A stretch of DNA of 64,000 nucleotides from Sandaracinus amylolyticus. Lineage in GTDB: Bacteria > Myxococcota_A > Polyangia > Polyangiales > Sandaracinaceae. A program made the translations under genes and the position numbers. This document shows positions 1-64,000 of this stretch, piece after piece; position 1 is the stretch's first letter, and each line of letters opens with the position of its first letter. The DNA lies in assembly GCF_000737325.1 (NCBI RefSeq), contig NZ_CP011125.1, positions 6,820,001-6,884,000 of the forward strand, read 5' to 3'. The notes below the pieces were generated by a model. That model made no database searches. It worked only from the letters and a program-made list of their open reading frames with translations, and was not told where the DNA came from.

Positions 1-532
1 GCGCGCCGATCGCGACGTACCAGCCGACGCCACCGCCCGCGTCGAGCGCGCGCGACGCGCGCTCCGCGTCCGCCCACCACGCGGTGAGCGCGAGCGCTGC
101 GACGAGCAGGAACGTGTTGACGAGGTGCAGCGCCATCCACGCGGCGCGGCCCGCGCTCGCGTCGTCCGCGACGTACTCGAGCAGCACGATGCCCGCGCCG
201 AGCGCAGCCTCGGTGAGCATCAGGATCACCCCTGCGATCGCCGCGCGGCGCGCGAGGTGACCGCGCTCGAAGAGGCGCAGCGCCCACCCGACCTGGACGA
301 GCACGAGCACCAGCGCGAGCCCCGACGTGAGGCGGTGCGTGAGCTCGATCGCGGTCTCGATCGACTCGGCGCGCGGGAGGATCTCGCCGTTGCAGTCGGG
401 CCAGTGCGAGCCGCAGCCCGCGCCCGAGCCGGTGGCGCGCACGAACGCACCCCAGAGGATGACGCCGAGGTTGTAGGCGAGGACGCCCCACGAGAAGCGC
501 GCGAACGACGCAATACGGCTCGTCTCGGTCAC
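1..532 (-). CDS. ctaA: Heme A synthase (CtaA/COX15), 5' part only
   Basis: Converts heme O to heme A in the inner membrane for aa3-type cytochrome oxidase. The frame is open to the left edge of the window, so about 177 N-terminal residues are visible of a family usually near 300-350. The start is the GTG at 532, because an in-frame TAG lies five codons upstream. The N-terminus has a first membrane segment followed by the hallmark [16 protein letters not shown], which holds the conserved periplasmic Cys pair. Then come a conserved EL(T)H and further hydrophobic segments. It is divergent from the lipoprotein gene at 637. Cytochrome oxidase genes would be expected just beyond the left edge; that is not visible here. 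Confidence 0.9.
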
Positions 533-636
533 GGCGGGCGCGATCTACTCCGCGTGCGACGCTGGGGCCAGCGCGGGCGGTCCTCCAGTGCGCGCGCGCC
601 GTTGACACCGCGCGCACGCGCTTCGATCCTGGGCTC

Positions 637-2340
637 GTGCGGCGTTCGCTCGCGCTCGCCACGAGCGCCTGGATCGCGATGGCGACCTTCGTGTCGGGCT
701 GTCTCGTGAGCTTCGATCTCCCGAGCGACGCGGGGCCCTCCGACGCGAGCAGCACACCGCGCGACGCGAGCCTCGACGCAGCGCGCGCCGACGCGGCGCC
801 CCTGCCCTTCGAGCCCTTTCCGCCGTTCGACGCGGGGCCTCCGCGCGGGCGCAACGCGCTGAGCTTCTCGCGCGTGGCGCTGGGCATCCAGGACGCGCAC
901 GCCGCGCGCGGCGGCACGCAGATCTTCGACGTCGATCTCAACGACCACGACGGCGACGGTGATCTCGACGTGATCGTGCTCGACCGCGGCGGCCTGCCGC
1001 CGCAAGCGGACGCGGCGGCGCCGCCGAGCACCATGCTGCGCAGCGCGATCGTCGAGGCGAACGACGTGCGCTTCGACGACGTGACGACGAGCGTGTTCGC
1101 CACCGAGGGCTTCGAGTGGGACCTCTCGGGGCAGGACTGGCTCTTCTTCGCGCCGCTCGCGCCGAGCCTGCTCCTCGCGCCGCAGTACTTCGGCGCGGGG
1201 TGGGCGTACGAGGTCGCGTCGCCGCTGCGCTTCACCGTCGCGGAGCGCTTTCCCGGCGGCGTGAACGAGCTCGCCGGCGAGGGCTTCGCCGCGGGCGACG
1301 TGAACGGCGATGGGCGCCCCGACGTGCTCGCGACGAGCTGGGGCCGGCCGACGCAGCTCTTCCTGCGCACCGCGAGCGGCGGCTGGGAGGAGCGCTCGGA
1401 GTTCCCGCACGACCTCGTGTCGACGCGCAGCGCGTGGCTCGCCGACTTCGACGACGACGGGCGGCTCGATCTGCTCACGATGCCGTACGCCGAGACGCTC
1501 GTGGCGCGCGAGTGGCCCGCGTCGCTGCCGCCGATCGAGACGCACCTGATGCGCGGCCTGCCGGGAGGAGACTTCGAGAGCACGCGCGGCACGGCGGCGC
1601 TCGAGGACGAGGCGCTCAACGTCGGCATCGGCGCGGTCGGCGACTTCGACGGCGACGGGCGGCTCGACGTGTTCCAGGCGGGGCGGCGCGTCCCGCCCGA
1701 GAGCGCGCGCCCGATCTCGCCGGACGCACCGACCGAGATCCGCGTGCTCTTCAACGAGGGCGGGATGCAGTTCACGCCGGTCACGATCGATCTCGCGCTG
1801 CCGGCGCGCATCGTCGATCACGCGATCGTCGCGGACCTCGACAACGACGGTGATCTCGACGTCGCGATGCTCGCGGACGGGCTGCGCGTGTACCTGAGCG
1901 ACGGCGCGCGCGGCTTCACGTTCGCGCAGTTCACCGGCGTCTTCCACGAAGAGGGCGTCGCGGCCGGGGACGTCGATCTCGACGGCGACGTCGACGTGCT
2001 CGAGCACGGCTTCGAGGAGGTCGACGTGCTGCGCAACGGCACGAACGGGAGCGACTTCCTCGAGGTGTGGCTGCGCGGCGGAGACGCGAGCCCGGAGGCG
2101 ATCGGCGCGAGCATCCGCGTGGTGCCCGCGGGCCGCGGTGGCGAGGAGGGCGCGCCGATCCTCGCGCGGCGCGACGTGCTCTCGAGCTCGGCGCAGCCCG
2201 TCGGGTACGCGCTCCACGTGGGGCTGCCCGCCGGCGCGGAGCGCGCGTTCGACCTCGAGGTGCGCTGGCCCGGCGAGACGACGCCGCACGTCGTGCGCGA
2301 CGTCCCGCGCGGCGCGCGGCTGCGCGTGCGCCGGCCCTGA
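637..2340 (+). CDS. FG-GAP/VCBS repeat lipoprotein with C-terminal ASPIC/UnbV domain
   Basis: 567 residues, GTG start. An N-terminal signal ends in a lipobox (VSGC), so the protein is probably lipid-anchored on the cell envelope. An Asp/Ala/Ser-rich linker follows. Then come at least five Ca-binding-type loops of the FG-GAP/VCBS kind (DVNGDGRPD, DFDDDGRLD, DFDGDGRLD, DLDNDGDLD, DVDLDGDVD), which in this family form beta-propeller blades. The last ~100 residues resemble ASPIC/UnbV (GASIRV, then a YALHVGLP stretch and EVRWPGE). No catalytic residues are recognised; a surface binding or adhesion role is inference. It ends 5 bases from the stop of a convergent paralogue with the same architecture. 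Confidence 0.85.
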   Translation: MRRSLALATSAWIAMATFVSGCLVSFDLPSDAGPSDASSTPRDASLDAARADAAPLPFEPFPPFDAGPPRGRNALSFSRVALGIQDAHAARGGTQIFDVDLNDHDGDGDLDVIVLDRGGLPPQADAAAPPSTMLRSAIVEANDVRFDDVTTSVFATEGFEWDLSGQDWLFFAPLAPSLLLAPQYFGAGWAYEVASPLRFTVAERFPGGVNELAGEGFAAGDVNGDGRPDVLATSWGRPTQLFLRTASGGWEERSEFPHDLVSTRSAWLADFDDDGRLDLLTMPYAETLVAREWPASLPPIETHLMRGLPGGDFESTRGTAALEDEALNVGIGAVGDFDGDGRLDVFQAGRRVPPESARPISPDAPTEIRVLFNEGGMQFTPVTIDLALPARIVDHAIVADLDNDGDLDVAMLADGLRVYLSDGARGFTFAQFTGVFHEEGVAAGDVDLDGDVDVLEHGFEEVDVLRNGTNGSDFLEVWLRGGDASPEAIGASIRVVPAGRGGEEGAPILARRDVLSSSAQPVGYALHVGLPAGAERAFDLEVRWPGETTPHVVRDVPRGARLRVRRP

Positions 2341-2345
2341 TCGCG

Positions 2346-4073
2346 TCAGTCGGGGATCGTCACCACGTGCCGCACCCCGACCGCGAGCCCCGGCACATCG
2401 ACGATCCGCGCGCCGCCGGGGACGCGCACGATCACGCGCGCATCGACGCGCTCGATCGGTGAAGGAACGTAGAAGCTGCGCACCGGCGTGGGGTCCGACT
2501 GCGCGGTGCTCGCGACGCCGAGCGAGTGACCCAGCGTCCCACCACAGCCGCCGCCGCCCGAGAGCGCGCCCTCGTGCGCGATGCACACCTGCGTGCCCGC
2601 GCTCGGCGCGCCGCGCACGTCGATCGCGACGGTGCGCGCGCCGCCGCCCTCGCCCAGCATCATGTACGCGTACGTCGACGCGTCGTCGCGCAGCACGATC
2701 GCGAAGTCGAGATCTCCGTCGCCTTCGGCGTCGCCGAGCGCGAAGCGCGGCGGATCGATCACGCGCCGGCTCGCGTCGGTGAAGCTCGAGCCCACGTGCA
2801 TGCGCGGCACCGCCGTGCCGCCGCGGATCAGCACCCAGTGGTGCGATCCGAGCGCGACGACGTCGGGCGCTCCGTCGAGATCGACGTCCGCGACCGCCGT
2901 GCTGCTGCGCATGCCGAACGTCGAGAACGACACCACGTCCGCGCCGCCGATCGGCTCGACGCGCTCGGGCTCGCCGAAGCGCACCACGCCCGGCGTGCTC
3001 TCGTTGCGCAGCAGCTCGGCGCGGTTCGGCCCTCTCCGCCACTGCACGACGTCGGGATCTCCATCGACGTCGATATCGACGATCGCGACCGGTCCATCGG
3101 ACGAGAGCGCGGCGAACGTGCCGTCGGTGCCCTCCGGCGGCGCGAGCCCGCCGTGACCGTCGCCGAGCAGCAGCGCGCCGGGGAGCGTCGCGAGATCGGC
3201 GCGCGGCGGCGAAGCCTGCGATGCGTCGGGGCCCGCGATCAGATCGAGCGCGCCGTCCCCGTCGACGTCGACGAGCCACGCGCGCCCGGCGTGGCGCACC
3301 TCGGACACCGGCGTGATCGCGCGCGAGCCCCCCAGCAGCGCGATGCGCGCGTCGGGGTGCCCGACGAGCACGAGATCCTCGACGCGATCACCATCGAGAT
3401 CGCCGACCGCGACGCCGCGCGGGCTCCTCGACGCGAGCAGCGCGGCCTCGGCGTCGAGCTCGGTGGCGAACTCGCTCGTCCCGTCGCGCATCACGTGCGC
3501 GCCGGCCGTCCCGACGTCGCTCACCGTGATCATCGCGGGCGCGCCGCGTAGCGTCGTCGCGAGCACGCGCGAGATCGCGCGATCCGCAGTGCCGCCGTAC
3601 GAAGGCGCGCCCGGCGCGAGCCCCGGGCACGGGCTCGTCTCGTCCTCGTAGAGCGCGAGCCCGCTCGATCCGGTGCCGTCGCGCAGGCCGCCCGACTGCA
3701 GGAAGAGCACGGCGCCGCGGCGCGACGTGGCGAGCTCGAGCATCGCGACGTCGACGATGCCGCCCTCGGGATCGCTGCGCGAGATCGAGCCCGAGGGCAC
3801 GTGCTCCCACGAGAAGGTGCCGGTGCCCACGCACGCGAGCGGGTGCTGATCCGAGGGCGCGGCGTCGGGGATGGTCGCGTCGATGCCGGCGTCGACCTGC
3901 GCGTCGTGCCCGGCGTCGACCTGCGCGTCGTGCCCGGCGTCGCTCGGCGCGTCGATGACGTCCACGTGCGCGTCGATCTCGTCGGGCGCCCCGCCGTCGA
4001 GCAGCTCGACCGGGAACTCGAGCGCGCACGCCTGGATCGAGACCGCGAGCATCGCGGCGAAGCGGCGTCTCAC
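2346..4073 (-). CDS. FG-GAP/VCBS repeat lipoprotein, paralogue of the convergent neighbour
   Basis: 575 residues if translation starts at the GTG at 4073, which overlaps the stop of the FHA activator gene by 4 bases (GTGA); ATG at 4052 is the alternative. A short signal with IQAC lipobox is followed by an Asp-rich linker containing a repeated DAGHDAQV unit, encoded by a 24-base direct repeat near 3893-3942. Ca-loop repeats follow (DLDGDRVED, DVDGDGALD, DIDVDGDPD, DVDLDGAPD, DAEGDGDLD), then an ASPIC/UnbV-like end. Overlap with the upstream regulator suggests co-transcription, so it may be the terminal output of that signalling cluster. Function unknown. Confidence 0.82.
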   Translation of the reverse strand: MRRRFAAMLAVSIQACALEFPVELLDGGAPDEIDAHVDVIDAPSDAGHDAQVDAGHDAQVDAGIDATIPDAAPSDQHPLACVGTGTFSWEHVPSGSISRSDPEGGIVDVAMLELATSRRGAVLFLQSGGLRDGTGSSGLALYEDETSPCPGLAPGAPSYGGTADRAISRVLATTLRGAPAMITVSDVGTAGAHVMRDGTSEFATELDAEAALLASRSPRGVAVGDLDGDRVEDLVLVGHPDARIALLGGSRAITPVSEVRHAGRAWLVDVDGDGALDLIAGPDASQASPPRADLATLPGALLLGDGHGGLAPPEGTDGTFAALSSDGPVAIVDIDVDGDPDVVQWRRGPNRAELLRNESTPGVVRFGEPERVEPIGGADVVSFSTFGMRSSTAVADVDLDGAPDVVALGSHHWVLIRGGTAVPRMHVGSSFTDASRRVIDPPRFALGDAEGDGDLDFAIVLRDDASTYAYMMLGEGGGARTVAIDVRGAPSAGTQVCIAHEGALSGGGGCGGTLGHSLGVASTAQSDPTPVRSFYVPSPIERVDARVIVRVPGGARIVDVPGLAVGVRHVVTIPD

Positions 4074-5374
4074 GGCTTGAGCCCGTGTCGCTTGAGGAGG
4101 TCGGTGAGGTACGTGCGATCGAGCTCGGCCTCGCGCGCGGCCGCGCGGACGTTGCCTCCGGTGCGCTCGAGCAGGCGCGCGAGATAGCGGCGCTCGAAGT
4201 CGTCGAGCACCGCGCGCCGCGCTTCGCGGTATCGCCCCTCGAACAGCGCGTCGACGTCGTCGCTCCCGTGCGGCGCGATCGACTCGGGCGGCATGCCGAG
4301 CGCGATCGCGCGCTCCACTGCGTTGCGCAATTCGCGCACGTTCCCGGGCCATCCGTGGGCGCCGAGCGCGGCGAGGACGTCGGGCGGGAAGAGCGCGTCG
4401 ACGCGCCCCTCGTAGCCCGCCTCGCGCAGGAAGTGCTCGATGAGCAGCGGGATGTCGGACGCGCGCTCGCGCAGCGGCGGCACCTCGAGCGCGACCACCG
4501 CGAGGCGGTAGTAGAGATCGAGCCGGAACGTGCCCGCGTTGACCGCCGCGCGCAGATCGCGATGCGTCGCGGCGACGACGCGCACGTCGATCGCGATCTC
4601 GTCGCGGCCGCCGACGCGCCGGATGCTGCGCCGCTCGAGCGCGCCGAGCAGACCCGCCTGCAGCGGCGCGGGGACCTCGCCGATCTCGTCGAGGAAGAGC
4701 GTGCCGCCCTGCGCGCGCTCGAACGCGCCGACGTGCCGTCGGTCCGCGCCGGTGAACGCGCCGCGCTCGTGCCCGTAGAGCTCGCTCGCGTAGAGCGTGG
4801 GCACCAGCGTCGTCGCGTCGACGGTCACGAAAGGGCCCTGCGCGCGCGGCCCGAGATCGTGCAGCGCGCGCGCGACGAGCTCCTTGCCCGTGCCGGACTC
4901 GCCGACGAGCAGCACCGACACGTCGCTCTGCGCCAGCGCGTCGATCTCTGCGTAGAGCCGCCGCATCGCGCGCGACTTGCCGCGCAGCCCGCCGAGCTGA
5001 TCGCCCTCCGCGAGCCGCTGCACGACGTACTCGCCGTCCTCGAGCACGAGACGCGTGTCGCCGAGCGCGATCTCGGTCCCCGGCGCGACGCTCACGACGC
5101 CGTGACGCACCAGCACCGGCCCGATGTGCGTGCCGTTCGTCGAGCCGAGATCGCGCACCTCGATGCGCGCGCCCTCGCGCCGCAGCTCGAGGTGGTATCG
5201 CGACACCGTGCGATCCGCGACGCGCAGCGCGTTGCCCTCGGCGGTGCCGACGCCGATGCGCTCGTCCTCGAGCGCGGCGACACGGCCGGCGTCGGGACCT
5301 GCGACGATGCGCGCGCGGACGCTGCGCACGGGCTGCGCGGTGGTGCGGCGCGGGACGGTGGACTCGGCGCTCAT
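4070..5374 (-). CDS. Sigma-54-dependent transcriptional activator with N-terminal FHA domain
   Basis: 434 residues. The FHA domain spans about 20-110, with the phosphothreonine-binding signature region SRYH and GSTNGT (78-82). The AAA+ domain spans about 130-365: Walker A GESGTGKE (158-165), the sigma-54 contact loop GAFTGA (205-210), and Walker B LFLDE. A Fis-type helix-turn-helix sits at about 385-430. This FHA-for-receiver architecture is common in myxobacteria, where Ser/Thr kinases replace histidine kinases as the input. Here a Ser/Thr kinase lies two genes upstream on the same strand, so it is the natural candidate partner (inference). The protein would read phosphothreonine and open sigma-54 promoters. 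Confidence 0.93.
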   Translation of the reverse strand: MSAESTVPRRTTAQPVRSVRARIVAGPDAGRVAALEDERIGVGTAEGNALRVADRTVSRYHLELRREGARIEVRDLGSTNGTHIGPVLVRHGVVSVAPGTEIALGDTRLVLEDGEYVVQRLAEGDQLGGLRGKSRAMRRLYAEIDALAQSDVSVLLVGESGTGKELVARALHDLGPRAQGPFVTVDATTLVPTLYASELYGHERGAFTGADRRHVGAFERAQGGTLFLDEIGEVPAPLQAGLLGALERRSIRRVGGRDEIAIDVRVVAATHRDLRAAVNAGTFRLDLYYRLAVVALEVPPLRERASDIPLLIEHFLREAGYEGRVDALFPPDVLAALGAHGWPGNVRELRNAVERAIALGMPPESIAPHGSDDVDALFEGRYREARRAVLDDFERRYLARLLERTGGNVRAAAREAELDRTYLTDLLKRHGLKP

Positions 5375-5413
5375 CGGTGAAGCGAAGAAGACCCCCAGCG
5401 TAGCGCGGGCGAA

Positions 5414-6285
5414 TCAGAACGCGACGCGCAGCGTGCCGCCCTCGAGCGACACCGCGCGCTCGGGCGGCCCGCTCGTCGCGACGAGGATCACGTCGATCAG
5501 CACGAGCGCTCCGCCCAGCGCGAGGACCCCGATCGACGCGTTGGTGAGCGCCGCCATCGTGTTGCCTTCGTCGGCGAGCGGTTGGGTCGGCATCGCATCG
5601 AAGCGCGACTTGAGGTCCATCGTGTACACGCCGAAGCCGATCACACCGCCCGCGCCGATCGCGACGAGCGACGCGCCGATCACCGTGAGCGGCCCGAGCG
5701 ACGCACCGCTCGACGCGGGCGGGATCGGCGCGGGATGGGGCACGACCTCGCGCGCGACGACGACGAGCTCGACCGTGCGCGTCGCGCCCGCCGCGATCTC
5801 GATCCGCTCGCTCGGTCCGTCGGGCACGTCGAGCGCGATCGTGTGCGCGCCGGGATCGATCAGCTCGTCGCACGGCAGCGCGCAGACGCGCACCCCGTCG
5901 ATCGTCACGCCGGCCGCGTCGGGCGCGCCGCGCACCTCGATCGCCGCGAGCCGCGCACGCACGCGCGCCGCGGCCTCGAGCGCCTGCGCGCGCGTCTCCG
6001 CGGGCACGGCTTCGCTCTCCGCGACCGCGAGGAACTCGACGCGCGCCTCGCGCGCGCGGCCGAGCTGCTCGAGGCACACGCCGACGTTGTAGCGGACCGC
6101 GTCGTGCCCCGTGCGCTCGTAGAGCTCACGGAAGAGCGCGAGCGCGAGCTCGTGCTCGCCGCGCGCGAACGCGTCCTCGCCGCGCCGGTAGGCCTCGCGC
6201 GCCGTGCGACGCGCCTCGTCGTCCTGCGCCTGCGCCGCGGGCACGAGCGCGATCAGCAGCGCGAGGGCGAGGACGAGCGCGCGCA

Positions 6286-6286
<1 letters not shown>
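5414..6286 (-). CDS. Exported TPR protein with PEGA-like domain and two membrane segments
   Basis: 290 residues. A cleavable signal peptide (about 1-20) is followed by TPR-like helices (about 24-110: YRRGEDAFARGEHELALALF). A small beta domain of PEGA type (about 112-170) contains GVTIDGVRVCALPCDE with a possible disulfide pair. Two hydrophobic segments lie at about 195-220 and 250-275. Its ATG overlaps the kinase stop by one base, so the pair is translationally coupled. The TPR part probably binds a protein partner at the envelope. Proteins of this plan are frequent beside myxobacterial Ser/Thr kinases; no specific function is known to me. Confidence 0.75.
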
Positions 6287-7701
<1,415 letters not shown>

Positions 7702-7730
7702 CGCTCTTCCCGATGGTGCCACAAGCCCGA

Positions 7731-8138
7731 CTACGGCGGACGCTCGGTCTCCTCCGGGCGCGCCTCGACGCGCTTCGGCGCTCCGCTCGCCGCGCGACGC
7801 AGCACCTCGACGAACGTCGCGCCCTTCGTCGTGATCGGCTCGTCGGGAAGCTCGTCCTCGCGCAGCTCGGTCAGCGTCGTCGGCGACGCGCCGTCGCCCG
7901 CGCCGATCAAGAGCACCTTCCCGCCGACCTTCACGAGCCACAGCGTGCGCCGCGCATCGAGCGGCACACGCTCGATCACCTTCACCCGCGTCCCGCGCGC
8001 GAACGTCCCGAGCCCCCGCTGCGACGCCCACCGCAGCACCACCCACGCGAGCACGCACACCGCGGCGAGCGCGAGCAGCGACTGCAGCAGCGCCACGCCG
8101 TATCCGCCCGGCAGCTCGGCCTGGAGCAGCAGGAACAT
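7731..8138 (-). CDS. FliO/MopB-family membrane protein (orphan)
   Basis: 135 residues. A single membrane span (about 14-38) is followed by a basic RGTRVKVIERVPLDARRT stretch and a beta-rich domain (LWLVKVGGKVLLIGAG). That is the usual layout of FliO, the accessory of the flagellar export gate FliPQR. The C-terminal tail is charged. No other flagellar or type III secretion gene is visible nearby. It sits 29 bases upstream of a Ser/Thr kinase and 82 bases downstream of a large Fe-S membrane protein. Assignment rests on the fold pattern of a small, divergent family, so it could be a FliO-like protein with another job. Confidence 0.65.
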   Translation of the reverse strand: MFLLLQAELPGGYGVALLQSLLALAAVCVLAWVVLRWASQRGLGTFARGTRVKVIERVPLDARRTLWLVKVGGKVLLIGAGDGASPTTLTELREDELPDEPITTKGATFVEVLRRAASGAPKRVEARPEETERPP

Positions 8139-8220
8139 CGCGCCCGAACTCTACCAGCGACGGAACGCGACGGCGGCTCGGGATCGCTCCCGCGCCGCCG
8201 TTCTGCTCGTCACGCCGCGA

Positions 8221-10386
8221 TCACTCGGCCGCGTCGCGCTCTGCCGCGCGCGAGTAGTCGATCGAGCGATCGAGCAGCTCCGCGATGTCGAGGTTCTCGA
8301 CCGCGTCGGTCTTCTCCTCGCCCGCGATGCCGTCGCTGATCATCGTCATGCAGAACGGGCACCCCGTCGCGATCTTCGTCGCGCCGGTGTCGAGCAGCTG
8401 GAGCGTGCGCTTCTTGTTCACGCGCTCCTTGCCGTGCTCCTCTTCCTTCCACATCTGCGCGCCGCCTGCGCCGCAGCACAGGCCCTTCGCCTTGTTCCAG
8501 TACGCCGGCTCGACGAGGGTCACGCCGGGGATCGCCTCGAGCACCTTGCGCGGCGACTCGTACACGTCGTTGTAGCGGCCGAGGTAGCAGCTGTCGTGGT
8601 ACGTGACCTTCGCCTCGACCGACTTCGTCGGCTTCAGCACGCCGCGCGCGATGAGCCCGTTCAGATAGTCCGCGTGGTGCACCACGTCGTACTTGCCTCC
8701 GAAGCTCGGGTACTCGTTCTTCAGCGTGTTGAAGCAGTGCGGGCAGGCCGTGATCACGACCTTCTTGTCCACGCCCATCCCGTTCAGCGTCTCGACGTTC
8801 GCCTGCGCGAGCGTCTGGAACAGGAACTCGTTGCCCGCGCGGCGCGCCGGGTCACCGGTGCACGTCGCGTCGCTGCCCATCACGGCCCAGTCGACGCCCG
8901 CGTGATCGAGCAGCTTCGCGACCGAGCGCGCGACCTTCTTCGCGCGATCGTCGTACTCCGCCGCGCAGCCGACCCAGTACACGACGTCGGCATCGAGATG
9001 ATCCGCGAGGAAGCGGACCTCCACGCCTTCCTTGTCGAGCCCGGTCGCCCAGTTGCCGCGATCCATCGCCGGCAGGTTCCACGGGTTCCCGTTCGTCTCC
9101 ATGCCGCGGAAGGCCTTCTGGAGATCGCCGGGGAACTCGTTCTTGATCATCATCTCGTAGCGGCGCATCTCGACGATCTTGTCGACGTACGAGATCTGGA
9201 CCGGGCACTGCTCCTCGCAGGCGCGGCACGTCGTGCACGCCCAGATGACCTCGGGGTTCACGATGTCGGGGAGCAGATCCACGTGCTCCGCCTTGCGGAA
9301 GTACGCGTCGGGCGGCGGGTCGCCGTGGACGTGCTTCTCGCGCAGGTCCTCGACCATCGTCGCCTTCGGGCCCTCGATGCCGCCGTTGCCGAGGAAGTGC
9401 TGCTCGAGATCGTAGAGGTGATCACGCAGCGCGAGCGTGAGGTGCTTCGGCGAGAGCTTCTTGCCCGTCGTGAACGCCGGGCAGTTGTCGCTGCAGCGGC
9501 CGCACTCCGTGCACGTGTAGAGGTCGAGCGCCTGCTTCCACGTGAGGTGCTCGATCTTGCCGACGCCGACCGGCTCCTCGCGCTCGATCTTGCCCTCGAT
9601 GTCGTCGACGTCCGGCAGCTTCCCGCGCGCGTCGAGCGGCTGGAAGAAGACGTTCGGCAGCGACGTGATGATGTGGAAGTGCTTCGAGTACGGCAGCAGG
9701 TTCGCGAAGATCAGGACCCACGACGCGTGCCACCAGAAGCCCGCGTGCTCGAGCACCGACACCGTGCTGCTCGAGAACCCACCGAACGCCACGGCGAGCG
9801 CCGATCCGATCGGCTCGTGCCACGTCCAGTGCGGCGCCTGACCGAGCGCGCGCATCTCGAGCACGTGGCGCCCGCCGACGTACAGGAAGTCGGAGAGCAT
9901 CATCGTGATGATGATGCCGAGGATGATCATGCCCTCCGCGCCGAACGTCATGCGCGGGTAGCGCTTCGTGATGCGGTCGTAGAGGAACACCAGCGAGCCG
10001 ACGACGGTCAGCGCCGCGATGATCTCCTTCACGAACGAGTAGAGCTGCCCGACGATGAAGTCGTCCGCGAGCAGCCCGAAGAAGTCGAAGTCCCGGTCGT
10101 ACGCGCGCCCCCAGAGGAGCAGCGTGTTGAGCAGCAGGACGTTGAACCCCGCGAAGATGAAGATGTGCGCGATGCCCTCGAGCCGATAGCGCTCGTTCTT
10201 GGGCATCTTCTCCTGCCCGAGCGCGATCACGAGCACCTGCCGGATGCGCTGGGCCAGGGAATCGCCGTCGAGCGCGATGCGTCGATCGGGCGCCGCGACC
10301 ATCAGCAGTCGATAACGTCGGACGGCGGACCAGGCGAACGCGCCCAGCGTCACGACGAAGATCACCGTCATCGCGATGGGATTCAT
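8221..10386 (-). CDS. Membrane (Fe-S) oxidoreductase of the EtfD/FadF, HdrD/GlpC-like type
   Basis: 721 residues. The N-terminus (1-245) has about five membrane spans with His residues that could carry heme, as in NarI/HdrE-like subunits. A 4Fe-4S pair follows: CTECGRCSDNCP (292-302) and CTTCRACEEQCP near 385. Two Cys-rich CCG domains come next: WVGCAAEYDD...CTGD...CPHCFN, and HDSCYLGRYN...GLCCGAGG...GCPFCMT. This order is that of EtfD/FadF proteins, which pass electrons from electron-transfer flavoprotein to quinone during fatty-acid oxidation. No EtfAB genes are in the window, so the electron donor is inferred. A generic heterodisulfide-reductase-like role is the alternative. Confidence 0.85.
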   Translation of the reverse strand: MNPIAMTVIFVVTLGAFAWSAVRRYRLLMVAAPDRRIALDGDSLAQRIRQVLVIALGQEKMPKNERYRLEGIAHIFIFAGFNVLLLNTLLLWGRAYDRDFDFFGLLADDFIVGQLYSFVKEIIAALTVVGSLVFLYDRITKRYPRMTFGAEGMIILGIIITMMLSDFLYVGGRHVLEMRALGQAPHWTWHEPIGSALAVAFGGFSSSTVSVLEHAGFWWHASWVLIFANLLPYSKHFHIITSLPNVFFQPLDARGKLPDVDDIEGKIEREEPVGVGKIEHLTWKQALDLYTCTECGRCSDNCPAFTTGKKLSPKHLTLALRDHLYDLEQHFLGNGGIEGPKATMVEDLREKHVHGDPPPDAYFRKAEHVDLLPDIVNPEVIWACTTCRACEEQCPVQISYVDKIVEMRRYEMMIKNEFPGDLQKAFRGMETNGNPWNLPAMDRGNWATGLDKEGVEVRFLADHLDADVVYWVGCAAEYDDRAKKVARSVAKLLDHAGVDWAVMGSDATCTGDPARRAGNEFLFQTLAQANVETLNGMGVDKKVVITACPHCFNTLKNEYPSFGGKYDVVHHADYLNGLIARGVLKPTKSVEAKVTYHDSCYLGRYNDVYESPRKVLEAIPGVTLVEPAYWNKAKGLCCGAGGAQMWKEEEHGKERVNKKRTLQLLDTGATKIATGCPFCMTMISDGIAGEEKTDAVENLDIAELLDRSIDYSRAAERDAAE

Positions 10387-10584
10387 GGCGGAGGCCTTTT
10401 AGACTCTCTGAGGTCGCCTGTCCACGGCGACAACGAGCCCGGCTCCCGGACTTCCCACGAGTCGGTCTACCGACTCTCGGCGCCGCGTTCCGACGCGCGC
10501 CGGCCGTCGTCTCGGGCCGGCGCGCGCGCGACGCAAAGGGGGCGTAGGGGCCCCCGCGCAGCGCGAAACGGCCGGGGGTCGAGA

Positions 10585-10600
10585 GGGGGCCGGAGCCCCC
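10585..10600 (-). terminator. Candidate hairpin after the DUF1232 gene
   Basis: A perfect 6-base-pair G/C stem with a 4-base loop lies 11 bases past the stop of the minus-strand gene at 10611. A second G-run/C-run pair lies at about 10538-10555. No T-tract follows, so this is only a possible terminator or RNA-stabilising hairpin. It lies in the 224-base gap between two minus-strand genes, in which I see nothing else. Confidence 0.3.
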
Positions 10601-10610
10601 CCGCGGGAAA

Positions 10611-11159
10611 CTACTTCGGGAGCTTCGCGTCGAAGAACGCGCGGAGCTTGATCAGGTTCTTCTCCTCGCGCGAGAACGAGGGCGCCTCGTACGTCTTCGC
10701 GAACCCGCGCACGTCCCCGAGGAAGTCCTCGCGCACCGCCGCGTCGCCGAGGATGTCGGCCACCGAGCGACCACGCGCCGCGCCCTTGCGCAGCCCCTTC
10801 ACGTAGCTCTCGAGGCGCGCGTAGTCGCGGCCCAGGAACTCGCGCACCACCTCGCAGTCGTTCGCCAGCGCCGCGAGCGCGCGGCTCGCGTTCGGATCGT
10901 TGCCCTCGTCGGCCGCCGCCGCGAGGTCCGCCGCGACGCGCAGCACGAACGCGTCGTCGAGGTACCCGATGTCGTCGATCCCGTCGGGGATCAGATCGAG
11001 CGACTTGAACAGGTAGTTGAGGCCGCCCGCGATCGACTCCCGCGCACCGGACGAGAGCGCCTCGCCGGCGAGGAGCTCGGCCAGCTTCTCCGCGTCTTCG
11101 CCCAAGCTGCGCAGCCACGCGGGGAAGGTGTCGAGGTACTTGGAATCGATCTCTGCCAT
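10611..11159 (-). CDS. DUF1232 (YkvA-like) protein
   Basis: 182 residues. The ATG at 11159 has a strong ribosome site (GGAGGAGCG immediately upstream). The diagnostic motif of DUF1232 is visible in the first third (YLFKSLDLIPDGIDDIGYLD), a short stretch that in this family is thought to sit at a membrane. The rest is predicted helical and charged, with no signal peptide. DUF1232 proteins have no assigned biochemical role. It is transcribed alone, 74 bases downstream of a glycosyltransferase start region on the same strand. Confidence 0.8.
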   Translation of the reverse strand: MAEIDSKYLDTFPAWLRSLGEDAEKLAELLAGEALSSGARESIAGGLNYLFKSLDLIPDGIDDIGYLDDAFVLRVAADLAAAADEGNDPNASRALAALANDCEVVREFLGRDYARLESYVKGLRKGAARGRSVADILGDAAVREDFLGDVRGFAKTYEAPSFSREEKNLIKLRAFFDAKLPK

Positions 11160-11233
11160 CGCTCCTCCGAAGTAGGGCGAGGGCATCGTAGTCGATCGGG
11201 CAGGTCGGGTGTCAACGCTGCCCGCTCGCGATC

Positions 11234-12316
11234 TCACGCTGCGCGATCACGCCCGCGCTCCGCGCGCGCCCACGCGAGCTCGAGCGTGCGCATCAGCTCG
11301 TCCTCGGTGATCTGGAAGCGCGTGCGCGTGCCGCACCCCACCACGTACCCGAAGCGCATGCCCATCGCGTCCGCGTGATCGCGCAGCGCCATCGTGAAGC
11401 GATACGGCGGCATCAGTGCCACCACCGCCCCGCCCTCGCGCATCGCGAGCAGCCCGTGCATCAGCGCGCTGCCCTCGACGCCGCACACCACGCTCGCGTC
11501 GCGCGTGCGCCGCACGATCGAGTCCACGTCCTCGCGCGCCACGTCGATGATCTCGAACCCCTCGCGCGCGAGCCGCTCCTCGAGCGCGGCCTCGTTGACC
11601 AGCCCGCGCGGCACGCCCGCCCCGCGCCGCCGGAAGAACACGCCGTGCCCGCTGCGCGCGCGCGGGATCGCGCTCAGCCGCTCGCGCAGCTCGCGGTACC
11701 TCGCGCGCTTGTGCGCGTTCATCCCGTAGTCCTCGAACAACCACGCGTCGTGCAGGCTCGCGTTCCGCAGCAGCGGCACGTCGCCGAGCCCGTAGAGCGC
11801 CAGGTAGCGCGCCGCGTGCGCGCTGCGCGGGCGCTTCCCTCGGGTGAAGTAGAGCGGCGCGAGCTCGCGCGCCATCAGCGCCGCGACGCTGTCCTCCGCG
11901 ATCACGTGCCCGAAGAACCGGTCGGCGATCACCGACGACGGCAGCGCCGCGCCCTCCACCTCCGGCCCGCGCAGCCACCTTGGGCGCCACCGCTCGCGCT
12001 CGGCGACCTGCTGGTGGCGTGCTCCGTTCGCGTACACGACGCCTTCGATCAGCATCGCGTGGCGGAAGCGGAACGCGTACGTGGGCGCGTGCCGGATGCG
12101 CCGCGCGACCGCGCGCTCCAGCTCCCACTTCAGCGTCGACAGCTGCACGGCTTCGCGTGCGCGCTCGGTCTGCCGCGGGAGCGAGAACGGGGGCGCGGTC
12201 TCCTGCACGTCGCCGGGATGCAGCTCGAGCACCTCGTCCGCGGCGACACGGAGCGAGGGCACGAGCCCGAGACGCTTGCGCACGCGGTGCGAGACCGCGT
12301 CGAACGAGAGAGCCAT
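11234..12316 (-). CDS. Glycosyltransferase family 61 (DUF563) protein
   Basis: 360 residues. The C-terminal half shows the family pattern: an Arg-rich strand (GVFFRRRGAG) followed by LVNEAALEERLAREGFEIID, then VVCGVEGSALMHGLLAMREGG. The last stretch corresponds to the conserved G-H/E-G-S-A-L nucleotide-sugar site; the usual His after the first Gly is replaced (GVEGS). The N-terminal half is family-typical but poorly conserved. It probably transfers a sugar to a cell-surface glycan. No other polysaccharide genes are adjacent, so the acceptor cannot be guessed. Confidence 0.72.
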   Translation of the reverse strand: MALSFDAVSHRVRKRLGLVPSLRVAADEVLELHPGDVQETAPPFSLPRQTERAREAVQLSTLKWELERAVARRIRHAPTYAFRFRHAMLIEGVVYANGARHQQVAERERWRPRWLRGPEVEGAALPSSVIADRFFGHVIAEDSVAALMARELAPLYFTRGKRPRSAHAARYLALYGLGDVPLLRNASLHDAWLFEDYGMNAHKRARYRELRERLSAIPRARSGHGVFFRRRGAGVPRGLVNEAALEERLAREGFEIIDVAREDVDSIVRRTRDASVVCGVEGSALMHGLLAMREGGAVVALMPPYRFTMALRDHADAMGMRFGYVVGCGTRTRFQITEDELMRTLELAWARAERGRDRAA

Positions 12317-12398
12317 CCACGCGGCTCATCGCCGCGGCGGGCGCGCCGCAAAGCCCGCCGCCGGAGAGGCGCGGACGCGGTGTGACGGACGAGAGGCC

Positions 12399-14342
12399 TC
12401 AGCCTCCGACGGCGCGCGTCGCCGCTTCGGTCAGCAGCGACGTCAGTCGCTTCGTGAACCGACCGGGATCGTCGATCGGGCTGCCCTCGGCGATCAGCGC
12501 CTGCTCGTGGAGCAGCTCGATCCACTCGTCGATCTCCGCGCGGTCGGGCTGCGCCTCGATCAGCTTCGCGAGCGCGCGCACCAGCGGGTGATCCGGGTTG
12601 ATCTCGAGGATGCGCTTCTGCGGCGGAAGGTCCTGCTGCGTCGCGCGCAGGAGCCGCTCGAGGTGCGGCGGCAGCCCGCCCTCGGGCACGACCAGGCACA
12701 CCGGCGAGTCGGTCAGGCGCGCGCTCACGCGCACCTCGCTCACCTGGTCCTGCAGCTTCGTGCGCGCGCGGCTGCGCAGCGCCTCGACCGCGCCCTTCGA
12801 CTCCTCGCGCGCCTGCTCGGTCGCGTCGTCCTTCGAGCCCAGATCGAGCTCGGCCGCGGTCGCGCTCTGGAGCGGCGTGCCGTCGATCTCGCGCAGCGAC
12901 TGTACCGCCCACTGATCGACGGGATCGATCATGTAGAGCACCTCGAAGCCGTGCTTCGTGAGGCCCTCGATGTGCGGGCTCGACTCGATCTGCCGGCGCG
13001 ACTCGCCGAGCGCGTAGTAGATCGCCTTCTGCCCTTCCTTCATGCGCGCCTTCGCGTCCGCGAGCGACACCAGCGCGCCCTTCTCGACCGCGCTCGACTC
13101 GTACCGCAGCAGCTTCGCGAGGCGCTCGGCCTGATCGGGCTCGTAGTGCAGGCCCTCCTTGAGCACCGCGCCGAACGTCTTCCAGAAGAGCGCGTAGTCC
13201 TCGGGGCGCTCGTTCGCGAGCTGCGTGAGCCCGTCGAGCACCTGCTTCACGATCTGCTTCTTGATCGTGCGCACGATGCGCGAGTCCTGGAGCAGCTCGC
13301 GCGAGACGTTGAGCGGGAGGTCCTCGCTGTCGACCACGCCGCGCACGAAGCGCAGCCACTTCGGGAGCACCTCGCCCTCGTCCTCCATGACGAAGACGCG
13401 CTTCACGTGCAGCCGCAGCCCGTGCTTGCTCTCGGGCGCGAAGAGATCGAACGGCGGGCGGCGCGGCACGTAGAGGATGCCCGCGAACTCCGTCGTGCCC
13501 TCGACCCTGAAGTGACGCCAGAGCAGCGGCTTCTCGAAGTCGTGCGTGAGGTGCCGGTAGTGCTCCTCGTACTGCTCGGGCGTGACCTCGCTCGCCGAGC
13601 GCTGCCACAGCGGCGTGCCGCGGTTCACCCGACGCCACTCCGCGGGCGCGCTCTCGTCCTTCTCGCGCTCGAGCTTCAGCTCGATCGGCCACTCGAGGTA
13701 GTCGCTGTACTTGCGGACGAGCTCCTCGAGCTTCCAGGTGCGCAGCAGATCGACGTGCTCGTCCGAGAGGTGCAGCACCACCGAGCTGCCCGGGACGTCG
13801 CGTCGCTCGGACGGCGCAGCGGGCTCGATCGTGAAGGTGCCCTGGGCGTCCGAGCTCCACTTCCACGCGTCCTCGTGCCCGGCGGCGCGCGAGATCACGT
13901 CGACGCGCTCGGCGACCAGGAACGCGCTGTAGAAGCCGACGCCGAACTGACCGATCAGCGCGGGCGCGTCCTTCTGACCCGCGGCGCGCACCTTCTCGAG
14001 CAGCTCGCGCGTGCCAGACTTCGCGATGGTGCCGAGGTTCTGCGCGAGCTCGTCGCGCGTCATGCCGATGCCGTCGTCCCAGATCGTCAGCGTCTTGCTC
14101 GCGGCGTCGGGCTCGAGGCGGATGCGCAGCTCCTCGGAGGTGCGCAGCGCGGGCTCGGTGAGCGCGCGGAAGCGCAGCTTGTCGAGCGCGTCGGACGCGT
14201 TCGAGAGCAGCTCGCGGAGGAAGATCTCCTTGTTCGAATAGAGCGAGCGGATGACGAGGCGGAGGACCTGATCGACCTCGGCCTCGAAGCGGTGGGTGGT
14301 CCGGGCGGGGGCGGTTTCTGCGGTCTGCGTCGCGTCGGTCAT
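12399..14342 (-). CDS. htpG: Molecular chaperone HtpG (Hsp90)
   Basis: 647 residues, full length for HtpG. The GHKL ATPase domain carries the signature YSNKEIFLRELLSNASDALD near residue 35-55, then DDGIGMT, GTIAKSGT and GQFGVGFYSAF. The middle domain follows (GILYVPRRPPFDLF, KRVFVMED, KWLRFVRGVVDSEDLPLNVSRE). The C-terminal dimerisation region is intact. ATG 14342 gives the normal N-terminus with a short Thr/Ala-rich extension. It refolds or stabilises client proteins in the cytoplasm. It is transcribed singly. An RpoH-like sigma factor gene exists at 44.5-45.3 kb, but I see no clear heat-shock promoter in the short gap upstream. Confidence 0.97.
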   Translation of the reverse strand: MTDATQTAETAPARTTHRFEAEVDQVLRLVIRSLYSNKEIFLRELLSNASDALDKLRFRALTEPALRTSEELRIRLEPDAASKTLTIWDDGIGMTRDELAQNLGTIAKSGTRELLEKVRAAGQKDAPALIGQFGVGFYSAFLVAERVDVISRAAGHEDAWKWSSDAQGTFTIEPAAPSERRDVPGSSVVLHLSDEHVDLLRTWKLEELVRKYSDYLEWPIELKLEREKDESAPAEWRRVNRGTPLWQRSASEVTPEQYEEHYRHLTHDFEKPLLWRHFRVEGTTEFAGILYVPRRPPFDLFAPESKHGLRLHVKRVFVMEDEGEVLPKWLRFVRGVVDSEDLPLNVSRELLQDSRIVRTIKKQIVKQVLDGLTQLANERPEDYALFWKTFGAVLKEGLHYEPDQAERLAKLLRYESSAVEKGALVSLADAKARMKEGQKAIYYALGESRRQIESSPHIEGLTKHGFEVLYMIDPVDQWAVQSLREIDGTPLQSATAAELDLGSKDDATEQAREESKGAVEALRSRARTKLQDQVSEVRVSARLTDSPVCLVVPEGGLPPHLERLLRATQQDLPPQKRILEINPDHPLVRALAKLIEAQPDRAEIDEWIELLHEQALIAEGSPIDDPGRFTKRLTSLLTEAATRAVGG

Positions 14343-14379
14343 AGGCCGGCGCGGACCATCACCATCGACCCGCGGGCGG

Positions 14380-14931
14380 TCAAGGGGGGAAGGCGCGGGT
14401 CGCGACGGCACGGAAGAGGCGCGAGGCGCGGTCGTCGTTCCACGTGTAGAGCGCTGCCTCGGAGAGGCGCACGCGCACGCCGCGCAGATCGATCGCGGAG
14501 GCCCAGCGCAGCGCGAGGCGTCGCTCGCCGTCGGTGGTGCTGCGCGCGGGGCGCGCGACCGTGACGTGCGCCTTCGCGGGGCGCAGCTCGCGGGCGGCGC
14601 CGGCGGCATCGCAGATGGCGTCGCGCGACGCGGTCATCGCGGCCTCGACCGCGTCGCGCCCCTCGTCGAGCACCGCGGAGAGCGCGGAGTAGCGGCGCGG
14701 ATTGCCCATCGGGACGATCGCGCCGAACGTCACGTCGAGCGCGGGGACCGTCCAGACCAGCGCGTCCCACCCGGCGCGCGCGCGCTCTTCGCCGCACGTC
14801 CCGAGGAACGCGACGGTGAGGTGCAGATCCTGGGCGTGGAAGCGGCGGATCCCGGAGGGCGGCTCGGGGATGCGCGCAGCGAGCTCGACCCCGGGGATCG
14901 GGATCCCGACGAACCAGTTGGGCTTGGACAT
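14380..14931 (-). CDS. thpR: RNA 2',3'-cyclic phosphodiesterase (2H/LigT family)
   Basis: 183 residues. Both HxT motifs of the 2H phosphoesterases are present: LHLT with H37/T39 and AHVT with H122/T124. The length and spacing match ThpR (about 180). ThpR opens 2',3'-cyclic phosphate ends of RNA. It ends 38 bases before the htpG start and may share a transcript with it. The start ATG follows directly after a short AGC-rich leader; no other in-frame start is better. Confidence 0.85.
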   Translation of the reverse strand: MSKPNWFVGIPIPGVELAARIPEPPSGIRRFHAQDLHLTVAFLGTCGEERARAGWDALVWTVPALDVTFGAIVPMGNPRRYSALSAVLDEGRDAVEAAMTASRDAICDAAGAARELRPAKAHVTVARPARSTTDGERRLALRWASAIDLRGVRVRLSEAALYTWNDDRASRLFRAVATRAFPP

Positions 14932-14998
14932 CGCGGCTCGCTCCCCCTGCCGGCGAGCCTACCTCGTGGTCGAAGGACCAGCTCTGCTCGCGTGCCGA

Positions 14999-15108
14999 GC
15001 GTCGCGCTCGTCCTCGGCGGGCGTCGCGCTCGTCATCGGTGAGCGTCGCGCTCGTCCTCGGTGGGCGTCTCGCTCGTCCTCGGTGAGCGTCGCGCTCGTC
15101 CTCCGTGT
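14999..15108. repeat. Five tandem copies of a 22-base unit
   Basis: Five head-to-tail units start at 14999, 15021, 15043, 15065 and 15087. Each has the core GCGTCGCGCTCGTCCTCGGT plus two bases. They differ from one another by only one to four substitutions. They lie in the 376-base gene-free gap between the divergent thpR and Lys-rich protein genes. Long open frames across it are by-products of the biased composition, not genes. In the rest of the gap I see only the ribosome site of the gene at 15308. Confidence 0.9.
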
Positions 15109-15307
15109 GCTCGCGAGGATCGCACGCCCCTCCCGGCTCGGAGCACACCGAGCACCATCGTGGATCGGACGGGCCGTTTCCGAGGACCACGCCACCCTCC
15201 AAGCTCGGAGACGTCCGAGGGCCTCGTCGGACCGGCCCTTCGAATTCGCGGAGAATGCCTTGAAAAACGCGCGCTCTCGTCCACGCTCGCACCCGAAGGA
15301 GGTCGAC

Positions 15308-15802
15308 ATGGCGACCAAGAAGGCACCGAAGAAGGCGCGCGCGCAGAAGAAGTCAGCGAAGAAGGCGCCGGTTGTGAAGAAGCGCGCGTCGAAGCCGCGC
15401 GAGATCGTCGTGATGAGCGCGGAGGAGCGTCGCTCGAAGCTGAAACCGCGCGAGAACTACGACGAGATCGTCGCGCAGATCCTCCGCACGCTCGACGCGC
15501 ACCCGCAGGTGCGCGTCCCCGGCGTGCGTCCGTCGCGACTCGGAAAGCTCGCGCGCGACGCGAAGAAGGCGAGCGAGAAGGAAGCCGCGCTTCGCGACCA
15601 GCTCGCGCGCAAGCTCGCGCCGATCGTCGACAAGCGCATCCGCGCCGAGGACGAGATGTGGCGCGCGGTGCTCGACGTGAACGCGGGCGTGAAGCCCTAC
15701 GCGCGCAAGGACGCGGTGATCGGCGACGCGTTCGCGTTCCTGACCGAAGCGCTCGCCGGCACGCGTCGCACCGACGACGAAGGCGAGACCCCGGCGAGCT
15801 GA
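15308..15802 (+). CDS. Lys-rich N-terminal tail protein, histone-H1-like tail, unknown function
   Basis: 164 residues. ATG 15308 has a good ribosome site (AAGGAGG, 5 bases upstream). Residues 1-32 are a Lys/Ala/Pro tail (MATKKAPKKARAQKKSAKKA) like the nucleic-acid-binding tails of bacterial histone-H1-like proteins. The rest (about 40-155) is predicted helical, with many Arg/Lys and Glu residues and no recognised domain. DNA or RNA binding is inferred from the tail only. It stands 6 bases ahead of the next gene and probably starts a three-gene unit. Confidence 0.75.
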   Translation: MATKKAPKKARAQKKSAKKAPVVKKRASKPREIVVMSAEERRSKLKPRENYDEIVAQILRTLDAHPQVRVPGVRPSRLGKLARDAKKASEKEAALRDQLARKLAPIVDKRIRAEDEMWRAVLDVNAGVKPYARKDAVIGDAFAFLTEALAGTRRTDDEGETPAS

Positions 15803-15808
15803 TCGCGA

Positions 15809-16566
15809 ATGCACGAGCTCGACGAGCCGCTCGAGGCGACGATCACGACGTTCGACGAGCTCGATCTCGTGGGCAGGCTGCGAACGCGCGACGGTGAGGA
15901 CCTGCGCTTCGGCGCATCCGCATGCCGCGCGTTCGCGCCGCTCGTGGGGATGCGCGTGTTCGTGACCGCGATCGCGCCCCATGCGCTCGGCGGGCGACGA
16001 GCGACGAGCGTACGCGAGGTCGCGATCACCGAAGCGGCGTTCCGCGCGGCCGAGGACGAGCGGCGCGCGACCGAGCGCGCGCGTGCCGAGGAAGAACGGG
16101 CACGACGTCGCGCGGAGGTGCGCCCGCACACGACGGGTGCGGCGATCGTGCGCCGCATCCGCGAGGCGGCCGTCGCGATGGGCGGCTCGTTCGCGAACCC
16201 CGCGATGATCAACGACCTCGTGCGGGATCTTCGGCTCGTCGGTCCGTCGCCGGGGCACGTGCGCTCCATCCTGCGCGGGATCGCGGAATCCGATCCGAGC
16301 ACCGACTTCGGCGCTCCGGGATCCCTCGTGCACTTCGTGGAGGGGTCACCGGTGCCGACTACGAGGCGACGCTCTTCGAGGTCGCGGAGGCGACTCCGAC
16401 GACCCACTTCGCCCTCATGCTGGCGCGTCTCGCCCATGCCCGCGACGCGTGCTCCCATCGAGCGCTCGCGCTGCTGCACCGCTACGGAGTGGACCCGGTC
16501 GCACCCGAGTGCGTGAGAGACGCAGCAGAGCACCATCTCGCGATGCGACGCGAGGAGCTGACGTGA
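15809..16566 (+). CDS. Hypothetical protein interrupted by a frameshift in a G-run
   Basis: The N-terminal frame (ATG 15809) gives a natural-looking sequence up to LVHFVEG, then turns into the Arg/Ser-rich composition of an out-of-frame shadow and stops at 16516. The frame one base back continues naturally (VTGADYEATLFEVAEATP, then HFALMLARLAHARDACSH) and ends at TGA 16566, overlapping the next gene's GTG. One missing G in the GGGG at 16342-16345 restores a single 252-residue protein. It has an N-terminal small beta region, a charged helix (AAEDERRATERARAEEERARRR) and a helical C-terminus. I do not recognise the family. It is either a real mutation or a sequencing error. Confidence 0.7.
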
Positions 16567-17246
16567 CGGCGAAGCACGAGGGTCCGTACCGGACGAGCGC
16601 GCGAGGCGACGACGAGTCGGCACCGCCGCGCCGCGGCGTCGAGAAGGTCGTCACGTTCGCGGGCGCGATCCTCGTGCTCGTCATCCTGGTGGTCGTCGTC
16701 GAAGCGGCGACGCGCGGCTGGCGCACCGAAGCCGCGATCGCCGAGGCGCGCGACGTGTTCGCGGAGACGCTGCGCGACCCGTCGATCGCGCGTCTCACGG
16801 TGCGCGCCGATCCGCGGTCACTCGCGATGCCGGAGCCGCCGGAGCTCGGAGTCGCGCAGCAAGCGGACCTCGGCTACGTCGCGCGCAGCGAGCGCGATCG
16901 CGAGCTCCCACACGATGCGCGCGGCCTCCTCCTCCGCGCGGGCGCACGACCGCGCTTCGACGCGGCGCACGTCGGCCTCGGTCGGCTCGCGGCGAGCGGC
17001 CCCGAGGACGTGCGCTGGATCGGCATCGTCGCGCGCGAGACGCTGCACGCTCGCTACACCTACGGTGCGACGAGCGTGGACGTGGAGCGCGCGAGAATCG
17101 CGATCGTCGACGTCGTGTCCGGCGAGATCGCGGCGCGCATCACCGTGGAAGCGTCACCACCCGCACAGACCCAGAGCGCGCGGGACGTGTACAGGCTCTC
17201 ACCCACGCAGATCGGTGAAGCGATCGCCGGAGCGCTGGACGACTGA
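16563..17246 (+). CDS. Membrane-anchored hypothetical protein
   Basis: 227 residues from GTG 16563, which overlaps the stop of the frameshifted gene (GTGA). This coupling is one reason to believe the shifted frame. There is one strong membrane span at about 28-48 (TFAGAILVLVILVVVVEAAT). A soluble domain follows and is probably outside the cytoplasm (orientation inferred from the basic residues before the span). The domain has mixed alpha/beta character (DVRWIGIVARETLHARYTYG, RARIAIVDVVSGEI). No family recognised. Confidence 0.7.
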   Translation: MTAKHEGPYRTSARGDDESAPPRRGVEKVVTFAGAILVLVILVVVVEAATRGWRTEAAIAEARDVFAETLRDPSIARLTVRADPRSLAMPEPPELGVAQQADLGYVARSERDRELPHDARGLLLRAGARPRFDAAHVGLGRLAASGPEDVRWIGIVARETLHARYTYGATSVDVERARIAIVDVVSGEIAARITVEASPPAQTQSARDVYRLSPTQIGEAIAGALDD

Positions 17247-17332
17247 TCGTCTCTGCGGCCCTCCGTGGCCCTCTGCGGTGAGATTGGCCTGCCCTCCTCA
17301 GAGGCTCGTTCCCGCGCTAGCGTCGCGCGACC

Positions 17333-18184
17333 ATGCGCACACGTTCTCTCGGTGAAGGCCTCGTCGTCTCCTCGCTCGGGCTCGGTGGGATGCCGATGTC
17401 GCTCGCGGGAAGACCCAGCGAACAGCAGTCGATCGCGGTGATCCACGCTGCGCTCGACGGTGGGATCACGCTGATCGACACCGCCGACGTCTACTGCATC
17501 GACGACGACGACATCGGGCACAACGAGCGGCTCATCGCGAAGGCGCTGAAGGCGTGGCGCGGTGATCGCGCGAAGGTGCTCGTCGCGACGAAGGGCGGGC
17601 TGCGACGTCCGAAGGGCGCGTGGGAGACCGACGCGCGCCCCGAGCGGCTGCGCGCCGCGTGCGAGGCGAGCCTGCGCGCGCTCGGCGTCGAGCGCATCGC
17701 GCTGTACCAGCTGCACGCGCCGGATCCCGCGGTGCCCTTCGAGGAGAGCGTCGGCGAGCTCGCGCGCCTTCGCGGTGAAGGAAAGGTCGCGCACGTGGGC
17801 CTGTCGAACGTGAGCGTCGCGGAGCTCGACGCGGCGCGGTCGATCGTGCCGATCGCGAGCGTGCAGAACCGATGCAACGTGCTCGATCGGCGCGCGTTCG
17901 AGTCGGGCGTGATCGCGCGGTGCGAGGCGCTGGGGATCGGGTTCCTCGCGTACTCGCCGGTCGGCGGCAGCCGCGGTCGCGCGGGGCTCGCGGCGAACGC
18001 GACGCTGGGCGAGATCGCGGCACGACACGGTGCGTCGCCCGAGGAGATCGCGATCGCGTGGTTGCTCGCGCGCTCGCCGGTGATCGTGCCGATCCCCGGC
18101 GCGAGCAAGCCGACGAGCATCGCGTCGATCCTGCGCTCGGCGAGCATCCAGCTGAGCCCGGAAGACCTCGCGCGCCTCGGATGA
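17333..18184 (+). CDS. Aldo/keto reductase
   Basis: 283 residues. It is a TIM-barrel NAD(P)H-dependent oxidoreductase with the full catalytic tetrad: D49 (in LIDTADVY), Y54, K87 (VATKGG) and H128 (YQLHAPD). The C-terminal cofactor loop IPGASKPTSI is typical. The substrate cannot be told. It is transcribed alone after an 86-base gap. Its TGA stop forms the first bases of the repeat array that follows, so the array abuts the gene exactly. Confidence 0.92.
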   Translation: MRTRSLGEGLVVSSLGLGGMPMSLAGRPSEQQSIAVIHAALDGGITLIDTADVYCIDDDDIGHNERLIAKALKAWRGDRAKVLVATKGGLRRPKGAWETDARPERLRAACEASLRALGVERIALYQLHAPDPAVPFEESVGELARLRGEGKVAHVGLSNVSVAELDAARSIVPIASVQNRCNVLDRRAFESGVIARCEALGIGFLAYSPVGGSRGRAGLAANATLGEIAARHGASPEEIAIAWLLARSPVIVPIPGASKPTSIASILRSASIQLSPEDLARLG

Positions 18185-18700
18185 GGAGAGCAGGAACCGA
18201 GAGGAACACCACGACGCCGTGCGCGCGGTGCAACGCGGCTGCGCGCCCTGGGCTCGACCCTTCGGAATTTCTGAGGAGAGCAGGAGGATTTGGGAAGACC
18301 ACGGCACTGTGCGCGGCGTGCAACGCGACTTCGCCAGGCGAGCTCGTGCTTCGGAATTTTCTGAGGAGAGCAGGAGGGTTAGGAAGACCACGACGCTTTG
18401 CGTGCGGTGCAACGAGACGTCCCCCACTGACCTCGAAACGGATTTCGATCGGACGCAGCGGCGCGCGGTGAGTCGACGGGAACGCACGGCGACGTGGTCT
18501 TCCTATCCCTCCTGCTCTCCTCAAAAAACTTCGTTCGGGCCCATCACAGCGCGGTGAGTCGACGGGAACGCTCGGCGACGTGGTCTTCCGATCTCGCCTG
18601 CTCTCCTCAAAAGATCTCCGTTCGGCGCAGTGAGGCGCGGTGAGTCGACGGGAACGCTCGTCGACGTGGTCTTCCTATCCCTTCCTGCTCTCCTGAGAGG
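18182..18700. repeat. Six-copy convergent repeat array (three direct, three inverted)
   Basis: Three + oriented copies begin at about 18182, 18271 and 18361 (period 89-90). Three - oriented copies lie at about 18463-18533, 18549-18620 and 18635-18698 (period 86). All share the core GAGGAGAGCAGG followed by a variable short stretch and GGAAGACCACG. The + copies continue into a GTGCAAC box; the - copies into a CCGTCGACTCACCGCGC box. A GGAAT/TTTT-rich or CGAACG lead precedes most copies. So there are two subfamilies facing each other around 18440. The 547-base gap 18185-18731 contains no convincing gene. No spacer diversity or cas genes, so it is not CRISPR. Confidence 0.9.
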
Positions 18701-18731
18701 CCCTGGAATTCCGGGGTGGCGGTGAGGCCGG

Positions 18732-20171
18732 GTGAGAGATAATGGGCCGCGCGTGGTCTCTCTCCGCATCTTCCTCGCGCGGCTCCGGCAGGTCGGGGAC
18801 TCGCCGCGCGCGCTCGCGCTGCTCGCGTCGATCTTCCTGCTCGCGTCCGCGGTGTTCCTGCTCGGATCGCTCGACACCGAGGAGCACTCGATCCGGCTCA
18901 CCGCGGGTGATCAGCGCGGGCGTCGCACCGAGGTCGCGGAAGCGCTGCGCGCCGAGGCGGAAGCGCACGAGCTGACGCTCGAGATCGTGCCCGCCGCGGG
19001 CTCCGAGGATGCGCTCGAGCGGCTCTCGCGACGCGAGCTCGACGCCGCGCTGATCCAAGGCGGGTTGCCCGCGTCCGACGAGGTGCGCGAGGTCGCCGCG
19101 ATCGCGCTCGAGCCGCTGCACCTCTTGGTGCGCGGAGACGTCGCGATGGAGTCGCTCGGCGATCTGCGCGGTCGGCGGGTGAACCTCGCGCCGCCGGGAA
19201 GCGGGACGCGCGGGCTCGCGCTCGAGGTGCTCGCGCTCGCGCACCTCGAGCCGAGCCGCGACTTCCAGGAGACGCAGCTCGACTACCGCGAGCTCGAGTC
19301 GACGCCCGCCGAGCGCTTGCCCGACGCGATCTTCCACGTGTCCGCCCTGCCCTCGCCGCTCGCGTCGTTCCTCGTCGACGAGCGCGGGTACCGCCTCGCT
19401 CCGCTGCCCTTCGCCGACGCGATCGCGCTGCGCAACGTCGCGGTCTCGCGAGGGCGCATCCCGGCGTACGCGTACGGGGCCGACGCGCCCGCGCACGACC
19501 TGCCGACGCTCGCGACGCGCATGTTGCTCGTCGTGCACCGCGACACGTCGGAGGAGGTCGTGAAGCGCTTGCTCGAGTCGCTCGCGTCGCACTCGTTCGG
19601 CGCGAGGGCGCGGATCGCGCGCGCGGAGATCTCGGCGCTGGTGGCGCAGCCGGAGTACCCGCTGCACGCGGGCACGCTCGAGTGGCTGCACCGCAACGAC
19701 CCGCTGCTCACGCCGGAGCTGATGGAGGGCATCGAGAGCCTGCGCAGCTTCCTCGTGTCGCTGGTGGTCGCGGGGATCCTCGCGTTCCGCTACTGGCGAA
19801 GGTCGCGGGTGAGCGGGCTCGATCGCTTCTTCGCGGAGGTGTCGCGGATCGATCGCGAGGCGCTGGCGCTCGAGCGCGAGACGCACCTCGATCTCGCGCG
19901 CATGGTCGGGCTGCGCACGCGACTCGGGGAGACGAAGACGCGCGCGCTCGAGGCGTTCGCGCGCGGTCAGGTGCACTCGGAGGAGCTGCTCTCGAGCTTC
20001 CTCGTGCACGTGACCGACGTGCGCTCGCACCTCAACGCGATGATCCTCCACGAGCGCGATCGCATCGAGAAGCGCGCGCGCGCGATCGGACGTGACGAAG
20101 AGGCGGCGCTGCGCGAGATGTGGGAAGAGGCGCTCGCCGACGTGCGCGCAGACCGAGAGAAGCGATCGTGA
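18732..20171 (+). CDS. Membrane-tethered TAXI-family solute-binding protein with cytoplasmic tail
   Basis: 479 residues from GTG 18732; GTG 18753 is an equally possible start (472 residues). The first membrane span is at about 28-46. The extracytoplasmic domain (about 50-320) resembles TAXI/NMT1-type substrate-binding proteins: AALIQGG, then LHLLVRG, LGDLRGRRVNLAPPGSGTRG and a PDAIFHVSALPS region. A second span lies at about 337-355. About 120 residues of charged helix follow in the cytoplasm (FFAEVSRIDREALALERET...). Usual TAXI proteins are free or lipid-anchored and work with a TRAP permease; none is here. The two-span layout suggests a sensor. It overlaps the next gene by 4 bases. Confidence 0.78.
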   Translation: MRDNGPRVVSLRIFLARLRQVGDSPRALALLASIFLLASAVFLLGSLDTEEHSIRLTAGDQRGRRTEVAEALRAEAEAHELTLEIVPAAGSEDALERLSRRELDAALIQGGLPASDEVREVAAIALEPLHLLVRGDVAMESLGDLRGRRVNLAPPGSGTRGLALEVLALAHLEPSRDFQETQLDYRELESTPAERLPDAIFHVSALPSPLASFLVDERGYRLAPLPFADAIALRNVAVSRGRIPAYAYGADAPAHDLPTLATRMLLVVHRDTSEEVVKRLLESLASHSFGARARIARAEISALVAQPEYPLHAGTLEWLHRNDPLLTPELMEGIESLRSFLVSLVVAGILAFRYWRRSRVSGLDRFFAEVSRIDREALALERETHLDLARMVGLRTRLGETKTRALEAFARGQVHSEELLSSFLVHVTDVRSHLNAMILHERDRIEKRARAIGRDEEAALREMWEEALADVRADREKRS

Positions 20172-21163
20172 GCCTCGAGGATCTCGTCGCACGTGCGATC
20201 GATCGGCGCGGCGCGCTCCTGTCGCGGATGGAGCGAGAGGAGACCGACTGCGTCCGGCTCTTCCACGGCGCGACCGAGGGCGCGCCGGGGCTCGCGATCG
20301 ATCGGTATGGGCCGGTGCTGCTCGCGCAGACGTGGCGCGACCCGCTCGAGCCGGGCGCGCTGGAGCGCGTGCACGCGACGGTGACGCGCGCGCTGGGGAT
20401 CGACCTCGCGCCGTGCTGGAACCATCGCGGCCCCTCGCGGCGAGAAGGCGTGCGCGGGAGCGACACCAGCGATCCGCGGCTGCACGCGCCGGAAGGTCGC
20501 GAGCTCGGCGCCAAGTACGACGTGCGGCCGCGCCATCGCGGGCAAGACCCGCTGCTCTTCCTCGATCTGCGTGTGGGACGACGCTGGGTGCGCGCCGAGA
20601 GCGCGGGGCGCAGCGTGCTCAACCTGTTCTCGTACACGTGCGGCGTGGGCGTGGTCGCGGCGCTCGGCGGGGCGCGCGAGGTGTGGAACGTCGACTTCGC
20701 GGCGTCGGCGCTCGAGGTCGGCCGGGACAACGCGCAGCGCAACGAGATCCGCTTCGAGACGATCGAGGACGACGTGATCCCGGTCGTGCGACAGCTCGCG
20801 GGGCTGCCGGTGAAGGGGCGCGCGACGCGCCGCGGGTTCACCAAGCGCGAGGCGCGCACGTTCGACGTCGTGGTGCTCGATCCGCCGCGCTGGGCGCGCA
20901 CGCCGTTCGGCGCGATCGACGTCGTCCGCGACTATCCGAGCTTGTTCAAGCCGGCGGTGCTCGCGTGCGCGCCGGGCGGCGTGGTGCTCGCGACGAACCA
21001 CGTGCCGACGGTCGAGCGCGACGAGTGGCACGCGGTGCTGCGGCGCACCGCCGAGAAGGCCGGGCGCGGCATCGCGCGCATCGACGAGCTGGTGCCCGAG
21101 GAGGACTTCCCGTCGTTCGACGAGCGGCCGCCGCTGAAGATCGCGGTGGTGAGGCTCGCGTGA
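20168..21163 (+). CDS. Class I SAM-dependent RNA methyltransferase, RlmI/RlmK-like
   Basis: 331 residues from GTG 20168, overlapping the previous stop. The N-terminal region (RLFHGATEGAPGLAIDRYGP) matches the PUA-adjacent part of RlmI-type 23S rRNA cytosine methyltransferases. The SAM motif I region is LNLFSYTCGVGVVAALGG, the acidic motif II is VWNVDFA, and the motif IV region is VVLDPPRWAR. A short basic insertion (GRATRRGFTKREAR) precedes motif IV. It is followed with a 4-base overlap by rsmE, so two rRNA modification genes are coupled. The target nucleotide is inferred only. Confidence 0.85.
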   Translation: MSLEDLVARAIDRRGALLSRMEREETDCVRLFHGATEGAPGLAIDRYGPVLLAQTWRDPLEPGALERVHATVTRALGIDLAPCWNHRGPSRREGVRGSDTSDPRLHAPEGRELGAKYDVRPRHRGQDPLLFLDLRVGRRWVRAESAGRSVLNLFSYTCGVGVVAALGGAREVWNVDFAASALEVGRDNAQRNEIRFETIEDDVIPVVRQLAGLPVKGRATRRGFTKREARTFDVVVLDPPRWARTPFGAIDVVRDYPSLFKPAVLACAPGGVVLATNHVPTVERDEWHAVLRRTAEKAGRGIARIDELVPEEDFPSFDERPPLKIAVVRLA

Positions 21164-21891
21164 ACCTGGTGCTGATCGAGCCGGACGAGCTCGATGCCGA
21201 GCAGCGCGTCGTGCTGCGCGATGCGCGCGCGGTGCACCTCGTGCGGGTGCTCGCGGTGGTCGCGGGCGTGCGGGTGCGCGTCGGCGTGATCGACGGCGCG
21301 ATCGGGCTCGGGGAGGTCGAGCGGGTCGAGCGCGACGAGGTGGTGCTGCGGTGCGTGCTCGAGCGCGAGATCCCAGCACGGCCGCGGGTGGATCTGCTGC
21401 TCGCGCTGCCGCGCCCGAAGGTGATCGGGCGGCTGTACGGCGCGCTCGCGCAGCTCGGGATCGGGCGGCTGATGCTGACGAACGCGGCGAAGGTGGAGCG
21501 CTTCTACTTCGACGCGCACCAGCTCGATCCCGCGTACCGTCGGGCGCAGCTGATCGAGGGGCTCGCGCAGGCGCGCCACACGCGCGTGCCCGAGGTGAGC
21601 GTGCACAAGTCGCTGCGCGCGCTGGTCGAGGACGAGCTCGACGTCGTGGCGCCGCGCACGACGAGGCTGCTCGCGGATCCCGGCGCGCATCCGTCGCCCC
21701 ACGCGCGCTGTGCGGGGCTCGAAGGGCGCGTGGTCATCGCGATCGGGCCCGAGGGCGGGTGGAACGACTTCGAGCGCGCGCTGCTGGTGTCGCGCGGGTT
21801 CGAGCCGGTCGCGATGGGCGCGCGCACGCTGCGCACCGACACCGCGTGCGTCGCGCTGCTCGCGCTGGTCCACGACGCGCTGGGCACGTGA
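21160..21891 (+). CDS. rsmE: 16S rRNA (uracil-1498-N3)-methyltransferase RsmE
   Basis: 243 residues from GTG 21160 (GTGA overlap with the previous gene). It is a SPOUT methyltransferase. The N-terminal PUA-like domain is at 1-70. The RsmE core follows: LLLALPRPKVIGRLYGALAQLGIG, ERFYF, and the trefoil-knot SAM site IAIGPEGGWNDFE. The C-terminal LRTDTACVALLAL is also diagnostic. It methylates U1498 of the small-subunit rRNA. Length matches the family (about 240). A longer open frame upstream is out of homology. Confidence 0.95.
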   Translation: MNLVLIEPDELDAEQRVVLRDARAVHLVRVLAVVAGVRVRVGVIDGAIGLGEVERVERDEVVLRCVLEREIPARPRVDLLLALPRPKVIGRLYGALAQLGIGRLMLTNAAKVERFYFDAHQLDPAYRRAQLIEGLAQARHTRVPEVSVHKSLRALVEDELDVVAPRTTRLLADPGAHPSPHARCAGLEGRVVIAIGPEGGWNDFERALLVSRGFEPVAMGARTLRTDTACVALLALVHDALGT

Positions 21892-22751
21892 TGAGCTTCG
21901 ACGAGCTCGTCCGCGAGTATCGCGCGACGTGGGCCGAGCGCGCGGGCCGACCGGACGATCGAGCGCCCGATGATCGCCTCGACGCTCGACAGCGAGCGCT
22001 CGTGGCGCGTGCTGCGACGCAGCTCTCCGATGTCGGTGCGGTCATCCGCGCCCTGCGGGATGACGACGCGACGGTGCGCGCGTTCGCGCTCTCGGCCTTG
22101 GAGCATCGGAACGACTACCCGCACGTGCTCGTCATCGCGGCGGTCGAAGCGGCAGCGCGATGTCGCTCCGAGCGCGCGATCGCGCATGCCGCGCGCGTGC
22201 ACGGCGCCGCGCGCGTGCTCGATGCGCTCGCGCGTGCGCTCGACGCGGGCCTGCTCTCGCAGCCGAGCGCCCGCGTCCTCACCTACTGGGTGCGTGATCG
22301 CGCGGACGAGGACCCCGCACACGTCGCCGCTGCGGCGCGCTCGTTCGCGTGGGCGCTCTGGCAGTCGCGCGACGCCGCTCCCGGCGCGCGCAGCGCGAGC
22401 GAGCCAGTCCCCGAGACGATCGTGCAGCTGCTTCGGTGCGACGACTCGCGCGAGCACCGCGCGGCGTTCGCGCGCGCCGCCGACGCGCACCTCGGGTGCG
22501 GACACTGGCTCGCGTGGGCATGGCTGGAGCGCACGGACGCACATCCGGGCGCCGTCGCGGCAGAGCTCTCCGCCGCGATCGCGACTCCGCTCGTTCGTTC
22601 GATCGCATCGGCTGCGATCACGCTGCGTGTGATCCCGACGGCGGGAGGGCTCGCCCGTGCGCGCGACGTCGTGCGTGAGATTCGAGCCGCGATCGCCAGC
22701 GGCGTCGAGGTCACGCAGGTCCGGCGCGAGCTCGATCCCTTCCGCACGTGA
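21891..22751 (+). CDS. Hypothetical Ala/Arg-rich helical protein
   Basis: 286 residues. Its ATG shares a base with the rsmE stop (TGATG), so it is the last gene of a coupled four-gene run. It is almost entirely predicted alpha-helical. Short repeats suggest HEAT-like arrays (VIRALRDDDATVRAFALSAL, VLDALARALDAGLLSQPSAR). There is no signal peptide or membrane span. The family is not recognised. A protein-binding scaffold is possible, but that rests on the repeat impression alone. Confidence 0.7.
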   Translation: MSFDELVREYRATWAERAGRPDDRAPDDRLDARQRALVARAATQLSDVGAVIRALRDDDATVRAFALSALEHRNDYPHVLVIAAVEAAARCRSERAIAHAARVHGAARVLDALARALDAGLLSQPSARVLTYWVRDRADEDPAHVAAAARSFAWALWQSRDAAPGARSASEPVPETIVQLLRCDDSREHRAAFARAADAHLGCGHWLAWAWLERTDAHPGAVAAELSAAIATPLVRSIASAAITLRVIPTAGGLARARDVVREIRAAIASGVEVTQVRRELDPFRT

Positions 22752-22856
22752 TCGCGCCCTCGTGGGCCCATGGGCCGCCCAGGTGTGCGCAGCCGCGCGA
22801 GAGCGCGGAATTCGAGGAGAATCGCCGGGCACGACGGTTGCGATGGGGGTGCGGCC

Positions 22857-23378
22857 ATGAACACCCCACGTACTCTCGTCGCCTCGCTCGTCTTCGCCCT
22901 CACGCTCGCGCTCGCGCCCGCCGTCCAGGCGCAGTCTCTCGACGCCTACTCCTCGCCGGCGCTCGCGCTCACGCCGCCGACGCCGACGACGGTGCACCAC
23001 GCCGATCGCGGGCTGGTCATCGCAGGCGCGACGACGCTCTCGGCCGCGTGGGGCCTCAACACGATCGGAGCGGCCCTCGGCACCGCGGCGATGCAGTTCA
23101 GTGACTCGCAGGACTTCGAGATCCTCTACGGCCTCTCGTTCGTCCCGGTGGCAGGCCCGGTGTTCTGGGGCGTGACCGCGCTGACGATCGACTCCTCGTA
23201 CTCCGTGCTCGCGGCGATCGCGTTCATCGACGCAGGCATCCAAGCGCTCGGGCTCGGCATGCTGATCGCGGGGCTGATCGGCGTCGACGAGCCGGTGGGC
23301 CAGATCGCGGAGGGCGTGACGATCACGCCGGTCGCGTCCGCGGCGTTCGGCGGCGCGATCCTCGAAGCGCAGTGGTGA
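22857..23378 (+). CDS. Small exported membrane protein, unknown
   Basis: 173 residues from ATG 22857. It has a cleavable signal (about 1-25, ending VQAQS). Three hydrophobic segments follow at about 55-80, 95-120 and 125-150 (for example GLSFVPVAGPVFWGVTAL and AIAFIDAGIQALGLGMLIAGLIG). The layout resembles several other small exported multi-span proteins in this window, notably the one at 36647-37270, though I cannot show homology. Function unknown. It is preceded by a 105-base gap in which I see no clear promoter. Confidence 0.7.
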   Translation: MNTPRTLVASLVFALTLALAPAVQAQSLDAYSSPALALTPPTPTTVHHADRGLVIAGATTLSAAWGLNTIGAALGTAAMQFSDSQDFEILYGLSFVPVAGPVFWGVTALTIDSSYSVLAAIAFIDAGIQALGLGMLIAGLIGVDEPVGQIAEGVTITPVASAAFGGAILEAQW

Positions 23379-23421
23379 CGCGCGGCGCCGTCGCGCGCGC
23401 GATGCTCGCGCCCGACGAGCG

Positions 23422-24036
23422 CTACTGAGGCGGATTCGGCTCGGCCGTGCTCGGCGTCGTGGTCTCGGCGCCGGGCACGCACGCGGGCTGGAGCACGCGC
23501 TCGGTGCGCTGGGCCTCGGGCATGGTCTCGAGCTCGCGATCGGCCTCGAGGATGCGCTGCGGGACGTTGCCGAGCGCGCGATCGAGCGCTGTGCGATCCG
23601 CGCTCGGATCGGGCTCGACCGCGCGCACGGCCGCGAGGCGCGCGGTGGGATCCTCCGCGCACGTCGGCGCCCACGCGACCCATCGCAGCGGGCGACCGAA
23701 GCCCGCGGTCTCGGCGAGCACCCAGTAGGTGCGACCCGCCTCGACGGTGCCGCCGACGACGTACGCCGAGGCGCCCACCAGCGCGTAGAAACGACGCGTG
23801 CCGGGCTCGACCTCGAGCGTCGTGAACGTCCGCTGCGCGAGCTGTCCGACGTACTGACCGCGCTCGTCGACGACGCTGATCACGTCGCGGTACGCGCCCG
23901 GCATCGCGAGCACCACGCGCGCACGTCCTTCGCTCGGCGCCGTGATCTCGCGCGAGCTCGCGTCGCGCACCAGCGGGCGCGCGGCGCCGCACGCGGCGAG
24001 GCCCATCACGACGATGAACGCGATGCCGATCCTCAT
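23422..24036 (-). CDS. Lipoprotein of unknown function
   Basis: 204 residues. The signal ends in lipobox LAAC (C16). The mature part starts with a beta-rich domain (about 35-125: ARVVLAMPGAYRDVISVVDE, YVGQLAQRTFTTLEVEPGTR, YWVLAE). This resembles envelope lipoproteins that carry a PEGA- or DUF2846-like fold, with the pattern of a short ligand-binding beta sandwich. The C-terminal third is Glu/Ala/Pro-rich and probably disordered. Its ATG overlaps the upstream gene's stop by 4 bases, so the two are co-translated. Confidence 0.7.
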   Translation of the reverse strand: MRIGIAFIVVMGLAACGAARPLVRDASSREITAPSEGRARVVLAMPGAYRDVISVVDERGQYVGQLAQRTFTTLEVEPGTRRFYALVGASAYVVGGTVEAGRTYWVLAETAGFGRPLRWVAWAPTCAEDPTARLAAVRAVEPDPSADRTALDRALGNVPQRILEADRELETMPEAQRTERVLQPACVPGAETTTPSTAEPNPPQ

Positions 24037-24464
24037 GCCTTCTTCCTCCGCTTGCGCGCCGGCGCGCTGCCCTCGTCGTCGAGCGGCTCCATCTCGAGCC
24101 CGATGAGCTTGAACACGTCGACCGGCATCGCGTACGCGATCTGCACGCGACGCGCGGCCTCGCGCACCTCGGGCGTGTCGGGCGCGACGATCGGCTTCAC
24201 GCCGTGCTTCTTCAGTGACGCGAGGGTCTCGCCGAGCTCGAAGAGCTCGCTCGCGTGGGTGAGCACGTCGATCGGCTTGAGCGGCTGTCCTCGCCGCCCT
24301 TCCTTGAGCTCCTGGATCAGCCTGCGCCGACGCTTCTCGGTGCGTCCGTCGAGCCCGCCGTTGCCGCTCTGCCCCTGCGCGAAGATCGTGTTCAGCGCGC
24401 GCGCCGAGCGCCGCTTCTCCACCGCCTCGGGGCTGCCGCGCCCTTTCGATCGAGCTCGTGCCAT
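24033..24464 (-). CDS. Small basic hypothetical protein
   Basis: 143 residues from ATG 24464, chosen because GGAGG lies 4 bases upstream; the longer frame lacks such a site. The N-terminus is strongly basic (MARARSKGRGSPEAVEKRRSAR) and the C-terminus ends in a basic cluster (RKRRKKA). The middle is helical (KPIDVLTHASELFELGETLASLKKHG). A nucleic-acid-binding protein is possible, but no domain is recognised. It is divergent from the TauE/SafE gene across 49 bases. Confidence 0.7.
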   Translation of the reverse strand: MARARSKGRGSPEAVEKRRSARALNTIFAQGQSGNGGLDGRTEKRRRRLIQELKEGRRGQPLKPIDVLTHASELFELGETLASLKKHGVKPIVAPDTPEVREAARRVQIAYAMPVDVFKLIGLEMEPLDDEGSAPARKRRKKA

Positions 24465-24513
24465 CGTGCCTCCGCGGCCGTGACATAGCAGACGAGCGCG
24501 CGCGCGTGCGCGC

Positions 24514-25296
24514 ATGGCATCCTCGGCTGCTCACGTGTCCGCGCCCGAAGGTCTCTCGTTGCTCTCGCTCGGCGCGCTCGCGCTCGTCGTGCTCACCGCG
24601 TTCACCGTCGAAGCCGCGCTCGGCTTCGGTGCGACGCTGATCTCCGTCGCGCTGGGATCGATGTTCGTGTCGATCGACGCGCTGCTGCCGTCGCTCGTGC
24701 CGCTCAACCTCGGCATCTCGCTGTGGCTGGTGTCGCGCTACTGGCAGCAGGTGGACGTCGCGTTCCTGCTGCGACGCCTCCTGCCGCCGATGGCGCTCGG
24801 TCTGCCGTTCGGCATCGCGCTCTATCAGGTGGCGGACGCGTCGCTGCTCAAGCGGCTCTTCGGCACGTTCCTGATCGTCGTCTCGGCGCTCGAGCTGCAT
24901 CGCGTGCGCAGCGCGCGCGGCGCCGATCCCGCGCCGCTCTCGCGCGTCGTCGAGATCGCGATGGGCGTCGCGGGCGGGATCGTGCACGGCGCGTTCGCGA
25001 CCGGTGGGCCGATGGCGGTCTACGTCACGAGCCGCGCGATCGCCGACAAGGGCGCGTACCGCGCGACGCTGTGCGTGCTCTGGTTGGCGCTCAACCTGGT
25101 GCTGCTCGTGAGCTACGGCGTCTCGCACCAGCTCGATCGCGGCGCGCTCGTGCTCACGGGCGCGCTCGTCCCTTCGTGCGCGATCGGTCTGGTGCTCGGG
25201 GAGATCGCGCACCACCGCGTCCCGGTCGCGACGTTCCGCGCCGCGGTGTTCGTCGCGCTCGCGCTCGCCGGCGTGATGCTGGTCGTCCGCGGATAG
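24514..25296 (+). CDS. TauE/SafE-family sulfite/anion exporter
   Basis: 260 residues with about eight membrane spans. Typical family patterns are the first helix (LTAFTVEAALGFGATLISVALG), a central loop before the second half, and the repeated motif GIVHGAFATGGPMAVYVTSR, which matches the conserved G-x-x-x-G-x-G-G-P of this family. Members export or import small sulfur-containing or organic anions; the substrate here is unknown. ATG 24514 gives a short N-terminal tail; GTG 24535 is an alternative. Confidence 0.87.
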   Translation: MASSAAHVSAPEGLSLLSLGALALVVLTAFTVEAALGFGATLISVALGSMFVSIDALLPSLVPLNLGISLWLVSRYWQQVDVAFLLRRLLPPMALGLPFGIALYQVADASLLKRLFGTFLIVVSALELHRVRSARGADPAPLSRVVEIAMGVAGGIVHGAFATGGPMAVYVTSRAIADKGAYRATLCVLWLALNLVLLVSYGVSHQLDRGALVLTGALVPSCAIGLVLGEIAHHRVPVATFRAAVFVALALAGVMLVVRG

Positions 25297-25335
25297 GAAG
25301 ATCGCGCCGGGGGACCGTATTAGAGTGAGTCGTCC

Positions 25336-26067
25336 ATGACCGGCCTCACCAGCGAGCCCACGCCCGCCGCGCTCCGACTGCGCATCACCGCGGGCATCCT
25401 CTACGCGGCCGCTCGCTTCGTGCCGGTGCCGCTCGTCGACGATCTGGTGCGCCAGCAGATCGCCGCGTGGATGGTGCGCTCGAGCGTGCCGACGACGATG
25501 TCGAAGGGCGCGATCCAGCCGCTCTGGGCCGACGACTCGGGCTGCGTCGGGGGCTGCCTCGGCGCGCTGCTCTGGCTTCCGATCAAGCTGCTGCTCTTCC
25601 CGATCCGGAAGATCCTCTCGATCGTGCTCGGCGTGCGGTGGGTCAGCCGCGACCTCGCGGAGATGCTGCTCCTCGGGCGCGTCATCGATCACGCGCTCGC
25701 CGTCGGGCTGCTCCAGGACGCGCGCGACGTCGCCGAGCAGACGCAGCAGAGCCGCGAGATCCGCACCGCGTTCGACGTCGCGCTCAAGGCGACCGACACG
25801 ACGTTCCTGAGCGCGCTGATCGCGACCGCGCTCGGCCCGGTGCGCGGGCTCGTCGCGGCGGCGATGCGCACGCTGCGATCGCTCCGGCGCAGCGGGGCGG
25901 ACACGCCGACCCTCGAGGGCGGCGACAAGGCGACGATCGAGACCTCGGTGTCGCGCATCGAGGCGGTGCTCGCGCAGCCCGAGGTGAAGCGCTTCCTCGC
26001 GGAGTTCGACGCGCGCGTGCTCGAGAACCTCGAAGTGCTCGCGAAGCGCCGCGCGCCGACGGTCTAA
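25336..26067 (+). CDS. Hypothetical protein with central hydrophobic segment
   Basis: 243 residues. The N-terminus is amphipathic (LRITAGILYAAARFVPVPLV). A Gly/Cys-containing hydrophobic segment lies at about 72-100 (CVGGCLGALLWLPIKLLLF, followed by basic residues). The rest is soluble helix (DVAEQTQQSREIRTAFDVALK, VSRIEAVLAQPEVKRFLAEF). It may attach to the inner membrane peripherally or in a hairpin. No family recognised. Its TAA stop overlaps the stop of the convergent trehalose gene (CTAA). Confidence 0.7.
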   Translation: MTGLTSEPTPAALRLRITAGILYAAARFVPVPLVDDLVRQQIAAWMVRSSVPTTMSKGAIQPLWADDSGCVGGCLGALLWLPIKLLLFPIRKILSIVLGVRWVSRDLAEMLLLGRVIDHALAVGLLQDARDVAEQTQQSREIRTAFDVALKATDTTFLSALIATALGPVRGLVAAAMRTLRSLRRSGADTPTLEGGDKATIETSVSRIEAVLAQPEVKRFLAEFDARVLENLEVLAKRRAPTV

Positions 26068-28322
26068 CCCTCGAGCGCCGAGAGGAACGCGTCGGCCCAC
26101 GACGCGCTCGTCGTGCGGTGGACCATCGCGAGCAGCTCGGCGTGCCGCGCGCGGCGCTCCTCGAGCGACATCGCGAGCGCGCGCGCGAGATCGTTCGCCA
26201 TGCCGTCGCGGTGGTACGGGTTCGTGCACAGCGCCGCGGCGCGCATCTCCTCCGCGGCTCCTGCGAAGTGCGAGAGCAGCAGCACGCCGGGATCGTTCGC
26301 GTCCTGCGCCGCGACGAATTCCTTCGCGACGAGGTTCATGCCGTCACGGAGCGGCGTGACCAGCGCGACGTCCGCCTCGCGATACAGCCGCGCGAGGTGG
26401 GTGCGCCCGTACGATCGATACACGTACCGCACGGGGACCCAGTGCGCCTCGCCGAGCGTGCCGTTGATGTGCCCGACGAGCGCCTCGATCGCGGCCCGCT
26501 GCGCGGCGTACTCGGGCACGTCGGAGCGTGAGGGCACCGCGACCTGGATCATCGAGACCTGCCCTCGCAGCGCCGGATGCAGCTCGAGCATGCGCGCGAA
26601 CGCCTCGAGGCGCTGCGGGATGCCCTTCGTGTAGTCCAGCCGATCGACGCCGAGCACGAGCTGGCGATCGCCCATCGCGGTGCGCAGCTGCGCGAGCTCT
26701 TCGTCGACGCCCTCGTCGTCCTCGGGCGACTCGAACGGCGCGGGGTCGATCCCCAGCGGGAACGCGCGCGCGCGCACCACGCGGCCCTGCACGCGCAGCG
26801 CGTCCTCGGCGATCCGCTCGGCGCCCGCGAGCTCACGCGCGCACGCGAGGAAGTTCGCCGCGAAGCGCCGGGTGTGGAACCCGAGGAGATCGAACGCGAG
26901 CAGCGCGCTCACGATCTCCGGCGCCCACGGCATCGTCTCGAGCAGATCGAGCGGCGGGAACGGGATGTGGAGGAAGTGTCCGAGCCGTCCGGTGAAGCCG
27001 CGCCGCCGCAGCGCCGCGCCGACGAGCAGCAGGTGATAGTCGTGCGCCCAGATCGTCCCGTTGCGCGAGGTGACGCGCGACGCGGCCTCCGCGAACACCT
27101 CGTTCACCTCGACGTACGCGGCCCACTCGTCGTCGGCGTAGCGCGCGCGCTCGGGCAGCGAGTGGAAGAGCGGCCAGAGGCTGCGGTTCGCGAAGCCGTT
27201 GTAGTAGAGCTCGTGCCAGCGCGGCTCGAAGTCGAACGACGCGCGCGCCGGCACGACGCTGCGATCGATCGCGAGATCGCGGTGCTGTCCCGCGCGCGCG
27301 CGGCCGCTCCATCCGAGCCAGAGCCCACCGCGCGCCGCGAGCGCGGGCTCGAGCGCGGCGACGAGCCCACCGACGTTGCGCGTGCGCGCGTCGCCGCTCG
27401 GCGCGGCGTCGGGCATGCGGTTCGAGATGACGACGAGCGGCGGGCCGTCGTCCGGCGAGACCGCGGCGCGGCGACGGGGCAGCGGCGGAGGCGGCTGAGA
27501 GTCCGACGAGCCGATCGTCACGTCGCGGTGGGCGACAGCGCGATGACGCGCGCGAGCGAGCCATCGCAGCAGCGCGCGCACCTCGCTCGGTCCCTCGAGC
27601 CGCGCGGCCGCGCGCGTCGTGCGCTCCGACGGGCTCACCAGCACCGCGACGTCGTGCTCGTCGAGCGACGCGAACGTGTCCTCGTCGGTGAGGTCGTCGC
27701 CGAGCGCGAGGAGCCGCGCGCCCGGCCCGAGGCGCTCGCGGAGCCAGGGCACGGCCGTGCCCTTCTGCGCGCCTCGATGTCGGACCTCGAGCGCGTGATC
27801 GGCCTCGAGCAGCTCGTACTCCGGGTGCTGCGCGATCCATCCGCGGATCGCGTGCGTGGCCTCGACCACGAGCGCCTCGCGCGACGACGCGGACACGCGC
27901 CGGTAGTGCAGGCACACCGACCACGTCTTCGGCTCCGCGAACGCGCCGGGGTACGCACGCGCGAGCGCGGCGAGCGTGCGCTCGATCCCATCGGGCGGCG
28001 TGCCGACGAGCGGCAGCGGTGACCAGCCGCGCTCGTCGCGCCGCCACGCGCCGTGCTCGGCGACGAGATCGATGCCTTCGATCCCGCCGACACGATCGTC
28101 GAGCGACGCGCGCGGTCGCCCGCTCACGACGACGACGCACGTACCGGGTGCGCGCGCGAGATCGCGCAGCACGCTCGCGACCTCCGCGTCCGACTGCGCT
28201 TGCTGCGGCGTGCTCGCGATGGGGATCAGCGTGCCGTCGAGGTCGACGAGCACGCCGAGCGTGGGCACGGTCGCCAACGCTCGGATCGGCTCCGGGCTCG
28301 TGGGCTCCACATCGCCTGACAT
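26064..28322 (-). CDS. Trehalose-6-phosphate phosphatase-synthase fusion, reversed domain order
   Basis: 752 residues from ATG 28322. Residues about 20-245 are a HAD-type trehalose phosphatase (OtsB): VLVDLDGTL nucleophile motif, VVVSGRPRASL, KGTAVPWL and LGDDLTDEDTF. Residues about 285-750 are a family-20 trehalose-phosphate synthase (OtsA): VISNRMP, NVGGLVAALEP, WAHDYHLLLVG, GRLGHFLHIPFP, GVDRLDYTKGIPQRLEAF and TPLRDGMNLVAKEF. The phosphatase precedes the synthase; the usual fusion order is the reverse. Together they make trehalose from UDP-glucose and glucose-6-phosphate, for osmotic or desiccation tolerance. The linker is Pro/Arg-rich. It is transcribed alone. Confidence 0.93.
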   Translation of the reverse strand: MSGDVEPTSPEPIRALATVPTLGVLVDLDGTLIPIASTPQQAQSDAEVASVLRDLARAPGTCVVVVSGRPRASLDDRVGGIEGIDLVAEHGAWRRDERGWSPLPLVGTPPDGIERTLAALARAYPGAFAEPKTWSVCLHYRRVSASSREALVVEATHAIRGWIAQHPEYELLEADHALEVRHRGAQKGTAVPWLRERLGPGARLLALGDDLTDEDTFASLDEHDVAVLVSPSERTTRAAARLEGPSEVRALLRWLARARHRAVAHRDVTIGSSDSQPPPPLPRRRAAVSPDDGPPLVVISNRMPDAAPSGDARTRNVGGLVAALEPALAARGGLWLGWSGRARAGQHRDLAIDRSVVPARASFDFEPRWHELYYNGFANRSLWPLFHSLPERARYADDEWAAYVEVNEVFAEAASRVTSRNGTIWAHDYHLLLVGAALRRRGFTGRLGHFLHIPFPPLDLLETMPWAPEIVSALLAFDLLGFHTRRFAANFLACARELAGAERIAEDALRVQGRVVRARAFPLGIDPAPFESPEDDEGVDEELAQLRTAMGDRQLVLGVDRLDYTKGIPQRLEAFARMLELHPALRGQVSMIQVAVPSRSDVPEYAAQRAAIEALVGHINGTLGEAHWVPVRYVYRSYGRTHLARLYREADVALVTPLRDGMNLVAKEFVAAQDANDPGVLLLSHFAGAAEEMRAAALCTNPYHRDGMANDLARALAMSLEERRARHAELLAMVHRTTSASWADAFLSALEG

Positions 28323-28393
28323 GGTCCCGCCGAGCGCGGAGACGACCACCGCGCGCTCGTTTGCGGTTCGCGGCTCCGCCGCGAAGTGCCACG

Positions 28394-30148
28394 TCAGGGG
28401 ATCGCGACGTCCGCCATCGAGAAGTCGACTTGCGCGCGCTCCGCGCGACGTGCGCTCCAGCCACGACGCAGATCGCGACGTGCCGCGTCGTGCACCACCG
28501 GGTCGGCGCGCAGCGCGAGGCAGCGACGCCAGTCCGCCGCCGCGTCCTTCTTGCGTCCGGCCTGCGCGTGCGCGCGCGCTCGCCAGAGGTGCATCGCGGC
28601 GCGGCGCTGCTCGTGCGGATGGCCGATCTCGAGCGCGCTCGACATCGCGCGCGCCGCGCCGTCCGCGTCGCCGATCTGCAGCGCGCAGAGGCCCTCGAGG
28701 AAGTGGTAGAGCGCCTGGCGCGGCTGCAGCTCGATCGCGCGCCGCATCTCGGCGCGCGCCGCGCCGACGTCGTGCTCGTCGAGGTACTGCACGTACGCGC
28801 GTCGGTAGTGCTCGAACGCGGCGCGCGCCTCGGCGCTCTCGCGCGACGTCGTGTCGATCGTGCCCGCGCGCGGATCGTGATCGGCGTGCTCGAGCGAGAA
28901 CGGCACGAACGATCCCTCGCTCGTCGGCGCCTCGCCGGTGCCGACCCACACGACTCCGTCCTCGGGACGGAACACGACGGAGCCCACCGTCATCACCATC
29001 GAGATCGCCTCGCTGATGCGGCACGCGTCGTGGCCCGGATCCGCGAGGATCTCCGCCATCCCCTGCGGATCGAGCGTTCCGCGACGCTGCGCGAGGAGCT
29101 CGTTCGCCTTGCGATGGCGCGCCTCGTTGTGGCGCCAGTACGAGCCGTAGAGGTTCACCTCGGTGTCGCCGAGCTCTTCGTCGAGGTAGACGTTCGCGTA
29201 GCCGAACGTGCTGCGCTCGCGCGCGGGCTTGAACGCGGCGTGACGATCGGGGTTCTCCTCCCAGCAGAGCACCTCCTTCGTCTTCCCGTCGGTCACGAGG
29301 TACGTCCAGCACCCGACCGGGCGGTGCGCCGAGAGGATCGCCTCCGCGTCCGCGATGCTCTTCGCCTCGCGCATCACGGTGTCGCCCGCGACCGCGATCG
29401 GCGTGCCGCCGAGGCGCGCGCGATCCGTGAACATGTGCTGGTGCACGGTGAGCGTGAGGCCCGCCTCGTTCATCGCGGTGATCCCGCCGAGCGGCACGCC
29501 CGCGCTCGCGATCGAGACGTAGCGCTGCCCGCGATCGGGCTCGTGGAAGATCACCGCGGCCTCCTGCGGCCAGCACGACACGCCGTGGTAGTCGAAGTTG
29601 CGCGCGTGCAGCAGCTTGCCGTCCTTCGTCGCGTCACCCCACGCGATCGCCGACGTGCAGCCGAGGCCGAGCGAGATGCGATGCGCGACCGCGGGCCCGG
29701 GCGCGTGCACCTTCATGAGGCTCGACGCGAGCCACAGCAGCGCGTCCGGCATCGTCGCGCCGTCGACGAGATCCTGGTACGGCATGCCCGATCCCTCGGC
29801 GAGCCCGCGCAGCGTCTCGCGCGCGAACTCCGGGATGCGCGACGCGACCCGACGCCCGACGAGCATCTGCAGCGTCGGCCACACCGCGTGCGAGAGCGCG
29901 CCGAGCTGCGAGCGGCCCACGAGCTTCGTGAAGTGCGCGCGGTAGTACGGCATCGGGCCGCGACGGATCTGATCGCGCATCAGCGCGCCGTGCTGCTCGC
30001 CCATCTCGCGGAACGAGCCGGACAGACGGATCACGTGCAGGCCCTGGGTGCGCCGGTGCGCGCCTTTGCCGTGCTTGCGCCAGGCGGGTTGCTCGGTGGT
30101 CGACGCGTTCGGGACGGCAGGCGCGTGATCGAGGAGCGAAGCAGTCAT
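28394..30148 (-). CDS. C45-family autoproteolytic acyltransferase/hydrolase with C-terminal TPR
   Basis: 584 residues from ATG 30148. Residues about 35-420 match the acyl-coenzyme A:6-aminopenicillanate acyltransferase (AAT) Ntn-hydrolase fold. The probable nucleophile C164 is in GLGCTSAIAWG, where self-cleavage would expose the Cys. LLHARNFDYHG and AGVPLGGITAMNEAGLTLT are also typical. The C-terminus (about 450-560) holds TPR-like helices (YLDEHDVGAARAEMRRAIEL, ALYHFLEGLCALQIGDADGA). It has no signal peptide. It cleaves or transfers acyl/amide groups; the substrate is unknown. It overlaps the GntR regulator gene by 4 bases. Confidence 0.87.
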   Translation of the reverse strand: MTASLLDHAPAVPNASTTEQPAWRKHGKGAHRRTQGLHVIRLSGSFREMGEQHGALMRDQIRRGPMPYYRAHFTKLVGRSQLGALSHAVWPTLQMLVGRRVASRIPEFARETLRGLAEGSGMPYQDLVDGATMPDALLWLASSLMKVHAPGPAVAHRISLGLGCTSAIAWGDATKDGKLLHARNFDYHGVSCWPQEAAVIFHEPDRGQRYVSIASAGVPLGGITAMNEAGLTLTVHQHMFTDRARLGGTPIAVAGDTVMREAKSIADAEAILSAHRPVGCWTYLVTDGKTKEVLCWEENPDRHAAFKPARERSTFGYANVYLDEELGDTEVNLYGSYWRHNEARHRKANELLAQRRGTLDPQGMAEILADPGHDACRISEAISMVMTVGSVVFRPEDGVVWVGTGEAPTSEGSFVPFSLEHADHDPRAGTIDTTSRESAEARAAFEHYRRAYVQYLDEHDVGAARAEMRRAIELQPRQALYHFLEGLCALQIGDADGAARAMSSALEIGHPHEQRRAAMHLWRARAHAQAGRKKDAAADWRRCLALRADPVVHDAARRDLRRGWSARRAERAQVDFSMADVAIP

Positions 30149-30930
30149 CGGGATCCCCCTTTCGGCAGAGCGAGGTCGAGCGGCTCGCCGGACGCGAGCG
30201 CAGCAGCAGCGAGGAGGCGCGGCGTGGCCCACGCGTGGTAGGCGGCGACGAGCGCGCGCACCGCGTCGGGATCGCGGCGTCGGATGAGGTCGACGAGCAG
30301 CGCGATGCCCTGCGTGTACGCGTCGAGCGTCGGCCGCATCGAGCCGAACACCGCGTCGAGGTCGCGCACGACGAGCTCGTTCCAGTGCGCGAGCATCTCG
30401 AAGAGCGGGTTCTTGGTGGCGCGCGCGACGAGGATCGGGAGCTCGAGCCGCACGTGATCGATCGCGCTGGGATCGCGCGCGGCGCGCAGCCGGGCGACGA
30501 GCGCGTCGAGCGCGTCGAGATCGGCGTCCTCACGGCGCAGCGCCGCGAGCTCGGTCATCTGCGCGTCGAGCCCGGCGCGGATCTCGAGCAGCCCCGCGAG
30601 CACGTGGCGATCGATGCGACCGTCGCGTCGCTGCAGCATCGCGCGCAGGACCTCGGGCGAGAGCGAGCGCAGCGGGTCGAGCACCTCGGTGCCGCGGCGT
30701 CGCGTGGGCTCCACGAGCCGATGCACCTCGAGCAGCTTGATCGCCTCGCGGACGACGCTGCGGTTCACGTCGTAGCGCGTCGCGAGCTCGTCCTCGCGAG
30801 GCAGGAGCGAGCCGACCGCGATGTCGCCGGCGACGACGCTTTGAAGCAGGTCGTGCGCGACCAGATCGGCCTTGCGCGTGGCGCGCGCCGCCGGTCGTCG
30901 CTTCCGAGCCCCCGCCCCGCCGCCGTCCAT
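30145..30930 (-). CDS. GntR-family regulator, FadR/FCD subgroup
   Basis: 261 residues. A winged helix-turn-helix at about 22-90 (LLPREDELATRYDVNRSVVREAIKLLE, with the recognition helix in VNRSVVREA). An all-helical FCD ligand domain at about 100-245, including the metal-ligand-type stretch RLELPILVARATKNPLFEML and a late His (AAYHAWATP). FCD domains bind organic acids, often through a metal. The gene is upstream of and overlaps the C45 acyltransferase. A perfect palindrome covers its start codon, so it very probably represses its own operon. Confidence 0.9.
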   Translation of the reverse strand: MDGGGAGARKRRPAARATRKADLVAHDLLQSVVAGDIAVGSLLPREDELATRYDVNRSVVREAIKLLEVHRLVEPTRRRGTEVLDPLRSLSPEVLRAMLQRRDGRIDRHVLAGLLEIRAGLDAQMTELAALRREDADLDALDALVARLRAARDPSAIDHVRLELPILVARATKNPLFEMLAHWNELVVRDLDAVFGSMRPTLDAYTQGIALLVDLIRRRDPDAVRALVAAYHAWATPRLLAAAALASGEPLDLALPKGGSR

Positions 30931-30953
30931 GTCGGATCAAATACATCCGACAT
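30929..30953 (-). promoter_or_regulatory. Perfect 25-base palindrome over the GntR start: probable operator
   Basis: Arms ATGTCGGAT and ATCCGACAT (9 bases each, no mismatch) flank a 7-base A/T-rich spacer. The left arm contains the reverse complement of the start codon. A further half-site (ATCGACAT-like) continues to about 30961 in an unusually AT-rich patch for this genome. Position and symmetry fit an autoregulatory operator overlapping promoter and start. Binding by the encoded GntR protein is inferred. Confidence 0.75.
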
Positions 30954-31096
30954 ATCGACATCACAACCCATCAATCGTCATCGTTGTGCCACCGCCGAGC
31001 ACGATGCCTGGGGGCTGGCCACCACACGCCGGGTGTTCTCGACGCACGACACCGTCCCGTCGGTGCTCGGCGGCCCTCGGCGACCGCGCAGCGGGT

Positions 31097-31349
31097 CCGT
31101 TTCGGTGATCGGCGGCACCGATTCGGCGATCGGCGGCCTGGTTTCGGTGCGCGCCGGCCTCGTTTCGGTGCTCGGCGGTCTGGCGGCGGTGCGCGGCGGC
31201 CCCGCGGGGGACCGACGTCGGGCTCGCGGGCGAGCGCGCCGGGGTCGCGACGCCGAGAGGCGGCCTCGCCGACGAGCAGGGCGGCCCACACGGCGCGCGC
31301 GCCGGCCTGGTTTCGGTGCGCGCCGGCCTGGTTTCGGTGCGCGCCGGCC
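31097..31349. repeat. Two blocks of a degenerate 21-base tandem repeat
   Basis: Block 1 (31097-31201) has five 21-base units with one third to two thirds identity; the best unit, at 31139, contains GGTTTCGGTGCGCGCCGGCC. Block 2 (31308-31349) has two exact copies of that unit, preceded and followed by partial units. Because 21 is a multiple of three, long open frames run through on both strands; they are artefacts. The 436-base gap between the GntR operator and hflX holds nothing else that I can see. Confidence 0.85.
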
Positions 31350-31389
31350 TCGCGACCGGCGGCGCCGGGCTGACGAGCGAATTCCCCGA

Positions 31390-32790
31390 TCAGAGCTGCG
31401 CGCGCAGCTGCGCGAGCACCGCCGCGGGGGCGCGCACCTTGAGGCGCGTGCCTTCGTCCTCGTGCGTCTCGTCGAGCACCCGCGCGCTCTCGTGCACGCG
31501 GTTCACGATCGCGCTCTTCGCGTACGGCACGAAGAGCTCGTCCTCGACCATGTCGCGCTCGAAGAACGCCACGATGCGCTCGCGCACCGTCGCGACGTCG
31601 TCCTTCGAGCGCGCGCTCACCTGCATCGCGTCGGGGTACTCGATCGCGAGCGCCTCGCGCGCCTGCGCGTCGATGCGATCGACCTTGTTGAGCAGCACGA
31701 GCGAGGGCGCCTGGTCCGCGTCGATCTCCGCGAGCACGCGCTTCGTCACGTCGAGCTGCGCGCGGAACGCAGGGTCGCTCGCGTCGACCACGTGCACGAG
31801 CAAGCTCGCGTCGCGCGCCTCCTCGAGCGTCGAGCGGAACGACGCGACGAGGTCGTGCGGGAGGCGATCGATGAACCCGACCGTGTCGCTGACGAGGATG
31901 CGCGGGCGCGTCTCGGGCGCGAGCGCGCGCACCGTGGTGTCGAGCGTCGCGAAGAGCTCGTCCGCGACGTACACCTCGCCGCCGGTGAGCATCCGGAACC
32001 ACGACGACTTGCCCGCGTTCGTGTAGCCGACGAGCGCGAACGTGTCCCCGCGCTGCACGCGGCGCGCGCGGCGCACGTCGCTCTCGCGCTGCACCTGCGA
32101 GAGCTCGTTGCGCAGCTCCGCGATGCGATCGCGGATGCGGCGCCGATCGAGCTCGACCGCGCTCTCGCCCGCGCCCTTGCCGCCGATGCCGCCGCGCTGG
32201 CGATCGCCGCCCGCGCCCGCCTCGCGCAGCCGAGGCGCGAGGTACGTGAGCCGCGCGATCTCGACCTGGATGCGCGCCTCGCGGGTGCGCGCGTGGCGCT
32301 GGAAGATCGACACGATCACCGACGTGCGATCGAGCACCTCGGCGCCGGTCGCGCGCTCGAGGTTGAGCGCCTGCGAGGGCGCGAGATCGTGATCGACGAG
32401 CACCACCGTCGCGCGCGGCTCGCCGGTGGGCGCGACCGCTCCGGCCTCCTCGGCCTCGTCTTCCGGCTCGTCGTCGGCCTGGTCGATCTTGCGCTTCTTC
32501 TTCTGCGGCGCGCCGCTCGGCACGATGCCGGTGCCGCCGGTCCACGACGCGAGCTCGACGAGCTTGCCCTCGCCGAGCACCGCCGCGGGCGCGAGCGCGC
32601 TGCGCTTCTGCGTGATGCGCGTGATCGGGAGCAGACCGAGCGTGGTGCCGAGCCGCTCGAGCTCGATCAGCGAGGCCTCGAACTCGACGTCGTCGACGCC
32701 GGGGAGCTGAACGCCGACCACGACGGCGCGCGGTCGGCCCTGGAGGTCGCGGCGCGAGCGCGGGAGGCCTTCTTCGTCGTGGGTTGCCAT
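31390..32790 (-). CDS. hflX: GTPase HflX
   Basis: 466 residues from ATG 32790. The HflX N-terminal domain covers about 20-235 (RITQKRSALAPAAVLGEGKL, VVLVDHDLAPSQALNLE, RTSVIVSIFQRHARTREARIQVE). A Gly-rich linker GGIGGKGAGESAVELDRR follows. The G domain comes next: G1 GYTNAGKSS, G3 DTVGF, G4 NKVD. It splits or rescues stalled ribosomes. An odd insert of Lys-rich then acidic sequence (QKKKRKIDQADDEPEDEAEE, about 95-117) interrupts the N-terminal domain. The frame is open further upstream, but the homology starts here. Confidence 0.95.
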   Translation of the reverse strand: MATHDEEGLPRSRRDLQGRPRAVVVGVQLPGVDDVEFEASLIELERLGTTLGLLPITRITQKRSALAPAAVLGEGKLVELASWTGGTGIVPSGAPQKKKRKIDQADDEPEDEAEEAGAVAPTGEPRATVVLVDHDLAPSQALNLERATGAEVLDRTSVIVSIFQRHARTREARIQVEIARLTYLAPRLREAGAGGDRQRGGIGGKGAGESAVELDRRRIRDRIAELRNELSQVQRESDVRRARRVQRGDTFALVGYTNAGKSSWFRMLTGGEVYVADELFATLDTTVRALAPETRPRILVSDTVGFIDRLPHDLVASFRSTLEEARDASLLVHVVDASDPAFRAQLDVTKRVLAEIDADQAPSLVLLNKVDRIDAQAREALAIEYPDAMQVSARSKDDVATVRERIVAFFERDMVEDELFVPYAKSAIVNRVHESARVLDETHEDEGTRLKVRAPAAVLAQLRAQL

Positions 32791-33169
32791 GCGGAGCCCG
32801 GAGATGTCGCACCGCGATCGCGCGACGCAAGGCGCGGCGACGCGACGAGCACGCCGCGACGTGCGGCGGCATCGGGGTGGGCGGCACCGTCGTGCTCGCG
32901 CGCCACACGCCGTGGGCCGGCGACACGAGCCGGGCGGGCGAAACGGCCGCCTCACCGGTGTGGTCGCGACGGCCACGGGGCGCGACCGAGGCGGCCGAGA
33001 GTTCCCCTGGCGCGCGCGCGACGTGCGGATGTAACCTTCGCCGCCCCGCGGCGGTCTCGGATGGGCCCAGGGGTGCACGCCTTTCGCAGCGGCAGTCCGG
33101 GGCCTTCGTCGTTCCGCCGTCCGAGTTGGTTCGTCTCTCGCAGGGCCCACGGGCGGGACAGATGTCGGC
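32791..33169. other. Gene-free divergent gap between hflX and the polyprenol-kinase-like gene
   Basis: 379 bases with no convincing coding frame and no hairpin or repeat that stands out. It should hold the promoters of both flanking genes, but I cannot place -35/-10 boxes with confidence in this GC-rich sequence. Confidence 0.5.
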
Positions 33170-34126
33170 ATGGTGACCGCGTTCGCGCAGGACAGTCGCG
33201 ACCTGGCGCTCGAGCTGCACCGACTCCTCGGCGAGCTCGATCGGAGTCGTTTCCGCTGGCGTGAGCACGTTCGCGCGCTGCCCGCGCGGCTCGCGCGCGT
33301 GCAGGAGGCGCTGCGCGAGCTGGTGCGCCGCGACGATCCCGAGGCGGTCGCGGCGCCCGCGCTGCGAGAGCGGCTGGTGGACCTCGAGGGCACGCTCGAG
33401 CAGCACGCGCCGAAGAGCGATCTCCGCAGCGAGTGGCTCGCGTTCCGCGCGCGCGTGATGCCGAAGTACGAGGAGCTCGCGTCGTCGCTGCGCGCCGCGT
33501 CGATCCACGTGCCGAGCCTGCGCCCGAAGAACTACGCGCGGAACGCGTTCCACGTGTTCAACGCGACCGCGTCGCTCACGATCCTCGAGCTCGTGCCCTC
33601 GTGGGACGTGGTGATCGTGATCGCGTGGGCGGGCGCGCTCGCCGGATGGACGATGGAGGCGTCGCGGAGGATCTGGCCGCGCGCGAACGACTTCATGATG
33701 AAGCTGTTCGGGCCAGTCGCTCATCCGCACGAGGCCCATCGCGTCAACTCCGCGACGTACTACGCGACGTCGATCGCGATCCTCGCGAGCACGCGCGAGC
33801 TGATCCCGTGCGCGCTCGCGCTGGTGACGCTCGGGCTCGGCGATCCGATCGCGGCGATCGTGGGACGTCGCTGGGGGCGCGTGCGCTGGGTGAACGGCCG
33901 CTCGGTGGAAGGCACGCTCGCGTTCGTGGTCGCGGCGTGGATCGGCGGCGTCGCGCTGATGATCGGCGTGCACGGCGCGGGATGGGCGCCGGCGCTCGCG
34001 GTCGCGGGCGCGGCGGCGCTGCTGGGCGCGTTCGCGGAGCTCTACAGCCGCAAGGTCGACGACAATCTCGCGATCCCCGTGATGGCGTGGGTCGGCGCGT
34101 TCCTCGCGGGCATCGCGGTCGGATAG
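33170..34126 (+). CDS. Diacylglycerol/polyprenol (dolichol) kinase-like membrane protein
   Basis: 318 residues. Residues 1-110 are soluble, helical and charged (ALELHRLLGELDRSRFRWRE). Residues about 120-318 have six to seven membrane spans and the CTP-dependent lipid kinase signatures: NSATYYATSIAI, ALVTLGLGDPIAAIVGRRWGR, VNGRSVEGTLAFVVAAW and ELYSRKVDDNLAIP. Family members phosphorylate dolichol, phytol or diacylglycerol using CTP. The lipid used here is unknown. The soluble N-terminal extension is unusual for bacterial members. It ends exactly at the stop of the convergent histidine kinase. Confidence 0.82.
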   Translation: MVTAFAQDSRDLALELHRLLGELDRSRFRWREHVRALPARLARVQEALRELVRRDDPEAVAAPALRERLVDLEGTLEQHAPKSDLRSEWLAFRARVMPKYEELASSLRAASIHVPSLRPKNYARNAFHVFNATASLTILELVPSWDVVIVIAWAGALAGWTMEASRRIWPRANDFMMKLFGPVAHPHEAHRVNSATYYATSIAILASTRELIPCALALVTLGLGDPIAAIVGRRWGRVRWVNGRSVEGTLAFVVAAWIGGVALMIGVHGAGWAPALAVAGAAALLGAFAELYSRKVDDNLAIPVMAWVGAFLAGIAVG

Positions 34127-35389
34127 TCACGCGGACGCGTGGACGCCGGTCGTGGGCCGCGCCGGGAGCTCGACGGTGAACGTCGAGCCTCGACCGATGG
34201 CGCTCTCCACGCGGACGGTCCCGCCGTGCGCCTCCGCGAGCCGGCGCACGATGTACAAGCCGAGCCCGAGGCCCGCGTAGTGGCGCGAGCTCTCGGCGCG
34301 CGCGAAGCGATCGAAGATGCGCCCGATGTGATCGGCGCCGATGCCGATGCCGCGGTCGCGCACGAGGATCCGCGCGACGTCGCCGTCCAGCTCGACGATC
34401 ACGTCGACGGGCTTGTGATCGCCGAATTTCACCGCGTTCGCGACGAGGTTCGTGACGATCTGCTCGATGCGCATCCGGTCCCATCGCCCTCGCGCCGAGC
34501 CGCGGACCTCGAGCTGAAGCGGCACGCCGGCGCGCGCCGACTCCTCGCGGTGCGCTTCGACGACCTCTCGCGCGACCTCCGCGAGGTCGACGTCGGTGAG
34601 CGAGAGCGCGAGCTTGCCCCCCTCGATGCGCGTGACCTCGAGCAGCTCCGCGACGAGGCGCGCGAGCCTGCGGATCTGGCGCTGCGCGAGCTCGAGCGAG
34701 CGGACGGCGTGGGTGGGCTCGAAGCGACCGGCGCGCGCCGAGAGCAGCAGCGACTGGATCGACGCCAGGAGCGGCGTGAGCGGCGTGTTGAGCTCGTGCG
34801 ACGCGAGCATGAGGAACTCGTCGCGCATCCGAACGGCATCGGAGAGCGCCGCCCTCTCGCGACGCTCCGACTCGAGCTGCACCGCCGCGAGCTGGAGCTC
34901 GTGGTTCCTCGCCTCCGCGCGCGCGAGACGCTCGCCCTGCCGCCGGATCAGCTCGCGCTGCTGATGGAGCTCGACGAACGCGGCGACCTTCGCGCGGAGC
35001 ACGAGCGGGTCGAGCGGCTTGAGCATGTAGTCGATCGCGCCGGCCTCGTAGCCGCGGTACGCGCTCGCGAGGTCGATCGCGTCTGCGCTGAGGAACACGA
35101 TCGGCGTGAAGCGCGTGCGCGCGCGCCGTCGCATGAGGTGCGCGACCTCGAAGCCGTCCATGCCGGGCATGCGCACGTCGAGGAGCACGAGCGCGAACGT
35201 GTCGTCCTGGAGGAGGTGCCGGAGCGCCTCCTCGCCCGAGCGCGCCTCGACGAGCCGATAGTCGGGCGCGGCGAGGCTCGCGCGCACCGCGAGGAGGTTC
35301 TCCTCGCGATCGTCGACGACGAGGATCCGCGCCGGCGGCAGAGACTCCTGCTCGGCCTCGCTGGCCGCGTGCTGCTCGCGGTAGGGCAT
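34127..35389 (-). CDS. Receiver-histidine kinase hybrid, cytoplasmic
   Basis: 420 residues, no membrane span. The receiver domain spans about 20-140 with phospho-acceptor D71 (LLDVRMPG) and conserved K124. A coiled coil follows at about 140-190. HisKA has H198 in ASHELNTPL. HATPase has the N box (NLVANAVKFGD), the D/G1 box (VRDRGIGIG) and G2 (GLGLGLYIV). The receiver-first order is typical of kinases activated by an upstream phosphorelay partner. No partner is adjacent. The start has a strong ribosome site (GGAGGCGC) that overlaps the stop region of the small upstream gene. Confidence 0.93.
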   Translation of the reverse strand: MPYREQHAASEAEQESLPPARILVVDDREENLLAVRASLAAPDYRLVEARSGEEALRHLLQDDTFALVLLDVRMPGMDGFEVAHLMRRRARTRFTPIVFLSADAIDLASAYRGYEAGAIDYMLKPLDPLVLRAKVAAFVELHQQRELIRRQGERLARAEARNHELQLAAVQLESERRERAALSDAVRMRDEFLMLASHELNTPLTPLLASIQSLLLSARAGRFEPTHAVRSLELAQRQIRRLARLVAELLEVTRIEGGKLALSLTDVDLAEVAREVVEAHREESARAGVPLQLEVRGSARGRWDRMRIEQIVTNLVANAVKFGDHKPVDVIVELDGDVARILVRDRGIGIGADHIGRIFDRFARAESSRHYAGLGLGLYIVRRLAEAHGGTVRVESAIGRGSTFTVELPARPTTGVHASA

Positions 35390-35397
35390 GCGCCTCC

Positions 35398-35787
35398 TCA
35401 GACGGCTTGCGCGGCGATGACGGCCACGTCGGCGGGCTTCGTGAGTGAGTCGGAGCTCGCGCGCCGCGCTCGATCGGCGCGCTCGTCGAGGGCGGTTGCC
35501 TCACCGGCCCACGCGCCTGTGGCGCGCTCGACGCGCGCGCGCTGCGAGGCAGCCCCGTCGCGCAGCGCACGCGCGAGGCTCGCGCGCGCCGGGATCCTGC
35601 GTTCTCCGCGCGTCGTCGGATGCGCCGGGACGCGAGCGCGGCCCACGAGCGCGAGCAGCGCGCGCCAGCACACCGCGAGATCGGGGCTCCCGACGACGGC
35701 GCGGCGGGGTCCTGCTCCGGCCGTCATCGCCGACGGCGGCTCCGTGTGCGTCGATGCCGAGCCCATGGCAACCGTCGCAACAAGCAC
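35398..35787 (-). CDS. Small Ala/Arg-rich hypothetical protein
   Basis: 129 residues, ATG 35787, ending 8 bases before the histidine kinase start. The kinase's ribosome site begins at this stop codon, which supports translation of the frame. The sequence has a short hydrophobic patch (AVCWRALLALVGRA) and otherwise low-complexity Ala/Arg composition; no family recognised. Composition is close to that of non-coding shadow frames here, so the call is only moderately supported. Confidence 0.4.
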   Translation of the reverse strand: MLVATVAMGSASTHTEPPSAMTAGAGPRRAVVGSPDLAVCWRALLALVGRARVPAHPTTRGERRIPARASLARALRDGAASQRARVERATGAWAGEATALDERADRARRASSDSLTKPADVAVIAAQAV

Positions 35788-35834
35788 CGTCCGTGCCCCC
35801 GGCGGTTGCCGAGTGCCACGGTGGCGGCTGGCCT

Positions 35835-36620
35835 CTATCGCTTCGTGAGCTCGACCAGCAGCGCGCCCGCGCCGCCTTGCGCTTGCGGCGCGGTGCAGAA
35901 CGCGATCACGAGCGGTGCAGCGCCGCCCTCGGTGAGCGCGCCGACGACGACGTCCGCGAGGACGCCGTTGCCGTCGTCGCTGTGCAGTCCCTTGCCGTGC
36001 ACGATGAGCACGCGACGGAGCCCGTGACGCTGCGCATCGCGCACGAACTTCGTGACCCGATCGCCCGCGATCGCGGCGCGGATGCCGTGGAGATCGAGCG
36101 TCGCCTCGGAGCCGACGGTCGCGCGATAGAGCGCGTCGATGAGCGAGGGCTTCGCGTCGCGACGGATGCCCTCGATCCAGCCTTCTTCGCGGTGCACGTC
36201 GAAGTGCACGCCGCCGGCGACGAGCGACGCGAGCCGCGCGCGCGCGGCGGCGTCGCGGTTGCGCTCCTCGGGCTTCGGCGGGCTCGGCGGCGCGGCGACG
36301 GCGCCGAGACGACGCGGTCCACGACCGGCCATCGGACGCACGCCGGCGAGCGCGTCGAGGTACGCGATCCGATCGTCGCCGCGCAACGTCTCGGAAGGAC
36401 GGCCCTCGAGATCGCGCGCGGGCGTCGTCGTGATCGGCGCGGCGGGGCGCGGCGGAGGAGGCGGCGGCTCGGGCTTCTTGGGCTCGGGCTTCTTCTTCGC
36501 CTCGGGCTTCGCGAGCTCCACGCCCTTCAGCAGATCGCGCATCGAGGTGCCCACGGGCGGAGGCGCCGGGGCCTTCGGCTCGGGCTCGAACTCGGAGACG
36601 CGCTTCTTCTTCCTCGCCAT
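35835..36620 (-). CDS. Smr-domain protein
   Basis: 261 residues from ATG 36620. The N-terminus (1-130) is Lys/Pro-rich and probably disordered (KPEAKKKPEPKKPEP, PPPPPPRPAAP). The C-terminus (about 165-258) is the Smr domain: TLDLHG, then RVTKFVRDAQRHGLRRVLIVHGKG and VIAFCTAPQAQGGAGALLVEL. Smr domains cleave or bind nucleic acids; stand-alone versions in bacteria act on mRNA at collided ribosomes or on DNA. It is preceded by 26 bases from a hypothetical exported membrane protein gene and is probably co-transcribed with it. Confidence 0.88.
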   Translation of the reverse strand: MARKKKRVSEFEPEPKAPAPPPVGTSMRDLLKGVELAKPEAKKKPEPKKPEPPPPPPRPAAPITTTPARDLEGRPSETLRGDDRIAYLDALAGVRPMAGRGPRRLGAVAAPPSPPKPEERNRDAAARARLASLVAGGVHFDVHREEGWIEGIRRDAKPSLIDALYRATVGSEATLDLHGIRAAIAGDRVTKFVRDAQRHGLRRVLIVHGKGLHSDDGNGVLADVVVGALTEGGAAPLVIAFCTAPQAQGGAGALLVELTKR

Positions 36621-36646
36621 CGCCAGGGCAGTATATCGGCGCCGAG

Positions 36647-37270
36647 TCAGTCCGCCTCGAGCGCGAGGAGCTCGTCCCCGCGCTCCATCGAGCGGATCCA
36701 CACGGTGAGATCGAACGCGAGCAGACCGACGCCCTGCGCGGCCATCGCGACGCCGTAGCCTTCGAGCGCGGGCTCGCGCGTGTCGAGCAGGTTCGCGATC
36801 ACCGCGAGCAGGACCCCGGTCGCGACGTAGAACACGTCGAGCCCCGCGTTCACCGCGAGCACCGTCGCGCTCGCGTACTGATCGCGCGCCAGCGCGCGGG
36901 TGCGCGCCTCGCGCGTCGCGCCGCGCAGGAGGCGATCGTCGTCGATGCTCCGCGCGAGGCCACCGCCGAGATCGAGCATGCCGAGCGAGAACGCCGCGTT
37001 CACCGCGCCCCACCCCGCCGTCCCGAGGCCCGCGCCGAGCCACCACGGATCGTCGTGACCGACACCGGCCGCGACACCGCCGAGCACCACGCTCGCGAGC
37101 CCGAACGTGAGCAGCACGAGGCCCTCGTCGATGCGCTCGCCGCGGTGGGAGAGACGCAGCGTCGCGAGCCGCTCGACCGCGAGGTCCTCGCGCGCGAGCG
37201 TCTGCGCCGAAGCGGCGCCTGGAACCGACACGACGAGCAGCGCGGCGAGCGCGAGCGTGTGGGTCGTCAT
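36647..37270 (-). CDS. Exported small membrane protein, unknown
   Basis: 207 residues from ATG 37270, with a cleavable signal (about 1-23, AASAQ). Hydrophobic segments lie at about 50-70, 78-100 and 140-160, with a C-terminal VGLLAFDLTVWIRSME. The layout resembles the protein at 22857. No domain recognised. It is divergent from the transketolase genes across an 81-base gap that contains an AT-rich patch (GCATACCTTTCC) and an inverted repeat of CCCGCGG near 37323-37339, either of which could be part of the promoter region. Confidence 0.7.
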   Translation of the reverse strand: MTTHTLALAALLVVSVPGAASAQTLAREDLAVERLATLRLSHRGERIDEGLVLLTFGLASVVLGGVAAGVGHDDPWWLGAGLGTAGWGAVNAAFSLGMLDLGGGLARSIDDDRLLRGATREARTRALARDQYASATVLAVNAGLDVFYVATGVLLAVIANLLDTREPALEGYGVAMAAQGVGLLAFDLTVWIRSMERGDELLALEAD

Positions 37271-37351
37271 GGTCGCGCGAGCATACCTTTCCGATCGCAA
37301 AATCGCGTGCTAAGAGGCGCGCGCCCGCGGTCCCGCGGGTGCGGAGGACCG

Positions 37352-38194
37352 ATGGATCGGCAGGCCACGATCGCGACGCTCGCAGCCACTTGCACGCGCC
37401 TGCGGCGCGACATCCTCGAGATGATCACCCACGCAGGCAGCGGCCATCCGGGCGGCTCGCTCTCGGCCGTGGACCTGATCGAGACGCTCTACTCGAAGCA
37501 CCTGCGGCAGGGCGCGCAGCGCGCGAACGACCCGGCGCGTGATCGCTTCGTGCTGAGCAAGGGGCACGGCGTGCCCGCGCTCTACGCGGTGCTCGCGCAC
37601 CACGGCTACTTCTCGCGCGACTTGCTGCCGACGCTGCGCAAGCTCGGCTCGCCGCTGCAGGGCCACCCGGTCGTCGGCACCGTGCCCGGCATCGAGGCGT
37701 GCACCGGCTCGCTCGGTCAGGGCCTCTCGGTCGCGGTGGGCATGGCGCTCGGCGCGCGCCTCGACGGAAACGGCGCGCGCATCTGGTGCATGATGGGCGA
37801 CGGCGAGATCCAGGAGGGCCAGGTCTGGGAGGCGATGATGAGCGCCTCGAAGTACCGGCTCGACAACCTCGTCGCGATCGTCGACTCGAACAAGGCGCAG
37901 ATCGACGGCCTCGTGAAGGACGTCATGCCGCTCGAGTCGATCGAGGAGAAGGCGCGCTCGTTCGGCTGGCTGACGACGCGCATCGACGGGCACCACTACG
38001 GGCACATCCTCGACGCGTACGAGTGGGCCGAGAAGCCCGAGGGCGCGCCGAAGCTGATCGTGGCCGACACGATCAAGGGCAAGGGCGTGTCCTTCATGGA
38101 GAGCGAGCTCGTGAAGTGGCACGGCGTCGCGACGAACAAGGAACAGCTGGAGAAGGCTCTCGCGGAGCTCGATCCGGAGGTGCTGGGATCATGA
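37352..38194 (+). CDS. Transketolase, N-terminal (TPP-binding) subunit
   Basis: 280 residues. It is a split transketolase half: HAGSGHPGGSLSAVD, the GHGVPALYAVLA region, GSLGQGLSVAVGMAL, and the thiamine-diphosphate/Mg motif GDGEIQEGQVWEAMMSASKY...DSNK. It moves two-carbon units between sugar phosphates in the pentose-phosphate pathway together with the next gene. The ATG of the partner overlaps its stop (ATGA). The ribosome site (GGAGG) is 5 bases upstream. Split forms are common outside Enterobacteria. Confidence 0.93.
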   Translation: MDRQATIATLAATCTRLRRDILEMITHAGSGHPGGSLSAVDLIETLYSKHLRQGAQRANDPARDRFVLSKGHGVPALYAVLAHHGYFSRDLLPTLRKLGSPLQGHPVVGTVPGIEACTGSLGQGLSVAVGMALGARLDGNGARIWCMMGDGEIQEGQVWEAMMSASKYRLDNLVAIVDSNKAQIDGLVKDVMPLESIEEKARSFGWLTTRIDGHHYGHILDAYEWAEKPEGAPKLIVADTIKGKGVSFMESELVKWHGVATNKEQLEKALAELDPEVLGS

Positions 38195-39150
38195 GCGAGC
38201 AGAAGGCAGTCGCGTCGAAGCCCAAGGCGTCCCGTCAGGCGTTCGGCGAGGTGCTCGCCGAGCTCGGCGCGAAGCACACGGATCTCGTGGTGCTCGACGC
38301 GGATCTCGCGAAGAGCACGAAGAGCGAGCTCTTCGCGAAGAAGTTCCCCGAGCGCTTCTTCGAGATGGGCATCGCCGAGCAGAACATGGTCGGCGTCGCG
38401 GCGGGCCTCGGGCTCGCCGGCAAGAACGCGTTCTGCTGCTCGTTCGCGTGCTTCGTCGCGGGGCGCTTCGAGACGATCAAGATCTCGGTCGCGTACTCGG
38501 GCGGCAACGTGAAGATCGTCGGCACCCACGCGGGCGTCGGCATCGGTCCCGACGGCTACTCGCAGATGGGCCTCGAGGATCTCGCGCTGATGCGCACGCT
38601 GCCGACGATGGAGGTCTATCAGCCGGCGGACGAGCTCGAGACGCGGCAGATCGTCGAGTACCTCGCGACGCATCGCGGCGCGGCGTACCTGCGCCTCACG
38701 CGCCAGGACCTCACGCCGGTGCACGGCCCCGGGTACGAGTTCGCGCCCGGCAAGCTCGACGTGCTCGCGGAGGGCAAGGACGTCGCGATCCTCGCGACCG
38801 GTGGCCCGACCTTCCACGCGGTCGACGCGCGCAAGCAGCTCGCGGCGGCGGGCATCGACGCGGCCGTGATCAACGTGCCGAGCATCAAGCCCTTCGATCG
38901 CGAGGGCATCGCGGCATGGGCGAAGAAGGTCCCGCTCTTCGTGAGCGTCGAGGACCACAACGTGCTCGGCGGCATGGGCGGCGCGGTGGCCGAGGTGCTC
39001 GCGGAGGTCGCGGGAGCGCGCGCGCGGCTACACCGCCACGGCATCCCCGACGTGTTCGGCGAGAGCGGCGAGCCCGAGGATCTCTATCGCAAGTTCAAGC
39101 TCGACGCGGACGGCATCGTCGCCGTCGTGCGCGAGCGGCTCGGTCGCTGA
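38191..39150 (+). CDS. Transketolase, C-terminal (pyrimidine-binding) subunit
   Basis: 319 residues. The Pyr domain holds VLDADLAKSTKSELF and the catalytic-Glu motif FFEMGIAEQNMVGVAAGLGLAG, with THAGVGIGPDGYSQMGLEDLALMR following. The C-terminal transketolase domain covers about 195-315. It pairs with the upstream subunit to form an active alpha2beta2 enzyme. The short N-terminal extension (AVASKPKASRQAFG) is slightly basic. It ends 6 bases from the convergent anti-sigma gene. Confidence 0.93.
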   Translation: MSEQKAVASKPKASRQAFGEVLAELGAKHTDLVVLDADLAKSTKSELFAKKFPERFFEMGIAEQNMVGVAAGLGLAGKNAFCCSFACFVAGRFETIKISVAYSGGNVKIVGTHAGVGIGPDGYSQMGLEDLALMRTLPTMEVYQPADELETRQIVEYLATHRGAAYLRLTRQDLTPVHGPGYEFAPGKLDVLAEGKDVAILATGGPTFHAVDARKQLAAAGIDAAVINVPSIKPFDREGIAAWAKKVPLFVSVEDHNVLGGMGGAVAEVLAEVAGARARLHRHGIPDVFGESGEPEDLYRKFKLDADGIVAVVRERLGR

Positions 39151-39156
39151 GCGGGT

Positions 39157-39921
39157 TCAGCGTGCCCGCGTGACGAGCGCGGGCACGCGCGCGATCGCGG
39201 CGCCGATCAGCGCCGCCGCGATCACGCCGCCGACGTGGACGCCGAGCAGGTGATCGAGCTGGCGCCCGGGGCACACCGCGCGCAACACGAGCTGCCCGGC
39301 GAGCGCGCCCGAGGCCGCGACGGTCGCCATCCCCAGCGGTGTGATCGCGACGCGCGCGCGCCACGCGACGAGCGCGATCGCGGCGAGCGGCACGACCGCG
39401 GCGATCAGCTCGAGCACGGCGCACGCGGGACCATGATGCTCGCCGCTCCCGTCGACGTCGGCGAGACCGAGCACGACCGACGTGCCGACGCCGAGCGCGA
39501 GCGCGAACGCCGCGTCGCGCGTCGTGTTGCGCACCAGCGCGGCCGCGCCCCGGCCCGCGACGACGACGATCACGCCCAGCGCGAGCGTCCACGCGACGTC
39601 GCGCACCCGCGGCATCAGGACCGCGAGCAGGACGAAGGTCGCCATCGCGGCCGCGGGCAACGTGAGGGCGCGCGGCCACGACAGGTGCGCGCGCTCGAGC
39701 TGCGCGAGGATCGCCGCCTTCGCGCGCGAGAGCGCGAGCGGTGAGGGACCGGGCGGCGGCGCGAGCGCGTCGAGCGAGGTCGCGAGCGCGCGCGCGTCGT
39801 CGAGCAACGTCGCGCAAGACGGGCACTCGCGCGCATGGCGCTCCGCCGCGAGCCGCTCGGGATCCCGCGCGTCGAGCATGACGAGACCGGCGACGAGATC
39901 GCGCTGCAGGTGCTCGCTCAT
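39157..39921 (-). CDS. Membrane-bound anti-sigma factor with zinc-finger motif
   Basis: 254 residues. The cytoplasmic N-terminus holds HARECPSC: H29-x3-C33-x2-C36, the Zn-binding anti-sigma (ZAS) signature. Six or so membrane spans follow from about residue 85 to the end (for example VAWTLALGVIVVVAGRG and GVHVGGVIAAALIGAAIA). Its ATG overlaps the sigma gene's stop by 4 bases, so the pair is made together. It should hold the ECF factor inactive until a membrane signal. The multi-span part is unusual; most ZAS proteins have one span. Confidence 0.88.
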   Translation of the reverse strand: MSEHLQRDLVAGLVMLDARDPERLAAERHARECPSCATLLDDARALATSLDALAPPPGPSPLALSRAKAAILAQLERAHLSWPRALTLPAAAMATFVLLAVLMPRVRDVAWTLALGVIVVVAGRGAAALVRNTTRDAAFALALGVGTSVVLGLADVDGSGEHHGPACAVLELIAAVVPLAAIALVAWRARVAITPLGMATVAASGALAGQLVLRAVCPGRQLDHLLGVHVGGVIAAALIGAAIARVPALVTRAR

Positions 39922-40511
39922 CGCTCCTCCGGTCGTTCGCGATCGTCGAGATCCGCCAGCGCGGTGCGCAGCGCGTCGTAGGCGCGGAACGCGCGCACCC
40001 GGACCGCGACCTCGGAGATCGACTTGCCCTCGACCTCGCGCAGCGCGATCGCGATCTCGCCGAAGCTCATCCCCTCGAAGCGGTGCAGCAGCACGACGAT
40101 GCGCTGTCCATCGGGGAGCGTGTCGATCGCGCGCCGGACGCGCTCCGCGGCTTCGTTCGCCTCGGGCCACGCGTCGGCGGCGCCCTCGACGGGCAGCGGC
40201 ATCGAGTCCAGCGCGTCGTCGCCGACCTCTTGGGTGCGATAGCGCCGGCGCAGCTCGTCGATGCGCACGCGCGCGGCGATCCCGAAGAGCCACGGCCGCA
40301 CCGGGAGATCGCTGCGGTACGTCGCGCGCGCCGCGTGGATCTTGAGGAACGTCGTCTGCACGAGATCGTCCGCGATCGCGCGGCTGCGGAACGTGCGCGA
40401 GAAGAGCGCGTGGACGCGCGCGGCGTAGCGCGTGAAGAGCACCTCGAACGCGCGCGCGTCGCCCGCGACGTACGCGCGCATCAGCTCTTCGTCGCTCGCG
40501 GTCGGGTCCAT
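39918..40511 (-). CDS. ECF-family RNA polymerase sigma factor
   Basis: 197 residues from ATG 40511. Sigma region 2 (about 10-80): LMRAYVAGDARAFEVLFTRYA, DDLVQTTFLKIHAARATY, RPWLFGIAARVRIDELRRR. Region 4 (about 130-185): LPDGQRIVVLLHRFEGMSFGEIAIAL and SISEVAVRVRAFRAYDALR. Two or three residues differ from the usual SEVAVRVRLHRAYKRLR consensus. It is directly linked to a membrane anti-sigma gene. Its own promoter cannot be located with certainty. Confidence 0.93.
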   Translation of the reverse strand: MDPTASDEELMRAYVAGDARAFEVLFTRYAARVHALFSRTFRSRAIADDLVQTTFLKIHAARATYRSDLPVRPWLFGIAARVRIDELRRRYRTQEVGDDALDSMPLPVEGAADAWPEANEAAERVRRAIDTLPDGQRIVVLLHRFEGMSFGEIAIALREVEGKSISEVAVRVRAFRAYDALRTALADLDDRERPEER

Positions 40512-40624
40512 CGCCGCCAAGGGCCGACGTACCACATCGGCCCCGGCGAGCGCAGCCGGGAGCCCATCGAGCGGAGATGCGTGCACTTCGATCGAGACGA
40601 TTCGCGCGCCGCGCCGGGATCGTT

Positions 40625-41371
40625 TCAGTCGATCTCTTCGCGGTCGATCGCGACGTACTCGCGACGCGCCGGCACCTGCACCACCTCGCACGTCGGCAGG
40701 ATCAGCGCGGTGAGCCGCCCGCCGAAGACACACCCGGTGTCGATGCCCCAGCACGCGACGTCCTCGCGCGGACGATCGACGCGCGGCTCGGCGAGGCCGT
40801 GCACGTGGTGACCGTAGATGACGCTCTCGGGACCGCTCCAGCGCGTCGCCCAGGGCACGCTGCCGGGAGGACGCTCGCGGGGATCGCCGGTGCTGACGAA
40901 CTTGCCGCGCTCGTCGACGTCCCGGATGCGCACGATCACGGGCGTCTTCTGCTCGGCGAGCGTGCGGCGCGGCTCGAACCCCGCGTGCACCACGAGCCAT
41001 CCGCCCGGCAGCCGCTTCCACGCGGGGAGCGCGCCGATCCAGCGCCAGTCGTCGCCCGAGAGCGCGAGGTGCTGCGCGAGGCGCTCCTCCGGCATCTCGC
41101 GCATCGGGTTGCGATACTCGGGCTCGCGCGTGCGCCGCTGCTCGTGCCGGCGATAGCGGAGGTGCTTCTCCTCGTGGTTGCCGAGCACGGCCTCGGCCCC
41201 GATCGCGCGCGCGCGACGCACCACGCCGACGGGATCGGGCCCGCGGTCGAGCATGTCTCCGGCGAGCACGAGCCGATCGCGCCCGGGACGGTGCTGCACC
41301 ACGCGGAGCAGCTCGTCGAGCTCGTCGAGACAGCCGTGCACGTCGCCGACGACGATGCAGCGCACGCTCAT
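40625..41371 (-). CDS. Metallophosphoesterase, Ser/Thr phosphatase or ApaH-like
   Basis: 248 residues. The calcineurin-type metal motifs are all present: GDVHGC near residue 9, GDMLDRG near 38 and GNHE near 64, plus VVHAGF and GHHVHG for the last His ligands. It may act as a protein phosphatase (PrpA/PP1-like) or as a diadenosine-tetraphosphatase relative; sequence alone does not decide. It overlaps the SpoU methyltransferase gene upstream by 4 bases. In a kinase-rich genome a protein phosphatase role is attractive, but that is inference. Confidence 0.85.
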   Translation of the reverse strand: MSVRCIVVGDVHGCLDELDELLRVVQHRPGRDRLVLAGDMLDRGPDPVGVVRRARAIGAEAVLGNHEEKHLRYRRHEQRRTREPEYRNPMREMPEERLAQHLALSGDDWRWIGALPAWKRLPGGWLVVHAGFEPRRTLAEQKTPVIVRIRDVDERGKFVSTGDPRERPPGSVPWATRWSGPESVIYGHHVHGLAEPRVDRPREDVACWGIDTGCVFGGRLTALILPTCEVVQVPARREYVAIDREEID

Positions 41372-42126
41372 CGCAAAGGACCTCGTGCCCTAGGTCTCGT
41401 GCTCGCCCACGACGCCAGCAAGACCCCCGCTGCGACGCTCACGTTGAGCGACTCGACCGCGCCGGTGCCCTCGATCACCACGCGATCCGTGCACGCGTCG
41501 AGCACCGCGTGGCGAAGCCCCTCGCCCTCGCTGCCCATCACCAGCACGACGCGCTCGGGCCAGCGCAGCTCGTGCAGCGGCTTCGCGCCGCGCACGTCGG
41601 CGCCGACCACCGCGAACCCGCGCGACGCGAGCTTCCGGAGCGCGTCGGGCAGCCGCTCGGTGCGCGCCATCGCGAGGTGCTCGGCGCCGCCCTGCGCCAC
41701 ACGAACCGCGGCCGGCGTGAGCGGCGCGCGATCGCTCGGTCCCTCGACGAGCAGCGCGCCCGCCCCGAAGAACGCGGCGCTGCGCACGATCGCGCCCACG
41801 TTGTGCGGGTTCGCGACGTCGTCGAGCGCGAGGATCGCGCGCGCGTCGCGCCACCCGATCAGCGCCTCGACGTCGAGCACGCGCCGAGGCCGCGCGGCGA
41901 GGCAGATCCCTTCGTGGTGCACCGAGCCCGCGATCTTCGCGAGATCCTCGTCGGTGCGCTCCTCGAACGCGATGCGCCGCGATGCAGCCTCGCGCAGCGC
42001 CGGCGCGAGCTCGCGACGCAGCGACGCGGCGTACGCGATGCGGATCACGTCGCCCATGCGCCCGGTGAGCACCGCGCGCGTGGCCGCGATGCCGTAGACC
42101 TTCTCGTGAGGGACGCGCGACGCCAT
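41368..42126 (-). CDS. SpoU/TrmH-family RNA 2'-O-methyltransferase
   Basis: 252 residues. The SPOUT knot motifs are ALDDVANPHNVGAIVRSAAFFG, VVLVMGSEGEGLRHAVLD and VESLNVSVAAGVLLASW. An N-terminal RNA-binding domain (about 1-95) precedes them (VYGIAATRAVLTGRMGDVIR), like the substrate-binding domain of RlmB/TrmH proteins. The target (tRNA or 23S rRNA) cannot be decided. It is divergent from an RluA-type pseudouridine synthase across 55 bases. So two RNA modifiers share a promoter region. Confidence 0.9.
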   Translation of the reverse strand: MASRVPHEKVYGIAATRAVLTGRMGDVIRIAYAASLRRELAPALREAASRRIAFEERTDEDLAKIAGSVHHEGICLAARPRRVLDVEALIGWRDARAILALDDVANPHNVGAIVRSAAFFGAGALLVEGPSDRAPLTPAAVRVAQGGAEHLAMARTERLPDALRKLASRGFAVVGADVRGAKPLHELRWPERVVLVMGSEGEGLRHAVLDACTDRVVIEGTGAVESLNVSVAAGVLLASWASTRPRARGPLR

Positions 42127-42181
42127 GGCGCGCCGGTCCTACATCGCGGGCGCAAATTGCGCTATCCGCATCGTGCGCCCA

Positions 42182-42916
42182 ATGACGCGAAGAGGTCGCA
42201 CCCCACCCCGACCGACGTCGCGCGCGCCCGCGCCGGCGCTCGATTTCGCGTCGTGGATCGTGTGGCGCGACGCGCACCTCGTCGCGGTCGACAAGCCCGC
42301 GGGGGTGCTCTCGCAGGGCGGAGAAGGCGGCGCGGGCGTCAACCTGGTCGATCTCGCGCGCGCGCACTTCGCGGCGACGAGCCCGCGAAGCGGCATCGGC
42401 GTGCTGCACCGGCTGGATCGCAACGTGTCGGGCGTCGTGCTGCTCGCGCTCGATCCCGAGGCCGCGCGCGGGCTCAGCGAGCAGCTCGCGAAGGGCGAGG
42501 TCGAGCGCGAGTACGTCGCGATCGTGCGCGGCACGCCGCCGGGCGAGACGTTCGTGGTCGACGCGCCGCTCGCGAAGGACGCGCGCACCAACGAGGTCCG
42601 CGTCGCCGACGACGGCAAGCCCGCGCGCACCGACGTGCAGGTCGTGTCGCGTTTCCGCGCACCGCTCGGCGCGTGCGCCGAGCTCGTCGTGCGCCCGATC
42701 ACCGGTCGTTCGCACCAGATCCGCGTGCACCTCGCGCACGTCGGGCTCCCGATCATCGGCGATCCGAAGTACGGCGTCGCGGCGCACGGCGTGCGCAGAC
42801 CCTTGCTCCACGCGCGCCGCATGCGCTTCGTGCACCCGATCACGCACGAGCCGATCGAGATCGTCGCGCCGCCCCCCTGGCGCGCCGACGCGCTGCGCGC
42901 GCTGCGACGCAGCTAG
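42182..42916 (+). CDS. RluA-family pseudouridine synthase
   Basis: 244 residues from ATG 42182; a longer start at 42125 would overlap the start of the divergent neighbour. The catalytic motif is HRLDRNVSG with D79, where the usual Thr of HRLDxxTSG is Val. VAVDKPAGVLSQGG, LVVRPITGRSHQIRVHLAHVGLPIIGDPKYG and a C-terminal LLHARRMRFVHP are typical. No S4 domain is seen at the N-terminus, only a basic Pro/Arg tail. The rRNA or tRNA target is unknown. Its TAG stop is shared with the stop of the convergent universal stress gene (CTAG). Confidence 0.9.
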   Translation: MTRRGRTPPRPTSRAPAPALDFASWIVWRDAHLVAVDKPAGVLSQGGEGGAGVNLVDLARAHFAATSPRSGIGVLHRLDRNVSGVVLLALDPEAARGLSEQLAKGEVEREYVAIVRGTPPGETFVVDAPLAKDARTNEVRVADDGKPARTDVQVVSRFRAPLGACAELVVRPITGRSHQIRVHLAHVGLPIIGDPKYGVAAHGVRRPLLHARRMRFVHPITHEPIEIVAPPPWRADALRALRRS

Positions 42917-43488
42917 ATCAGGCCCGCGATGTGCGAGTCGCGGCGTCCGACGTGGATCACGTCGCTCACGATGCGCTGCTTCGCGAGCTCTTCCCCGGGC
43001 CGCGCCGGGTCGAGCTGCTCGCTCTTCTCGAGCCCCTGGAAGTCCTTCGGGCGCGCGACGATCACCGGCAGGCGCGCGACGCGCACGAGATCGGACGCGA
43101 CCGATCCCAGCAAGAGCCGCTCGACCCCGCGACGGCCGTGCGTGCCCACCACGATCACGTCCGCGTCGTAGTCGACCGCGACCTGCTGCAGCACCTTCAC
43201 CGGGTCGCCGAACCGCACGTGCATCCGGGTGCGCTGCGACACGTGCTGGTCCGCGCAGATGCGCTCGATGCGCTCCGCGAGCCGCTGCATCGCGCGGACG
43301 AGGTGCCGCGACATGTCGTCGACCGCTTTGAGCTGCACCGCGGGATCCGCCGCGATCGCGTAGACCGGATGCACCTCGCTCCCCGGGACGCGCTGCGCGA
43401 GGCGCAGCGCTTCCACGAGCGCGACGTCGCCCGCCTCCTCGAGATCCATCCCCACCACGATGCGATACGACTGCTCCGGCTGCGCCAT
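42913..43488 (-). CDS. Universal stress protein (UspA family)
   Basis: 191 residues from ATG 43488. Single Usp domain at about 8-150. The ATP-site signature is VVGTHGRRGVERLLLGSVASDLVR followed by PVIVAR. A C-terminal extension (about 155-191) is not part of the usual domain. Members bind ATP and help survival under stress; a specific role is not known. Single gene, 79 bases from the start of a divergent lipoprotein gene. Confidence 0.88.
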   Translation of the reverse strand: MAQPEQSYRIVVGMDLEEAGDVALVEALRLAQRVPGSEVHPVYAIAADPAVQLKAVDDMSRHLVRAMQRLAERIERICADQHVSQRTRMHVRFGDPVKVLQQVAVDYDADVIVVGTHGRRGVERLLLGSVASDLVRVARLPVIVARPKDFQGLEKSEQLDPARPGEELAKQRIVSDVIHVGRRDSHIAGLI

Positions 43489-43567
43489 GTCCCCCGCTCC
43501 TCTCTTCTGTCGATGCGCGGCAGGTACGCCCCTTTGCAGCCCGCGCCACCGTCTCCACACTCGCGCG

Positions 43568-44479
43568 ATGCGCGCGCTCGTGTTGTCCCTCTCGATCGTG
43601 ATCGCGTCGTGTGGCGCAGCGCCCGAGCGTCCTTCGTTCCCCGCGCAGGCGCGGCGCGCTGCGTCGAGCGAGTTCTGGGCGCGATGGGGCGACGGGCACG
43701 CCGAGCTCTCGACGTATCGCGGCACCGTCTCGCGCTACGGCGAGCCACGTCCGGCGGAGCAGGTGCTCGTCTACGTCACCGAGCCGCTCGATCGCGACAC
43801 GCTGATCAAGGACGACGACGCGCCGCGCGAGCGACGCGTGCAGGTGCTGAAGCTCAACTCGATGTTGCGCTTCCAGACCGGCATCTATCCCTACGGCGTG
43901 ATGACGAGCGTGTTCGCGCCGGTCGACGCGTACTACGCGGAGCGGTTCGCGCCGGCGAAGATCACGATGAGCGCGCAGGAGTGGTGCGGGCACGTGTTCG
44001 CGGGGGTGTGGCCGGGTCGCGACGCGTTCTTCGCGCGCGGCCTCTCGTACTTCGCGAGCGAGGGCGAGCGCGACGAGCTCGTGCACGTCGCCGAGGGCGC
44101 GCTCTACGAGGACGCGCTCCTGATCCAGCTGCGCGAGCTCGACGGGGACTTCGCGGGCGGTGGCGACTGGTCGGGCATGCTCGTGCCCGCGCTCTGGCGC
44201 GCGCGGCGCGATCACACCGCGCTGACGCCGGTGCGCGCGACGATCACGCGATCGCGCGAGGGCGACGCCACGCGCTTCACGCTGCGGGCCGGCGAGTACG
44301 AGCGCGTCTTCGACGTCGAAGCGACGGGCGACAGGCGCATTCTTGGTTGGACGACCAACCAAGGCGAGTCGATGCGCGTCGTCGCGACCGATCGCATGGC
44401 GTACTGGGAGCTCAACCAGGTCGGTGAGGAGCGCGCGCGCGAGCGCATCGGTCTGCCGCGCGACCTCCTCACCGACTGA
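43568..44479 (+). CDS. Lipoprotein of a family often labelled 'septum formation inhibitor Maf'
   Basis: 303 residues from ATG 43568. A short signal ends with lipobox IASC (C15). The mature protein carries WGDGHAELSTY...RYGE, LVYVTEPLD, VLKLNSMLRFQTGIYPYGVMTSVFAPVD and AQEWCGHVF. From memory, this set of motifs occurs in envelope lipoproteins of Bacteroidetes and myxobacteria that databases call septum formation inhibitor Maf. It has none of the Maf pyrophosphatase motifs, so I regard that name as a mislabel. Real function unknown. It stops one base before the convergent sigma factor gene's stop. Confidence 0.7.
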   Translation: MRALVLSLSIVIASCGAAPERPSFPAQARRAASSEFWARWGDGHAELSTYRGTVSRYGEPRPAEQVLVYVTEPLDRDTLIKDDDAPRERRVQVLKLNSMLRFQTGIYPYGVMTSVFAPVDAYYAERFAPAKITMSAQEWCGHVFAGVWPGRDAFFARGLSYFASEGERDELVHVAEGALYEDALLIQLRELDGDFAGGGDWSGMLVPALWRARRDHTALTPVRATITRSREGDATRFTLRAGEYERVFDVEATGDRRILGWTTNQGESMRVVATDRMAYWELNQVGEERARERIGLPRDLLTD

Positions 44480-45280
44480 TCACGCCGCGGCGGGGACGAC
44501 ACCTCGCAGCGCGCTGCGCAGCGCCGCGTGCGCGCGCTCCTCGAGCTGACGAACGCGCTCGCGGCTGACGCCCATCTCGCGCCCGAGCGACTCGAGCGTC
44601 TGCGGCTCGTCGGACATCGCGCGCGCCTCGAGGATGCGTCGCTCGCGCTGGCCGAGCCGCGCCAGCGCCTGCGCGAGCACGACCTGCACGGCGTCCTGCT
44701 GCTCGCGGTCCGCGAGCTCGTCCTCGGGCGTCGCGGCGCTCGAGGGCATGCGCTCGATCGTCGCGGGGCCGCCCTCGACGGGCGCATCGAGCGAGGTGTC
44801 GCGCTGCGCGAGCAGCGGCCAGAGCGCGATCGATCGCGCGAGCGGCATGCCGCTCTTCTCCGAGAGCTCCTCGGGCGACGTCGCGCTTCCGTCGCGATAG
44901 CGGCGGAGCGCGGTGCGCTCGGTGTGGGTCGTACCGATGCGGACGATGCGGTACGCGCGGACGACGTAGTCGCGGATCTCGCCGCGGATCCACGTCGCGG
45001 CGTAGGTCGCGAGGCGGCACTCGCGGTCGGGGTCGAACTTCGCGGCCGCGCGCAGCAGACCGAGGTTGCCCTGCTGCACGAGATCTTCGAAGGGCACGCC
45101 CCAGCGCCGGTACTCGCGCGCGATCGTCATCACGAAAGGAAGGCAGGCGGCGACGAGCTTCTCGCCCGCGACGCGATCGCCCGCGGCGTACCGGCGCGCG
45201 AGGTCGCGCTCGGTCTGGGCGTCGAGGATGTGCACGTCGCGCAGGTCGCGGCGGTAACGGTCGAGCAGGGTGAGGCTCAT
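44480..45280 (-). CDS. RpoH-like (sigma-32 type) sigma factor
   Basis: 266 residues from ATG 45280, with GGAG 9 bases upstream. Region 2 shows the group-3 pattern (LVAACLPFVMTIAREYRRWGVPFEDLVQQGNLGLLRAAAKFDP, TYAATWIRGEIRDYVVRAYRIVRIG). Region 4: RRILEARAMSDEPQTLESLG and EMGVSRERVRQLEERAHAAL. The RYRDGSATSPEELSEKSGMP segment between them fits region 3. Overall length and spacing match RpoH, but the characteristic RpoH box (Q-R-K-L-F-F-N-L) is replaced by TALRRY, so it is an alternative group-3 factor of RpoH ancestry. Function in heat or other stress is inferred. Confidence 0.85.
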   Translation of the reverse strand: MSLTLLDRYRRDLRDVHILDAQTERDLARRYAAGDRVAGEKLVAACLPFVMTIAREYRRWGVPFEDLVQQGNLGLLRAAAKFDPDRECRLATYAATWIRGEIRDYVVRAYRIVRIGTTHTERTALRRYRDGSATSPEELSEKSGMPLARSIALWPLLAQRDTSLDAPVEGGPATIERMPSSAATPEDELADREQQDAVQVVLAQALARLGQRERRILEARAMSDEPQTLESLGREMGVSRERVRQLEERAHAALRSALRGVVPAAA

Positions 45281-45588
45281 GACGTTGCTCCGAGGCTTCA
45301 TCGATGCGTGTCGGGAGAGGGCCCGGCCCGCGTCGGCGCCCCACCAGTGCATCGGTCGTGCCGCGTCGTGACATCTCATTTCCGCGCAGTTCCGCGTGGT
45401 CATCGCGCGCGCTGTCCGGAGCTCCGTCGGCATCCTGTCCAGCGGACCGACAGCGTGTCGTCATGCGAGCAGCGCGCTGACACGCGATGGCCGCGGACCT
45501 CGCACCCCGCCGCACCTCGACGCGTCGACGGCTGTGGCGAGCCAAGATCGGCGCGGGTCGCGGCGTAGCATCGCGCTGGGGGAGCGGA
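45281..45588. other. Divergent gap between the RpoH-like sigma gene and the Cys-motif protein
   Basis: 308 bases. An open frame on the + strand starts at 45487 (ATG), but the ribosome site (GGGGGAG) and the conserved part begin at 45589, so I treat most of this as promoter region. I see short inverted repeats around CTGTCCGG and CCGACAG but no repeat array or RNA gene. Confidence 0.45.
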
Positions 45589-46101
45589 GTGCGAACGCTG
45601 CGGATCGCGGGCTCGTGCGGAGAGGACTGGTCGCGCATGACGCCGCGCGAGGGCGGCCGTCACTGCGCGTCGTGTGATCGCGTCGTCGTCGATCTCCGCG
45701 ACGCGACGCGCGCGCGGGCCGAAGCGATGGCGGCGCGGGGCGTCTGCGCGCGCGTGCGCGTCGACGCGGAGGGCGCGCCGACGTTCCGCGATCCGCCGCT
45801 CGTGCCGCTGCGACGCGCGGCGAGCGGCGTCGTGCTCGCGGCGGCGATCAGCGCGTGCGAGCCGAGCGATCCCGTCGTCGTCGAGCGCGCACCGATCGCG
45901 ATCGACTTCGGCCCGCCGATGCTCCCGATGAGCGCGATGCCCGAGCCCGAGCCCGACGCAGGCGTCGACGCCGCCGTACCGACGGTCGAGGACGAAGCGG
46001 GCCCGACGCCGGCGCAGCGCGCGCGGACGCGCCGCAAACACCGCCCGACGGTCGCGCCGACGCCGCAATTCGACATGGGATACATGGTGCTCTCCGACTG
46101 A
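45589..46101 (+). CDS. Cys-motif N-terminal, membrane-anchored hypothetical protein
   Basis: 170 residues from GTG 45589, chosen for its ribosome site; ATG 45487 would add 34 basic residues. The N-terminus has SCGEDWSRMTPREGGRHCASC and then VVDLRDAT. I recall this arrangement (C-x-E-x-W-x-x-M-x-P...GR-x-C-x-x-C) at the N-termini of exported regulatory-like proteins in Bacteroidetes and myxobacteria; it looks metal- or disulfide-forming. One hydrophobic segment (about 74-88) ends in a Cys (ISACEP). A Pro/Asp-rich tail follows. It stands 68 bases before a Ser/Thr kinase gene. Confidence 0.65.
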   Translation: MRTLRIAGSCGEDWSRMTPREGGRHCASCDRVVVDLRDATRARAEAMAARGVCARVRVDAEGAPTFRDPPLVPLRRAASGVVLAAAISACEPSDPVVVERAPIAIDFGPPMLPMSAMPEPEPDAGVDAAVPTVEDEAGPTPAQRARTRRKHRPTVAPTPQFDMGYMVLSD

Positions 46102-46169
46102 AGAAACACGCCCGCGTTGACCGCGATCACCCACACCACGTACCGTCGAGCCGCCGTTCGGAGCACGCC

Positions 46170-48035
46170 ATGAGTCACGAGACGCTCGTCACCGAAGGTG
46201 GCGCCGATCCCCGCATCGGCATGATGCTCCAGGACCGCTATCGCATCCTTCGCAAGCTCGGCGAGGGCGGCATGGGCTCGGTCTACGAGGGCGAGCACGT
46301 CCTCATCAAGCGCCGCGTCGCGATCAAGTGCCTGCACTCGCACTACGCGAACAGCCCGGACATCGTCGCGCGCTTCCACCGCGAGGCGCTCGCGGCGACG
46401 TCGATCGGTCACCCGAACATCATCGAGTGCACGGACATGGGGCGCTTCCCGGACGGGGCGTTCTTCATGGTCCTCGAGTTCCTCGACGGCCGCGACTGGG
46501 CCGCGGATCTCGCGACGACCGGGCCGCAGCCGCTCGGGCGCGTCGTGCACGTGATGGCGCAGGTCTGCGACGCCCTCGGCGCCGCGCACGCGAAGGGCAT
46601 CATCCATCGCGACCTGAAGCCGGAGAACATCTTCCTCATCAAGCGCGGCGGCGATCCCGACTTCGTGAAGGTGCTCGACTTCGGCATCTCGAAGATCCAG
46701 GACCAGACCGGCGATCCCGAGACGCAAGCGAAGAGCAAGGGGCTCACGCGCACCGGGATGGCGATGGGCACGCCGTACTTCATGGCGCCCGAGCAAGCGC
46801 AGGGGAAGCGCGACATCGATCACCGCGCGGACATCTACGCGCTCGGCGTGATCCTGTTCCAGGTGCTCACGGGGCAGTACCCCTTCGACGACGACTCGTA
46901 TCCGATGCTCGTCGTGAAGATCTGCACGCAGGACGCGCCGCACATCTCGCGATGGCGTCCCGATCTGCCCGACGCGGTGCAGGCGCTCGTGATGAGCATG
47001 CTCGCGAAGGCGCCCGAGGCGCGGCCGCAGACGTGCGCGGACGTGAAGGCTGCGCTGGAGCCGTTCCGCTCGCAGATGAGCGCGCCGGTGATCGCGGCCG
47101 ACGCGCCGAGCACGGCGAGCCTCGCGCCCGGCACGTTCGGGCAGGCACCCGCCGCGATCCCCGCGACGACGCCGGCGCAGCAGGCGGTGGCGTTGCCGGA
47201 CAGCGGCGCGAGCACCGGGCCCTTCGCAGCGCAGCCGGCGATCACGCCGGTTCCACGCGTCCGCACGCCGCAGGACTCGCCGGCATCGGCGCGGCCGAGC
47301 GTCACGCCGTTCGCGACGAGCGATGCGGACGAGCTGCCGCGCGCGAGCACGCCGGTGCCCCCGACGTCGCGCGCGCCGATGATCGTGGGCGCGGTGATCT
47401 CGGTGCTCGGGCTGATGGGGATCGCCGGCGCGATCGTGATCGCGAGCAGCGGTCCCGACGCGCCGGAGCCGACGCCGCCGGTGGCCGCGACGCAGCCGCC
47501 GGCACCGCAGCCCGAGCCGCCGCCGACGCCCGAGCCGACGCACGTGGAGGCGCCGATCGAGGCGGCACGCGCGCAGGCGACGGTGACGGTCCAGATCTCG
47601 ACGGAGCCCGAGGACGCCGAGGTCTACCTCGACGATCGGCGCATCCCGAACCCGTTCGACGGTGATCTCCCGCAGACCACGGAGCCGCGGAACCTGCGCG
47701 TCCAGCGCGAGGGCTACGTCACGCAGGTGCAGGACCTCGTGCTCGAGTTCCCGCAGCGTGTCCGCGTGCGACTGACCCGCGGGCGCGGCGTGCAGGACCA
47801 CAGCACCGCGGGGCGCGCCGCGTCGGCGCGTCGAGCCTCGACGACGAGCGCCACGCAGGAGGAGCCCGCGGTCGTCCCCACGGTGACGCGCGAGCCCGAG
47901 CCGCAGCGCGCCGCCGAGCCGACACCGCCGCCCGCGGTCGAGACGCCGCGCACCACCGAGCCCGAGACGACGACGCCTGCTGCCGAGGGCGAGGGCGGAC
48001 GCCGCACGCTGAAGAACCCGTTCGGCCGTCGTTGA
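46170..48035 (+). CDS. Membrane-anchored Ser/Thr protein kinase with PEGA domain
   Basis: 621 residues from ATG 46170. Kinase domain about 24-300: Gly-rich loop LGEGGMGSVYEGEH, Lys in RVAIKCLH, catalytic HRDLKPEN near 146, DFG near 170, APEQAQGKRDIDHRADIYALG. Then a low-complexity Ala/Pro/Thr linker (about 310-400), one membrane span (about 403-425), a Pro-rich stretch, and a PEGA domain (about 470-535, ISTEPEDAEVYLDDRRIPNP). The Thr/Glu-rich tail ends LKNPFGRR. PEGA domains are thought to bind surface or wall components. It probably senses an envelope signal and phosphorylates cytoplasmic targets. Confidence 0.94.
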   Translation: MSHETLVTEGGADPRIGMMLQDRYRILRKLGEGGMGSVYEGEHVLIKRRVAIKCLHSHYANSPDIVARFHREALAATSIGHPNIIECTDMGRFPDGAFFMVLEFLDGRDWAADLATTGPQPLGRVVHVMAQVCDALGAAHAKGIIHRDLKPENIFLIKRGGDPDFVKVLDFGISKIQDQTGDPETQAKSKGLTRTGMAMGTPYFMAPEQAQGKRDIDHRADIYALGVILFQVLTGQYPFDDDSYPMLVVKICTQDAPHISRWRPDLPDAVQALVMSMLAKAPEARPQTCADVKAALEPFRSQMSAPVIAADAPSTASLAPGTFGQAPAAIPATTPAQQAVALPDSGASTGPFAAQPAITPVPRVRTPQDSPASARPSVTPFATSDADELPRASTPVPPTSRAPMIVGAVISVLGLMGIAGAIVIASSGPDAPEPTPPVAATQPPAPQPEPPPTPEPTHVEAPIEAARAQATVTVQISTEPEDAEVYLDDRRIPNPFDGDLPQTTEPRNLRVQREGYVTQVQDLVLEFPQRVRVRLTRGRGVQDHSTAGRAASARRASTTSATQEEPAVVPTVTREPEPQRAAEPTPPPAVETPRTTEPETTTPAAEGEGGRRTLKNPFGRR

Positions 48036-48067
48036 GCGCACAGTAACGGCCGCCGCGCGGGGTGCGT

Positions 48068-49342
48068 ATGTCCCCGTGCATGGCGATCGATCGCGATGCG
48101 CTGCGTGCGCGCTACGACGCGATCCGCGCGCGCACCGAAGCGCTCGTGGCGCCGCTCGGAGTCGACGAGCAGCTCGCGCAGGCGTTCGAGGACGCGAGCC
48201 CGACGAAGTGGCACCTCGCGCACACGACGTGGTTCTTCGAGCGCTTCGTGCTGCGCGCGTTCGCGTCGGGGCACGAGCCCGTCGATGCGCGCTACGACTA
48301 TCTCTTCAACTCGTACTACGAGGCCGTCGGAGCGCGACAGCCGCGCAGCGAGCGCGGGCTGATCGTGCGGCCGACGTTGCCCGAGGCGCACGAGTACCGG
48401 CGGCGCGTCGACGACGCGATGCGCCGGTTCTTCGCGCGCGCCGACGAGGCGACGTTCGCGCGTGCCGCGTTCGCGATCGAGCTCGGTACGCACCACGAGG
48501 AGCAACATCAAGAGCTGATCCTCACGGACGTGAAGCCGCTGCTCGCCGCGTCGCCGATGCGCGTCGCGTATGCGCGCGCGGAGCGCGAAGAGCACGCCCC
48601 GGCCGCGCCGCTCGAGTGGATCGCGCAGCCGGGTGGGCTCGTCGAGATCGGCGCGCGGCGCGAGGACGGGTTCGCGTTCGACAACGAAGGGCCGCGCCAC
48701 CGCGCGTGGCTCGAGCCGTTCGAGCTCGCCTCGCGCTGCGTGACGTCGGGCGAGTACCTCGCGTTCGTCGAGGACGGTGGGTACGAGACGCCTGCGCTGT
48801 GGCTCTCCGACGGATGGGCGCACGCGCGCGCGAACGCGTGGGCGTCACCGATCTACTGGGAGCGCGACGAGCACGGCGCGTGGTACGAGCGGACGCTGCG
48901 CGGGCGCGAGCCCCTCGAACGCGACGCGCCGGTCTCGCACCTCTCGTACTACGAGGCCGACGCCTACGCGCGATGGGCGGGCGCGCGGCTGCCGAGCGAA
49001 GCGGAGTGGGAGGTCGTCGCGTCGTCGTGCGCGATCGACGGCAACTTCGTGGAGTCGGCGCGCTTCCACCCGCGCGCCGCGCGCGAGCGCGGCCTCGCGC
49101 AGATGTTCGGCGACGTGTGGGAGTGGACCGCGAGCGCCTACGCGCCCTACCCGCGCTACGCCGCGTTCGACGGCGCGTTCGCCGAGTACAACGGCAAGTT
49201 CATGTGCAGCCAGCTCGTGCTGCGCGGCGGATCGTGTCTGTCGCCGCGCGCGCACCTGCGGGCGACGTATCGCAACTTCTTCCCGCCCTCGGCGCGATGG
49301 CAGATGACCGGTCTGCGGCTCGCGCGATGGGCGCATGACTGA
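48068..49342 (+). CDS. egtB: Ergothioneine synthase EgtB (non-heme iron sulfoxide synthase)
   Basis: 424 residues from ATG 48068; GTG 48062 and ATG 48080 are alternatives. The N-terminal DinB-like domain supplies the iron site: KWHLAHTTWFFE plus HHEEQHQE (H-x3-H-x-E). The C-terminus is a formylglycine-generating-enzyme-like domain (GYETPALWLSDGW, LSYYEADAYARWAGARLPSEAEWE, MFGDVWEWTASAY, YRNFFPPSARWQMTGLRLAR). EgtB joins a thiol donor (Cys or gamma-Glu-Cys) to trimethylhistidine using O2. It is followed by egtD after 12 bases. No egtE or egtC gene is beside it. Confidence 0.95.
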   Translation: MSPCMAIDRDALRARYDAIRARTEALVAPLGVDEQLAQAFEDASPTKWHLAHTTWFFERFVLRAFASGHEPVDARYDYLFNSYYEAVGARQPRSERGLIVRPTLPEAHEYRRRVDDAMRRFFARADEATFARAAFAIELGTHHEEQHQELILTDVKPLLAASPMRVAYARAEREEHAPAAPLEWIAQPGGLVEIGARREDGFAFDNEGPRHRAWLEPFELASRCVTSGEYLAFVEDGGYETPALWLSDGWAHARANAWASPIYWERDEHGAWYERTLRGREPLERDAPVSHLSYYEADAYARWAGARLPSEAEWEVVASSCAIDGNFVESARFHPRAARERGLAQMFGDVWEWTASAYAPYPRYAAFDGAFAEYNGKFMCSQLVLRGGSCLSPRAHLRATYRNFFPPSARWQMTGLRLARWAHD

Positions 49343-49354
49343 GGAGGTCACGAC

Positions 49355-50314
<960 letters not shown>

Positions 50315-50394
50315 CGCTCGGGAGCAGGCGCGCAACTGTCGGGCTCGTGCGTCTCCGCCGGCTCCGTCGCCGTTCGCTCGTCCGCCGCGTGAGC

Positions 50395-50766
50395 ATGCGC
50401 GCGTTCGCGGGCGTGCTCGCGGTGGTGCTGGCGGCGGCGGCGGGCACCGCGGGATGGAGCTTCGTGTGGTGCGCGCCGATGAGCCAGGCGCAGCTGCACT
50501 GCTGCTGCCCCGACGCGCCGCGCGGCCACGACTCGATCTCGCGTGACTGCTGCGACGAGCGGAGCATGCCGGGCGTGCCGCGCGTCGACGCGCACGACGA
50601 CGCGACGCCGCGCACGATCGCGGCGCCGCTGATCGGCGTGCTCCCGCTCTGGGCGTGGCTGGGTGCCGAGCGCATCGAAGAGAGCTCGCTGCGCGGGCTC
50701 GACGTCGAGGCGCGCGCCGGGCCCTCGATACGACGGCACGTCTCGATCTCCGTCTTCCTCCTCTGA
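50395..50766 (+). CDS. Small Cys-rich membrane protein at the head of the efflux operon
   Basis: 123 residues from ATG 50395; GTG 50347 would add a basic RLRRLRRRSLVRRVS stretch. One N-terminal span or signal (about 4-25) is followed by CAPMSQAQLHCCCPDAP and RDCCDE: six closely spaced Cys, two Met, two His, an arrangement suited to soft metals. A second hydrophobic segment follows (TIAAPLIGVLPLWAWLG). The arrangement recalls small HYC/CC/PP-type proteins found beside heavy-metal efflux genes in other phyla, but the match is loose. It sits 33 bases before the outer-membrane component, so a metal-sensing or metal-delivery role is proposed (inference). Confidence 0.6.
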   Translation: MRAFAGVLAVVLAAAAGTAGWSFVWCAPMSQAQLHCCCPDAPRGHDSISRDCCDERSMPGVPRVDAHDDATPRTIAAPLIGVLPLWAWLGAERIEESSLRGLDVEARAGPSIRRHVSISVFLL

Positions 50767-50799
50767 TCCACCGCGCGGGTTTCTCGGTCCGGTGCGCTC

Positions 50800-52167
50800 G
50801 TGCGCGCCGCGGGATGGCTCCGTCGCGGAGGATTGGACTTGAGGCAGTGGATCTGGTGCGGCGCGGCCGTGATGGCCGCGGGTTGTGTGTCGCAGACGAC
50901 GTGGCGCGCGCTCGACGACGTCGAGCGCGAGCTCGCGACCCATGCGCGTGAGGAGGACGAGCCGACGAGCGCGCCGGCGCGCGCGGGCTCGTGCGAGGAG
51001 ATCGTGGCGCGCGTGGTCGCGTCGCATCCCTCGCTCGATGCGCTGCGAGCGAACGCGCGCGCGTCGATCGCGGAGGCACGCGCCGAGGGCGCGCTGCCCG
51101 CGCCCGAGCTGATGCTGGAGGTGTGGGACTTTCCGATCGGCGATCCCGAGCGCGCCGATCGCGAGGGCATGTACATGGCCGGGCTCGCCCAGAGCCTGCC
51201 GCCGGCCGGCGCGCTCGACGGTCGCGCGCGCGCCGCGGCGGAAGAAGCGCGCGAGGCGCTCGGCGAGTGGTCGGAGCGGCGCCGCGAGCTCCGCGCCGAC
51301 GCCGCGCACGCGTGCACCGACTGGGCGGAGGCGAAGGCGATCGACGCGCGGCTCGCCGCGGCGGAGGACGTGCTCGCGCGGATGAGCGAGGCGCTGCGCG
51401 CGCGCCTGCCGACGAGCGACGATCCGCTCGCAGAGCTCGCGCGGGTCGACGCCGAGCGCGCACGCGTGCGGCGGATGCGCGCCGAGACGGAGACCACGAT
51501 GGCGCGCGCCGAGGCGCGGCTCGCAGCGTGGATCGGCGAGAGCACGATCACGATCGAGGGCGAGCCCTCGCTCCGCGTGATCGATGCCGTTCCCGATCGC
51601 GACGCGCTCTTCGAGCGCGCGATGCGCGCGCGCGGCGTGATCGAGAGCGCACGAGCGAGCGCACGCGCGGCGGCAGCGCGCGCCGACGCGGCGTCGGCCG
51701 AAGCGAGCATCCCGATGTTCCGCGTGTCCGCGACGTACATGCAGATGCCGCAGGCGCGCGCCGGCCTCGGCGCGTCGTTCTCGATGACGCTGCCCTGGCT
51801 TTGGAGCGGCGAAGGCGCGATGCACGACGCGGCGCGCGCGCGCGCCGAGGCCGCGCTCGACGTGGTCGCCGCGACCGAGCGCACGCTGCGTGGCGAGATC
51901 GCCGCCGCGATCGCGGCGCTCGAGACCGCGCGACGCGCCCTCGCGACGATCGAGAGCGAGGAGCGCCCCGCGGTCGAGCGCGCGCTCGGCGCGATCGCCG
52001 CGACGTACGCGAGCGGGCCCGCGGATCTGCTCGCGTGGATCGACGCAGCGCGCGCGCTGCGCGAGCTCGAGGTGGAGGATGCGCGCCTCCGCGCGGCCGC
52101 CGCGCACGCGTGGATCGATCTCGAGAGCGCGGTCGGCGGGCCGATCGAGACGGAGGTCGCGCGATGA
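50800..52167 (+). CDS. TolC/CusC-type outer-membrane efflux lipoprotein
   Basis: 455 residues from GTG 50800. TTG 50839, preceded by GGAGG, would give a cleaner signal peptide. Lipobox AAGC. Two outer-membrane-efflux repeats, mostly alpha-helical coiled coil: SCEEIVARVVASHPSLDAL, LMLEVWDFPIG, GLAQSLPPAGAL, and RRELRADAAHACTDWAEAKA, then the second half starting at RDALFERAMRARGVIES. In the tripartite pump it forms the outer-membrane channel. The next gene, the adaptor, overlaps it by 4 bases. It is less conserved than the adaptor and pump and is recognised mainly from context and pattern. Confidence 0.82.
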   Translation: MRAAGWLRRGGLDLRQWIWCGAAVMAAGCVSQTTWRALDDVERELATHAREEDEPTSAPARAGSCEEIVARVVASHPSLDALRANARASIAEARAEGALPAPELMLEVWDFPIGDPERADREGMYMAGLAQSLPPAGALDGRARAAAEEAREALGEWSERRRELRADAAHACTDWAEAKAIDARLAAAEDVLARMSEALRARLPTSDDPLAELARVDAERARVRRMRAETETTMARAEARLAAWIGESTITIEGEPSLRVIDAVPDRDALFERAMRARGVIESARASARAAAARADAASAEASIPMFRVSATYMQMPQARAGLGASFSMTLPWLWSGEGAMHDAARARAEAALDVVAATERTLRGEIAAAIAALETARRALATIESEERPAVERALGAIAATYASGPADLLAWIDAARALRELEVEDARLRAAAAHAWIDLESAVGGPIETEVAR

Positions 52168-53441
52168 GCGAGACGACTCGCGAGATCCCCGGGCTGCGCG
52201 CGATGGCGATCGTTCGGTGGATGCTGCTCGTCGCGATCGCCGCGCTGGCCGCCGGCACGTGGTGGACGTACGTGCTGCGCGAGGAGCCGGCGAGCGAGGG
52301 CGAAGCGCGCTTCTACTGCCCGATGCACCCGCAGATCCGCTCGGCGACGCCCGGGACCTGCCCGATCTGTTACATGCGGCTCGAGCCGATCCCCGACGAG
52401 ACGACCGGCGCGCACGATCACGCGGAGCACGCAGAGGAGCCTCCGCCGAGCGTCGAGCCCGTCGCGGTGATGCTCACGACCGAGCGCGTGCAGCGCGCAG
52501 GGATCGCGACCGAGGTCGTGCGTCGCGTGCCGCTCGAGCGGTCGGCGCGATGGGCCGCGGTGATCGAGGCGCGCGAGGGCGCGCGCGCCGAGGTGCGAGT
52601 CCGCGCCGACGCGTTCGTGGAGCGGCTCGTGGTGCGCGAGCCCGGCGTGCGCGTTCGCGCGGGCCAAGTGCTCGCGCACGTGTACGCGCCCGACGTCTTG
52701 CGCGCCGCGGAGGAGCTGCGCGTCGCGCGGCGCTGGCCCGCGATCCCCGGCGCGGAGCACGCGGAGACGCCGCCCGTCGACGCCGCGCTGCGCGAGCGAT
52801 TGGTGCTCCTCGGAGTCTCCGACCCGGACATCGACGCGCTGATCGCGGGCTCGTCGCGGACGGTCCCGCTGCGCGCGCCGATCGCCGGGCACGTCACCGC
52901 GATCGGCGCGACGCGCGGTGGGTACGCGACCCCGGAGACCGCGCTCTTCGAGATCACGGATCTCTCGCAGGTGCGCGTGGTCGCGTCGGCGAGCGCGAGC
53001 GAGCTCGACCTGCGCGACGGTGACGCGCAGTTCGTGTCGCGCGACGGCGGTGACCCGATCGCGCTCGCGCTCGAGCTGATCGAGCCGCGCGTCGAGACGG
53101 ATACCCGCACCGCGCGCGTTCGATTCCTCGCGCGCAACCCCGACGTCACGCTCCTGCCCGGCGCCATCGGCGAGGTGCGCATCGAGGGAACGACGAGCGA
53201 GCAGCTCGTGGTCTCGCGCGATGCGGTGATCGACACCGGCGAGTCCCGCTACGTGTTCGTCGCGCGCGAGGGCGGGCTGTTCGAGCCGCGCCGCGTCGAG
53301 CTCGGCGCGCTGATCGGCGAGCACCGCGTGATCACGTCCGGGCTCGAGCCCGGCGAGCGCGTCGTCATCCGAGGCGCGTTCGTGCTCGACTCCGAGAGCC
53401 GCCTGCACGCGGCGCTCGCACCGAGCGAGGCCGGCGAATGA
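52164..53441 (+). CDS. cusB: RND efflux adaptor, CusB-like, with heavy-metal-binding domain
   Basis: 425 residues. N-terminal span about 16-37. A heavy-metal-binding domain (about 50-75) has YCPMHPQIRSATPGTCPIC followed by YMRLEP: Cys/Met/His residues that in CusB-type adaptors carry Cu or Ag. A His-rich patch (DHAEHAEE) follows. The membrane-fusion core contains VRVRADAFVERLVV, VRVRAGQVLAHVYAP, VPLRAPIAGHVTAIGATRGGY and RFLARNPDVTLLPGAIGEVRI. It links the inner-membrane pump to the outer-membrane channel. It overlaps the pump gene by 4 bases. The gene symbol is given by family resemblance only. Confidence 0.9.
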   Translation: MSETTREIPGLRAMAIVRWMLLVAIAALAAGTWWTYVLREEPASEGEARFYCPMHPQIRSATPGTCPICYMRLEPIPDETTGAHDHAEHAEEPPPSVEPVAVMLTTERVQRAGIATEVVRRVPLERSARWAAVIEAREGARAEVRVRADAFVERLVVREPGVRVRAGQVLAHVYAPDVLRAAEELRVARRWPAIPGAEHAETPPVDAALRERLVLLGVSDPDIDALIAGSSRTVPLRAPIAGHVTAIGATRGGYATPETALFEITDLSQVRVVASASASELDLRDGDAQFVSRDGGDPIALALELIEPRVETDTRTARVRFLARNPDVTLLPGAIGEVRIEGTTSEQLVVSRDAVIDTGESRYVFVAREGGLFEPRRVELGALIGEHRVITSGLEPGERVVIRGAFVLDSESRLHAALAPSEAGE

Positions 53442-56400
53442 TCGCGCGCATCATCGATGCGTGCGCGCACCACCGCGGGCTCGTGCTGCTCGCCGGCCTG
53501 GCGCTCGGGATCGCGGGATGGGTCGCGATGCAGCGCGTCCCGCTCGACGCGATCCCGGATCTCTCCGATCCGCAGGTGATCGTCTTCACGGAGTGGGAAG
53601 GACGATCGCCCACGCTGATCGAAGATCAGATCACGTATCCGATCGTCACCGCGCTGCTCGGCGCGCCGCGGGTCGTCGAGGTGCGCGGGCAGAGCATGTT
53701 CGGGATGTCGTTCGTGTACGTGGTGTTCGAAGAGGGCACCGATCCGTACTGGGCGCGATCACGCGTGCTCGAGCAGCTGCAGAGCGCGAGCGCGCGTCTG
53801 CCCGCGGGCGTCGCGCCGCGGCTCGGGCCCGACGCGAGCGGCATCGGGTGGATCTACCAGTACGCGCTCGTCGATACGTCGGGCACCCACGATCTCGGCG
53901 AGCTGCGCACGCTGCAGGACTTCTCGATCCGCTACGCGCTCGCGAGCGTTCCGGGCGTGGCCGAGGTCGCGAGCGTCGGCGGGTTCCTGCCGCAGTATCA
54001 GGTGACGCTCGACCCCGCGCGGCTGCGTGCGCACGGCTTGTCGGTGCCCGAGGTCGCCGACGCGATCCGCCGCAGCAACCAGGACGTCGGCGGGCGCCTG
54101 CTCGAGATGTCGGAGCGCGAGTACGTCGTGCGCGGGCGCGGCTACCTGCAGGGAAGCGAGGACCTCGAGCGCGTCGTGGTGCGTCGCTCCGAGAGCGGCG
54201 CCGCGCTCACCGTCGGCGACCTCGGCACCGTGCGCGTCGGCGGCGATCTGCGTCGCGGGGCGGCCGACTGGAACGGCGAGGGCGAGGTCGTCTCGGGCAT
54301 CGTCGTGATGCGCCAGGGCGAGAACGCGCTCGACGTGATCCGCCGCGTCGAGGCGCGCATCGACGAGATCGCGCCCTCGCTGCCCGACGGTGTCGAGCTG
54401 CGCGCGGTCTACGATCGATCGGCGCTGATCGAGCGCGCGATCGACACGCTGCGGCACGCGCTCACGGAGGAGATGATCGTCGTCGCGCTCGTCATCCTCC
54501 TCTTCCTGCTGCACGTGCGATCGGCGCTGCTCCCGATCATCGCGCTGCCGCTCGCGGTGCTCATCGCGTTCATCCCGATGGCGCTCTTCGGCATGCCCGC
54601 GACGATCATGTCGCTCGGCGGGATCGCCATCGCGATCGGCGCGACGGTCGACGCCGAGATCGTGATGGTCGAGGCCGCGCACAAGAAGCTCGAGCACGCA
54701 CCGCCCGACCTCACACCGGAGCAGCGGCAGAAGCTGCTCGCCGACGCGGCGCACGAGGTCACGCCCGCGATCTTCTTCTCGCTGCTCATCGTCGCGGTCT
54801 CGTTCATCCCGGTGTTCGGCCTCACCGGACAAGCGGGGCGCCTCTTCCGCCCGCTCGCGTTCACCAAGACGTGCGTGATGCTCTCGGCCGCGCTGCTGTC
54901 GATCACCGTCGCGCCCGCGATGCGCGATCTGCTCATCCGCGGGAAGATCCGCAGCGAGGAGCACCATCCCGTCTCGCGCATCGTGCGGCGCTTCTACGAG
55001 CCCTTCGTGCACGTCGCGCTCGAGAACCCGCGCACCACGCTGCTCATCGGGCTCTTCGCCGTGCTCTCCGCGCTGCCGCTCGTGCCGCGGCTCGGCAGCG
55101 AGTTCATGCCGCCGCTCGACGAAGGCGACCTGCTCTACATGCCGACGACGTTCCCCGGCATCTCGATCGAAGAAGCGCGACGGCAGATGCAGATCCAGGA
55201 CGCACTGCTCCGCGAGTTCCCCGAGGTCGAGAACGTGCTCGGCAAGGTCGGGCGCGCCGACACGCCGACCGATCCCGCGCCGCTCTCGATGGCGGAGACC
55301 GTCGTGCAGCTGAAGCCGCGCAGCGCGTGGCGCACGCGCTACGAGCGCCGCTGGTACCACGGGCACGCGCCGTCGTGGATGCGCCCCGCGCTGACCGCGA
55401 TCTGGCCGGAATTCCGCACGATCACGCGCGAGGAGCTCGTCGACGAGATGAACGCACGGCTGCGTCTCGTGGGCTGGACGAACGCGTTCACCCAGCCGAT
55501 CCGCAACCGCATCGACATGCTCGCGACCGGCATCCGGACGCCGGTCGGGATCAAGGTGCACGGCCACGACCTGCTCGAGATCGAGCGCGCGGGCATCGCG
55601 ATCGAGCGCGTCGTCAACCAAGTGCCGGGCACGCGCAGCGTGCTGTTCGAGCGTCAACAAGGCGGCGTGTACCTCGACGTCGTGCCCGATCGCGACGCGC
55701 TCGCGCGCTACGGGCTGACGATCGAGGACGTGAACGAGGTCGTCGAGCGCGCGATCGGAGGCGACGAGATCACCACGACGATCGAGGGGCGCGCGCGCTT
55801 CGGCGTGAGCGTGCGGTACGCGGAGGACTTCCGCTCGAGCCCCGAGGCGATCGCGGACGCGCTCGTGCCGGTGGGCGAAGGACGTCACGTCGCGCTGCGC
55901 GAGGTCGCGGACGTGCGCGTCGAGGCAGGCCCGCCGATGGTGCGCGACGAGAGCGGCATGCTGGTCGGCTACGTCTACGTCGACGTCGACGAAGGGCGTG
56001 ATCTCGGCAGCTACGTGGAGGAGGCGCGCGCCGCGGTGGAGAGCGCGATCGCGCGCGGTGCGATCACGCTGCCGGAAGGCGGGCACCTGCGCTGGACGGG
56101 CCAGTACGAGCTGATGCTCGAGACCGAGGCGCGCATGAAGATCCTGATCCCGCTCGCGCTCCTCGCGGTGATCCTGCTGCTCTATCTGCAGTTCCGCGAT
56201 CTCACGGAGGTCCTGATCGTCTTGCTCAGCGTGCCGTTCGCGCTCGTGGGCAGCGTGTGGGCGCTCTGGCTGCTCGACTATCACCTGTCGACCGCGGTCT
56301 GGGTCGGCGTGATCGCCCTGATCGGCCTCGCGGCGCAGACCGGCGTCGTGATGATCGTCTACATCGATCAAGCGTACGAGAAGCGGCTGCGCGAAGGACG

Positions 56401-56917
56401 CATCCGCACGCTCGCCGACATCGTCGACGCGCACGCCGAGGGCACCATCCAGCGCGTGCGGCCGAAGCTGATGACGGTCGGCACGATGCTCGTCGGGCTC
56501 GTGCCGCTGCTCTGGGCCGAGGGCTCGGGCGCCGACGTGATGAAGCGCATCGCCGCGCCGATGGTCGGCGGATTGATCACGAGCGCGTTCCTCACGCTCG
56601 AGCTCATCCCGGTCGTCTACACGTACTGGCGCAACGAGCAGCTCGTGCACCGTCGCATCGCGGACGCCGCGCCCGAGATGCTGCTCGAGCTGCGGAAGAT
56701 CATCGTGATCGTCCAGGCATCGGCGGCGCTGCTCGTGGCCTCGCTCGCGCTGCGGCTCTACGTCGACGGCTACGACGCTGCGCTGACCACGGCGCACGTG
56801 GCGGGCGCGGGAGGACTCGTGCTCGGCGCGATCGTGTATGGATGGGCGCGCCGCCGCGCGCTCGGTGTGATCTCGGGCCGCGCGCCCACGGACCTGGTAG
56901 GAGAGTCGAATGTCTGA
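53438..56917 (+). CDS. cusA: Heavy-metal RND efflux pump, CusA/CzcA type
   Basis: 1159 residues, about 100 longer than typical CusA. Twelve spans in the RND layout with two large periplasmic loops. Signature N-terminus VPLDAIPDLSDPQVIVFTEWEGRSP...QITYPI is specific for the heavy-metal subgroup. The fourth span carries GATVDAEIVMVEAAHKKLE with the proton-relay acidic residues. The second half holds PGISIEEARRQM, GRADTPTDPAPLSMAE, RIDMLATGIRTPVGIKVHG and QVPGTRSVL. The extra C-terminal ~80 residues include two more hydrophobic segments (IIVIVQASAALLVASLALRL, GAGGLVLGAIVYGW). It pumps Cu(I)/Ag(I) or divalent metal out using the proton gradient; the metal type is inferred from neighbours. Confidence 0.95.
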   Translation: MIARIIDACAHHRGLVLLAGLALGIAGWVAMQRVPLDAIPDLSDPQVIVFTEWEGRSPTLIEDQITYPIVTALLGAPRVVEVRGQSMFGMSFVYVVFEEGTDPYWARSRVLEQLQSASARLPAGVAPRLGPDASGIGWIYQYALVDTSGTHDLGELRTLQDFSIRYALASVPGVAEVASVGGFLPQYQVTLDPARLRAHGLSVPEVADAIRRSNQDVGGRLLEMSEREYVVRGRGYLQGSEDLERVVVRRSESGAALTVGDLGTVRVGGDLRRGAADWNGEGEVVSGIVVMRQGENALDVIRRVEARIDEIAPSLPDGVELRAVYDRSALIERAIDTLRHALTEEMIVVALVILLFLLHVRSALLPIIALPLAVLIAFIPMALFGMPATIMSLGGIAIAIGATVDAEIVMVEAAHKKLEHAPPDLTPEQRQKLLADAAHEVTPAIFFSLLIVAVSFIPVFGLTGQAGRLFRPLAFTKTCVMLSAALLSITVAPAMRDLLIRGKIRSEEHHPVSRIVRRFYEPFVHVALENPRTTLLIGLFAVLSALPLVPRLGSEFMPPLDEGDLLYMPTTFPGISIEEARRQMQIQDALLREFPEVENVLGKVGRADTPTDPAPLSMAETVVQLKPRSAWRTRYERRWYHGHAPSWMRPALTAIWPEFRTITREELVDEMNARLRLVGWTNAFTQPIRNRIDMLATGIRTPVGIKVHGHDLLEIERAGIAIERVVNQVPGTRSVLFERQQGGVYLDVVPDRDALARYGLTIEDVNEVVERAIGGDEITTTIEGRARFGVSVRYAEDFRSSPEAIADALVPVGEGRHVALREVADVRVEAGPPMVRDESGMLVGYVYVDVDEGRDLGSYVEEARAAVESAIARGAITLPEGGHLRWTGQYELMLETEARMKILIPLALLAVILLLYLQFRDLTEVLIVLLSVPFALVGSVWALWLLDYHLSTAVWVGVIALIGLAAQTGVVMIVYIDQAYEKRLREGRIRTLADIVDAHAEGTIQRVRPKLMTVGTMLVGLVPLLWAEGSGADVMKRIAAPMVGGLITSAFLTLELIPVVYTYWRNEQLVHRRIADAAPEMLLELRKIIVIVQASAALLVASLALRLYVDGYDAALTTAHVAGAGGLVLGAIVYGWARRRALGVISGRAPTDLVGESNV

Positions 56918-57266
56918 TGCTCGTCGTGTCTTCGTCGTGATCGGGATCGCGCTCGCGAGCGCGTGTGGATCGAGCGCGGCGACGCCGCCGAACCCCGATG
57001 GGCGCCCCGAGATCGCGGTGCGCGTCGGCGCGGAGGGGTACGATCCCGCCGAGGTCACCGCGGCCGCCGGGGCCCCGGTGCGCCTGGTGTTCACGCGCAC
57101 GACCGACGAGGGCTGCGGTCAGCAGCTCGTGTTCCCGTCGCTCGACATCCGCCGCGATCTGCCGCTGAACGAGCCCGTCGCCGTCGATCTCACGATGCCC
57201 GCCGATGGCCGCGTGCGCTTCACGTGCGGCATGGACATGTACGACGGCGCGCTGGTCGCTCGGTGA
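56910..57266 (+). CDS. Cupredoxin-like lipoprotein, metal-handling
   Basis: 118 residues, overlapping the pump stop by 8 bases. Signal with lipobox ASAC (C19). The mature domain is a small cupredoxin-type beta sandwich: EIAVRVGAEGYDPAEVTAAA, VRLVFTRTTDEGCGQQLVFPSL, VDLTMPADGRVRFTCGMDMY. The paired Cys (DEGCGQ, FTCGMD) and Met in the last loop are candidate Cu ligands. Such domains bind copper or silver in the periplasm and hand it to efflux pumps, a job done by CusF in Enterobacteria. It is the last gene of the + strand operon; its stop directly abuts that of cobC. Confidence 0.83.
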   Translation: MSDARRVFVVIGIALASACGSSAATPPNPDGRPEIAVRVGAEGYDPAEVTAAAGAPVRLVFTRTTDEGCGQQLVFPSLDIRRDLPLNEPVAVDLTMPADGRVRFTCGMDMYDGALVAR

Positions 57267-57797
57267 TCACCGGCGGCGATGCACCGCGTCGACCGCGAGG
57301 TGCGTGATCGCGAGCGACATCGCATCCGTCCACGCGGTGCCGTCCACGATCACGCGCAGCGCGCGCGCGACGCCGGCGTGGGCGACGAGCAGCGCGTCGT
57401 GCTCGAGCTCGTCCCACCACGCGCGCACTCTCGCCTCGACGTCGCGCGCGCTCTCGCCGCCGGGCGCGCCTTCGTGCTCCCACGCGCGCATCCACCGCTC
57501 GAGCGCACCAGGATCGATCTCGTCCCACGCACGACCGTCGAACGAGCCGTGATCGATCTCGAGCAAGCGCGTGTCGACGCGATGGGGCACGCCGAGCGTC
57601 CGCGCGACGATCGACGCAGGAACGGCGCATCGCGAGAGCGGAGACGACCACACGGCGTGCACACCGTGCCCCGCGATGCGCTCGACGATCACGCGAGCCG
57701 CGTCGACGTGCGCGAGCTCGACGTCGACCTCGGTGCGTCCGATGCAGCGCCCGCTCGCATGCGTCGGCGCGTGTCGGATGACGACGAGCGACGTCAT
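57267..57797 (-). CDS. cobC: Alpha-ribazole phosphatase-like histidine phosphatase (CobC)
   Basis: 176 residues from ATG 57797, overlapping cobS by 4 bases. Phosphoglycerate-mutase superfamily: RHAPTHASGRCIGRTEVDVEL (Ala replaces the usual Gly after the catalytic His), SSPLSRC, a DHGSFDGRAWDE proton-donor region, and the second His in LLVAHAGVARAL. In a cobalamin operon this position and fold fit removal of the phosphate from alpha-ribazole-phosphate or from the finished cobalamin phosphate. A general histidine phosphatase is the alternative. Confidence 0.85.
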   Translation of the reverse strand: MTSLVVIRHAPTHASGRCIGRTEVDVELAHVDAARVIVERIAGHGVHAVWSSPLSRCAVPASIVARTLGVPHRVDTRLLEIDHGSFDGRAWDEIDPGALERWMRAWEHEGAPGGESARDVEARVRAWWDELEHDALLVAHAGVARALRVIVDGTAWTDAMSLAITHLAVDAVHRRR

Positions 57798-58558
57798 GCT
57801 CCGGCCGTCATCGCGAGCGCGAGCAGCACGACGCACTCGCCGACTTGCTCGGTCGCGCCGAGGAAGTCACCGGTGATCCCGCCCGCACGCACGATGAATC
57901 GCCAGGTGCAGATCGCAGCCGCGACCGCGAGCGCGACGAGCACCACGGCCACGCGCACCGCGCTCAGGCCGCATGCCATCGCGCTCGCGATCACGATCGC
58001 CGTGAGGAACGTCGCGACCCACGCCTGACGCGGCCCGCCGCGCGTGAGATGACGGCTCTTGCTGTGCTCGTCGTTCGTCACGTAGGGCAGCGCGGCCATC
58101 ATCCACACCGGCGGCGTCCGCGCGATGCATGCCGAGAGCACACAAGCGAGCAGCGCCTCGTGCTCGAGCCGCGCGAGCAGCGCGACGCGCAGCGCGAGCA
58201 CCACGAAGAGCGCCGCCGCGCCGAAGCTCCCGACGCGGCTGTCCTTGAGGATCACGAAGAGCTTCTCGCGATCGTACGCACCGCCGAGCGCATCGGCCGT
58301 GTCCGCCAGCCCATCCTCGTGGAACGCGCCGGTCAGCATCATCGAGAGCGCGACGCAGCAGATCGCAGCCGCCATCGCGCCCGCAGGAAGCAGCGCGAGC
58401 ATCACCACGCCCGCGATCGCGCCGAGCACGGCGCCGACGAGCGGGAAGTACGCGCCCGCCCAGCGAAAGTCGTCTTTCGTATACGGAAAGCCGCCGACCG
58501 GGATGCGCGTGAGGAACACGAACGCGGCGCGCGCGCCGCGGATCCACGGAACCGTCAT
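57794..58558 (-). CDS. cobS: Adenosylcobinamide-GDP ribazoletransferase (cobalamin synthase CobS)
   Basis: 254 residues, multi-span membrane enzyme. Diagnostic sequence: FLTRIPVG near the start, YFPLVGAVLGAIAGVV, GAFHEDGLADTADALGG (Mg site), ILKDSRVGSFGAAALF. It joins GDP-cobinamide to alpha-ribazole to make cobalamin. It overlaps cobT upstream and cobC downstream, each by 4 bases, so the three are made together. Confidence 0.96.
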   Translation of the reverse strand: MTVPWIRGARAAFVFLTRIPVGGFPYTKDDFRWAGAYFPLVGAVLGAIAGVVMLALLPAGAMAAAICCVALSMMLTGAFHEDGLADTADALGGAYDREKLFVILKDSRVGSFGAAALFVVLALRVALLARLEHEALLACVLSACIARTPPVWMMAALPYVTNDEHSKSRHLTRGGPRQAWVATFLTAIVIASAMACGLSAVRVAVVLVALAVAAAICTWRFIVRAGGITGDFLGATEQVGECVVLLALAMTAGA

Positions 58559-59592
58559 TCGCGATCCGGCACCGCCGCCTCCGCGAACGTCGCCATTCCT
58601 TCGTGGAGCGCGCACGCGAGATCGAGCAGCGGGAGCGCGGCGAGCGCGCCGCTCGCTTCGCCGAGCCGCATCCCGAGATCGAGCAGCGGACGCGCGCCGA
58701 GCGCGTCGAGCACCAGCCGATGCGCCGGCTCCGCCGAGCAGTGTCCGAAGATCACGCGCGCGCCGAGATCCGGCACGACGCGCGAGAGCGCGAGCAGCGA
58801 TGCCGCGACGACGTACCCGTCGGCGAGCACCACCGCGCGGCGCTGCATCGCCGCGTGCGCCGCGGCCGCCATCGCGAGCAGATCCCGGCCACCGACACGC
58901 GCGAGCACCGACCACGGATCGCGATCGCCGCCGAGCGCCGCGACGGCATCGCTCACCACGGCGCGCTTGCGCGCGATTCCTTCGCCATCGAGGCCCGTGC
59001 CCGGCCCGACGGTGCGCTCGGCCGGGATATCGAGCAGCGCCGACACGACCGCGGCTGCGGCCGTCGTGTTGCCGATCCCGATCTCGCCGAGCACCAGCAC
59101 CGCGAGCTCGTCGATCGCGCTCACGGCGTCGACCGCGGCACGCCGCACGCGCTGCGCGTCATCGGGCGACACCGCGCGCGCCTCGCGCAGATCGCCGAGG
59201 GCCACGTCCGCGACGTCGTCGCGGATCACGCGACGGCCGTCGCGCTGCGGAGGAACACGCGGAGCCGCGACACCGACGTCGAGCACGACCAGCGGCACTC
59301 CGAGCGACGCGCACATCACGCTCGCCGCCGCCCCACCCCGCGCGAGGTTGTCGATCATCGCGCGCGTCACCTCGGCCGGATACGCCGAGACGCCATGCTT
59401 CGTGACCGCGTGATCGCTCGCCGCGATCAGCGCCGTCGCGGGTCGGCTGCGCGGCCGGACGCGGCCTTGGATCGCCGCCATCGTCGCGACCACGTCCTCG
59501 AGCGCGCCGAGGCTGCCGCGCGGTTTGGTCAAGCTCGCTTGACGATCGCGCGCACGCGCCGTGGCGTCGTGATCGAGCGCCGGGAGCGTCAC
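58555..59592 (-). CDS. cobT: Nicotinate-nucleotide-dimethylbenzimidazole phosphoribosyltransferase CobT
   Basis: 345 residues from GTG 59592, overlapping the lipoprotein stop (GTGA). Typical CobT blocks: RQASLTKPRGSLGALEDV at the N-terminus, DHAVTKHGVSAYPAEVT, LGEIGIGNTTAAAAV, VGPGTGLDG and the C-terminal RLGEASGAL with the catalytic Glu at about 312. It makes alpha-ribazole-phosphate from the lower ligand base. No CobU/CobP gene is in the window, so the nucleotidyl-transfer step must be encoded elsewhere. Confidence 0.95.
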   Translation of the reverse strand: MTLPALDHDATARARDRQASLTKPRGSLGALEDVVATMAAIQGRVRPRSRPATALIAASDHAVTKHGVSAYPAEVTRAMIDNLARGGAAASVMCASLGVPLVVLDVGVAAPRVPPQRDGRRVIRDDVADVALGDLREARAVSPDDAQRVRRAAVDAVSAIDELAVLVLGEIGIGNTTAAAAVVSALLDIPAERTVGPGTGLDGEGIARKRAVVSDAVAALGGDRDPWSVLARVGGRDLLAMAAAAHAAMQRRAVVLADGYVVAASLLALSRVVPDLGARVIFGHCSAEPAHRLVLDALGARPLLDLGMRLGEASGALAALPLLDLACALHEGMATFAEAAVPDRE

Positions 59593-60356
59593 CGCGTCAC
59601 CACGTAGCGCGCGTACACGCCGTCGATGTCCGAGCCGTTGCTGGTCGGGTCGCGCGGATAGTTGCGTCCGGTCTCGGGGTTCACGCGCATCGCCGCGCTC
59701 TCGAGCCGCACGTAGCGCGCGCCCTCGCGACGAATCGACGCGCCCTCGCCTTCGTCGGGCAGCGACGAGAGATCGAACGCGTCGCCGCCCGCCGCGATGG
59801 GATCGAAGGGATCCACGTCGTTCGTCTCGACGTTCAGCAACACCGGCGTGATCCCCGCGAACCCGACCCAGTCCTCCGGCGCGATCGAGTACCTCGTCGG
59901 ATCTTCGGCCGCGTAGTCGTGCGGGAGATCGACCCACGTCTCTCCGTCGCGCGACACCGACACGATGATCGGGTCCATGAAGTTCCCGCTCGCGCCCGCG
60001 GCGCGGAACCCGTTCTCGAAGACGACGAGATCCGCGCCCGGTCCGTCGGCGATCACCGCGCCGCTCCAGCCGAGCACGAGGTGCGTGCGCGTCGCGTAGT
60101 CGAGCGAGTACACGTCGAACGAGCCCTGCGTCGGTCCGCCGCCGCGCACGCCGTTGATCGCCTTGTCGGGATCGCCGAACCCCTCGCCGGTCGCGCCCGG
60201 CGCGTCGACGATCTCGTCCGCGAGCACCGCTTCGTCGGGAAGCGGCGCCGCGGCATCGTCGCGAACGATCCCCGCATCGACATCCTGCGTCGCGCTTTCG
60301 CCGCACCCGACGAGCAACACGATCGCGACGCACCACGCACTTCGCTGCTGACCCAC
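59589..60356 (-). CDS. Riboswitch-led lipoprotein, cobalamin-locus surface protein
   Basis: 255 residues from GTG 60356; lipobox LVGC (C18). After an Asp/Ala linker the mature part is a beta-rich domain: GSFDVYSLDY, HLVLGWSGAVIADGPGADLVVFEN, DPIIVSVSRDGETWVDLPHDY, GFAGITPVLLN, AFDLSSLPDEGEGA and ARYVRLES. Similar surface lipoproteins occur in Bacteroidetes and Leptospira near vitamin B12 loci; I recall this from their motif pattern, so treat it as weak. It is the first gene after the cobalamin riboswitch and overlaps cobT, which argues for a role in cobalamin or cobinamide binding or uptake at the cell surface (inference). Confidence 0.75.
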   Translation of the reverse strand: MGQQRSAWCVAIVLLVGCGESATQDVDAGIVRDDAAAPLPDEAVLADEIVDAPGATGEGFGDPDKAINGVRGGGPTQGSFDVYSLDYATRTHLVLGWSGAVIADGPGADLVVFENGFRAAGASGNFMDPIIVSVSRDGETWVDLPHDYAAEDPTRYSIAPEDWVGFAGITPVLLNVETNDVDPFDPIAAGGDAFDLSSLPDEGEGASIRREGARYVRLESAAMRVNPETGRNYPRDPTSNGSDIDGVYARYVVTR

Positions 60357-60447
60357 GAGTCCCTCGCCGCCATTCCGCGGTTCCGGCCGTGTCCGCGCGA
60401 CGTCCCTCGAGTCGCGTGGACCGCCCGCGCACCGGGCGCGGGCACTC

Positions 60448-60628
60448 TCGGCAGGTCTTCGGGCTCGCAGGCGTGGCTCTCGAGGAGCCTCCTACTGATC
60501 GTGCCTTCCCGCGCCCACAGGCGCAGTGGTCGCCACGACGTTCGTTCCTGCACACCGCTGCGGGGCAGCGCCGGAGTCGCACCGGCTTCCCTCGAGGCGA
60601 GCGTTCGCGACGCCCGCACCGAAAGCAG
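60448..60628 (-). promoter_or_regulatory. Cobalamin (B12) riboswitch
   Basis: Read on the minus strand, 5' to 3', the conserved blocks appear in the right order: CGGTGCGGGCGTC, then AGGGAAGCCGGTGCGACTCC, GCTGCCCCGCAGCGGTG, ACCACTG, GGGAAGGCAC, AGTAGGAGGC and GAGCCCGAAGACCTGCC. These are the signature boxes of the cobalamin aptamer. A 7-base-pair hairpin (60424-60442) lies just downstream and could be part of the expression platform. It has no T-tract, so control at translation or by Rho is more likely than intrinsic termination. It is followed after about 90 bases by the lipoprotein-cobT-cobS-cobC operon. Confidence 0.93.
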
Positions 60629-60687
60629 CGCCGAGCGTGGCCAGCGAGGCGACGCGCGTCAACCGGGCGTGCGCTACGGTGCGCGCG

Positions 60688-61365
60688 ATGATCGTCGACG
60701 TCGTCATTCCCGCGCTCGACGAAGAGCGTGCGCTGCCGCTGGTGCTCGCGGAGATCCCACGCGACGTCGTGAGGCGCGTCGTCGTGTGCGACAACGGCTC
60801 GCGCGATCGCACCGCCGATATCGCGCGCGAAGGCGGCGCGATCGTGGTGCACGAGCCGCGGCGCGGATACGGCTCGGCGTGCCTGCGCGCGCTCGCCGAG
60901 ATCGCGTCGGAGCCGCCCGACGTGGTCGTGTTCCTCGATGGCGATCGCAGCGATCATCCGAGCGAGATCACACGCCTGCTCGAGGCGATCTCGAGCGGCG
61001 CCGACCTCGTGATCGGCTCGCGCGTGCTCGGACGGCGCGAGCGCGGCTCGCTCACGCCGCAGCAGATCGCGGGCAACGCCGTCGCGTGCGTCGCGCTGCG
61101 TCTGCTCTACGGCGCGCGCTACACCGATCTCGGTCCGTTCCGCGCGATTCGCTGGAGCGCGCTGCAGAAGCTCGACATGGGCGATCCCGACTACGGCTGG
61201 ACGGTCGAGATGCAGATCAAAGCGGCGCGACGCGGGCTGCGACACGCCGAAGTGCCAGTCTCCTATCGACGTCGCGTCGGAGTCTCGAAGGTGAGCGGCA
61301 CGGTACGAGGCACCGTGATGGCGTCGATCACGATCCTCCGCTGGCTCGCACGACACGCGCACTGA
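60688..61365 (+). CDS. Glycosyltransferase family 2 (DPM/DPG synthase-like)
   Basis: 225 residues from ATG 60688. GT-A fold: VVIPALDEERALPLVLAEIP, VCDNGSRDRTADIAREGG, VVFLDGDRSDHPSEI (the Asp-x-Asp-like metal site), IGSRVLGRRERGSLTPQQI and RYTDLGPFRAIRWSAL. It lacks the C-terminal membrane spans of some family members. It probably makes a lipid-linked sugar or extends a surface glycan. It is divergent from the riboswitch operon, and its 3' end overlaps the convergent rhodanese gene by 38 bases. Confidence 0.9.
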   Translation: MIVDVVIPALDEERALPLVLAEIPRDVVRRVVVCDNGSRDRTADIAREGGAIVVHEPRRGYGSACLRALAEIASEPPDVVVFLDGDRSDHPSEITRLLEAISSGADLVIGSRVLGRRERGSLTPQQIAGNAVACVALRLLYGARYTDLGPFRAIRWSALQKLDMGDPDYGWTVEMQIKAARRGLRHAEVPVSYRRRVGVSKVSGTVRGTVMASITILRWLARHAH

Positions 61366-61810
61366 GCAGCATCCTCCAGAGCGAGTCGTACGGATGCACT
61401 TCGTTCGTGCGCGCTCCGTCGCGCACGAGGGGACGCGACTCGTTCGCCCAGGCGAAGATCCCGCCGCGCAGGTTGCGCGCGTTCGGAAATCGCTCCGCCA
61501 CGACGGCGCTACGCGCTCCGACCGAGCAGTACACGACGACGTCGCGATCGGTCGGCAGCTCGCGCATCGACTGCGCACCGGGAATCGTGCTCACCGCGAT
61601 CTCATCGTCGCTGCGCACGTCGATCACGAGCGGCGGAGACTCCGATTCGAGCTCACGCGCGAGCTCCTCGGTCGAGATCCAGCGCACGCGAGGATGCTGC
61701 GAAACCAGCACCGCATGCACCACGTCGAGCCCGCACCCGGGGATCAACGCCACACCCGCCGCGAGCATCACGACGAGCGCGGCGGCGAGAATCGCGACGC
61801 GCCGAGTCAT
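61328..61810 (-). CDS. Membrane-anchored rhodanese-domain protein
   Basis: 160 residues from ATG 61810. N-terminal membrane anchor or signal (about 6-26). Single rhodanese domain with the active loop YCSVGARSAVVAE: catalytic C95 inside a six-residue loop. LVIDVRSDDEIAVSTIPGAQ is typical for the first half. Probably a sulfurtransferase or redox-relay domain facing the periplasm. The start is chosen to keep the signal length normal. Confidence 0.85.
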   Translation of the reverse strand: MTRRVAILAAALVVMLAAGVALIPGCGLDVVHAVLVSQHPRVRWISTEELARELESESPPLVIDVRSDDEIAVSTIPGAQSMRELPTDRDVVVYCSVGARSAVVAERFPNARNLRGGIFAWANESRPLVRDGARTNEVHPYDSLWRMLLSARVVRASGGS

Positions 61811-61860
61811 CGACGCGAGGATGCGCTCCGGGCACACGCTTCGCACGCGCTGAGCGCGCC

Positions 61861-62460
61861 ATGTCGAGCCCGCTCGGATCGGTGGTACGAGGCCTCGCGG
61901 CCGGAATCCTCGGCAGCGCCGCCCAGGACGTCTTCTTCGCGCTCACCTCGCGGATCGCGCCGAAGCCGCCCGAAGGTGTCTTCGTGCCGCCCGAGCCCGA
62001 GCAGCTCGAAGAGAGCGCGCCCGAGACGGTCGCGAGGCGCGCCGCCGCGCTGCTGCAGCGCCCGCTGCCGGTCGACAAAGCGCGCGCCGGGCACGCGGTG
62101 CACTACGCGTTCGGCGGCGCATGGGGCGCGGCGTATGGCGCGACGGCCGCGACCTTTCCGAAGGCGTCCGGCCCGATCGGCGGCGCAGCGTTCGGCATGC
62201 TGGTGTGGGTCGCGAGCAACGACCTGCTGCTCCCCGCGTTCAAGCTCGCGGCGTGGCCGACGCACTACCCGGTGCGCTCGCACCTGTACGCGATCGCGGC
62301 GCACCTCGCGTACGGCGCGGTGATGGGCGCAGCGCTCGACAAGCTCACGCCGAAGAAGCCGGCGGCCAATCTGATCGTGCACGCATCCGAGAGACCGCCC
62401 GAGCCGGTGCACATGCGAACGCACGCGCCGGACATGTTGGAGGCGGGCGCGGGGATCTGA
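61861..62460 (+). CDS. DUF1440-like membrane protein
   Basis: 199 residues. N-terminal hydrophobic stretch (GSVVRGLAAGILGSAAQDVFFALT) followed by a Pro/Glu-rich loop. Three further segments (AVHYAFGGAWGAAYGATAATF, IGGAAFGMLVWVASNDLLLP, LYAIAAHLAYGAVMGAAL) resemble the DUF1440 family of small inner-membrane proteins. Function unknown. The C-terminal 30 residues are soluble and hydrophilic. It stops 2 bases before the convergent gene's stop. Confidence 0.7.
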   Translation: MSSPLGSVVRGLAAGILGSAAQDVFFALTSRIAPKPPEGVFVPPEPEQLEESAPETVARRAAALLQRPLPVDKARAGHAVHYAFGGAWGAAYGATAATFPKASGPIGGAAFGMLVWVASNDLLLPAFKLAAWPTHYPVRSHLYAIAAHLAYGAVMGAALDKLTPKKPAANLIVHASERPPEPVHMRTHAPDMLEAGAGI

Positions 62461-62461
62461 C

Positions 62462-63148
62462 TCACGGCTCGATGCGAACTGCGGTGATCACTTCGCCCGC
62501 AGGGAACGCATCGAGCCGATATCGACCCGGCGCGACGAACCCCTTCGTGAACGGGCCGACGTCGTTCTGGAACACGCACTCGAGGCGACCGCGCGTCTCC
62601 GTCTCCGCGATCATCTCGACGCGCAATTCGTGGAATCCCATGAACTGCGTCGAGCGCGGATATTGCGCTTTGTAGAGCGCTTCTTTCGCGGAGAAGAGCG
62701 CGAGCGCCATCTTGCCGCGCACGTCGCTCGCGAACTGCGCGTCGAGCGCGTCGATCTCGTCGCGCAGGAACACCGTCTTCCAGAGCTCGCGCTTGAGCTC
62801 GTCGCGGTGCTCGACGTCGATGCCGATCGTGCCGACGCTCGCGCGATCACCGACCGCGACGACCGCGCGCGTGTCGCAGTGCGAGATGCTCCCGGTGATG
62901 TGCGCAGGCCAGATCGGCGCGCGATCCGGCGCGTTGAGCAGCTCGTAGTCGGGCAGTCCGAAGCGCGCGAGCGCCGCGCGCGCCAACACCCGCGCCGTCG
63001 CGAACTCGCGCTTGCGCTTGTCGACCGCGCGCGCGACGAGCTCGGCCTCGCGCGGCGTGATCGCAGCGAGCGCGACGTCGCTCACGTGCGCGCTCACGAC
63101 GAGCACGTCGTCCGCGAAGAGCTCGGTCACGCGCTCCGAGGGCACCAT
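62462..63148 (-). CDS. 4'-phosphopantetheinyl transferase (Sfp/EntD superfamily)
   Basis: 228 residues. The P2 and P3 motifs are HITGSISHCDTRAV and IGIDVEHRDEL (Mg ligands D111 and E113), and FSAKEALYKAQYP with E156. It attaches phosphopantetheine to carrier proteins of polyketide, peptide or fatty-acid synthases. Similarity to EntD-type enzymes is clear from SISHCD. It is single in the window; no synthase cluster is nearby, so it may serve clusters elsewhere, as is common in myxobacteria. Confidence 0.93.
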   Translation of the reverse strand: MVPSERVTELFADDVLVVSAHVSDVALAAITPREAELVARAVDKRKREFATARVLARAALARFGLPDYELLNAPDRAPIWPAHITGSISHCDTRAVVAVGDRASVGTIGIDVEHRDELKRELWKTVFLRDEIDALDAQFASDVRGKMALALFSAKEALYKAQYPRSTQFMGFHELRVEMIAETETRGRLECVFQNDVGPFTKGFVAPGRYRLDAFPAGEVITAVRIEP

Positions 63149-63178
63149 CGTGACTTGTATAGCCCGACCTCGCGTCGC

Positions 63179-64000
63179 TCACCCGTCGAGCGGAAAGCGC
63201 ACGACGACGCGCTCCGTCGTCTCGCTCGCGACGTCGATCGAGCGGCGCTCCTCGCGCTCGCCGTTGCGCACGACGATCACGTGGTGCCCCGGACGCAGCG
63301 TCGCGGTCACCGGCGACGTGCCGTGCTCGCGACCGTCGATCGTCACCTCGCCCATCGGCAGCACGACGACCGTCACACGACCCGGCGGCAGCTCCGGCGC
63401 GGGCGAGGGCGTGCTGACGTCGTGGCGCGCGCGCCCGCGCTCGGTCCGCTCGCGATCGACTTGCTCGCGCTCCGTCGGCTCACGGCTCACGACGCGGGGT
63501 GCCTCGGGCGTCGTCGTCCCCACGACGGGCACCGCCTCCGTCGTCGTCGTCGCGACGACGGGGGGCCGCGCGGCGGGTTGATGCTGCTGCGCCTCCACGA
63601 TCGGCGGATCGACGTGCGCGGGCGGCGGTGCGGTCACCGCGACGGGCGGCGGCGGCGCGTGCGCCCGGATCCACCACACGCCCACGGCGACGACGACGCC
63701 CACGAACGCAATCCCCAGCGACATCGCGAGCGCGATCCACGCGCCCAACGACACTCCCGCTCTCGGTTGCGACGCGACGACCCGCGGGATCGAGATCTCC
63801 GATGCCGCGACTGGCACGCTCGAGTCGCTCTCGAACGCGACCGCGGGGCGCGTGCGCGTCGAGGGCAACGGCGGCTTCGAACCGACCGGGCCGGTCTTCT
63901 CTCCATCGCTCGCGACGACCACGCGACGTCCGGCCGGGACCGTGCGCGGATCGTGCGCGTCGTTCTGCGCAGGCGGCGTCCAGCTCTTCTCCTGCGCCGC
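63179..64000 (-). CDS. PEGA-domain membrane protein, 5' part cut by the window edge
   Basis: The frame is open to the right edge, so the start is outside the window and the visible 273 residues are the C-terminal part. A soluble Ser/Pro/Asp-rich segment is followed by one membrane span (about residue 80-100 of what is visible: LGAWIALAMSLGIAFVGVVV, followed by WWIRAH). Then a Pro/Thr-rich linker, an Arg/Glu stretch, and a PEGA domain (RVTVVVLPMGEVTIDGREHG, TLRPGHHVIVVR). This is the usual tail of a myxobacterial Ser/Thr kinase. I cannot see the kinase domain, so a different N-terminus is possible. Confidence 0.75.
   Translation of the reverse strand, partial: AAQEKSWTPPAQNDAHDPRTVPAGRRVVVASDGEKTGPVGSKPPLPSTRTRPAVAFESDSSVPVAASEISIPRVVASQPRAGVSLGAWIALAMSLGIAFVGVVVAVGVWWIRAHAPPPPVAVTAPPPAHVDPPIVEAQQHQPAARPPVVATTTTEAVPVVGTTTPEAPRVVSREPTEREQVDRERTERGRARHDVSTPSPAPELPPGRVTVVVLPMGEVTIDGREHGTSPVTATLRPGHHVIVVRNGEREERRSIDVASETTERVVVRFPLDG

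Follow-up and report, generated by a model that had tools for sequence, protein, structure and literature searches.

A cobalamin riboswitch-headed lipoprotein-cobTSC operon in Sandaracinus amylolyticus and a probable role of LIC_13355-family lipoproteins in cobamide acquisition

The window analyzed here, a 64-kb stretch of the Sandaracinus amylolyticus genome (64,000 nucleotides; contig NZ_CP011125.1, positions 6,820,001 to 6,884,000), carries a cobalamin riboswitch followed by four genes on its minus strand. The coordinates that an earlier note had given for this riboswitch-operon locus proved correct, and the locus comprises the following features (window positions):

60443..60627, minus strand: cobalamin riboswitch aptamer RF00174 (cmscan, 82.8 bits, E 6.8e-19)
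60357..60442, minus strand: putative expression platform from the aptamer to the start codon, GC-rich hairpins without a U-tract terminator, conserved in the congener
60360..60365, minus strand: Shine-Dalgarno-like GAGGGA (from sequence), conserved in the congener
59589..60356, minus strand: open reading frame of an LIC_13355-family lipoprotein, 255 aa, GTG start (NF033170, 160.4 bits, cutoff 120)
60303..60314, minus strand: lipobox L-V-G-C with Cys18 (from sequence, by inspection)
59601..60251, minus strand: LIC_13355 domain, jelly-roll-like, F5/8C-type model (profile match 159.4 bits; AlphaFold; Foldseek)
58555..59592, minus strand: cobT, nicotinate-nucleotide-dimethylbenzimidazole phosphoribosyltransferase (PF02277, 4.7e-99; TIGR03160 over cutoff)
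57794..58558, minus strand: cobS, adenosylcobinamide-GDP ribazoletransferase (PF02654, 3.6e-48)
57267..57797, minus strand: cobC, alpha-ribazole phosphatase-like (PF00300, 1.1e-26; TIGR03162 below cutoff)

When the whole window was scanned with cmscan, the aptamer was the sole Rfam match at or above the gathering score. Its score compares with a gathering cutoff of 31.5 bits and the match covers model positions 12-179 of 189, so the covariance model confirmed the cobalamin riboswitch that had been proposed from the sequence. The leader was aligned to that of a second species of the genus with a mean column identity of 92%, and the Shine-Dalgarno sequence and the start codon are kept there as well. 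Because we looked for an intrinsic terminator between the aptamer and the lipoprotein gene and found none, the riboswitch probably controls its first gene at the level of translation. RNA folding yielded z-scores of -1.92 for positions 60335-60460 and of -0.63 for the full leader, and folding alone is not decisive. The ligand-free minimum-energy fold, in which the 3' end of the aptamer pairs with the start region, was set aside as a model of the switch, because an OFF switch would need the opposite behavior; moreover, the z-score over the full leader is not significant. In cobalamin riboswitches, the bound ligand represses expression.

The lipoprotein gene, cobT, cobS and cobC overlap by exactly four bases at all three junctions (GTGA, ATGA and ATGA), as had been claimed before. 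CobT exceeds two curated cutoffs, those of TIGR03160 (324.5 vs. 319.3) and NF000996, and CobS is recognized by its Pfam family, yet its scores against the NCBIfam equivalog models stay under the cutoffs. The cobC product is a histidine phosphatase, and its top NCBIfam match, the alpha-ribazole phosphatase model TIGR03162, reaches 117.7 bits, short of the 162.9-bit cutoff. Judging from position and overlapping coding, control of the entire four-gene unit by the riboswitch is well supported. A riboswitch-cob operon as such is ordinary; cobT, cobS and cobC are classical targets of cobalamin riboswitches, and RF00174 likewise stands upstream of lower-ligand assembly genes in the known cobTSC operons, whereas an LIC_13355-type lipoprotein leads the unit here. 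This classical association would also fit a riboswitch that serves only cobTSC, with the lipoprotein as a passenger first gene of unrelated role in the S. amylolyticus genome. We regard this as very unlikely, since the first position of the gene and its conserved Shine-Dalgarno sequence and start codon beside the aptamer point to the lipoprotein as the direct target, and most relatives have an LIC_13355-type lipoprotein behind a riboswitch without cobTSC.

The earlier note had described the first product as a lipoprotein of unknown function, which still holds as to its function, but it belongs to a named family, NCBIfam NF033170 (LIC_13355), well above the curated cutoff. A profile search identified the gene as single-copy in the S. 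amylolyticus genome. By inspection, the protein starts with the lipoprotein signal MGQQRSAWCVAIVLLVGC, which contains the lipobox LVGC. No Pfam family matched at E<1, including DUF4465 (PF14717), and searches of the PDB by sequence, with the single lipoprotein as well as with a profile, retrieved no relative. The AlphaFold model of the whole protein is confident, with a mean pLDDT of 90.9, and its Foldseek matches to the PDB are weak and fall into the F5/8C/CBM32 jelly-roll class, the model being of a mixed jelly-roll type. Jelly rolls of the F5/8C/CBM32 kind are a common fold, with sugars as the usual ligands in other proteins. According to the model and the PDB fold matches, the protein is not a seven-bladed beta-propeller. 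The top fold match, and the single one below E 0.001, was chain 8blw_B, the lipoprotein in the BtuB1-BtuG1 complex (E 9e-4); with a TM score of 0.38 and an rmsd of 12, it is too weak, and we did not accept homology to this BtuG1 (BtuGH) chain. The polar core of the LIC_13355-type domain is strongly conserved across phyla and resembles a site for a ligand or metal.

To see how far the family is linked to cobalamin riboswitches, we relied on 379 sampled Myxococcota genomes, 146 of which match the LIC_13355 family. They were divided into a strong tier of 38 genomes with at least 103 bits and a weak tier with the remainder at 20-56 bits. In the strong tier, a same-strand cobalamin riboswitch lies upstream of the family gene in 25 of the 38 genomes, within 1.5 kb in 23 of them, while seven lack a riboswitch and six have one elsewhere. 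The same arrangement was observed in 39 of 60 weak-tier genomes. By chance, only about 0.03 and about 0.06 such cases would be expected in the strong and weak tiers, respectively, and 22 of the 25 linked strong-tier genomes contain no more than two cobalamin riboswitches in total. A further 49 loci from outside the Myxococcota were retrieved by protein motifs alone, and each was then tested for a riboswitch by cmscan; 40 of them carry RF00174 on the same strand ahead of the gene, and these are spread over at least six further phyla. Represented among the loci are Bacteroidota, Planctomycetota, Verrucomicrobiota, Pseudomonadota, a cyanobacterium, Sumerlaeota and WOR-3, but as most of the genomes are MAGs, single taxon assignments may be in error. 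Homology of the Bacteroidota-type proteins to the LIC_13355 family was established by hhalign (99.9%, E 2.8e-35, 195 columns), and NF033170 directly matches 16 of 18 of them (best 7.6e-22). The family is thus part of a wider superfamily without a Pfam entry.

The namesake of the family is a putative lipoprotein of unknown function in Leptospira, which has so far been studied only as a putative adhesin (PMC11891782). Binding to laminin, plasminogen and endothelial cells has been reported for recombinant LIC_13355 (PMC11891782), each of the pair LIC_13354 and LIC_13355 is listed with about 3.7-fold induction in host-adapted cells (PMC3953431), and discoidin domains that bind sugars or lipids belong to the fold class. 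All this would suit a family of adhesins or extracellular-matrix-binding lipoproteins whose linkage to riboswitches is incidental. Yet that linkage extends over at least seven phyla of mostly free-living bacteria and far exceeds the chance expectation given above, the protein also occurs in saprophytic Leptospira (PMC11891782), and the published binding was measured with protein refolded from insoluble material, which renders an adhesin family most improbable. The two cobalamin riboswitches known from Leptospira precede btuB and a cobalt/cob locus, and none is reported for LIC_13355 (PMC3953431, PMC3493377). The LIC_13354-LIC_13355 gene order, which we took from locus tags and the papers, recurs in many Myxococcota loci, where a LIC13354-like gene lies directly upstream of the lipoprotein gene or is fused to it. 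S. amylolyticus differs from these in that no LIC13354-like partner domain was found in its genome by a search run without a positive control.

The genes surrounding the family were scored at 87 family and superfamily loci (the 38 strong-tier Myxococcota loci and the 49 from other phyla). A LIC13354-like domain is present at 22 of the 38 Myxococcota loci, often encoded between riboswitch and lipoprotein gene and sometimes fused N-terminally to the lipoprotein; beta-propeller proteins adjoin or are fused, and BtuFCD adjoin. In one of the families, the LIC_13355 domain is found at the C-terminal end of a propeller protein encoded beside a TonB receptor, in several cases together with BtuCD. The B12-receptor model TIGR01779 matched 11 of 12 adjoining TonB receptors, albeit below its curated cutoff and alongside matches to siderophore models. 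Outside the Myxococcota, TonB receptors are present at 27 of the 49 loci, DUF4465 proteins at 24 and propellers at 24, the last number coming from an iterated profile that may take in unrelated propellers. A Lentimicrobium MAG (Bacteroidota) even encodes a fusion of the domain to DUF4465 (PF14717, 1e-45) behind a riboswitch. Proteins with DUF4465 bind B12 in experiments (PMC12751083, PMC13398666). By comparison, CobTSC neighbors occur among the 87 loci only in two myxobacteria, both Sandaracinus-type, and at two Flavobacterium loci, where cobT, cobS and cobC are close by. The family is therefore linked more to uptake (BtuB, BtuG-like proteins, DUF4465) than to lower-ligand assembly, even though the lipoprotein of the window sits with CobTSC and not with BtuB. 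Joint control by B12 of the lipoprotein and lower-ligand assembly, as proposed in the earlier note, is well supported by the layout of the four-gene unit behind the aptamer, but does not describe the main association of the family.

The same genomic linkage would be expected if LIC_13355-type proteins belonged to a cobamide-uptake complex without binding cobamide themselves, acting as a scaffold or as a vesicle or receptor-assembly factor. BtuL of B. theta provides a precedent: it is regulated by a riboswitch and promotes vesicle release, and no cobalamin binding was observed (PMC12751083). The generic jelly-roll fold agrees with such a non-binding partner as well, while the fusions of the domain to B12-binding DUF4465 and to propellers, together with the conserved polar core that resembles a ligand or metal site, speak against it. 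We consider this reading possible, if somewhat doubtful.

The genome of S. amylolyticus, a single contig of 10,327,335 bp, contains six cobalamin riboswitches, and a simple gene caller was used to read the genes behind the other five. One of these stands before nrdA/nrdB, another before a TonB receptor gene that is followed by genes for a propeller lipoprotein, BtuF, BtuC, BtuD and CobU, and the remaining three before genes for propeller-type or related lipoproteins. The propeller lipoprotein encoded after the TonB receptor gene was modeled with a pLDDT of 83.4, and its best PDB fold matches are the B12-bound BtuG structures 8bmy, 8bmz and 8okv (E about 3e-9). From these matches, the organism seems to possess a BtuB-BtuG-like uptake operon under a separate riboswitch. 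De novo synthesis of the corrin ring requires CbiC/CobH, which was not found in the genome by searches whose controls were positive. S. amylolyticus is thus probably a corrinoid salvager, as judged from this single marker.

Three types of accessory proteins from known cobamide systems invite comparison. BtuG of Bacteroides, the surface capture lipoprotein partnering BtuB, is a beta-propeller, which the lipoprotein of the window is not; the BtuG-like fold is instead found in the riboswitch-linked propeller family whose members adjoin the LIC_13355 family in relatives. BtuH is likewise an accessory, riboswitch-controlled lipoprotein of cobamide loci, and the weak top fold match was to a BtuG1 (BtuGH) chain, but the PDB sequence searches gave no match to BtuH and the fold match is too weak for homology to be called. 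BtuJ proteins, i.e. the DUF4465 proteins BtuJ1 and BtuJ2 of B. theta, resemble the LIC_13355 type in being lipoproteins or exported, riboswitch-controlled and of jelly-roll type, and the two share almost half of the non-Myxococcota loci (24/49) as well as the one fusion. They differ in that the lipoprotein of the window has neither a DUF4465 match nor the MNTPxY motif for B12 binding, and BtuJ structures are absent among the 50 fold matches listed for it. The best reading by analogy is that the lipoprotein would work like BtuG, BtuH or BtuJ while belonging to another family.

Because the family occurs behind B12 switches and beside B12-uptake genes in many phyla, the lipoprotein very probably aids in B12 capture and takes part in cobamide acquisition. 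The chances that it binds cobamide directly appear about even. Of the cobamide-binding surface protein suggested in the earlier note, the relation to cobamides is strongly supported by the recurrent riboswitch linkage and by the B12-uptake neighbors and fusions, while binding and surface exposure are predicted. We consider it likely that the unit is a riboswitch-repressed cobamide-salvage operon with an accessory capture lipoprotein at the outer membrane or cell surface. We infer that, at plentiful cobamide, the ligand would bind to the aptamer and turn expression off, probably by keeping the first gene from being translated, and that the lipoprotein would be made together with CobT, CobS and CobC when cobamide is scarce. 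Assembly and attachment of the lower ligand would fall to the three enzymes. After export and lipidation on Cys18, the lipoprotein would sit anchored in the outer membrane, probably exposed to the outside, where it may serve as an accessory capture or hand-over protein for cobamides or cobinamide beside BtuB and BtuG-like partners. Any cobinamide captured in this way would be completed by CobTSC.

On a wider scale, the LIC_13355-type "GPGxDxxVFEN" domain may define a phylum-spanning superfamily of cobamide-binding surface proteins, forming a further class beside BtuG, BtuH, BtuJ and BtuK and including the Leptospira protein; we give this about an equal chance of being right or wrong. The assignment of the superfamily to cobamide acquisition appears to be new, as no link of the LIC_13355 family to B12 was found in the searchable papers, whose libraries are partial, and there is no Pfam entry. 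It provides a functional hypothesis for a widespread exported family that ranges over Myxococcota, Bacteroidota, Planctomycetota, Verrucomicrobiota, Pseudomonadota, Cyanobacteriota, Sumerlaeota and WOR-3. If true, B12 capture by dedicated surface proteins would be a general strategy instead of a speciality of gut Bacteroides. The host-induced, adhesin-like LIC_13354 and LIC_13355 of Leptospira would then become candidates for cobamide acquisition, and LIC_13355 would be a B12-acquisition factor.

At the 3' end of cobC, the operon is directly adjoined by a heavy-metal efflux operon (window 50395-57266, plus strand), which comprises TolC-like, membrane-fusion and RND genes, the RND component being a CusA-like protein of 1159 aa. 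Its last gene codes for a small cupredoxin-like lipoprotein and ends at position 57266, immediately next to the final base of cobC (57267).

Elsewhere in the genome of S. amylolyticus, the highest-scoring cobalamin riboswitch (locus L007, G000:C1:9757687-9757917) is located upstream of nrdA/nrdB; a cobalamin riboswitch before a B12-independent ribonucleotide reductase represents a classical type of control. Another riboswitch heads an operon (L009:1820-8216) with genes for a TonB receptor, a BtuG-like propeller lipoprotein, BtuF, BtuC, BtuD and CobU in this order, and the top PDB fold matches of the propeller lipoprotein were B12-bound BtuG structures. Two more related lipoprotein-type genes without a known family were observed immediately after cobalamin riboswitches (L010:10498-11802 and L011:6989-7819), the aptamer before the latter being weak (38.8 bits).

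A repeated riboswitch-proximal partner in the loci L042, L049, L051, L054, L061 and others is the LIC13354-like domain of about 100 aa (motif YTDxxG...SRFDW...YYCQ...GCGGFxW), which is encoded singly, by two genes in tandem, or in fused form.

Outside the Myxococcota, six consecutive copies of the Acido-Lenti-1 RNA motif lie beside the VFEN domain (LIC_13355-type) in a Planctomycetota MAG (L128:8815-9394). The matching protein of CP034120.1 ('Glaciecola amylolytica', L140) carries a type IX sorting tail, which gammaproteobacteria do not usually have; the name on this record may be wrong. In a Lentimicrobium MAG (L156:7830-9782), the VFEN domain and a B12-binding DUF4465 domain are fused in one T9SS-exported protein.
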